Positions 1 to 42,668 of a DNA stretch of 42,668 bases are shown one piece after another. Each line of letters starts with the position of its first letter. The stretch's first letter is position 1. The notes under the pieces are model-generated. The model worked only from the letters and a program-made list of their open reading frames with translations, was not told the origin of the DNA and made no database searches. This DNA is from Rhodospirillales bacterium (GTDB lineage Bacteria > Pseudomonadota > Alphaproteobacteria > Acetobacterales > Acetobacteraceae). Location of the stretch: the NCBI GenBank assembly GCA_947458025.1, contig CANHCJ010000004.1, positions 1 through 42,668 of the forward strand. The letters are read 5' to 3'. A program made the translations under genes and the position numbers.

Positions 1-126
1 CTGGCGGCGCGGGCGCTGCAGGAGGAGCAGGCGGCGCATGGCGCGGCGCTGCTGGTGCCGCGGCCGGCACCGGTGGTGGCGTTGCGGCCGGCCGAGGCGG
101 CGGCGCGGGAGACCCAGGCCTCCTGA
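1..126 (+). CDS. 3' end of an unidentified gene (partial)
   Basis: The first frame is open from base 1 to a TGA at 124-126 and encodes the last 41 residues of a protein that begins outside the window. The visible tail is rich in Ala, Arg, Pro and Glu and ends in ETQAS. It has no recognisable motif and looks like a disordered C-terminus. Codon use is GC-rich like its neighbours. The next gene starts 83 bases downstream on the same strand, so the two may be co-transcribed. No function can be given from this fragment. Confidence 0.55.
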   Translation: MAARALQEEQAAHGAALLVPRPAPVVALRPAEAAARETQAS

Positions 127-208
127 CCCGGCCCTCGCCGTCTTGCCTTGCGGGCGGGCGGCGCGCAGTCTCCGGCCCTTCAATGCGCGGCCAACGAGGG
201 GACGGCTT

Positions 209-1771
209 ATGGGTGATTCGAATCAGGCGATGAACGGCGCCGAGGCGCTGGTGCACACGCTGCTGGCCAGCGGGGTGGACACCTGCTTCAGCAATCCCGG
301 CACCTCCGAGATGCATTTCGTGGCGGCGCTGGACCGGATTCCCGGCATGCGCTGCGTGCTGGGCCTGTTCGAGGGCGTGGTGACCGGGGCGGCCGATGGC
401 TATGCCCGCATCGCCGGCAAGCCGGCCGCCACCCTGCTGCATTGCGGGCCGGGCCTGGCGAACGGGCTGGCCAACCTGCACAACGGGCGGCGCGCCAGCA
501 CCATGATGGTGAACTGCGTGGGCGACCAGGCGACCTATCACCGGCCGCTGGATGCGCCGCTGACGGCGGATACCGAGGGCTTCGCGCGCGGGGTGTCCGG
601 CTGGGTGCGCACGGCGATGCGGGCCGAGGACGTGGGCAACGATGCCGCGGTGGCGGCGCAGATGGCGCAGGTGTCGCCGGGCCAGATCTCCACCCTGATC
701 CTGCCTTCCGACACGTGCTGGAACCCCGGCGGCGTGGTGGGCAAGCCCCTGCCGGTGCCGCCGGCGCCGATGACCACGCCGCATGCGGTGAAGGTGGCGG
801 CGCAGCTGCTGCGGGCCGGCAAGAAGACGCTGCTGCTGCTGGGCGGCAACGCGCTGCGGGCGGATACGCTGGCCGAGGCGGCGCGGATCTGCGCGGCCAC
901 CGGGGCCACGATGATGAGCCAGGGCAGCAACGGACGCATCGAGCGCGGGCGCGGGCGGCACCCGATCAACGGCATTCCGTATCCGGTGGACCAGGCGGTG
1001 GCGGCGCTGAAGGATTTCGAGACCATCATCCTGGTGGGCACGCTGAAGCCGGTGATCTTCTTTGCCTATCCGAACAAGCCGGGCTCCCCGGTGCGGGCGG
1101 ATGCGACGCTGCACCCGCTTTCCCGCCCGGAGCACAACCAGCTGCAGGCGCTGCAGGCGCTGGCCGAGGAGCTGGGCAGCCCGGCCGCGGTGGCGGCACC
1201 CAGCTATGGCACGGTGGAGGTGGCCAAGGGGGCCATCAGCAGCGAGGCCTTCGCGCAGTCGCTGACCGCGATGATGCCGGAGCAGGCGATCATCGTGAAC
1301 GAGGCGGTGACGTTCGGGCGCGCCTTCGTGGGGGCGACGCATGGGGCGGCGCAGCATGACTGGCTGACGGTGACCGGCGGCGCGATCGGCGGCGGCATGC
1401 CGATCTCGACCGGGGCCGCGGTGGCGGCGCCGGGGCGGCGGGTGATCAACCTGCAGGCCGACGGTTCCGCGATGTACACGATCCAGAGCCTGTGGACGCA
1501 GGCGCGCGAGAAGCTGGACGTGACGACGGTGATCTTCAACAACCGGAAGTACCAGATCCTGCTGGGCGAGCTGGCCAATGTGGGGGCGAACCCCGGGCGG
1601 ACGGCGCTGGACATGATGGACCTGGGCAACCCGGACATCGACTTCGTGAAGCTCGCCGCCGGCATGGGCGTGGAAGGGGCGCGGGCGGAGACGATGGAGC
1701 AGTTCAACGACCTGTTCGCGCAGTCCTTGAGCCGGAAGGGGCCGTTCCTGATCGACCTGAAGACCGCCTGA
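209..1771 (+). CDS. thiamine-diphosphate enzyme, acetolactate synthase / benzoylformate decarboxylase-like
   Basis: A 520-residue ThDP-dependent enzyme. The N-terminal Pyr domain has the FSNPGTSEMHF segment (about residues 27-37) and the catalytic glutamate E55 in LFEGVVTGAADGYA. The C-terminal PP domain has the ThDP/Mg site A-D-G-S at 417-420 paired with N444-N445. The NPGTSE signature and the length near 520 resemble the benzoylformate decarboxylase/MdlC-like branch often annotated 'acetolactate synthase large subunit', not true IlvB (about 570-600 residues, with an ilvN partner, absent here). The ATG at 209 is chosen because GAGGGG lies 6-7 bases upstream; the open frame extends further 5' but without protein-like sequence. 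The substrate is probably a 2-keto acid, but it cannot be fixed from sequence. Confidence 0.88.
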   Translation: MGDSNQAMNGAEALVHTLLASGVDTCFSNPGTSEMHFVAALDRIPGMRCVLGLFEGVVTGAADGYARIAGKPAATLLHCGPGLANGLANLHNGRRASTMMVNCVGDQATYHRPLDAPLTADTEGFARGVSGWVRTAMRAEDVGNDAAVAAQMAQVSPGQISTLILPSDTCWNPGGVVGKPLPVPPAPMTTPHAVKVAAQLLRAGKKTLLLLGGNALRADTLAEAARICAATGATMMSQGSNGRIERGRGRHPINGIPYPVDQAVAALKDFETIILVGTLKPVIFFAYPNKPGSPVRADATLHPLSRPEHNQLQALQALAEELGSPAAVAAPSYGTVEVAKGAISSEAFAQSLTAMMPEQAIIVNEAVTFGRAFVGATHGAAQHDWLTVTGGAIGGGMPISTGAAVAAPGRRVINLQADGSAMYTIQSLWTQAREKLDVTTVIFNNRKYQILLGELANVGANPGRTALDMMDLGNPDIDFVKLAAGMGVEGARAETMEQFNDLFAQSLSRKGPFLIDLKTA

Positions 1772-1795
1772 GGCAAGCAGGGAAGCCACAGTCGG

Positions 1796-1840
1796 CACGG
1801 AGGCACGGAGGGCGGTTTCTGCTCCGTGCCTCCGTGTTTC
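1796..1840. terminator. 15-bp perfect hairpin between convergent genes
   Basis: The arms 1796-1810 and 1822-1836 are perfectly complementary over 15 bp with an 11-nt loop. Each arm repeats CACGGAG twice. TTTC and a T-rich stretch follow on the plus strand. It lies between the stop of the ThDP enzyme and the stop of the convergent small membrane protein, so it could terminate transcription from both sides. The plus-strand U-tract is short, so termination is probable and not certain. Confidence 0.6.
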
Positions 1841-1855
1841 GTCGTGTCTATTTAA

Positions 1856-2278
1856 TTACGATAACGGAATAATAAGGGCGTGGCTGCTGGCCCGTGCCTG
1901 GGGCCGGTTTTTCGGTGGGGTGGGGGGTAGCCTGCGCTGCGCCGTGGTGGTGGGGCGCGGATCGGGCGGGGGGCGGGGGGTTTGGGGGCGGAGTACGGGC
2001 GTGGGGTGCATGCCGAGGTTGGGGAAGCAGCGCATGATCCAGCCGCGCAGAAGGCCCAGGGCGATGTGGGTGGTGTGGGCCGGGGCGTCCGGCGCGAGGG
2101 CGGCGAGGAAGGAGGGGGGGAGGTCGTCGCCGCGGGCGAGCAGGCGGCGATAGCCGGCCGGCAGGCGGGCGAAGGCGCGCAACAGGGCGACCAGCAGCAG
2201 CAGCACGCAGGCGCCGGCGACGAACGCAAGGGTGGCGTGCGGTCGCGCTTTGGCCTGGGTTGCGGGGTGTGCTGACAT
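1856..2278 (-). CDS. hypothetical single-pass membrane protein
   Basis: A 140-residue protein of unknown function. One hydrophobic helix (about residues 15-33, AFVAGACVLLLLVALL) follows a short positively charged N-terminus. Then comes a soluble stretch containing RLPAGYRRLLARGDDLPPSFLAAL and a Pro/Arg-rich C-terminus from about residue 95, so it is probably anchored in the inner membrane. The ATG at 2278 is supported by an excellent promoter ending 6 bases upstream (2285-2313) and not by a ribosome binding site, which suggests a leaderless mRNA. It converges with the ThDP enzyme gene across a 15-bp hairpin. The C-terminal low complexity makes the 3' part less certain. Confidence 0.6.
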   Translation of the reverse strand: MSAHPATQAKARPHATLAFVAGACVLLLLVALLRAFARLPAGYRRLLARGDDLPPSFLAALAPDAPAHTTHIALGLLRGWIMRCFPNLGMHPTPVLRPQTPRPPPDPRPTTTAQRRLPPTPPKNRPQARASSHALIIPLS

Positions 2279-2284
2279 AATGGG

Positions 2285-2313
2285 AATATATCTAACGTTC
2301 TCCGGCGGTGCAA
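2285..2313 (-). promoter_or_regulatory. sigma70-type promoter for the 1856-2278 gene, probably leaderless
   Basis: Read on the minus strand: TTGCAC (2313-2308), a 17-nt spacer, TATATT (2290-2285), then CCCATT and ATG. The -10 ends 6 bases before the start codon, so the expected transcription start is the A of the ATG. No purine-rich ribosome binding site exists in between. In DNA this GC-rich, such a close match to both hexamers with ideal spacing is unlikely by chance. Confidence 0.7.
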
Positions 2314-2330
2314 GGGATTATTGGGGGTGC

Positions 2331-2476
2331 CGAAGGAAGCGGTTCTTTTTTGAAAAAAAGAACCAAAAAACTTTTCCCCGTTGGAAGCGGAAAGACTCGG
2401 CCTTGCCGCGCGCAAACGGAGAAAAGTCTTTTTGCTTCTTTTTCTTCAGAAAAAGAAGATTCTTGCTTACTTCCTT
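2331..2476. repeat. AT-rich cloverleaf repeat, copy 1
   Basis: First of three copies of a dispersed palindromic element. It contains hairpin A (2341-2364; 11-bp stem GGTTCTTTTTT, 2-nt loop GA) and hairpin B (2435-2458; 10-bp stem CTTCTTTTTC, loop TTCA). The central arm pairs AAAAAACTTTTCC with GGAGAAAAGTCTTTTT and continues as CCGTTGG against CAAACGG. The outer arms GAAGGAAGC and GCTTACTTC are also complementary. The right end contains the TAA stop of the minus-strand membrane protein (2475-2477). The left end lies 17 bp from the -35 box of the 1856-2278 gene. A terminator role for the minus-strand gene and origin as a MITE/REP-like element are inferences. Confidence 0.8.
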
Positions 2477-2933
2477 ATCGCCGCGGCAACGCCGGCTTGA
2501 AGTATTTCATGGTAATGGCGCTGTAGAACACCCAGAGCCCGAGGCCGAAGCTGAGCCCGATGGAGAGTCCGCGCAGCCAGGCCATGAGTTGCCAGCCGCC
2601 GGCGATGGGCGTGCCGCGCAGGGCGGCGATGACGAAGAAGCCGACCATGGTGGTGGCGGCGCCGGTGAGCAGGGCCAGCGTGAGCGGGCTGAAGCGCACC
2701 CGGCCGACGAGCAGGCCGAAGGCGGCGCCGTAGAGCCCGCCCCAGAAGCATTGGTTGACCAGCGTGGGCAGGCCGTAGGCGCGCGGGTTGGCGGCCAGGT
2801 TCCAGACGATGGCGGTGCGCGGGAAGCCGAACAGGCCGGTTTCGCGCAGCAGCAGGATCATGCCCTGGTGGAACACGATGACGCTGAGCACCGCGGCGAG
2901 GAAGCCGATGGCCAGGCGTTGGGTGGTTGACAT
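2475..2933 (-). CDS. conserved four-helix integral membrane protein, function unknown
   Basis: A 152-residue very hydrophobic protein with four predicted helices (about residues 7-29, 57-77, 83-105 and 118-139). Conserved-looking motifs are FHQGM after helix 1 and NQCFWGGLYGAAFGLL in helix 2. The short basic N-terminus MSTTQR fits an inner-membrane protein without a cleaved signal. The ATG at 2933 has GGGGG about 8 bases upstream. The reading frame stays open far upstream, but that part is Arg/His/Pro-rich shadow sequence opposite the SH3 gene. It is divergent from that gene across 108 bp. The stop codon is embedded in repeat copy 1. No function is assigned. Confidence 0.8.
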   Translation of the reverse strand: MSTTQRLAIGFLAAVLSVIVFHQGMILLLRETGLFGFPRTAIVWNLAANPRAYGLPTLVNQCFWGGLYGAAFGLLVGRVRFSPLTLALLTGAATTMVGFFVIAALRGTPIAGGWQLMAWLRGLSIGLSFGLGLWVFYSAITMKYFKPALPRR

Positions 2934-3041
2934 GCTGCTACCCCCGGTTTGATGCGAGTGTGATGCGGAAGCGGCCACCGAGTCCACTCCCGCGGGGATT
3001 TCGGCTAAGGCAGGGGCGGGCGTGGCCGCGAAGGGGGCATC

Positions 3042-3731
3042 TTGGGCGAGGTCAGCGGCGAGGATCTGGAACGGCTGGCCAACCGCGTGGCCTTGCTGGT
3101 TTCCGACGATGGCGAGGCGGACAATGCCGGCCGGGCGGTGGGCCAGCTGGCGCGGCGGCTGGGGCTTTCGGGCGGGGACCTGAAGGCGCTGGTGCTGGCC
3201 GGGGCGGGGGCAGGGTTCCGGCCGGGCAGCACGCCGGGCCTGCTGAAGCTGGAGCAGGAGATCGACGCGCTGCGGCGCGAGCTGCGCGAGGCGCGCGAGG
3301 CCGAGCGGGCGGCGATGCAGGACCGCGATGCGCTGGTGGCCGAGAACGGGGCGATGCGGGTGGCGATCTACCGCCGGCGCGCCGGGGCGAAGATGTGGTC
3401 GCTGGTGCTGGGGCTCGGCGCGGTCGGCGTGGTGCTGGTGGCCGTGGGGGTGGTGCTGCTGGCGCCCGATCCGGCGCCGGTGCCGATGGGCGCGTCGTTG
3501 GGGCTGCGCGGCGACGGGGCGACCCCGTCGGCGCGGCTGGCGATGGTGCGGGGCGGCGGGGCGGTGCTGTATCGCGAGCCCGATCGGAGTTCGCAGGTGA
3601 TCGGGCGGCTGGGGGCGGGGACGCGGCTGCTGGTACAGCGCATGGAATGGCGCAGCATGATGCAGTGGGCGCAGGTGGAGGTGGAGGGGCGCGTGGGGTA
3701 TGTGGCGACCACCGAGGTGGAGATATTCTAA
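3042..3731 (+). CDS. coiled-coil / membrane / SH3-like domain protein
   Basis: A 229-residue protein with a clear modular layout. It has an N-terminal helical region, a Glu/Arg/Ala-rich coiled coil (about 67-108), one transmembrane helix (about 118-141), and a C-terminal bacterial SH3-like domain (about 165-229; AMVRGGGAVLYREPDRSSQVIGRL ending GYVATTEVEIF). Such SH3b domains usually bind cell-wall or protein ligands, so the C-terminus is expected in the periplasm and the coiled coil in the cytoplasm. The start is a TTG at 3042 with AAGGGGG upstream; no ATG precedes the conserved part. The TAA stop lies inside repeat copy 2, and the gene converges on eutC. The partner is unknown. Confidence 0.78.
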   Translation: MGEVSGEDLERLANRVALLVSDDGEADNAGRAVGQLARRLGLSGGDLKALVLAGAGAGFRPGSTPGLLKLEQEIDALRRELREAREAERAAMQDRDALVAENGAMRVAIYRRRAGAKMWSLVLGLGAVGVVLVAVGVVLLAPDPAPVPMGASLGLRGDGATPSARLAMVRGGGAVLYREPDRSSQVIGRLGAGTRLLVQRMEWRSMMQWAQVEVEGRVGYVATTEVEIF

Positions 3732-3859
3732 GTAAGAAAGCGGTTCTTTTTTGAAAAAAAGAACCAAAAAACTTTTGCCCGTTTGGGGCGGTGCTCTCGG
3801 CGCCAAGGTGGAAAGTTTTTTTGCTTCTTTTTGTTCACAAAAAGAAGAGTCCTTGCTTA
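3730..3859. repeat. AT-rich cloverleaf repeat, copy 2
   Basis: Second copy, filling the gap between the convergent SH3 gene (stop 3729-3731) and eutC (stop 3857-3859). Hairpin A (3742-3765) is identical to the other copies. Hairpin B (3824-3847) has its loop-closing pair changed from C-G to G-C on both sides, so pairing is kept. The central arm differs in sequence but still pairs (CCCGTTTGGGGCG against CGCCAAGGTGG, imperfectly). The outer ends AAGTAAG and CTTGCTTAA each contain a stop codon. The location is ideal for a bidirectional terminator. Confidence 0.85.
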
Positions 3860-4588
3860 ACGCAGCACCGCAACCGGCATGGGCTGTTCGTCCTTGAGCG
3901 CGACGCCGGTGAGCCGGAGGCGGCGCATGGCGGCGATGAGCCAGAGGAGCTTGGCCGCGGCGTCCGGGATGGGCAGGCCTTCCGGGCGGATGTTGGAGAT
4001 GCAGTTGCGTTCGGCATCCGTGCGGCCCGGGCGGGGCTGCCAGGTGAGGTAGACGCCAAGGCTGTCGGGGGTGGAGAGGCCGGGGCGTTCGCCGATCAGG
4101 ACGGCGACGGCCTGGGCGCCGAGGGCGGCGCCGATCTCGTCGCCGAGGGCGACGCGGCCCTGGCGGGCGATGATGACGGGGCCGGGCTCGGCCAGGGCGG
4201 GCATGACCTGGGCGAGCAGGGGGGCGGCGTGGCGCTGGACGGCGGTGGCGGAGAGGCCGTCGGCGACGACGAAGGCGATGCCGGGGAGCTTCGGGAGGTG
4301 GGCGGCCTGGCCTTCGGCGAGGCGGCGGCCGAGGTCGGGGCGCAGGAGATAGGTGCGGCGATCCGGGCAGGCGCTGTGGACGACCTGGCTGGGGAGGTCG
4401 GCGGCGGCGAGGTCGGCGGCGAGCTGGGCGGTGTTCAGCTCGGCGTGGACGGCGTCGCGCGCGGCGGCGTGGGCGGCCTGGAATTCCAGGTGGGCGGCGG
4501 TGGGCAGGCCGTTGCCGGCGCGGCCGAGGGCGACGCGGGCGGGGGTGAAGCGGCGGAGATCGCGCCAGAGGGTGGGGGGCGTGCTCAT
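3857..4588 (-). CDS. eutC: ethanolamine ammonia-lyase, small (light) subunit
   Basis: A 243-residue EutC. With EutB it forms the adenosylcobalamin-dependent lyase that converts ethanolamine to acetaldehyde and ammonia. The light subunit helps hold the cobalamin. Family segments visible are SACPDRRTYLLRPDLGRRL, IAFVVADGLSATAVQ, VIIARQGRVALGDEIG, VLIGERPGLSTPDSLGVYLTW and the C-terminal ERNCISNIRPEGLP. The ATG at 4588 overlaps the eutB stop as ATGA, indicating translational coupling. Length is slightly below enteric EutC (about 295), lacking its N-terminal extension. No eutA, permease or microcompartment shell gene is nearby. The stop sits in repeat copy 2. Confidence 0.95.
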   Translation of the reverse strand: MSTPPTLWRDLRRFTPARVALGRAGNGLPTAAHLEFQAAHAAARDAVHAELNTAQLAADLAAADLPSQVVHSACPDRRTYLLRPDLGRRLAEGQAAHLPKLPGIAFVVADGLSATAVQRHAAPLLAQVMPALAEPGPVIIARQGRVALGDEIGAALGAQAVAVLIGERPGLSTPDSLGVYLTWQPRPGRTDAERNCISNIRPEGLPIPDAAAKLLWLIAAMRRLRLTGVALKDEQPMPVAVLR

Positions 4589-5955
4589 GCCAGGCCCACC
4601 AGGGCGGGGGAGAGTGGGGCGGGGATCTGGGCCGGGGTGGCGGTGGCGAGGCCCATCCGGGCGAGCCAGGATTCGAATTCCGGGGCGGGGCGCAGGTTGA
4701 GGGTGCTGCGCAGGTAGAGGGCGTCGTGGAAGGAGGTGCTCTGGTATGAGAGCATCACGTCGTCCGCACCCGGGACGCCCATGATGTAGGTGACGCCGGC
4801 GGCGCCGAGCAGGGTGAGCAGGGCGTCCATGTCGTCCTGGTCGGCTTCGGCGTGGTTGGTGTAGCAGACGTCCACCCCCATCGGCAGGCCGAGGAGCTTG
4901 CCGCAGAGATGGTCCTCCAACCCGGCGCGGATGATCTGCTTGCCGTCGTGGAGGTATTCCGGGCCGATGAAGCCGACGACGGTGTTGACCAGCAGCGGCG
5001 CGAAGCGGCGGGCGACGGCGTAGGCGCGGGCCTCGATGGTCTGCTGGTCCACGTCGTGGTGGGCGTTGGCGGACAGCGCGCTGCCCTGGCCGGTTTCGAA
5101 ATACATGACGTTCTGGCCGACCGTGCCGCGGTTGAGGGCGAGGGCGGCGGCCTGGGCTTCGGCGAGCAGGGCGAGGTCGATGCCGAAGCTGGTGTTGGCG
5201 GCCTGCGTGCCGGCGATGGACTGGAAGACGAGGTCGACGGGCGCGCCTTCCTCGATGCAGCGCAGGGCGGTGGTGACGTGGGCGAGCACGCAGGTTTGGG
5301 TGGGGATGGCGTAGCGGGCGCGGACGTCGTCGAGCATCTTCAGCAGGGTGGTGGTGGCGGCGACGCTGTCGGTGGCGGGGTTGACGCCGATGACGGCGTC
5401 TCCGGCGCCGAGCAGGAGGCCATCGAGCGTGGAGGCGGCGACGCCGCGCGGGTCGTCGACGGGGTGGTTGGGCTGGAGGCGGACGGAGAGGCGGCCGGGC
5501 AGGCCGATGGTGTTGCGGAAGGCGGTGGTGACGCGGCACTTGGCGGCGATGGCGACCAGGTCCTGCAGGCGGCAGATCTTGGAGACGGCGGCGGCCATTT
5601 CGGGGGTGAGGCCGGGGCGCAGGGCCGTGAGGGTCTCGGTGGTGGCCTCGGCCAGCAGCCAGTCGCGGAAGCCGCCGATGGTGAGGTGGGCGATGGGGGC
5701 GAAGGCGGCTTGGTCGTGGCTGTCGATGATGAGGCGGGTGACCTCGTCGGCCTCGTAGGGGATGACGGCTTCGGTGAGGAAGTGGCGCAGCGGGAGGTCG
5801 GCGAGGGCCAGCTGGGCGGCGACGCGCTCGGAGGCGGAGGCGGCGGCGAGGCCGGCCAGCGCGTCGCCGGAGCGGTGCGGGGTGGCGCGGGCGAGCAGGA
5901 TGCGCAGGCTGGGGAAGGTGTAGCGCGTGCCGTTGACGGTGGCGGCGTGGGGCAT
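4585..5955 (-). CDS. eutB: ethanolamine ammonia-lyase, large (heavy) subunit
   Basis: A 456-residue TIM-barrel catalytic subunit. Active-site segments aligned from memory with E. coli EutB are RLQPNHP (R159 and Q161, matching R160 and Q162), YFETGQGSALS (the E287 equivalent) and GVDVCYTNHAEADQDD (the D362 equivalent). All key residues appear intact. The ATG at 5955 is chosen because GGAG lies 8 bases upstream and MPHAATVNGTRYTF matches the family N-terminus; the longer open frame to 6012 is not protein-like. The 4-nt overlap with eutC marks an operon. A membrane protein gene ends 64 bp upstream on the same strand. Ethanolamine use here would be cytosolic, since no shell genes are seen. Confidence 0.96.
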   Translation of the reverse strand: MPHAATVNGTRYTFPSLRILLARATPHRSGDALAGLAAASASERVAAQLALADLPLRHFLTEAVIPYEADEVTRLIIDSHDQAAFAPIAHLTIGGFRDWLLAEATTETLTALRPGLTPEMAAAVSKICRLQDLVAIAAKCRVTTAFRNTIGLPGRLSVRLQPNHPVDDPRGVAASTLDGLLLGAGDAVIGVNPATDSVAATTTLLKMLDDVRARYAIPTQTCVLAHVTTALRCIEEGAPVDLVFQSIAGTQAANTSFGIDLALLAEAQAAALALNRGTVGQNVMYFETGQGSALSANAHHDVDQQTIEARAYAVARRFAPLLVNTVVGFIGPEYLHDGKQIIRAGLEDHLCGKLLGLPMGVDVCYTNHAEADQDDMDALLTLLGAAGVTYIMGVPGADDVMLSYQSTSFHDALYLRSTLNLRPAPEFESWLARMGLATATPAQIPAPLSPALVGLA

Positions 5956-5981
5956 GCGGGGCTCCTGCGGTGGGCGGGGGC

Positions 5982-6012
5982 AGGATAGCGGGTGGTGCGG
6001 GGGAGAGGGCAA
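5982..6012 (-). promoter_or_regulatory. candidate promoter for eutBC
   Basis: Minus strand TTGCCC (6012-6007) and TATCCT (5987-5982) are separated by 19 nt, in the 64-bp gap upstream of eutB. This would give a leader of about 20 nt that contains the GGAG ribosome binding site. The spacing is longer than ideal, so the call is tentative; read-through from the upstream membrane protein gene is the alternative. Confidence 0.35.
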
Positions 6013-6019
6013 TCGCCCT

Positions 6020-6964
6020 TCAGCGGGCGCGGCGGCGGCGGCGCAGGATGATGACGAGGGCGATGAGGCCGGCGAGCAGGGCCAGGGCGATGGCGATGTC
6101 CATCACGTGGTTGCGCCACCAGTAGGTGCGTGCGGCGCCGGCCAGGCGGGGCGCGCGGGGGGCATCGGCGGTGATGCGGGCCTGGACGCGGCTGCCGGGG
6201 GCGAGGTGGGCGACGGAGGGGGCATCGACGGCATCCACCCCTTCCACCCCGCCGGGGTGGCCGGGCGGGGCGTAGCGCAGGCGGACATGGGCGATGGGCA
6301 CCGCGTAGTCGTGGGCGCGGCGGTTGAGCAGGGTGCGGCCGCGCGGGTCGATGGTGATCGAGACGACCTCGGCCGCCACGGCGATTTCGGCGCCGCTGCC
6401 CCAGCGCGGGCGGGGGAGGAAGGGGAGCAGCGGGGCGTCGGTGGTCCAGGCCCATTCGAGCAGGCCGAAGGGGCGCAGCACGTGGAGCATGACGGCCTGG
6501 CCGGCGGTGGTGGCGTCGTGGGTGGCCTCGTCCAGCTTGACCTCGGCCTGGCGGAGGATGCCCTGGCCGGGGGCGGTGCGGCAGAGGCGGTCGGCCTCGC
6601 CGGGGGTTTCGCCGATGGCGGCCAGGACGGCGGGGTCGGGCAGGGTGGCGGCGCCGAGGCCTGGGGCGCCGGGGGCGTGGTAGCAGACGATGGCGCCGAA
6701 GCGGTGCTTGGGGTGGTAGTGGCTGCTGCGCTGGCCGCTGGCGCGGATGCTTTCGAGGCGCAGGGTTTCGCGCGTGGCCGCGACGATGCCGGGCAGGCGC
6801 TGGCCGGCGAGCTCGGCCGCGGCGCGCGGGCCTTCGGCGATCATGGCCAACAGGGCGAGGATGAGGATCAGCAGGGCGGGGATGCGCCCAGGCCGCCAGA
6901 GCAGGAGGAGCAGCGCGCCGAGGGCGGCGGCCAGGGCGGCGAGGACGAAGGGAAGGGCCGCCAT
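6020..6964 (-). CDS. conserved hypothetical membrane protein
   Basis: A 314-residue protein with two hydrophobic helices near the N-terminus (about 4-22 and 28-44). A long soluble region of about 240 residues follows, then one C-terminal helix (about 288-307) and a terminal Arg cluster (RRRRRAR). The topology suggests a large domain on one side of the inner membrane. Segments such as [15 protein letters not shown] and [20 protein letters not shown] look protein-like but match no family I can name. The ATG at 6964 has AGGAGA upstream. It precedes eutB on the same strand by 64 bp and is divergent from rplK. A functional link to ethanolamine use is possible only by position. Confidence 0.75.
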
Positions 6965-7063
6965 GCCGTCTCCTGTGCGCAACGTTGGGGGAGTGTGGCA
7001 TGGTGGCGCGGATCTGCAATGCGGCGGCGTGCGGCGCGCGGGGCGGGCGAGGGCAAGAAAGGG

Positions 7064-7093
7064 CTGGACTCGGGGGCGGGCGGGGCGTAGATG
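7064..7093 (+). promoter_or_regulatory. candidate promoter for the rplK operon
   Basis: CTGGAC (7064-7069), an 18-nt spacer and TAGATG (7088-7093) lie in the 250-bp divergent gap before rplK. secE and nusG are missing upstream and the preceding gene is divergent, so a promoter must exist in this gap. This is only the best match by eye. The remaining leader before rplK (7100-7214) is GC-rich with no obvious terminator. Confidence 0.3.
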
Positions 7094-7214
7094 CGCGCCT
7101 CCACCGGAACGCGGGAGATGTTCGGGTGCGCTTGCGCGCCCTGGGTGTCGGTTGCACCGCGGTCCCCCAACCCCTTCCTGCCCATGCGGGCGGGAAGACA
7201 GGAGCCAAGGGATC

Positions 7215-7649
7215 ATGGCGAAGAAGATCGTCGGCTACATCAAGCTGCAAATTCCGGCCGGCAAGGCCAATCCTTCCCCGCCCGTGGGGCCGGCGCTGGG
7301 CCAGCGCGGCCTGAACATCATGGCGTTCGTGAAGGAATTCAACGCCGTGACGGCGCAGATGGAGCCCGGGATGCCGGTGCCGGTGGTGATCACCGCGTTC
7401 GGTGACCGCACCTTCAGCTTCATCACCAAGACGCCGCCGAACACCTACTTCCTGAAGAAGGCCGCCGGCATCCAGAAGGGGACGACGACCCCCGGCAAGG
7501 GTGCGCCGAGCGGGCGCGTGACCATGGCGCAGCTGCGCGAGATCGCGGCGCAGAAGATGGTCGACATGAACGCCAACGACGTCGACGGCGCGGTGCGCAT
7601 GCTGGTGGGCAGCGCCCGGTCGATGGGCCTCACCGTGGTGGAGGGCTGA
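7215..7649 (+). CDS. rplK: 50S ribosomal protein L11
   Basis: A 144-residue L11, which forms the GTPase-associated centre on 23S rRNA with L10 and L7/L12. It begins [35 protein letters not shown] with the proline-rich N-terminal thiostrepton-site region. The C-terminal RNA-binding domain includes [15 protein letters not shown] and ends [12 protein letters not shown]. Length is standard. The ATG at 7215 follows AAGGGA. It is the first gene of the cluster in this genome, since the gene upstream is divergent; elsewhere secE-nusG usually precede it. rplA follows after 4 nt. Confidence 0.97.
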
Positions 7650-7653
7650 TACC

Positions 7654-8343
7654 ATGGCACACAAGAAGCGTCTGGCCGCGGCCTACAAGAACGTTGACGC
7701 CGCGAAGATGTACCCGCTGGCCGAGGCCATCGCGACGGTGCAGGCCAATGCGAAGGCGAAGTTCGACGAGACGATCGAGATCAGCATGAACCTGGGCATC
7801 GACCCGCGCCATGCCGACCAGATGGTGCGCGGGCTCGTCGGCCTGCCGAACGGCACCGGCAAGACCCTGCGCGTGGGCGTGTTCGCGCGCGGCGCCAAGG
7901 CCGAGGAGGCGCTGGCCGCCGGGGCCGACGTGGTGGGCGCGGATGACCTGGCCGAGAAGATCCAGGCCGGCGACATCCAGTTCGACCGCTGCATCGCCAC
8001 CCCGGACATGATGGGCCTGGTGGGGCGGCTGGGTAAGATCCTGGGCCCGCGCGGCCTGATGCCGAACCCGCGCCTGGGCACCGTGACGATGGACGTGAAG
8101 GGTGCGATCACCGCGGCGAAGGCCGGCCAGGTGGAGTTCCGTGCCGAGAAGGCGGGCATCGTGCATGCCGGCATCGGCAAGGCGTCGTTCCCGGCCGAGA
8201 AGCTGCTGGAGAATGCCAAGGCCTTCGCCGATGCGATCATCAAGGCCAAGCCGACCGGCGCCAAGGGCACCTATGTGCAGAAGGTGGCGGTGAGCTCCAC
8301 GATGGGGCCGGGCGTTCGCGTGGACGTGGGCACCCTGAGCTAA
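7654..8343 (+). CDS. rplA: 50S ribosomal protein L1
   Basis: A 229-residue L1, the mobile stalk protein of the large subunit near the E site and the classical translational repressor of the L11-L1 unit. Family segments are [24 protein letters not shown], the second-domain [30 protein letters not shown], and the C-terminal [26 protein letters not shown]. The ATG lies 4 nt after the rplK stop with GAGGG upstream, so translation is coupled. A 387-nt structured leader follows. Confidence 0.97.
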
Positions 8344-8730
8344 GGACGATTGGGCGGGCGATTCACGCCTCTGGCCTTCGGCCGGCGGCGATCGCACGCT
8401 GAACAGAATACACGCCCGGTTTCGGCCGGGCGTGGGCAGGGGGCGGGAGCCCCCGATCCTGTCCGAGACCGCACGTTGCCCTTTCGGGCACTAAGGCACT
8501 TTCGGGTGCGCGCGCGGGAGACGGGGATGCCAAGGGGATCAGGGGGTTGCGGCCCCCGCGCTTTGGCGGTTCCGACTCGACTGGCGGCGCGGTGCGCTGC
8601 CGGGGACAGGCGAACCGGGCTGGTCCGGGCGCCTGGCTGCCATCCTCGGATGGCAAGGCGTGCGTGCTGGCCCTAGGGCAACCCGGCCGGGAGCGGTCCA
8701 TACGCTTTCGGCCACCGACGGAGACGGGAT
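8344..8730 (+). promoter_or_regulatory. 387-nt structured leader before rplJ (probable L10 autoregulatory leader)
   Basis: The gap holds no protein-like frame but several perfect hairpins. At 8411-8434 a 9-bp stem CACGCCCGG has a 6-nt loop. At 8439-8454 a 6-bp stem has a GGGA loop. GGGGG/CCCCC pairs form around 8546-8561. At 8638-8655 TGCCATCC pairs with GGATGGCA. A GGCCCTAGGGC block follows near 8668-8680. In many bacteria the L10(L7/L12)4 complex represses its own mRNA by binding a leader in exactly this place; assignment here rests on position and structure. None of the hairpins is followed by a U-tract, so they do not look like simple terminators. An internal promoter may also lie here, but none was convincing. 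Confidence 0.55.
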
Positions 8731-9252
8731 TTGGACCGTACGGAGAAGCACGCGTTCGTCGCCGAGTTGGCGGCGGTGTTCGCCGAGACGTCCATGGTCG
8801 TGGTCACCCAGAACAAGGGTCTGACCGTGGCCGAGGTGACGAAGCTGCGGCGGCAGATGCGCGAGGCGGGCGCGACCTACAAGGTTGCGAAGAACCGGCT
8901 GGCCACCCTCGCCCTGGATGGGACCCGCTTCGATGGCATTGCCCCCCTGCTGAAGGGCCCGACCGCGCTTGCGTGGTCGCGTGACCCGGTGGCGGTGGCA
9001 AAGGCGGCCATCGAGTTCGCCAAGACCAACGACAAGTTCGTGGTGCTCGGTGGTGCGCTCGGCACCCAGATGCTTGATGCATCGGGGGTCAAGGCGCTTT
9101 CCGAGCTGCCGTCGCTTGACGCGCTGCGCGCGAAGCTCCTGGGGCTGCTCAATGCCCCGGCGACGAAGATCGCGGGTGTGCTGCAGGCGCCGGGCGGACA
9201 GCTCGCACGGGTCATGGCGGCCTACGCCAAGAAGGACGAGGAGGCGGCCTGA
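8731..9252 (+). CDS. rplJ: 50S ribosomal protein L10
   Basis: A 173-residue L10, the base of the L7/L12 stalk. It begins [17 protein letters not shown]. It contains the rRNA-binding domain ([33 protein letters not shown]) and the C-terminal helix that recruits L7/L12 dimers ([17 protein letters not shown]). The start is a TTG at 8731 with CGGAG about 8 bases upstream; alphaproteobacterial L10 typically starts MDR, and no ATG is available. A weak start codon fits autogenous control through the leader upstream. rplL follows after 97 nt. Confidence 0.96.
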
Positions 9253-9349
9253 GGGCTGCTTATCGCTGAACGAGTGGCAGGCGCGCGCCCCGCGAGGGCA
9301 TGCGGGCTTGCTTGGAACCGACCAGAGACTAGGTTAAAGGAACATACCA

Positions 9350-9730
9350 ATGGCTGATCTCGCGAACCTGGTGGAGCAGCTTTCCAGCCTGACCGTGCTG
9401 GAGGCCGCCGAGCTTTCGAAGATGCTGGAAGAGAAGTGGGGCGTTTCCGCCGCCGCGCCGGTGGCTGTTGCCGCCGCCGCCCCGGCTGCCGCCGCCGCTG
9501 CCCCGGCCGCCGAGGAGCAGACGGAGTTCACCGTCATCCTCGCCGATGCCGGCGACAAGAAGATCAACGTCATCAAGGAGATCCGCACGATCACCGGCCT
9601 GGGCCTGAAGGAAGCCAAGGACCTGGTCGAGGGCGCTCCCAAGACGGTGAAGGAAGGCGTGAACAAGGAAGAAGCCGGCAAGATCAAGAAGGTGCTGGAA
9701 GATAACGGCGCGAAGGTCGAGATCAAGTAA
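9350..9730 (+). CDS. rplL: 50S ribosomal protein L7/L12
   Basis: A 126-residue stalk protein that recruits translation factors. The N-terminal dimerisation domain ([31 protein letters not shown]) is followed by an Ala/Pro-rich flexible hinge (about residues 33-55). The C-terminal factor-binding domain includes [32 protein letters not shown] and ends NGAKVEIK. The ATG is preceded by AAAGGA. It is followed by 170 nt before rpoB, where a partial transcription stop is common in other bacteria. Confidence 0.97.
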
Positions 9731-9736
9731 GCTGCT

Positions 9737-9795
9737 GCGCGGCGTGACCGCCGCGCAACTGCGCTGATCGGGCGGAGGCTCCCCCCGCAAGGGGG
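9737..9795 (+). other. two hairpins between rplL and rpoB, possible attenuator
   Basis: GCGCGGCG (9737-9744) pairs with CGCCGCGC (9749-9756) across a TGAC loop. CCCCC (9782-9786) pairs with GGGGG (9791-9795) across a GCAA tetraloop. Neither has a U-tract, so full termination is unlikely; a role as a partial attenuator or processing site is possible. The rest of the 170-nt gap shows no gene. Confidence 0.4.
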
Positions 9796-9900
9796 CGGCC
9801 CCCGTCCGTGTCGGCGTTTCCGGCTACCGCCTGACGGTGTGGCTCCCCTTCTTCGGGCCGTGCCGGGACTACAGGATGACCCATTGTTCAGGACACGGGC

Positions 9901-18297
<8,397 letters not shown>

Positions 18298-18323
18298 GCC
18301 GATTCGGCACCCTTGGGGCCGGG

Positions 18324-18361
18324 CAGGGCGGGGAGGGCAACCTCCCCGCCCTGTTCTTTTT
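18324..18361 (+). terminator. rho-independent terminator after rpoC
   Basis: CAGGGCGGGGAGG (18324-18336) pairs perfectly over 13 bp with 18341-18353 across a GCAA tetraloop and is followed directly by TTCTTTTT. It is the strongest intrinsic terminator in the window. Confidence 0.92.
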
Positions 18362-18467
18362 CGGGCATTGCGGGGCGCGCGGGGGAACCGGTGCGCCCTT
18401 GCACCCCCGCCCCGCAGCGGACGCATGGCGCCACGGCCGATTCAACGCCGTTCCCGTCGTCCCGCGC

Positions 18468-18496
18468 TTGACTCGCCCTGCCTCTGCCCGTAGGTA
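18468..18496 (+). promoter_or_regulatory. promoter of the rpsL-rpsG-tuf operon
   Basis: TTGACT (18468-18473), a 17-nt spacer and TAGGTA (18491-18496) lie just beyond the rpoC terminator and 230 bases before rpsL. The -35 is near consensus and the spacing ideal. The implied start near 18503 leaves a leader of about 220 nt. Confidence 0.65.
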
Positions 18497-18503
18497 TCCG
18501 GCC

Positions 18504-18725
18504 CTCAGCCGGCCCCTCCCAAGGATCGGTCGGCTCGCGTTTGCAGGCACCGGATGTGTGCGGCGCCGTCCCCCGGCAAGCGGGGGGCTCAGGCCGCACG
18601 CAGGTCGACCCCCGCAGGGTGGCTGAGCCGCCTGCCGCGGGGTTTGCGTGTGGCGTGATGTGCGTTTGGCTTGACGAAGGCACGGGTTTTCCGGGCCATC
18701 GCTGACAGGATCGGAAAGAGGGTCT
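18504..18725 (+). promoter_or_regulatory. structured 5' leader of rpsL
   Basis: The main structure is a nested stem-loop at 18558-18599. The outer stem GTGCGGC (18558-18564) pairs with GCCGCAC (18593-18599), and the inner stem CCCCCG (18570-18575) pairs with CGGGGG (18581-18586). A second imperfect arm pairs ACCCCCGCAGG (from about 18607) with CCTGCCGCGGGGT (to about 18645). No open frame here looks protein-coding. A regulatory role (for example S7 or S12 binding) is inference. Confidence 0.4.
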
Positions 18726-19097
18726 ATGCCGACCATCAACCAGCTGATCGCCACGGGCCGCGAACCCCGTCGCGCTCGCAACAAGGTTCCCGCGCTGCAG
18801 GGCTGCCCGCAGAAGCGCGGCGTCTGCACCCGCGTCTATACCACCACGCCCAAGAAGCCGAACTCGGCGCTGCGCAAGGTTGCCAAGGTTCGCCTGACCA
18901 ACGGGTTCGAAGTGGTGAGCTACATCCCCGGCGAGGGCCACAACCTGCAGGAGCACAGCGTGGTGCTGATCCGCGGCGGTCGCGTGAAGGACCTTCCGGG
19001 CGTTCGCTACCACATCCTGCGCGGCGTGCTGGACACCCAGGGCATCGCCAAGCGCCGCCAGCGCCGTTCGCTCTACGGCGCGAAGCGTCCGAAGTAA
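18726..19097 (+). CDS. rpsL: 30S ribosomal protein S12
   Basis: A 123-residue S12 of the decoding centre. It contains [22 protein letters not shown] with the lysine pair where streptomycin resistance changes arise (both lysines present), and [14 protein letters not shown] with the aspartate that is methylthiolated in many bacteria. The N-terminus [34 protein letters not shown] is canonical. GAGGG lies 5-6 bases before the ATG. rpsG follows after 12 nt. Confidence 0.98.
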
Positions 19098-19109
19098 GGA
19101 GAGGGCCCG

Positions 19110-19586
19110 ATGAGCCGTCGTCGCCGCGCAGTCAAGCGCGAGATCCTTCCCGACCCGAAGTTTGGTGACGTCGTCATCACGCGCTTCATGAATGCGCTGA
19201 TGTACGACGGCAAGAAGTCTGCCGCCGAGACCATCGTGTATGGCGCGCTCGACGTGCTGAAGCGCCGCGGCGGCAACCAGGCCGACCCGGTGCGGATGTT
19301 CCACGAGGCGCTGGACAACGTGAAGCCGGCCGTCGAGGTGCGCTCCCGCCGCGTTGGTGGCGCCACCTACCAGGTTCCCGTCGAGGTGCGCACCGAGCGC
19401 CGCCAGGCGCTGGCCATCCGCTGGATCATCGATGCCGCCCGCAAGCGCGGCGAGCACACGATGGAAGAGCGGCTTTCGAATGAACTGCTCGATGCGGTGA
19501 ACAACCGCGGCTCGGCGGTGAAGAAGCGCGAAGACACGCACCGTATGGCAGAGGCGAACAAGGCCTTCAGCCACTACCGGTGGTAA
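19110..19586 (+). CDS. rpsG: 30S ribosomal protein S7
   Basis: A 158-residue S7 that organises the 3' head domain of 16S rRNA and contacts E-site tRNA. It begins [20 protein letters not shown]. It contains the mostly helical core with [31 protein letters not shown] and ends [29 protein letters not shown] precedes the ATG. The usual next gene, fusA, is absent; tuf follows after 92 nt. Confidence 0.98.
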
Positions 19587-19591
19587 GGGCC

Positions 19592-19612
19592 GCCCGCCGC
19601 CAGCCGGCGGGC
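19592..19612 (+). other. hairpin between rpsG and tuf
   Basis: GCCCGCCG pairs with CGGCGGGC across a 5-nt loop, with no U-tract. It occupies the place where fusA is usually found. It may be a processing or attenuation site, or only GC-rich chance pairing. Confidence 0.3.
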
Positions 19613-19678
19613 AGCACGAGGCACGGCTAGACAGATCCCCCCACCCCGGAACAGACGTCGGGCACGGAGAATACCACG

Positions 19679-20866
<1,188 letters not shown>

Positions 20867-20878
20867 GCCAGCTGATCA

Positions 20879-20918
20879 GCACCGCCGGGGCCGCCCTGGC
20901 CCCGGCGGTGTGCCGTTT
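20879..20918 (+). terminator. terminator after tuf
   Basis: CACCGCCGGGGCC (20880-20892) pairs perfectly over 13 bp with 20898-20910 across GCCCT and is followed by TGCCGTTTC. The tail has only three consecutive Ts, so it may be partially leaky. No convincing promoter was seen between here and rpsJ, so read-through may feed the S10 operon. Confidence 0.7.
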
Positions 20919-21008
20919 CAGACGTGCCTTTGCCGTGCCTGCCGGATTTCCCGACTTCCCGACTATGACTTCAGCGACTGACGATTGCCCGCTGATCGGA
21001 ACCGAGTG

Positions 21009-21317
21009 ATGGACAACCAGAACATCCGCATCCGCCTCAAGGCGTACGATCACCGCGTGCTGGACAACAGCACGAAGGAGATCGTGAACACGGCCAAGCG
21101 CACGGGTGCGCAGATCCGCGGCCCCATTCCGCTGCCCACGCATATCGAGCGCTTCACCGTGAACCGCTCGCCGCACGTGGACAAGAAGAGCCGCGAGCAG
21201 TTCGAGATCCGCACTCATCGCCGCCTGCTCGACATCGTCGACCCCACCCCGCAGACCGTGGACGCGCTGATGAAGCTCGACCTGGCGGCCGGCGTGGACG
21301 TGGAGATCAAGCTCTAG
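21009..21317 (+). CDS. rpsJ: 30S ribosomal protein S10
   Basis: A 102-residue S10 (NusE), which sits in the 30S head and also partners NusB in antitermination. It contains [54 protein letters not shown] and ends AGVDVEIKL. The ATG at 21009 is preferred over the in-frame upstream ATG at 20985 because [15 protein letters not shown] is the family N-terminus and CGGAACCGAG precedes it. It is the first gene of the S10-spc block; rplC follows after 80 nt. Confidence 0.97.
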
Positions 21318-21331
21318 CGCCTACCCACCCC

Positions 21332-21358
21332 GCCCGGGCGCGGCCCGGGCATCGTTTT
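21332..21358 (+). other. hairpin with short T-tract between rpsJ and rplC
   Basis: GCCCGGGC (21332-21339) pairs with GCCCGGGC (21343-21350) across GCG, followed by ATCGTTTT. It resembles a weak intrinsic terminator inside an operon and could act as an attenuator; the 3-nt loop and interrupted T-run make strong termination unlikely. Confidence 0.4.
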
Positions 21359-21397
21359 GGCCTATGAACCTGCTCGACAGGTTCCTCTGGGGAACGG

Positions 21398-22087
21398 ATG
21401 AAAATGCGAACCGGACTATTGGCGAAAAAGCTGGGCATGACCCGGATCTTCAAGGAAGACGGCACCCACGTGCCGGTCACCGTGCTGCACGTGGACAACG
21501 TGCAGGTGGTCGCCGCCCGTACCGAGGAGAAGGACGGCTACACCGCCGTCCAGATCGGCTACGGCAAGGCCAAGGTGAAGAACGTCTCGCAGCCCAACAA
21601 GGGCCACTATGCGAAGGCGAAGGTGGAGCCGAAGGCGAAGCTGGTGGAGTTCCGCGTGGACGCGGACGCCACGCTGGAGCCCGGCGCCACCCTGTCGGCC
21701 GCGCATTTCGTGGCGGGCCAGATCGTCGACATCTCCGGCACCACCAAGGGCAAGGGGTTCGCGGGCGCCATGAAGCGCTGGAACTTCTCCGGCCTTGAGG
21801 CCAGCCACGGCGTTTCGATCAGCCACCGCTCGCACGGCTCCACCGGCAACCGCCAGGACCCGGGCAAGACCTTCAAGAACAAGAAGATGGCCGGCCATCT
21901 CGGGCAGGAGCGCGTGACCACCCAGAACCTGGAGGTCGCCGCCGTGGATGCCGAGAAGGGCCTGCTGATGATCAAGGGCGCCGTCCCGGGCGCCAAGGGC
22001 GGCTACGTGCTGGTGCGCGACGCCGTGAAGCGCGCCCGCCATGCGGATGCGCCGTTCCCGGCCGGCCTCCAGAGTGCGGCGGGCTAA
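21398..22087 (+). CDS. rplC: 50S ribosomal protein L3
   Basis: A 229-residue L3, an early assembly protein reaching the peptidyl transferase centre. It begins [22 protein letters not shown]. It contains the loop [43 protein letters not shown], with the glutamine (GNRQDPG) that is methylated in many bacteria. The start at 21398 has TGGGGAAC upstream; an ATG two codons later is an alternative. rplD follows after 12 nt. Confidence 0.97.
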
Positions 22088-22099
22088 GGGGTCAGGACC

Positions 22100-22735
22100 A
22101 TGCAGATCGACATCAAGACCCTCGACAACACCACCGCCGGCTCCACGGAGCTGCCGGATGACATCTTCGCCGCCACCCCGCGCGCCGACATCATGGCCCG
22201 CGTGGTGCACTGGCAGCAGGCCAAGCGCCGCGCCGGCACCCACAAGGTGAAGGGCATGGGCGAGGTGAGCGGCACGACGAAGAAGCCGTATCGCCAGAAG
22301 GGCACCGGCAACGCCCGCCAGGGCAGCCTGCGCGCGCCGCAGTTCCGCACTGGCGGCGCGGTGCACGGCCCGGTGGTCCGCAGCCACGGCTACGACCTGC
22401 CGAAGAAGGTGCGCCGCCTCGGCCTCATCTCCGCCCTGTCGCAGAAGCAGCGCGACGGCAAGCTGGTGGTGCTGGATGCGGCAAGCGGCGGCTCCGGCAA
22501 GACCAAGGAGCTGAAGGCGAAGCTGACCGCGCTGGGCTGGAAGTCCGTGCTGGTGGTGGACCACACCGTGGACGCCAGCTTCCTGCAGGCCAGCCGCAAC
22601 ATCATCGGCGTGGACGTGCTGCCGACGGTGGGCGCGAACGTCTACGACATCCTCGCCCATGACGTGCTGGCGATCACCACCGCCGGCGTCGAGGGGCTCA
22701 AGGCCCACCTTGGTGCGGCTGAGGGAGGCCAGTAA
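22100..22735 (+). CDS. rplD: 50S ribosomal protein L4
   Basis: A 211-residue L4, which lines the peptide exit tunnel and represses the S10 operon in enterics. The tunnel extension [31 protein letters not shown] is intact, without the Lys/Gly changes linked to macrolide resistance. The ATG is preceded by CAGGA. The stop TAA abuts the ATG of rplW directly, suggesting translational coupling. Confidence 0.97.
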
Positions 22736-23068
22736 ATGAGCGAAGCCAAGCCCGCCCGCCGCCAGAAGCAGCTCTCGCGCGAGGCGATGTACACCATCAT
22801 CCGCAACCCGATCGTCACCGAGAAGGCGACCATCGTCAGCGAGCGCGGCCAGTTCGTGTTCCGCGTGGCGCTGGATGCCAAGAAGCCGGAGATCAAGGCC
22901 GCCGTGGAAGGCCTGTTCGGGGTGAAGGTGCTCGCCGTGAACACGCTGGTGAGCAAGGGCAAGAACAAGCGTTTCCGCGGCCGCCCCGGCGTGCGCTCGG
23001 ACGTGAAGAAGGCCTACGTCACCCTGGCGGAGGGGCAGTCGATCGACCTCTCCACCGGCCTGGCGTAA
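22736..23068 (+). CDS. rplW: 50S ribosomal protein L23
   Basis: A 110-residue L23, which forms the docking site for SRP and trigger factor at the tunnel exit. The core reads [55 protein letters not shown] with the basic [23 protein letters not shown]. An N-terminal extension of about 17 basic residues precedes the core. GGAGG lies about 8 bases before the ATG, which follows the rplD stop without a gap. Confidence 0.97.
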
Positions 23069-23083
23069 GCGGGGACCACGCAG

Positions 23084-23917
<834 letters not shown>

Positions 23918-23920
23918 TCC

Positions 23921-24199
23921 ATGACCCGCTCCACCTGGAAAGGCCCGTTCGTCGACGGGTATCTGCTGAACAAGGCCGAGACCTCGCGGGCTTCGGGCCG
24001 CAGCGAGGTGATCAAGATCTGGTCGCGCCGCTCCACCATCCTGCCGCAGTTCGTCGGGCTTACCTTCGGCGTCTACAACGGCCACAAGTTCCTGCCGGTG
24101 CAGGTGACCGAGAACATGGTCGGGCACAAGTTCGGCGAGTTCTCGCCCACACGCACCTTCACCGGCCATGCGTCGGACAAGAAGGCGAAGCGAGGCTGA
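23921..24199 (+). CDS. rpsS: 30S ribosomal protein S19
   Basis: A 92-residue S19 of the 30S head. It begins [18 protein letters not shown] and contains [50 protein letters not shown]. Length is canonical. It lies 3 nt after rplB and 1 nt before rplV, so it is translated as part of a tightly packed unit. Confidence 0.97.
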
Positions 24200-24200
24200 C

Positions 24201-24599
24201 ATGAGCAAGCCCAAGCACCCGCGCGCCCTGGCCGAGACCGAGGCGCAGGCCATCCTCTCCAACGTCCGGATCAGCCCGCGCAAGCTGAACCTGGTGGCGG
24301 GGTTGATCCGCAACAAGCCGGCCGCCGCGGCCGTCGCCACCCTCACCTTCTCCAAGCGCCGCATAGCCGGCACGGTGAAGAAGGCGCTGGAGAGCGCGAT
24401 CGCGAATGCCGAGAACAACCATCAGCTGGACGTCGACCGCCTGGTCGTCACCCGCGCCGAGGTGGGCAAGTCGGTGGTCATGCGCCGCTTCCACGCCCGC
24501 GGCCGTGGCCGCGCGTCGCGGATCGAGAAGTGGTTCAGCCACCTGAAGATCGTGGTTGCCGAGCGCCAGCAGGCGGAAACCCAGAACGAGGCGGCATAA
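24201..24599 (+). CDS. rplV: 50S ribosomal protein L22
   Basis: A 132-residue L22, whose beta-hairpin lines the exit tunnel. It contains [53 protein letters not shown] and the tunnel loop [26 protein letters not shown]. The ATG at 24201 is chosen over the longer frame because GAGG precedes it and rpsS ends 2 bases earlier. Confidence 0.97.
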
Positions 24600-24602
24600 C
24601 CG

Positions 24603-25280
24603 ATGGGTCACAAAGTCAATCCGATCGGGCTGCGGCTCGGCATCAACCGCACCTGGGACAGCCGCTGGTACGCCGGCGCCGACTATTCCAAGCTGCTGCA
24701 CGACGACCTGAAGCTGCGCGCGCACCTGCGCAAGAAGCTCGCCGGCGCCGGCGTGTCGCGCGTGGTGATCGAGCGCCCGGCCAAGAAGCCGCGCGTCACG
24801 ATCTATGCCGCGCGCCCCGGCGTGGTGATCGGCAAGAAGGGCCAGGACATCGAGAACCTGCGCAAGGATCTCGGCAAGATGGCCAAGGGCGAGGTCTCGC
24901 TGAACATCGTCGAGATCCGCAAGCCCGAGATCGACGCCACGCTGGTGGCCGAGAACATCGCCCAGCAGCTGGAGCGCCGCGTGGCCTTCCGCCGTGCGAT
25001 GAAGCGTGCCGTGCAGTCCGCCATGCGCCTCGGCGCCCAGGGCATCCGCATCAACTGCGGCGGCCGGCTGGGTGGCGCGGAAATCGCCCGGGTGGAGTGG
25101 TATCGCGAGGGCCGCGTGCCCCTGCATACGCTGCGCGCCGACATCGATTTCGGCATCGGCACCGCCAAGACCACCTATGGCACCTGCGGCGTGAAGGTGT
25201 GGATCTTCAAGGGCGAGATCCTGGCCCACGATCCGCTGGCGCAGGACCGTCGCGCCGCCGAGCAGGCGCCGCAGCGCTAA
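24603..25280 (+). CDS. rpsC: 30S ribosomal protein S3
   Basis: A 225-residue S3 at the mRNA entry site. The N-terminus [24 protein letters not shown] is followed by a KH domain with [20 protein letters not shown]. The C-terminal domain contains [31 protein letters not shown]. Length is typical. It starts 3 nt after rplV, and rplP follows after 12 nt. Confidence 0.98.
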
Positions 25281-25292
25281 GGAATCCAGGTC

Positions 25293-25709
25293 ATGCTCTC
25301 TCCCAAGCGGACCAAGTACCGCAAGGCCCACAAGGGCCGCATCCACGGTGTGGCCAAGGGCGGCACCGCGCTTAATTTCGGTTCCTTCGGCCTCAAGGCC
25401 CTGGAGCCGGAGCGGGTCACCGCGCGGCAGATCGAATCCGCCCGCCGGGCCATCACGCGCGCCATGCGCCGTGCCGGCCGCGTGTGGATCCGCATCTTCC
25501 CCGACGTGCCCGTGTCGCAGAAGCCGGCCGAGGTGCGCATGGGCTCCGGCAAGGGCTCGCCCGAGTTCTGGGTGTGCCGCGTGAAGCCGGGCCGCATCAT
25601 GTTCGAGATCGACGGCGTGGCGCCGGAACTCGCCAAGGAGGCCCTCACGCTCGGGGCCGCCAAGCTGCCGATCAAGACCAAGTTCGTGACCCGCATCGGA
25701 GACGCGTGA
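25293..25709 (+). CDS. rplP: 50S ribosomal protein L16
   Basis: A 138-residue L16 near the A-site tRNA elbow. It begins [24 protein letters not shown]. It contains [61 protein letters not shown], including the arginine-rich loop hydroxylated in some bacteria. The ATG lies 12 nt after rpsC, with AGGAATCCAGG upstream. rpmC follows after 1 nt. Confidence 0.97.
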
Positions 25710-25710
25710 G

Positions 25711-25938
25711 ATGGCCAAGCAGACCAAGCCGGCCGATATCCGCGCCAAGTCCGCCGACCAGCTGGCCACCCAGCTGCTCGACCTGCGCAAGGAACAGTTC
25801 AACCTGCGCTTCCAGAAGGCCACCGGCCAGATGGAGGGCGTGGGCCGGGTGAAGGCGGTCCGTCGCGATATCGCGCGGGTCAAGACGATCATGTCTGAGC
25901 AGAAGCGCGTAGCGGGCAAGCCCGCGGCGCAGTCGTAG
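25711..25938 (+). CDS. rpmC: 50S ribosomal protein L29
   Basis: A 75-residue helical hairpin protein at the tunnel exit beside L23. It contains [56 protein letters not shown], the family core. A short tail GKPAAQS makes it slightly longer than E. coli L29 (63 residues). It starts 1 nt after rplP with GGAGACG as ribosome binding site. Confidence 0.96.
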
Positions 25939-25951
25939 AGGAGTAGGGGCG

Positions 25952-26224
25952 ATGCCGAGGCGCGTCCTGACGGGGCGGGTGACCAGCGACAAGATGGACA
26001 AGACGGTAACCGTCCTTGTCGCTCGTCGCGTGATGCACCCGCTGTACAAGAAGTTCATCCGCCGGTCGAAGAACTACGCGGCGCACGACGAGGCCAACCT
26101 GTGCAAGGTCGGCGACACCGTGCGCATCGAGGAATGCCGGCCGATCAGCAAGCGCAAGACCTGGACGGTTGTCGAGCGGAACGGCGAGCCCCTGGGCGCG
26201 CCGGCCGAAGCGGCCCAGGGTTGA
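25952..26224 (+). CDS. rpsQ: 30S ribosomal protein S17
   Basis: A 90-residue OB-fold S17, a primary 16S binder. It contains [70 protein letters not shown]. Length is close to the family norm (84-90). GAGGAGTAGGGG upstream of the ATG is a strong ribosome binding site. Confidence 0.97.
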
Positions 26225-26237
26225 GGGAGAGAGCTAG

Positions 26238-26606
26238 ATGATCTCCGTCGAATCAAACCTGGAAGTCGCCGACAACTCCGGTGCGCGCCGCGTGCAGTGC
26301 ATCAAGGTGCTCGGCGGCTCCAAGCGCAAAACCGCCTCGGTCGGCGACGTGATCGTGGTGTCCGTGAAGGACGCGATCCCGCGCGGCAAGGTGAAGAAGG
26401 GCGACGTGCACCAGGCGGTGATCGTGCGCACCAGCTTCCCGGTGCGCCGCGCCGATGGCAGCGCGATCCGCTTCGACCGCAACGCGGCCGTGCTGATCAA
26501 CAAGCAGCAGGAGCCGATCGGCACCCGTATCTTCGGGCCGGTGGTGCGCGAGCTGCGCGCGCGCAAGTTCATGAAGATCATCTCGCTGGCGCCGGAGGTG
26601 CTGTAA
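26238..26606 (+). CDS. rplN: 50S ribosomal protein L14
   Basis: A 122-residue L14 at the subunit interface, the target of RsfS. It contains [65 protein letters not shown] and ends [12 protein letters not shown]. Length is exact for the family. Its TAA stop overlaps the rplX ATG by one base. Confidence 0.98.
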
Positions 26607-26926
26607 TGGCCGCGCGCATCAAGAAGGGCGACACCGTCCTGGTCATCAGCGGCGCCGACCGCGGCAAGCGCGGCGAGGTTCTGCGGGTTATGCCCGCGGA
26701 CAACCGCGCGGTGGTGCAGGGCGTGAACGTCGCCAAGAAGCACACCAAGCCCACCGGCATGGGCAACCCCGGCGGCATCGTGTCCGTCGAGGCGAGCATG
26801 CACCTGTCCAACCTGAAGCTGGTCGATCCCAAGACCGGAACCCCGACCAAGGTCGGTTTCCGGACGCTGGACGATGGCCGCAAGGTCCGCGTTGCCAAGG
26901 CCAACGGCAACGTGATCGAGAGCTGA
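26606..26926 (+). CDS. rplX: 50S ribosomal protein L24
   Basis: A 106-residue KOW-domain protein that initiates 50S assembly. It contains [47 protein letters not shown] and [34 protein letters not shown]. The ATG is read from the overlapping TAATG at the rplN stop, with GGAGG about 6 bases upstream, so translation is coupled. rplE follows after 10 nt. Confidence 0.97.
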
Positions 26927-26936
26927 GGAGGCTTCG

Positions 26937-27647
26937 ATGAGCGGAACGAAGAAGGGCGCCCCGAAGGGCGGCGCCAAGGGCGGCGGAAAGTCCGCCGGTG
27001 GTGGCGGCCGCGGTGCGGCCCCGCCGACCAAGGCCGAATCCCGCGCAGCGCGCGGCGAGGTCACTTACGCCGTTGCCGCCGAGGTTTCGGCCGGCACCGG
27101 CGCGATGCCTCGCATGCAGCAGCGCTACATGGACGAGGTGCGCCAGGCCATGCTCGCGGAGTTCGGCTACACGAACCCGATGCAGGTGCCCAAGCTCGAG
27201 AAGATCGTCATCAACATGGGCGTGGGCGAAGCCGCCGGCGACCAGAAGAAGCTTGATGCCGCGGTGTCGGAACTGGCGCTGATCAGCGGCCAGAAGCCGG
27301 TCAAGACCGTGGCCAAGAAGGCGATCGCCGGCTTCAAGATCCGAAAGGGCCTGCCGATCGGCTGCAAGGTGACGCTGCGCAAGACCCGGATGTACGAGTT
27401 CCTCGACCGCCTGGTCACCATCGCCCTGCCGCGCGTGCGCGACTTCCGCGGCGTGCCCGGCACGAAGGGCTTCGACGGCCGCGGCAACTTCGCCATGGGC
27501 CTGAAGGAGCAGATCGTGTTCCCGGAAATCGTCTACGACAAGGTGGACGAGATCCGCGGCATGGACATCGTGTTCGTGACCACCGCCAAGACCGACGCAG
27601 AGGCCAAGTCCCTGCTGAAGAAGTTCGACATCCCCTTCTCCAACTAG
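26937..27647 (+). CDS. rplE: 50S ribosomal protein L5 with N-terminal extension
   Basis: A 236-residue L5, the central protuberance protein that binds 5S rRNA; the usual length is about 179. The conserved body starts at residue 57 ([43 protein letters not shown]). It includes the P-site loop [31 protein letters not shown] and ends KKFDIPFSN. The first 56 residues are Gly/Lys/Ala-rich and probably disordered. The ATG at 26937 has an excellent GAGGAGG 5 bases upstream and sits 10 nt after rplX. The internal ATG at 27105 has no good ribosome binding site. The long form is therefore favoured, though not proven. Confidence 0.93.
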
Positions 27648-27750
27648 GAAGGGGCGTGGCCTTCGCCATCCGGCGGGGGCGACTGACATCAACGCCGACG
27701 ATTTGGAAAACCACCGGCCCCGGCCGGCAGGTTCCGGAGGACAAGACAGG

Positions 27751-28056
27751 ATGGCCAAGACATCCCAGGTCAACCGCAACGCCAAGCGCGCCTACATGGC
27801 CGAGCGCGACAAGGCGAAGCGTGCCGTGCTGAAGGCGACCGTGATGGATCGCTCGCTGCCGGTGGAAGACCGCTTCGAGGCGACCTTGAAGCTGGCGCAG
27901 CTGCCGCGCAACGGGGCGAAGGTGCGCTGGCGCCTGCGCTGCGAGCTCACCGGCCGCCCGCGCGCCAACTACCGCAAGTTCAAGCTGAGCCGCATCGCGC
28001 TGCGTGACCTTGCCAGTGCCGGGCAGATCCCCGGCATGGTCAAGTCGAGCTGGTAG
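27751..28056 (+). CDS. rpsN: 30S ribosomal protein S14 (zinc-independent type)
   Basis: A 101-residue S14 of the long form without the CxxC...CxxC zinc ribbon. The core is [44 protein letters not shown], with only one cysteine. The ATG at 27751 follows CCGGAGGACAAGACAGG. A 103-nt gap separates it from rplE, unusually long for this block; the gap shows only short GC-rich inverted repeats and no clear promoter. Confidence 0.97.
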
Positions 28057-28066
28057 GAGACGGCCC

Positions 28067-28465
28067 ATGTCAATGTCCGATCCCCTGGGCGACATGCTCA
28101 CCCGGATCCGCAACGCCCAGCGTGCGCGCCATGCCAGCTGCCTCTCGCCGGCCTCCAAGCTGCGCGCGAACGTGCTGGATGCGCTGAAGCGCGAGGGTTT
28201 CATTCGTGGCTTCGCCGCCGAGGAAGTTCGCCCCGGCGTCGCCCAGCTGCGCATCGAGCTGAAGTACAACGAGGGCGAGCCCGTCATCAAGGAGATCACC
28301 CGCGTCTCCAAGCCGGGCCGGCGCGTGTATTCCAAGATCGAGGAGCTGCCGCGCGTCTACGCCGGCCTCGGCATCTCCATCCTGTCCACGCCCCGCGGCG
28401 TGCTGTCTGATGCCGAGGCCCGCGCTGCCAATGTTGGCGGCGAAGTCCTCTGCCGCGTGTTCTGA
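28067..28465 (+). CDS. rpsH: 30S ribosomal protein S8
   Basis: A 132-residue S8, a primary 16S binder and in enterics the repressor of the spc operon. It begins [49 protein letters not shown]. It ends [31 protein letters not shown], the typical RNA-binding C-terminus. The ATG at 28067 with GGAG 8 bases upstream is chosen; a second ATG two codons later is possible. Confidence 0.97.
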
Positions 28466-28475
28466 GGAGGCTGGC

Positions 28476-29009
28476 ATGTCACGGGTAGGCAAATACCCCG
28501 TCGAGATCCCCGCCGGCGTGCAGGTGGCCCTCGCCGGCCGCGTGCTCTCGGCCAAGGGCAAGCTCGGCGAGCTCAAGCTGGAGCTCACCGACAACGTCGA
28601 AGCCACGGTGGAAGGCAACAAGGTCACCATCGCGCCGCGCGGCAACTCCACGCCCGCGCGGATGATGTGGGGCACCACGCGCGCCAACGTGGCCAACATG
28701 GTCAAGGGCGTCTCCGAGGGCTATTCCAAGTCCATGGAGATCACCGGCACCGGCTACCGCGCCGCCGTGCAGGGTGCGAACCTGGTGATCAACCTCGGCT
28801 TCTCGCACGACGTGGTGTTCCCGATCCCCGCCGGGATCACGGTCACCTGCGAGCGCCCCACCGCCATCAAGGTGGCCGGGACGGACAAGCGCCTCGTGGG
28901 CCAGGTTTGCGCCGAGATCCGCGCCTGGCGTCCGCCGGAGCCCTACAAGGGCAAGGGCGTGAAGTTCGACGGCGAGCAGATCCTCCGCAAGGAAGGGAAG
29001 AAGAAGTGA
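28476..29009 (+). CDS. rplF: 50S ribosomal protein L6
   Basis: A 177-residue L6 near the factor-binding site. It begins [19 protein letters not shown] and contains the two repeated alpha/beta domains. It ends [47 protein letters not shown] precedes the ATG. The last codons overlap the GTG start of rplR by 4 bases. Confidence 0.98.
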
Positions 29010-29368
29010 GCGCGACCAACGACCTGCAGCAGCGCCGGCGCGAGCGCCTGCGCTTCCAGCTGCGCCGCAAGTCGACCGGCCGGCCGCGCCTGTCGGTGTT
29101 CCGCTCGGGCAAGCACATCTACGCCCAGGTCATCGACGACGCCCAGGGCCGCACCGTCGCCGCCGCCTCCACGCTGGATCGCGCCCTGCGCGAGCAGCTC
29201 AAGACCGGCGCCGACAAGGATGCGGCCACGGCCGTGGGCAAGCTGGTTGCCGAGCGTGCGCTCGCGGCCGGTGTCAGCGCCGTGGTCTTCGACCGCGGCT
29301 CGTATCTCTACCACGGCCGCGTCAAGGCGCTGGCCGAAGCCGCCCGTGAGGGCGGACTGTCCTTCTAG
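29006..29368 (+). CDS. rplR: 50S ribosomal protein L18
   Basis: A 120-residue L18 that binds 5S rRNA with L5. It reads [49 protein letters not shown] and ends [26 protein letters not shown]. The start is a GTG at 29006, which overlaps the TGA of rplF (GTGA), with GGAAGGGAAG upstream. The GTG start and the overlap are easy to miss in an ATG-only scan. Confidence 0.96.
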
Positions 29369-29380
29369 GGAATCGAAGCA

Positions 29381-29983
29381 ATGGCACGTGAACCCAGGGA
29401 AGGCGGCGGTGGCCGTGGCGGTCGCGACCGCGATCGCAACACCGACCGTGGCGGCGAGGGCGGCGACGACCTGATCGACAAGCTGGTCACCATCAACCGC
29501 GTCGCCAAGGTGGTGAAGGGTGGCCGCCGGTTCGCCTTCGCCGCGCTGGTGGTGGTGGGCGACCAGAAGGGCCGCGTCGGCTACGGCGCCGGCAAGGCGC
29601 GCGAGGTGCCGGAGGCGATCCGCAAGGCCACGGAGCGTGCCAAGCGCGGCATGATCCGCGTGCCGATGAAGGAAGGCCGCACGCTGCACCACGATGTCAC
29701 CGGCAACTACGGCGCCGGCTCCGTCGTGCTGCGCAGCGCCTCGGCCGGCACCGGCATCATCGCCGGCGGCCCGATGCGCGCCGTGTTCGAAACGCTCGGG
29801 ATCGGCGACGTGGTGGCCAAAAGCCTCGGCAGCCGCAACCCGCACAACATGGTGAAGGCGACCTTCGCTGCCCTGCAGCGTTGCGCCAGCCCGCGCTCCG
29901 TGGCCCAGCGCCGCGGCAAGAAGGTCTCCGACCTGCTTGGCAAGCGCGACACCCCCGCCCAGGAGGGTGCGGCCGATGCCTGA
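29381..29983 (+). CDS. rpsE: 30S ribosomal protein S5
   Basis: A 200-residue S5 involved in decoding accuracy. A charged Gly/Arg/Asp-rich N-terminal stretch (about 30 residues), common in alphaproteobacterial S5, precedes the double-stranded-RNA-binding fold ([50 protein letters not shown]). The C-terminal domain includes [37 protein letters not shown]. The last 8 bases overlap rpmD. Confidence 0.97.
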
Positions 29984-30167
29984 TCCCAAGAAGACCGTGA
30001 AGGTCACGCAGATCGCCTCCGTCGCCGGCCGCAAGCCGGGCCAGAAGGAGACGCTGATCGGCCTCGGCCTGAACAAGATCCGCCGTTCGCGCGAGCTGGA
30101 GGACACTCCCTCGGTGCGCGGCATGATCCGCAAGGTCGCCCACCTGGTGAAGGTCGACGAGTCCTGA
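29976..30167 (+). CDS. rpmD: 50S ribosomal protein L30
   Basis: A 63-residue L30: [56 protein letters not shown], the full family core. The ATG at 29976 lies inside the end of rpsE (8-base overlap in another frame), with AGGAGGG about 8 bases upstream, so start choice is firm. rplO follows after 48 nt, which include a small GGGCTC/GAGCCC hairpin with a GCAA loop (30187-30202). Confidence 0.96.
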
Positions 30168-30215
30168 ACCCGCAAGGGCTCGGACCGGGCTCGCAAGAGC
30201 CCATAGGAGAGTGCG

Positions 30216-30704
30216 ATGAAGCTCAATGATCTGCGCGACAACCCCGGCTCGCGCCTGAAGTCCAAGCGCCTGGGCCGTGGTATCGGCTCCGGCAAGGGCA
30301 AGACCTCCGGCAAGGGCGTGAAGGGCCAGAAGGCCCGCGAAGGCGTGGCGCTGAACGGGTTCGAGGGCGGCCAGCTCCCGATCTACCGGCGCCTGCCCAA
30401 GCGCGGGTTCAAGAACATCTTCCGCAAGGAATATGCCCCGGTGAACCTCGGCGCGCTGGCCAAGGCCATCGAGTCGGGCCGAATCGACGGCAGCCAGCCG
30501 ATCACCGAGGACACGCTGGCCGCGGCCGGCCTGGTCCGCGGCGGCAAGGTCGCCGGCGTGCGCCTGCTCGCCATGGGCGAGATCGGCCGTGCCGTCACCA
30601 TCACCGTCTCGGGCGCCTCGGCCTCCGCCATCGCCGCCGTCGAGGCGGCCGGCGGCAGCGTCACCACCACGGTGGCGGCCAAGCCGGCGGCGGACGCAGC
30701 CTGA
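30216..30704 (+). CDS. rplO: 50S ribosomal protein L15
   Basis: A 162-residue L15, a late 50S assembly protein. It begins [65 protein letters not shown], the signature N-terminal extension that penetrates the 23S core. The C-terminal domain ends [28 protein letters not shown] precedes the ATG. A 125-nt gap with only weak hairpins separates it from secY. Confidence 0.97.
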
Positions 30705-30829
30705 TGCTCCCGGCCCTGGGGAGGAGGCCTGCGGGCTTCCTCGCACCGGGGTCGCGCGCTATGTAAGTGCTCGACGGCGCCTCGGGAGGTCCCCGCTGGC
30801 GCCGTTGGCATGATGAGGAATTGAAACCG

Positions 30830-32176
30830 ATGGCGTCGGCGGCCGAACAGCTCGCGGCAAACCTGAACCTCGCCTCCTTCTCCAAGGCGACCGAGCTCAA
30901 GAAGCGCATCTGGTTCACCCTGGGCGCGCTGATCGTCTATCGCATCGGCACCTATGTTCCCGTGCCGGGCGTGGACGCCACGGTGATGGGCGAGATGCTC
31001 GCCCAGCATGGCGGCGGCATCCTGGGCATGTTCGACATGTTCTCGGGCGGCGCGCTCGGGCGCATGACCGTCTTTGCGCTGAACATCATGCCCTACATCA
31101 GCGCCAGCATCATCATCCAGCTGATGACGGCCGCGGTGCCCACGCTGGAGGCGCTGAAGAAGGAAGGCGAGCAGGGCCGCAAGAAGCTCAACCAGTACAC
31201 CCGCTACCTCACCGTGGTCATCGCCATCGTGCAGAGCTACGGCATCGCGGTGGGGCTGGAGGGCATGCGCGGCAGCTTCGGCGCCGCGGTGATCGATCCC
31301 GGCTGGTTTTTCCGCATCTCCTGCGTCGTCTCGCTGGTCGGCGGCACCATGTTCCTGATGTGGCTGGGCGAGCAGATCACCGCCCGCGGCATCGGCAACG
31401 GCACCAGCCTCATCATCATGGTCGGCATCGTCGCCAGCGTGCCCAGCGCGCTCGCCTCGCTGTTCGAACTCGGCCGCACCGGTGCGCTGAGCCCGCTGTT
31501 CATCATCGCCTTCTTCGTGGTGGCGACGGTGGTGATCATGTTCATCGTGTTCATAGAGCGCGCCCAGCGCCGCATCGTGATCCAGTATCCGAAGCGCCAG
31601 GTGGGCAACCGCATGTTCGGCGGCGACAGCACCCACATGCCGCTCAAGATCAACACCTCGGGCGTGATCCCGCCGATCTTCGCCAGCTCCATCCTGCTGG
31701 TGCCGGCCACCATCACCGGCTTCTCCGGCGCCACGGCCGAGCCAGGCTGGCTCGCCAGCATCGGGTCGGCGCTGGCGCATGGCACGCCGCTCTACATGCT
31801 CACCTATGCGGCGATGATCGTGTTCTTCGCCTATTTCTACACCGCCGTGGTGTTCAACCCGGAGGAGACCGCCGACAACCTCAAGAAGCACGGCGGCTTC
31901 ATCCCCGGCATCCGCCCCGGCAGCGCCACGGCCAGCTACTTCGACACCATCCTCACGCGGCTCACCACCATCGGCGCGGTGTACCTGTGCATCGTCTGCC
32001 TGCTGCCCGAGGTGCTGATCGCCCAGTACGGCGTGCCGTTCTACTTCGGCGGCACCAGCGTGATGATCATCGTGTCGGTCACCATGGATACCGTCACGCA
32101 GATCCAGTCGCATCTGCTCGCGCACCAGTATGAGGGCCTGATCAAGAAGGCCCGCGTCAAAGGGAGAGGAAGGTGA
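30830..32176 (+). CDS. secY: preprotein translocase subunit SecY
   Basis: A 448-residue channel subunit of the Sec translocon with ten transmembrane helices. It includes the plug/TM2 region [32 protein letters not shown]. The cytoplasmic loop before TM7 contains [46 protein letters not shown]. The ATG at 30830 with GAGGA upstream is chosen because [32 protein letters not shown] fits the family; the longer frame from 30767 lacks a ribosome binding site. It overlaps adk by 4 bases. Confidence 0.97.
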
Positions 32177-32841
32177 ACCTGATCCTGCTGGGCCCCCCGG
32201 GGGCCGGGAAAGGGACCCAGGCCAAGCGCCTGCAGGACCGCTACGGCATCGTCCAGATCTCCACCGGCGACATGCTGCGCGCCGAGGTTGCCGCGGGCAG
32301 CGAGGTCGGGCTGCAGGCCAAGGCGGTGATGGCCGCCGGCGGCCTGGTGTCGGACGACATCCTGATCCGCATGCTGGCCGGCCGCATCGAGCGCGCGGAT
32401 TGCGCGAACGGCTTCATCCTGGATGGCTTCCCGCGCACCGTGCCCCAGGCCGAGGCGCTCGACAGCATGCTCGCCGGCAAGGCCATGCCGCTCGATGCCG
32501 TGGTGGAGCTGAAGGTGAACGACGGCGCGCTGGTGGAGCGAATCGCCGGCCGCTACACCTGCGCCAAGTGCGGCGAGGGCTACAACGACACGCTGCAGCC
32601 CCCCAAGGTGGCGGGCGTCTGCGACCGCTGCGGCGGCACCGAGTTCACCCGCCGGGCCGACGACAACCGCGAGACCGTGGGCGCCCGCCTGGCCGCCTAC
32701 CACAAGCAGACCGCGCCGATCCTGCCGCACTACGCCGCCCATGGCCGGCTGCACGCGGTGGACGGCATGGCAGATCCCGATGCGGTCACGCAGGAGCTGA
32801 TTGCCCTGCTCGACCCGCTGGCGAAGAAGGCAAAATCCTGA
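32173..32841 (+). CDS. adk: adenylate kinase (zinc-lid type)
   Basis: A 222-residue kinase catalysing ATP + AMP to 2 ADP. The P-loop GPPGAGKGT is at 7-15. NMP-binding residues occur in [14 protein letters not shown] and [17 protein letters not shown]. The long LID carries a Cys4 zinc site (C130, C133, C150, C153: [10 protein letters not shown]...CDRCGG), unlike the Cys-free E. coli lid. The start is a GTG at 32173 overlapping the secY stop (GTGA), with AGAGGAAG upstream. It ends the S10-spc transcription block; a two-part inverted repeat (32840-32889) follows without a U-tract. Confidence 0.97.
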
Positions 32842-32911
32842 ACGGGTTCCAGCCCTGCGCCCGCCGAGGGGCAGGGTGCGGGCCCGTTCACGAAGAAGTG
32901 AAGTGTGCGCG

Positions 32912-32939
32912 TTGACTCCCAAGGGGCCGCCGCTATAGT
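32912..32939 (+). promoter_or_regulatory. promoter of the rpsM-rpsK-rpoA-rplQ operon
   Basis: TTGACT (32912-32917), a 16-nt spacer and TATAGT (32934-32939) lie in the 286-bp gap after adk. Both hexamers are close to consensus, the clearest plus-strand promoter in the window. The start would be near 32946, giving a leader of about 180 nt before rpsM. Confidence 0.78.
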
Positions 32940-32949
32940 GCGCGCCCTT

Positions 32950-32975
32950 GGCGACCCCCGCCCCCGGGGGTCGCC
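32950..32975 (+). other. 10-bp hairpin at the 5' end of the rpsM leader
   Basis: GGCGACCCCC (32950-32959) pairs perfectly with GGGGGTCGCC (32966-32975) across GCCCCC. It would lie within the first 30 nt of the transcript from the adjacent promoter, where 5' hairpins often stabilise mRNA. It has no U-tract, so it is not a terminator. A ribosomal-protein binding role is only a possibility. Confidence 0.5.
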
Positions 32976-33127
32976 ATCCGTGATGTTTGCGGCATCTGGC
33001 CACGGCGCACCGGCTTACCCCCGGCGTCGGGTCTCGTGCCGGTTGGCCGCAGGGCCGCAGGTTCAAGGGCTGGATCGGGCACAGGCGTCGGTGATGCACT
33101 GGCCCCGATGATGAAGGAGTAGACGGC

Positions 33128-33505
33128 GTGGCGCGTATTGCCGGCGTGAACATCCCCACCAACAAGCGGGTCACCATCAGCCTGCGCTATATCTTCGGTA
33201 TCGGCCCGGCCAAGGCGCAGGAGATCTGCACCAAGCTCGGCATCCCCGACGAGAAGCGCGTGAACCAGCTCTCCGACGAGGAGGTGCTGCGCATCCGCGA
33301 GATGGTGGACCGCGACTACCGCGTCGAGGGCGACCTGCGCCGCGAAGTGGCCATGAACATCAAGCGCCTGATGGACCTGGGCTGCTACCGCGGCCTGCGC
33401 CATCGCCGCGGCCTGCCGGTTCGCGGCCAGCGCACCCACACCAACGCCCGCACCCGCAAGGGCAAGGCGGTGGCCATTGCCGGCAAGAAGAAGGTCACGA
33501 AATAA
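33128..33505 (+). CDS. rpsM: 30S ribosomal protein S13
   Basis: A 125-residue S13 of the head and intersubunit bridges. It reads [52 protein letters not shown] and ends [31 protein letters not shown]. The start is a GTG at 33128 with AAGGAG about 10 bases upstream. A five-codon frame ATG-ATG-AAG-GAG-TAG (33108-33122) covers that ribosome binding site. It is the first gene after its own promoter. Confidence 0.97.
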
Positions 33506-33616
33506 CCCTTCGCGTCCCTCGCCCGCGCCGCTCCCGCTACCAGCGGCGGTGCGTCCCCAGGCCAGACCACCGGCTTCGGGGCGCCCGCCGCCACCGTTTG
33601 AACAGGATCACCTCGG

Positions 33617-34009
33617 ATGGCCAAGCCCGCCCCCGCCCGCACCCGCAAGAAGGAACGCAAGAACATCACGTCGGGCGTTGCCCACGTGGCCGCGACCTTC
33701 AACAACACGATGATCACCATCACCGACGCGCAGGGCAACGCCATCGCCTGGTCGTCCGCCGGCGCCCAGGGCTTCAAGGGCAGCCGCAAGTCCACCCCCT
33801 ACGCCGCCCAGGTCGCCGCCGAGGATGCCGGCAAGAAGGCCCGCGAGCACGGCATGGAGACGCTGGAGATCGAGGTCTCCGGCCCCGGCTCCGGCCGCGA
33901 GAGCGCGCTGCGCGCCCTGCAGGCGGTGGGCTTCACCATCAGCGCCATCCGCGACATGACCCCGATCCCCCACAACGGCTGCCGCCCCCGCAAGCGCCGC
34001 CGCGTCTGA
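33617..34009 (+). CDS. rpsK: 30S ribosomal protein S11
   Basis: A 130-residue S11 of the platform near the E site. It reads [63 protein letters not shown] and ends [18 protein letters not shown], the full family signature. The 111-nt gap after rpsM is longer than usual. The start region has only AGG at about 10 bases, a weak ribosome binding site. Confidence 0.97.
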
Positions 34010-34125
34010 CACCACGGCGCCTTGCCTGAGCCTGGCGGCCTTGCCCCGATCGCTTCGGCGGGGCCGCTCCTCCCATGGCAGGCCCCGTCCTCGCGGCGGG
34101 CCTAGACCGAACAGGGCACTCATCC

Positions 34126-35157
34126 ATGCGACTTAGCGTCGTCTTGCAGAAGAACTGGGACTCCCTGATCAAGCCGGAGAAGCTCGGCGTCGAGCACGGC
34201 TCCGATCCCACCCGCACCGCCACCGTGGTCGCCGAGCCGCTGGAGCGCGGCTTCGGCATGACCCTGGGCAATGCCCTGCGCCGCGTGCTGCTCTCCTCGC
34301 TCCAGGGTGCCGCCGTCACCGCCGTGCAGATCGACGGCGTGCTGCACGAGTTCAGCAGCATCGCCGGCGTGCGCGAGGACGTCACCGACATCGTGCTGAA
34401 CATCAAGCAGCTGGCGCTGCGCATGCACGGCGAGGGCCCGAAGCGCATGGTGCTGCAGGCCACCGGCCCCGGCGAGGTGAAGGCCGGCCAGATCCAGACC
34501 GGCCACGACATCGAGGTGATGAACCCCGAGCTGGTCATCTGCACGCTGGACGACGGCGTGAAGCTGGGCATGGAGTTCACCGTGCAGATGGGCAAGGGCT
34601 ACGTGCCCGCCTCGGCCAACCGGCCGGAGGATGCGCCGATCGGCCTCATTCCGGTCGATGCCATCTACTCGCCCGTCCGCCGCGTGTCCTACCGCGTGGA
34701 GCCCACCCGCGTCGGCCAGGTCACCGACTACGACAAGCTGCTGCTGCAGGTGGAAACCAACGGCGCCGTCTCGCCGGAGGATGCCGTGGCGGTGGCCGCC
34801 CGCATCCTGCAGGACCAGCTGAAGCTGTTCATCAACTTCGATGAGCCGCAGGCCGCGCGCATGGAGGAACCGCAGGACGACCTGCCGTTCAACCGCAACC
34901 TGCTGCGCAAGGTCGATGAGCTGGAGCTGTCGGTGCGCAGCGCCAACTGCCTCAAGAATGACAACATCGTCTATATCGGCGACCTCGTGCAGAAGTCCGA
35001 GCAGGAGATGCTGCGCACGCCGAATTTCGGCCGCAAGTCGCTCAACGAGATCAAGGAGGTGCTGTCCTCCATGGGTCTCGCCCTGGGCATGACCGTCACC
35101 GGCTGGCCGCCCGAGAACATCGAAGACCTCGCCAAGCGGCTCGAAGAGCCGTTCTGA
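34126..35157 (+). CDS. rpoA: DNA-directed RNA polymerase subunit alpha
   Basis: A 343-residue alpha subunit. The N-terminal assembly domain contains [44 protein letters not shown] linker follows (about residues 235-255). The C-terminal domain that contacts UP elements and activators reads [57 protein letters not shown]. The ATG at 34126 matches the family start ([20 protein letters not shown]); the ribosome binding site is weak (AGGG about 11 bases away). The 116-nt gap before it holds a GCCCCG/CGGGGC hairpin (34043-34064). Confidence 0.98.
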
Positions 35158-35182
35158 TCGAAGCTGAGTTAGGAAGACAACC

Positions 35183-35605
35183 ATGCGCCATGGCGTTGCC
35201 GGCCGAAAGCTCGGCGTCACCACCACCCATCGCTTCGCCATGTTCCGGAACATGGCGAATGCGCTGATCAAGCACGAGCAGATCACCACCACCCTGCCCA
35301 AGGCCAAGGAGCTACGGCCGGTGGCGGAGAAGCTCATCACCCTGGGCAAGCGCGGCGGCCTCCATGCCCGTCGCCAGGCCTATGCCGAGCTGCGCGACAA
35401 CGCGATGGTGGCCAAGCTCTTCACCACCCTCGCGGATCGCTACAAGGCTCGCCCGGGCGGCTATTGCCGCGTGCTGAAGGCCGGCATCCGCTACGGCGAT
35501 GCGGCCGACATGGCCGTGATCGAGCTGGTCGACCGCGACCCCTCCGCCAAGGGCCAGGACAGCGGCCCGGTGGCCGAGCGCGCCGAGGACAGCGAGAGCG
35601 AGTGA
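35183..35605 (+). CDS. rplQ: 50S ribosomal protein L17
   Basis: A 140-residue L17 near the tunnel exit. It begins [58 protein letters not shown]. It contains [28 protein letters not shown], then an acidic tail that extends beyond the E. coli form. TTAGGAAG lies upstream of the ATG, 25 nt after rpoA. It ends the supercluster. Confidence 0.97.
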
Positions 35606-35633
35606 GCCCCGGCTCCCCGTGACCGCCTGAAGG

Positions 35634-35657
35634 AAGCCGGCCGCAAGGCCGGCTTTC
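35634..35657 (+). terminator. terminator after rplQ
   Basis: AAGCCGGCC (35634-35642) pairs perfectly with GGCCGGCTT (35647-35655) across a GCAA tetraloop. The following T-tract is short (TTTC including the stem end), so efficiency is uncertain. It lies between rplQ and the convergent parE gene, so it could serve both strands. Confidence 0.7.
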
Positions 35658-35663
35658 GCGCAT

Positions 35664-36026
35664 TCAAAGGCGATCCGGCTCGTCTCCGAGGTGCAGTGCC
35701 GGGTCCATCCGTTCGTGCAAGACTCGTAGCACCACCACCCCTTGCCCCGGATCGCGCTGTTCCGTTCGGTAGAAGACGATATGGGATGCCGCGCCGGCCC
35801 GCGGCCCGGCGAAAGCGACGTGCAGTGAGCGGACTCCCTGGCCCAGTTCGGCATGGCGCCGTGCGGCCGGCCTGTCCGGGTCGTCGGCGACCAGGACCAC
35901 TGCGCGGTCGATCATCTGGGCATATCGCCTGGCTTGGTGCTCACCGAAGCGCTCCAGCGTGTCTTCGGTGATCTGTTCGATATCGGCGCTTGCCGCGGTC
36001 GTATAGCGCCAGCGGCGCAGCGTCAT
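35664..36026 (-). CDS. parE: RelE/ParE-family toxin
   Basis: A 120-residue ParE-like toxin. It reads WRYTTAASADIEQITEDTLERFGEHQARRYAQMI in the N-terminal helices. The beta-sheet part contains GQGVRSLHVAFAGPRAGAASHIVFYRTE, and the typical C-terminus is VVVLRVLHERMDPALHL. Members usually poison DNA gyrase, though substrates vary. The ATG overlaps the parD stop as ATGA, giving coupled translation. It is convergent with rplQ. A typical member is about 95-100 residues, so this one is slightly long at the C-terminus. Confidence 0.92.
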   Translation of the reverse strand: MTLRRWRYTTAASADIEQITEDTLERFGEHQARRYAQMIDRAVVLVADDPDRPAARRHAELGQGVRSLHVAFAGPRAGAASHIVFYRTEQRDPGQGVVVLRVLHERMDPALHLGDEPDRL

Positions 36027-36292
36027 CCGGCCCTGCGCGCCCGGTCGAGGACCCGCGCGGCGATTTCCTCGGCCGTCTCCTCCGAGAACCGCCCGGCCTC
36101 CGCATCCGCGATGCCGACATCGATCTCCCGCTTCAGCGCCGCCAGCTTCGCCGCATGCGCCTCGCGCCGCGCCTGCAGCAGCCGCAGCCCCTCGCGCACC
36201 ACCTCGCTCGCCGTGCCATAGTCGCCGGACTCAACCGCCGCTTCGACAAACTGCGCGAGGCCCGCGGGAAGGCTGACATTCATCGTCGGCAT
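36023..36292 (-). CDS. parD: ParD-like ribbon-helix-helix antitoxin
   Basis: An 89-residue antitoxin. The N-terminal ribbon-helix-helix DNA-binding part is TMNVSLPAGLAQFVEAAVESGDYGTASEVVREGLRLLQARREAH. It is followed by an acidic, probably flexible toxin-neutralising tail (DVGIADAEAGRFSEETAEEIAARVLDRARRAG). AGGAGGG lies about 5 bases before the ATG at 36292; an ATG three codons later is a less likely start. It probably represses its own promoter through the palindrome at 36313-36324. It is divergent from the EamA transporter, whose start is 36 bases away. Confidence 0.93.
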   Translation of the reverse strand: MPTMNVSLPAGLAQFVEAAVESGDYGTASEVVREGLRLLQARREAHAAKLAALKREIDVGIADAEAGRFSEETAEEIAARVLDRARRAG

Positions 36293-36312
36293 ATGTCCCT
36301 CCTGGCTGCGTC

Positions 36313-36345
36313 CCGGTATACCGGACCAATGGCAAATTTTGTCAA
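36313..36345 (-). promoter_or_regulatory. parDE promoter with 12-bp operator palindrome
   Basis: Minus-strand TTGACA (36345-36340) is a perfect -35. The -10 lies in the perfect palindrome CCGGTATACCGG (36313-36324): TATACC at 36320-36315 with a 19-nt spacer, or GGTATA with 17 nt. Overlap of the palindrome with the -10 is what autorepression by a ParD dimer would need. The same palindrome gives TATACC on the plus strand at 36317-36322, ending 6 bases before the EamA start codon. Confidence 0.6.
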
Positions 36346-37234
36346 GAACGACATCGCCCCGCCCTCGCGCCTCGCCGCGATCGCCCTGTTTGCCTCCATC
36401 GTCGTCGCCTGGGGCATCACCTGGACGGTGGCCAAGCTGATCGTGATGGAGGTGCCGCCCTTCTGGATGTCGGCCATCCGCAGCCTGGTGGCCACCATCG
36501 GCCTCGGCGCCCTGCTGCTGGCCCGCGGCCAGATGATCATCCCCAAGCGCGGCGACCTGCCGGTGATCGTCATGATCTCCATCCCGCACATGATCGTCTT
36601 CTCGGTGCTGATGTCCTTCGGGCTGATGTATGTCTCGGTCGGCCGTTCCGTGGTGCTGGCCTACACCACCCCGCTCTGGGTGGCGCTCGGCGCCTGGCCG
36701 TTCCTGCGTGAGCGCATTCCCCCCGCCCGCGCCGCCGGTATCGCGCTGGGGCTGGCGGGGCTGGCCTTCCTGTTCAACCCGCTGGCCTTCGACTGGTCGA
36801 ACCGGGATGCCCTGTTCGGCAACGCCATGCTGCTGCTCTCGGCGCTCTCCTGGTCGGTCTCCATCCTCTACACCCGCGCCCACAAGTGGATCAGCTCGCC
36901 CTTCCAGCTGGTGTTCTGGCAGGCGTTGCTGGCGACCGTGGTGCTGTTCGTGCTCGCCCCGCTGATCGAGGGCGCGCCCGGCTTCGCCTTCTCCTGGCAC
37001 CTTGCCGCGCTCTTCGCCTACACGGGCCTGGTCGGCACCGCCTATGCGTTCTGGGCGCTCGCCATCGTCAACCGCTCGCTGCCCGCCTCCACCACCGCGC
37101 TCGGCATCCTGGCCACCCCCGTGGTGGGCATCGCCGGCTCCGCGGTGTTCCTGGGCGAGGGCATCGACCTCCCCCTTCTGGTCGCAGCGGCCATGATCCT
37201 CTCGGGCATCGCCATCGGCACCATCCGCCGCTGA
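36329..37234 (+). CDS. EamA/DMT-family membrane transporter
   Basis: A 301-residue inner-membrane protein with about ten helices arranged as two EamA repeats. Examples are ASIVVAWGITWTVAKLIVMEVPPFWMSAIRSLVATIGLGALLL in repeat 1 and LFAYTGLVGTAYAFWALAIVNRSLPASTTALGILATPVVGIAGSAVFLGEGI in repeat 2. The family exports amino acids or other metabolites; the substrate here is unknown. The ATG at 36329 has no ribosome binding site, and a TATACC hexamer ends 6 bases upstream, so translation may start on a leaderless mRNA. The codons are C-ending rich, unlike the G-ending genes further right. Confidence 0.88.
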   Translation: MANFVKNDIAPPSRLAAIALFASIVVAWGITWTVAKLIVMEVPPFWMSAIRSLVATIGLGALLLARGQMIIPKRGDLPVIVMISIPHMIVFSVLMSFGLMYVSVGRSVVLAYTTPLWVALGAWPFLRERIPPARAAGIALGLAGLAFLFNPLAFDWSNRDALFGNAMLLLSALSWSVSILYTRAHKWISSPFQLVFWQALLATVVLFVLAPLIEGAPGFAFSWHLAALFAYTGLVGTAYAFWALAIVNRSLPASTTALGILATPVVGIAGSAVFLGEGIDLPLLVAAAMILSGIAIGTIRR

Positions 37235-37239
37235 CCTGC

Positions 37240-37245
37240 TATACT
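37240..37245 (+). promoter_or_regulatory. -10-like element upstream of rarA
   Basis: TATACT is followed by TCCCGC and then an in-frame GTG at 37252. No good -35 is visible at the right distance. If used, it would give a leaderless rarA mRNA starting at the GTG. Confidence 0.4.
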
Positions 37246-37281
37246 TCCCGCGTGTCCCTCTCCCTCCCGCTCCCGGAGCCC

Positions 37282-38556
37282 ATGCCCGCCACCGGCCCCC
37301 TCGCGGACCGGCTGCGCCCGCGCGCCCTGCCGGAGGTCGTGGGCCAGGACCACCTGCTCGGCCCCGCCGGCACCCTCACGCGGATGCTCCAGCGCGGCTC
37401 GCTCGCCTCGCTCATCCTCTGGGGCCCGCCCGGCGTGGGCAAGACCACCATCGCCCGGCTGCTGGCCGAACAGGCCAACCTGCATTTCGTCCAGCTCTCC
37501 GCCGTGTTCTCGGGCGTCGCCGACCTCAAGAAATGCTTCGAGGAGGCCACGCGCCGCCGCGCCCACGGCCAGGCCACGCTGCTGTTCGTCGACGAGATCC
37601 ACCGCTTCAACCGCGCCCAGCAAGACGGCTTCCTGCCGGTGGTGGAGAACGGCACCGTCACCCTGATCGGCGCCACCACGGAGAACCCCAGCTTCGCGCT
37701 GAACGGCGCGCTGCTCTCGCGCTGCCAAGTGCTGGTGCTGAAGCGCCTGGACGACCAGGGCCTCGACCTCCTCCTGCAGCGCGCCGAGGCCGCCATCGGC
37801 CACGCCCTGCCGGTGAACGAGGAAGCCCGCGCCACGCTGCGCGCCATGGCCGATGGCGATGGCCGCTACCTGCTGAACCTCGCCGAGCAGCTCGCCGCCC
37901 TGCCGCCCGAGACCGCGCCGCTCGACGTGCCGGAACTGTCGGAACTGCTGGCCAAGCGCGCCGCGCTCTACGACAAGGACCGCGAGGAGCACTACAACCT
38001 CATCTCCGCCCTGCACAAATCCCTGCGCGGCAGCGATTGCGACGCCGCCCTCTACTGGCTCGCCCGCATGCTGGTGGGCGGGGAGGACCCGCGCTACATC
38101 GCCCGCCGCCTGCTGCGCTTCGCCAGCGAGGATGTCGGCATGGCCGACCCCCAGGCCCTGCAGATCACGCTGGCCGCCTGGGAGACCTATGAGCGCCTCG
38201 GCTCGCCGGAGGGCGAACTCGCCATCGCCCAGGCCGTGGTCTATCTCGGCACCGCGCCGAAATCGAACGCGCTCTACACCGCCCTCGGCGCCGCCCAGCG
38301 CGCCGCGAAAGGCACCGGCAGCCTGATGCCCCCCGCCCACATCCTCAACGCGCCCACCAAGCTGATGAAGAACCTCGGCTACGGCGCCGGCTACGCCTAC
38401 GACCACGATGCGGAGGACGGCTTCAGCGGCCAGAACTACTTCCCGGACACGATGCCGCGGCAGCAATTCTACCACCCCGTGGAACGCGGTTTCGAACGTG
38501 AGGTCGGCAAGCGCCTTGCCTACTGGGCCAAGCTGCGCCAGGACCGGGGCACATGA
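37282..38556 (+). CDS. rarA: replication-associated recombination protein A (AAA+ ATPase)
   Basis: A 424-residue RarA/MgsA, a clamp-loader-like ATPase acting at stalled replication forks. Walker A is GPPGVGKTT (48-56), Walker [11 protein letters not shown] (D104, E105), and sensor 1 GATTENPSF. The C-terminal family region includes [18 protein letters not shown] and [28 protein letters not shown]. The start is uncertain: the ATG at 37282 has GGAG only 3 bases away, while an in-frame GTG at 37252 lies 6 bases after TATACT and would add ten residues. It overlaps the next gene by 4 bases (ATGA). Confidence 0.95.
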
Positions 38557-39551
38557 GCGTCACCACCAGAGAAGTCACCGAGGACGAGGCCGATATCCGC
38601 CTCGACCGCTGGTTCCGCCGCCACTTCCCGGGCCTCACCCAGGGTGTGATCCACAAGCTGTGCCGCACCGGCCAGGTGCGCGTGGACGGCAAGCGCGCGG
38701 AGGCCGCCACCCGCCTCGCGCCCGGCCAGGCGATCCGCATTCCGCCGCTGCCCAGCGGCCCCGCCCCGGCGCCCGCCCCACCCCCGCTCGACCCCGCGCT
38801 CACCCGCGAGATCGAAGCGATGATCCTGTACCGGGACGACCAGCTGATCGTGCTCAACAAGCCGCCCGGCCTGCCCACCCAGGGCGGGCCCGGGATCGGC
38901 AAGCATCTGGACATGATGCTGGCCGCCCTGCGCAACGCCGAGGGCGAGAAGCCGCGCCTGGTCCACCGGCTGGACAAGGACACCTCCGGCGTTCTCGTGG
39001 TCGCCCGCACCCCCGGCATCGCCGCCAAGCTCGCCGCCGCCTTCCGCGGGCGGACGGTGGAGAAAACCTACTGGGCCGTGGTGGCCGGCCGCCCCGTGCC
39101 GGTGGAAGGCCGCATCGAGCGCGACCTGGTGCGCATCGACGGCTTCCGCGGCGAGCGGGCCGCCGTGGCCGGGCCCTACGACGAGGACACCGCCCACTCC
39201 ATCACCGACTACCGCACGCTGGACCACGCCGGGCGCAAGCTCGCCTGGCTGGAACTGCGGCCGCTCACCGGGCGCACCCACCAGCTGCGGGTGCATTGCG
39301 CCAGCATCGGCGCGCCGATCCTGGGCGATGCGCCCTACGGCACGGAGAAGCAGGACGAGGGCAACCGCAACTCCGCCCTGGTGGAAGGCTTCGCCGAACG
39401 CCTGCACCTGCACGCCCGGCGGCTCTCGCTGCCGCACCCGGCGGGGGGCACGCTCACGGTGGAGGCGGACCTGCCTGCGCATATGGCGGAGACGTTCCGG
39501 GCCCTGGCGTTCTCGGTGCCGGCGGTGATGAAGCCGAAGCGAAGCAAGTAA
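38553..39551 (+). CDS. rluC: RluA-family 23S rRNA pseudouridine synthase (RluC-like)
   Basis: A 332-residue pseudouridine synthase. The N-terminal S4 RNA-binding domain is RLDRWFRRHFPGLTQGVIHKLCRTGQVRVDGKRAE. A Pro/Ala linker (about 65-80) precedes the catalytic domain, with the HRLDKDTSG motif (catalytic D141) and RPLTGRTHQLRVH. RluC modifies three uridines of 23S rRNA; the exact target set here is inferred from family and from the rarA-rluC-ATP12 neighbourhood common in Alphaproteobacteria. The ATG overlaps the rarA stop (ATGA), so the two are coupled. The TAA stop lies in repeat copy 3. Confidence 0.93.
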   Translation: MSVTTREVTEDEADIRLDRWFRRHFPGLTQGVIHKLCRTGQVRVDGKRAEAATRLAPGQAIRIPPLPSGPAPAPAPPPLDPALTREIEAMILYRDDQLIVLNKPPGLPTQGGPGIGKHLDMMLAALRNAEGEKPRLVHRLDKDTSGVLVVARTPGIAAKLAAAFRGRTVEKTYWAVVAGRPVPVEGRIERDLVRIDGFRGERAAVAGPYDEDTAHSITDYRTLDHAGRKLAWLELRPLTGRTHQLRVHCASIGAPILGDAPYGTEKQDEGNRNSALVEGFAERLHLHARRLSLPHPAGGTLTVEADLPAHMAETFRALAFSVPAVMKPKRSK

Positions 39552-39680
39552 GGAAGGGGTTCTTTTTTGAAAAAAAGAACCAAAAAACTTTTCCGACTTG
39601 GCGCGGGGCTGGCCCGGGCGCAAAGTGGGAAAAGTCTTTTTGCTTCTTTTTCTTCAGAAAAAGAAGACTCCTTCCTTCCC
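39547..39680. repeat. AT-rich cloverleaf repeat, copy 3
   Basis: Third copy, starting at the rluC stop (TAA 39549-39551). Hairpin A is at 39558-39581 and hairpin B at 39643-39666, both identical in sequence to copy 1. The central arm is different again yet complementary (ACTTGGCGCGGG against CCCGGGCGCAAAGT with one mismatch and small bulges). The outer arms AAGGAAGGGGTTC and GACTCCTTCCTT pair. The asmA-like gene starts 55 bp downstream, so the element may end the rarA-rluC transcript. Confidence 0.85.
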
Positions 39681-39734
39681 TTCCCCCGCCCGCGCCCCAT
39701 GCGCTAGGACAGGTCCGGAACCTTCGGAGCAGGC

Positions 39735-42242
39735 ATGTCAGGGCAGCGCGGGATCAGGATCGAGCGGGCCGGGCAGGGGGCGTTTCCCCTGGCCGACCTG
39801 CACGAGCGCCCGCCGCCGCCCATCCCGTGGCTGCGCATCATCCTGCTGGGCGTGTTCGCCCTCGCCGTGCTGGCCGGGGCCGGGATCGGGGTGATCCGTG
39901 CCCTGATCGACACCGAGGCCCTGCACGCCGAGGCCGTGGCCGCCCTGCGCCAGGCCACCGGCCGGGAGGTGACCGTCGGCGGCAAGCTGGTGGTGGAATC
40001 GATCGCCGGCGCCACCGTGGCGGTGGAGAACGTGGTGATCCCCACCCGCGCCGGCTTCGAGGGCCCGCCTTTGGCCCGCATCGCCCGGCTGGAGGCGGAG
40101 CTTTCGCTGCTGTCGCTGTTCTCGGGCCGGCCGGTGATCCAGCGCCTGGTGATCGCCGAGCCGGAGATCCACCTCGCCATCAATGAGGAGGGCGTGCCCA
40201 ACTGGCGCAACCCGCCCGCCGAGGGCCCCCGCGCGTCCGGCCGGGCGGGGCAGGCCATGCCGCACGGCATCCACCTGCGGGACGGGCGGCTTACCCTGGC
40301 CGATGCCCGGTCCGGCCGCGCCACCAACCTCGCCCTGCGCCGCCTCAGCCTGGTGGAGGCCGAGGGTGGCGGGCTGATGGCCCTGTCGGCGGACCTCGCC
40401 TACGGCACCCAGCGCGTGACCGCGAGCGGGCAGGTGGGGCCGTTGCCCCGGCTGGTCGACAGCACGGCCACCGCGCCGTGGCCGTTGCGGATCGCGCTCG
40501 AGTCGTCCGGCGCCAAGCTGACGGTGGCCGGGGGCATCCAGCGGCCGCTGGAACTGGGCGGCTATGCCGTGAAGGTCGATGCCTGGGCGGCGGATACCAC
40601 CACGCTGGGCGGGCTGCTGCCGTACCGGCTGCCGGCGATGCGCACCGTCTCGCTCACCGCCCGGCTGGCCGATACCGGCGGCAGCGTGCCGGACATCGCG
40701 GGCGCGCGGCTGCAGATGGGCGCTTCCGACCTGTCGGCCTGGGTGCCGGGGCTGAAGGTGGACACGGCCGACATCGCCATGCCCGGGCTGGAGCAGGCAC
40801 TGCGTGGCGAGGTGCTGGGCACGTTGAACGGGGTGCCGGTGAAGCTGCGCGGCATGCTGGGCGGGCTTTCGGTGTTCCTGCCGGAGAAGGCCGGGGAGGC
40901 GATTTTCTTCCCGGTGGACATCGAGGCGGAGGCCGGGGCGACGCGGCTGACGCTCAAGGGCGGGATCGGGGCGCCGGGGCGGCAGAGCGGGCTCGACCTT
41001 ACGCTGGCGGCCCGGGTGACCGACCTGGAGTTGCTGTCGCCCCTGGTCGGGCAGCGGCTGCCGCGGCTGCGCAATGTCTCGGTGGAGGGCAAGCTGGGCG
41101 ATGGCGGCCGCGAGGGCTTCGGCGAGCGGATCGCCCTGCGCGACGTGGCCGTGACCACCCCGCATGGCGACCTGGGCGGGGACCTGGTGCTGCACCTGGC
41201 CCCGCGGGCCGGGCTTTCGGGCAGCCTGCGCAGCACGAAGCTGGATGCGGATGAGCTGGTGGAGGTGCTGGAGGCGGCATGGGGGCCGTTGGAGCTGGCC
41301 GACCGGCCCTCGCCGTTCCGGCGGCAGGGGTGGGACGATGCCCGCGTGATCCCGAACCGGCGCTTCCAGATGGAGGCGCTGCGGCAGGCCGATGCGGATC
41401 TTTCGCTCTCGCTGGGGGAGCTGGTGGCGTTCGGGGCGACGTGGAAGAGCGTGGCCGGGCGGATCGTGCTGGAGGGCGGGCGGCTGGCGGCGGGGCCGTT
41501 GGTGGCGGACCTGCCGAACGGGCAGGCTTCCGTGCGGCTGGGGGTGGATGCCTCGGACCCGCGCACGCCGGTGACGCTGCGGATGGCGATTCCGGGGATT
41601 CCGGTGCAGCCGCTGCTGCATTCGCCGACGCGGCGGGACAACCTGTTCGGGCAGCTGGAGATCGATGCGGACCTGACGGCCGAGGGCGACTCGGTGCGGG
41701 CCCTGGCCGACAGCGTGAGCGGGCGGCTGGGGCTTTCGATGGTGGAGGGCGACATCGACAGCCGGCTGCTGCTGGACCCGCTTTCGGGCGTGATGGGGGC
41801 GGCGCGGGTGCCGCTGAACCTCACCACGCTGATGGGCACGTTGTCGCGGCTGCGGTGCTTCGGGGCGCGGCTGGATGCGGAGCGGGGCAAGGTTGCGATC
41901 GGCGGGCTGGTGCTGGAAAGCGGGCGGGTCGTGATCCAGGGCGAGGGCGGGTTCGACCTGGGGGCCGAGGAGCTGGCGCTGCGGCTGCGGTCTTCGATCC
42001 AGCTGCAGGGCGCGCAGGGCATTTCGGTGGCCTCGCGGCTGGAAGGCAGCTTCCGGGCGCCGCGGATGGGGGTGGACCAGCAGGATACGGTGCGGCCCGG
42101 CGGGGCAGGCCGGTTCGAGGCGGTGCCCGATCCGTGCCCGGCGGTGCTGGGGCTGGCACGGGCGGGGCGGCCGGGGCCGATGCCGGAGGCCCGCGGGGCC
42201 CGGCCGGATATCGTGGTGCCGCCGCAGCGGCCGCGGCGATAG
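39735..42242 (+). CDS. AsmA-family protein
   Basis: An 835-residue protein with one N-terminal helix (about 32-54, PWLRIILLGVFALAVLAGAGIGVI) and a long beta-rich periplasmic region. The AsmA N-terminal pattern is clear: IDTEALHAEAVAALRQATGREVTVGGKLVVESI...AVENVVIPTRAGFE and PEIHLAINEEGVPNWRNPP. A C-terminal AsmA-like region follows (LGLSMVEGDIDSRLLLDP...CFGARLDAERGKVAIGGLVLESGRVVIQGEGGFDLGAEELALRL). Such proteins are thought to bridge inner and outer membranes for phospholipid transport. The ATG at 39735 has GGAGCAGG upstream. Codons become strongly G-ending in the second half. Confidence 0.9.
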   Translation: MSGQRGIRIERAGQGAFPLADLHERPPPPIPWLRIILLGVFALAVLAGAGIGVIRALIDTEALHAEAVAALRQATGREVTVGGKLVVESIAGATVAVENVVIPTRAGFEGPPLARIARLEAELSLLSLFSGRPVIQRLVIAEPEIHLAINEEGVPNWRNPPAEGPRASGRAGQAMPHGIHLRDGRLTLADARSGRATNLALRRLSLVEAEGGGLMALSADLAYGTQRVTASGQVGPLPRLVDSTATAPWPLRIALESSGAKLTVAGGIQRPLELGGYAVKVDAWAADTTTLGGLLPYRLPAMRTVSLTARLADTGGSVPDIAGARLQMGASDLSAWVPGLKVDTADIAMPGLEQALRGEVLGTLNGVPVKLRGMLGGLSVFLPEKAGEAIFFPVDIEAEAGATRLTLKGGIGAPGRQSGLDLTLAARVTDLELLSPLVGQRLPRLRNVSVEGKLGDGGREGFGERIALRDVAVTTPHGDLGGDLVLHLAPRAGLSGSLRSTKLDADELVEVLEAAWGPLELADRPSPFRRQGWDDARVIPNRRFQMEALRQADADLSLSLGELVAFGATWKSVAGRIVLEGGRLAAGPLVADLPNGQASVRLGVDASDPRTPVTLRMAIPGIPVQPLLHSPTRRDNLFGQLEIDADLTAEGDSVRALADSVSGRLGLSMVEGDIDSRLLLDPLSGVMGAARVPLNLTTLMGTLSRLRCFGARLDAERGKVAIGGLVLESGRVVIQGEGGFDLGAEELALRLRSSIQLQGAQGISVASRLEGSFRAPRMGVDQQDTVRPGGAGRFEAVPDPCPAVLGLARAGRPGPMPEARGARPDIVVPPQRPRR

Positions 42243-42252
42243 GGAACAGGCG

Positions 42253-42668
42253 ATGAAGCGTTTCTGGGACAGCGCCACGGCCGAGCCGGTGGGGGACCGA
42301 TGGCAGGTTCTGCTGGACGGCAAGCCGATGCGGCTGCCGGGCGGGGCGCCGCTGCTGCTGGGCAACCCGGGCCTGGCCGAGGCGGTGGCGGCGGAGTGGC
42401 AGGCGGCCGGGGGGAAGAAGGGCGGCGAGATGAGCTTTGCCGACACGCCGCTGACCCGGCTGGCCGGCACCGCCCAGGAGCGGGTGGCGCCCAGGGCCGA
42501 GGCGGTGGCCCTGGAGCTGGCGCGATACGGCGAGAGCGACCTGCTGTGCTACCGCGCCGAGGAGCCGGCGGCGCTGATTGCCCGGCAGGCCGAGCAGTGG
42601 CAGCCCTGGCTGGACTGGGCGGAGCGGCGCTATGGCGCGCGGCTGGAGGTGACCAGCGGGGTGATGCA
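42253..42668 (+). CDS. ATP12-family F1-ATPase assembly chaperone (5' part)
   Basis: The first 138 codons of a gene that continues beyond the window. MKRFWDSATAEPVGDRWQVLLDGKPMRLPGGAPLLL, EAVAAEWQAAGG, MSFADTPLTRLAGTA and ELARYGESDLLCYRAEEPAALIARQAEQWQPWLDWAERRYGA are typical of ATP12. This chaperone binds the F1 alpha subunit and is found in mitochondria and Alphaproteobacteria. It starts 10 nt after the AsmA-like gene with an AACAGGCG leader, so the two are probably co-transcribed. Confidence 0.93.
   Translation, partial: MKRFWDSATAEPVGDRWQVLLDGKPMRLPGGAPLLLGNPGLAEAVAAEWQAAGGKKGGEMSFADTPLTRLAGTAQERVAPRAEAVALELARYGESDLLCYRAEEPAALIARQAEQWQPWLDWAERRYGARLEVTSGVM

Follow-up and report, generated by a model that had tools for sequence, protein, structure and literature searches.

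A palindromic repeat family of Acetobacteraceae that lies mostly at gene 3' ends and often supplies stop codons

Three times in a 42,668-nt stretch of an Acetobacteraceae genome (Rhodospirillales bacterium, contig CANHCJ010000004.1; hereafter the window, meaning the whole stretch), a short A/T-rich element recurs that can fold on itself. Is it a mobile repeat, a structured RNA or a signal belonging to the ends of genes? Reading the window sequence confirmed the three elements of the original prediction, with a common hairpin A, AAAAAACTTTT and hairpin B. The units are ordered hairpin A, AAAAAACTTTT, a variable centre, an AAAG(T/C)TTTTTG-like tract and hairpin B, with short AAG/CTT edges outside. 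Copy 1 (all coordinates on the + strand) has a left edge GAAGGAAGC at 2332–2340, placed from the sequence and from the edge statistics described below, hairpin A with a 10-bp stem and a 4-nt loop at 2341–2364, a central arm at 2365–2434 composed of AAAAAACTTTT, a variable self-complementary centre and AAAAGTCTTTTTG, hairpin B at 2435–2458, and a right edge of CTT repeats at 2459–2476. The corresponding parts of copy 2 are the left edge (3730–3741), hairpin A (3742–3765), central arm (3766–3823), hairpin B (3824–3847) and right edge (3848–3861), and those of copy 3 are the left edge TAAGGAAGG (39549–39557), hairpin A (39558–39581), central arm (39582–39642), hairpin B (39643–39666) and a CTT-rich right edge (39667–39683). 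Hairpin A, GGTTCTTTTTTGAAAAAAAGAACC, shows no difference among the three copies, nor does AAAAAACTTTT. Hairpin B is identical in two of them, and in copy 2 it is a GTTCAC variant with a compensated C-G to G-C change, found also at the orthologous site in the congeners G001 and G005.

The stops next to all three window copies are TAA codons formed within an edge. At copy 1, TTA at 2475–2477 is the TAA stop of a minus-strand ORF (2475–2930). Copy 2 serves both sides: TAA at 3729–3731 (TAAGTAAG) ends the plus-strand ORF 3042–3731, and on the minus strand the ORF 3857–5539, with an EutC domain, stops at TAA (TTA at 3857–3859). At copy 3, TAA at 39549–39551 ends a pseudouridine synthase ORF (38553–39551). 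The outer ends had been described as complementary, which holds in part: AAG on the left faces CTT on the right, while the N bases of the (NAAG)n and (CTTN)n edges are not complementary (14 of 66, vs. 19.9 in shuffled edges), which led us to reject an outer stem in which the N positions pair.

We then asked how large the family is. In its own genome (G000; a 4.4 Mb assembly in 521 contigs, 89% complete), at least 40 places match copy 1 by blastn, in addition to three antisense self-matches; the 40 are those scored out of 391 candidates, and all of them matched, a number well above chance. A covariance model built from 38 copies gave at least 150 matches each in G000 and in the congener G005. 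Reading 1.2 Mb of G005, about a quarter of that genome, in 60 pieces yielded 96 elements, 72 full and 24 partial. A rough estimate is therefore about 300 full copies per genome, or a few hundred, rough because the G005 contigs were picked for length and for existing matches. The expectation that many copies exist beyond the three in the window was thus borne out, in this genus and in other Acetobacteraceae. By blastn, 27 of 100 relatives were positive, including all eight congeners, with one weak match (8e-4) outside Acetobacteraceae. Of 200 genomes drawn from the order, the covariance model matched 51, which represent 21 of 52 genera; since the genomes listed in that survey are all Acetobacteraceae (129 negatives are unlisted), it says little about other families. 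Among the matches listed, cultured carriers include Roseomonas sp. GC11, Pseudoroseomonas aestuarii, P. cervicalis, Rhodovarius crocodyli and Gluconacetobacter takamatsuzukensis, and freshwater MAGs are carriers too. Two plasmids of P. cervicalis, a species recorded as Acetobacteraceae, have one copy each. A full copy (L083:6427–6543) shares its IMG/VR contig with a terminase gene (Terminase_6C/6N), so the element is carried by phages or prophages of the hosts. A Microviridae record from cattle blood (MG945182.1:5908–5944) contains a 37-base match, 97.3% identical, to the left arm.

Gene neighbourhoods were examined in the 1.2 Mb of G005, with genes from a simple codon-usage caller (1023 genes, 88.8% coding). 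The 72 full copies fall between tandem (33), convergent (28) and divergent (10) genes, with one inside a gene call. Convergent pairs are enriched: they hold 28 of the 71 intergenic full copies and make up 141 of the 892 other gene pairs (odds ratio 3.5, p = 5e-6). With partial copies added, an element is present in 37 of the 169 convergent pairs, 43 of the 653 tandem pairs and 13 of the 141 divergent pairs; some of the divergent pairs may be artefacts of the gene caller. About one third of the G005 convergent junctions wider than 20 nt hold a full or partial copy. Stops that face an element are close to it, 77 of 89 within 16 nt (median 7), and starts that face one are more distant (n = 53, median 28 nt). 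A RefSeq-based annotation of P. cervicalis agrees: one match has a stop at either end, at distances of 8 and 2 nt, and the other has a stop 4 nt away at one end. In tandem pairs, hairpin A is upstream in 23 full copies and reversed in 10 (p = 0.035); partial copies lean the opposite way, 3 vs. 7.

The edge itself often provides the stop. Among G005 genes beside full copies, 46 of 77 end in TAA, vs. 111 of 946 elsewhere (odds ratio 11, p = 5e-21), and 44 of those 46 read TAAG, so that the edge supplies the stop for 44 of the 77 neighbouring genes. The TGA inside hairpin A is the stop of five further genes. Two sites can be compared with and without the element. At site k2, the empty G008 gene ends GCA GGC TTC AGC GCC GCG TGA, and the filled G005 gene reads via the edge to the hairpin A TGA (frame read by eye). 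At site g5_a, the empty G008 and G004 have an overlapping stop and start (TGATG), the stop in G002 precedes the start by four bases, and genes of the filled species end at the edge. Because filled and empty gene ends differ at both sites, the element changes C-termini.

Orthologous junctions also record how copies come and go, with gain and loss judged from comparisons that have no rooted tree. G002 and G006 have no element at the copy 2 junction, where their genes adjoin directly. The window, G001 and G005 have it in the same orientation with the same hairpin B variant, and G008 and G004 have an inverted element with ordinary arms, which suggests independent insertions at one place, replacement or in-place inversion being the alternatives. 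The copy 3 site is filled in G001, G003, G005, G008 and G004, gives a weak partial match in G002 and none in G006, and has a single hairpin in G007 that looks like a deletion derivative. The copy 1 site has a solo hairpin with similar edges in G001, G005 and G007, and in G003 an ordinary G+C hairpin followed by T's. A segment of the window at 1788–2434 (~650 bases, comprising ORF 1856–2278 and most of copy 1) is without counterpart at the junction in G001 and G005. Site g5_a is empty in G002, G008 and G004, and g5_e in G002, G003, G004 and G006, its gene pair having overlapping stop and start in the empty G002 and G006; as G003 is empty at g5_e though closer relatives are filled, loss or replacement also occurs. 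Site k1 is without this A/T-armed element in G008, G004 and G002, and its slot in G004 and G002 is occupied by a G+C-rich multi-hairpin repeat; k2 is empty in G008. One possible 5-bp target duplication was seen by eye, at g5_a, the other junctions being too diverged. At k2 a lengthened hairpin B is common to G005, G001, G007 and G000, and the centres of G007 and G000 are unlike those of G005 and G001, which points to exchange of the centre alone. Centres within a genome are rarely similar (42 of 1711 pairs at 75% identity or more), so recent amplification is not evident.

Comparison of orthologous copies shows a sharp division between the arms and the centre. A first pass gave 45 of 53 ortholog pairs, of which six were the same site seen via two records; we therefore used 38 of 39 distinct pairs and recomputed flanks by local alignment, because insertions adjoining the element had lowered some flank values. 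Over these 38 distinct comparisons, which share species and sites and hence are not independent, identity is 97.6% in the arms, 91.1% in the flanks and 72.9% in the centres, and arms exceed flanks in 34 of the 38. The 20 comparisons with flanks below 93% give 97.5, 87.3 and 61.4% for arms, flanks and centres, and the 18 with flanks at 93% or above give 97.8, 95.3 and 85.8%. To the right of an element at L206:10335–10451 there is a CGTCATTGCGAGCGCAGCGAAGCAATCC-like segment, missing in the aligned L111 and present in L152. In other genera the arms are identical or almost identical (G009, G050), or have changed on both sides, as in G028, where six of eight full copies read CTTC...GAAG. Among 315 distinct copies, hairpin A was parsed in 301 and hairpin B in 308, with some register shifts remaining; the loop-closing pair of hairpin B is C-G in 252, T-A in 27 and G-C in 13 of the 308.

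The centres had been said to differ and yet stay self-complementary, and each window copy's centre does pair with itself. In G005, where the centres of 59 of the 72 full copies could be parsed, 41 of 59 inner centres pair better than all 30 of their shuffles. The pairing score of a centre's own halves is 27.1, vs. 17.4 when halves are swapped between copies, and 19 of 59 exceed the 95th percentile of swaps. The central stem, which is G+C-rich, lies between A and T tracts. Folded singly as RNA, the copies give z-scores of -2.7 to -6.2 over the two strands. The cloverleaf has a competitor, one long hairpin with A against B, which is the predicted optimum for copy 3 on the + strand; there are thus two folds.

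Could the element then be a structured RNA gene or a tRNA-like regulator? The fold z-scores are what such a reading has in its favour; we regard it as very improbable, as the antisense strand folds as well as the sense strand and the element sits at gene ends in either orientation. The tRNA-like identity was not supported: ARAGORN found 0 genes in the window, and Rfam at its gathering threshold assigned no family there. At eight loci the same threshold returned five tRNAs and a glycine riboswitch and nothing else; the riboswitch aptamer is at L206:5661–5772 in a congener. A permissive Rfam search of 2300–3900 gave five sub-threshold matches, four to the plastid psbA 3'UTR and one to a plasmid RNA, which we deemed chance. 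Tandem copies read in transcript sense have no excess of G-U (G-T 56 vs. A-C 49), and the sense fold has no advantage (-50.5 sense vs. -52.3 kcal/mol antisense, p = 0.17), two results that give no support to selection on the RNA. A terminator-like pattern scan of window 2200–4000 found 3 sites vs. 2.3 in shuffles.

Our preferred explanation, held with moderate confidence, is a non-autonomous MITE/REP-like palindromic family of Acetobacteraceae, ~110–150 bp long, that probably acts as a two-way 3'-end module. The family has a high copy number in several genera, empty sites, adjacency to stops, TAAG supply, nearly frozen arms and a fast-changing paired centre that is at times replaced outright. 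The empty sites and the inverted copy at one junction indicate insertion. Copies would have arrived by insertion at gene 3' ends, and settled copies would be retained as a symmetric module that stops transcription and/or protects mRNA ends in both directions, the A/T tracts around a G+C-rich stem together with the two hairpins being the structure that may do so. Centre replacement would probably occur by recombination between copies via their identical arms. A 3'-end role is favoured by the symmetric layout of A tract, G+C stem and T tract, by the enrichment between convergent genes, and by the ordinary terminator-like hairpin that G003 has at the copy 1 site. Against that role count the lack of a G-U excess, the lack of a sense-strand fold advantage and the unremarkable terminator scan. 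So do g5_a and g5_e, in gene pairs coupled elsewhere, where a strong terminator should do damage if the downstream gene lacks a promoter of its own. The 10 of 72 full copies between divergent genes, in a rough gene call, also count against the preferred explanation, as do the failure to link a transposase or autonomous partner to the family, the single doubtful target duplication and the rarity of similar centres.

Several of these observations would suit a purely selfish palindromic element that survives only where it breaks no gene, with the 3'-end role a matter of tolerance and the stops in the edges taking the harm out of landing at a gene end. Such an element fits the empty sites, the inverted copy found at one junction, the copies lying where other species have coupled gene pairs, the lack of an RNA-sense bias, and the occurrence on plasmids and on a contig that has a phage terminase gene. 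An inert insertion should however decay as neutral spacer, and here the arms are better conserved than the flanks (97.6 vs. 91.1%), the centres still pair and convergent junctions are enriched; we consider pure selfishness possible, with perhaps a minor share of the probability. The arms are conserved beyond a terminator's need, which suggests a sequence-specific partner. They may also be read as a DNA-level binding or cruciform site, for a nucleoid protein, gyrase, replication or condensation, with the RNA incidental. Such a role has been proposed for REP/BIME at gene 3' ends. Pairing maintained without G-U preference and near-exact arms across genera, unneeded by a terminator, speak for a DNA-level site; the tight fit to stop codons, which it does not obviously require, speaks against it, and we think it rather unlikely.

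How would an element of this kind be mobilised? A longer autonomous version with a transposase was sought in 2.53 Mb (overlaps included) and none was found. At L096:745–1414 the arms lie 600 bases apart and enclose an ORF like a GNAT acetyltransferase (named by eye); L109:2949–3618 has equal spacing and probably represents that site in a related genome. Inverted hairpins, each with a short 5' tag (NAAG), resemble a REP/REPIN-type family that a RAYT, an IS200/IS605-like tyrosine transposase, would mobilise, and G001, G005 and G007 each have a single Y1_Tnp match just above the curated cut-off. Matches to PF01797 (RAYT) occur in 11 of 60 genomes overall, and none was found in G000, G002, G003, G004, G006 or G008, all carriers of the element and including the incomplete assemblies G000 (89%) and G006 (68%). 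With six of nine congeners, own genome included, lacking PF01797, RAYT/Y1 mobilisation was rejected as a general account. Neither a GTAG nor a CGTC tag stands 5' of the hairpins, which have NAAG in the genus and other edges in other genera. We accordingly give a RAYT-mobilised family almost no credence.

Searching the genome and its relatives and testing the pairing of centres upheld one of the two original readings, that of a non-coding MITE/REP-like family, in which differences in arms and centre preserve pairing. The placement against stops, the stops in the edges, the insertion polymorphism and the rapid change of the centre go beyond what was visible in the window sequence. Bacterial MITEs are 70–300 bp, palindromic, non-coding, near genes, dispersed and hairpin-forming (PMC3733652; for ERIC and NEMIS, PMC2267715). 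The element is short, palindromic and non-coding, has many dispersed copies, and shows insertion polymorphism with empty orthologous sites; like ERIC, NEMIS/Correia, RUP and YPAL, it matches in size, palindromy, lack of coding and dispersal beside genes. It differs from these MITEs in its stop-supplying edges and in that no related IS was found, and from ERIC, described as one long stem-loop, in having two conserved arms around a fast-changing, replaceable centre. With REP/BIME/REPIN it shares inverted hairpin units beside genes and high copy number, but not a GTAG/CGTC tag or a general RAYT link, and its arms are A/T-rich and its unit larger. CGTC repeats are missing from Acetobacteraceae, according to PMC3733652. 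Bidirectional intrinsic terminators have a similar symmetric stem, A/T tracts, convergent genes and post-stop position; the element is set apart by near-exact arms of 35 and 37 nt, insertion polymorphism and a very short stop distance. Terminators linked to DNA-uptake sequences are described in PMC2267715. No Rfam family matched at the gathering threshold, and no description was found in the literature searched, a search that reached few subscription papers; this absence speaks weakly for novelty. Rhizobial RIME/ABC mosaic elements and Brucella Bru-RS are alphaproteobacterial intergenic palindromic repeats, the same kind of repeat in other hosts, set beside the element here by description. Integron attC sites follow stop codons and have conserved ends and a variable self-complementary middle, a similar layout, whereas the element occurs as dispersed single copies. 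In its behaviour the element resembles the MITE/REP type, and it seems to be a mobile repeat family without earlier description; what is unusual is the combination of stop-supplying edges, frozen arms and an exchangeable centre.

The edges deserve separate attention. In the genus they are degenerate (NAAG)n and (CTTN)n, with AAG or CTT every four bases and N free (both hairpins were recognised in 179 of the 248 copies used for edge statistics). Facing AAGNAAG...CTTNCTT pairs number 68 in the 1.2 Mb of G005, vs. 7 in the opposite order; G011, a genome with no copies of the element, gave counts of 0 and 1 in 217 kb. Period-four edges were rejected as a trait of the whole family. In G005, 55 of 66 copies have AAGNAAG on their left; in Roseomonas GC11 the count is 1 of 20, and in G009 it is 0 of 5. 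One AAG close to the arm occurs more often, with 15 of 20 for Roseomonas GC11 and 0 of 5 for G009. A scan of non-coding sequence for AAGNAAG...CTTNCTT returned 42 rows, 32 from the A/T-armed family, two from a second, G+C-rich family, and eight at four other loci, namely three long palindromes of ACAGAG type and one more G+C-rich multi-hairpin repeat. The G+C-rich family has CCAGGG...CCCTGG arms with ACCC/GGGT (L223:12056–12290; L310 and L311 at k1) and many congener matches. A pattern search of the 1.2 Mb of G005 gave seven distinct two-arm copies (10 rows), with AAG directly before the arm in 7 of 7 and AAGNAAG in 3 of 7. Their nearest facing stops are 1 to 29 nt away, and one copy lies between divergent genes. 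The ACAGAG-type palindromes (L200:3880–4028, L202:5928–6129 and L229:9886–10021) have AAGNAAG...CTTNCTT edges and nearest facing stops at about 0, 73 and 69 nt. A speculative extension, which we doubt, is that in this genus NAAG/CTTN edges would be the landing or mobilisation end of at least three unrelated palindromic families, mobile cassettes that give a stop, a C-terminus and a two-way 3' end, that interchange (as at k1) and that, in the A/T-armed element, recombine their centres. The stop distances of the ACAGAG-type and G+C-rich families count against a common landing rule, and the cassette reading is weakest at the ACAGAG-type family, where most of the three loci stand clear of stops.

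Should the 3'-end role hold, the many orthologous sites, with frozen arms, a free centre, and empty as well as inverted sites, would amount to a natural experiment. Both the constraint on near-exact arms across genera and the recurrence of period-four edges in unrelated repeats become testable. With 37 of 169 convergent junctions holding a full or partial copy in the 1.2 Mb of G005, many gene ends may be rebuilt by a stop-carrying repeat. If the 3'-end role is true, transcript ends can spread as mobile units.
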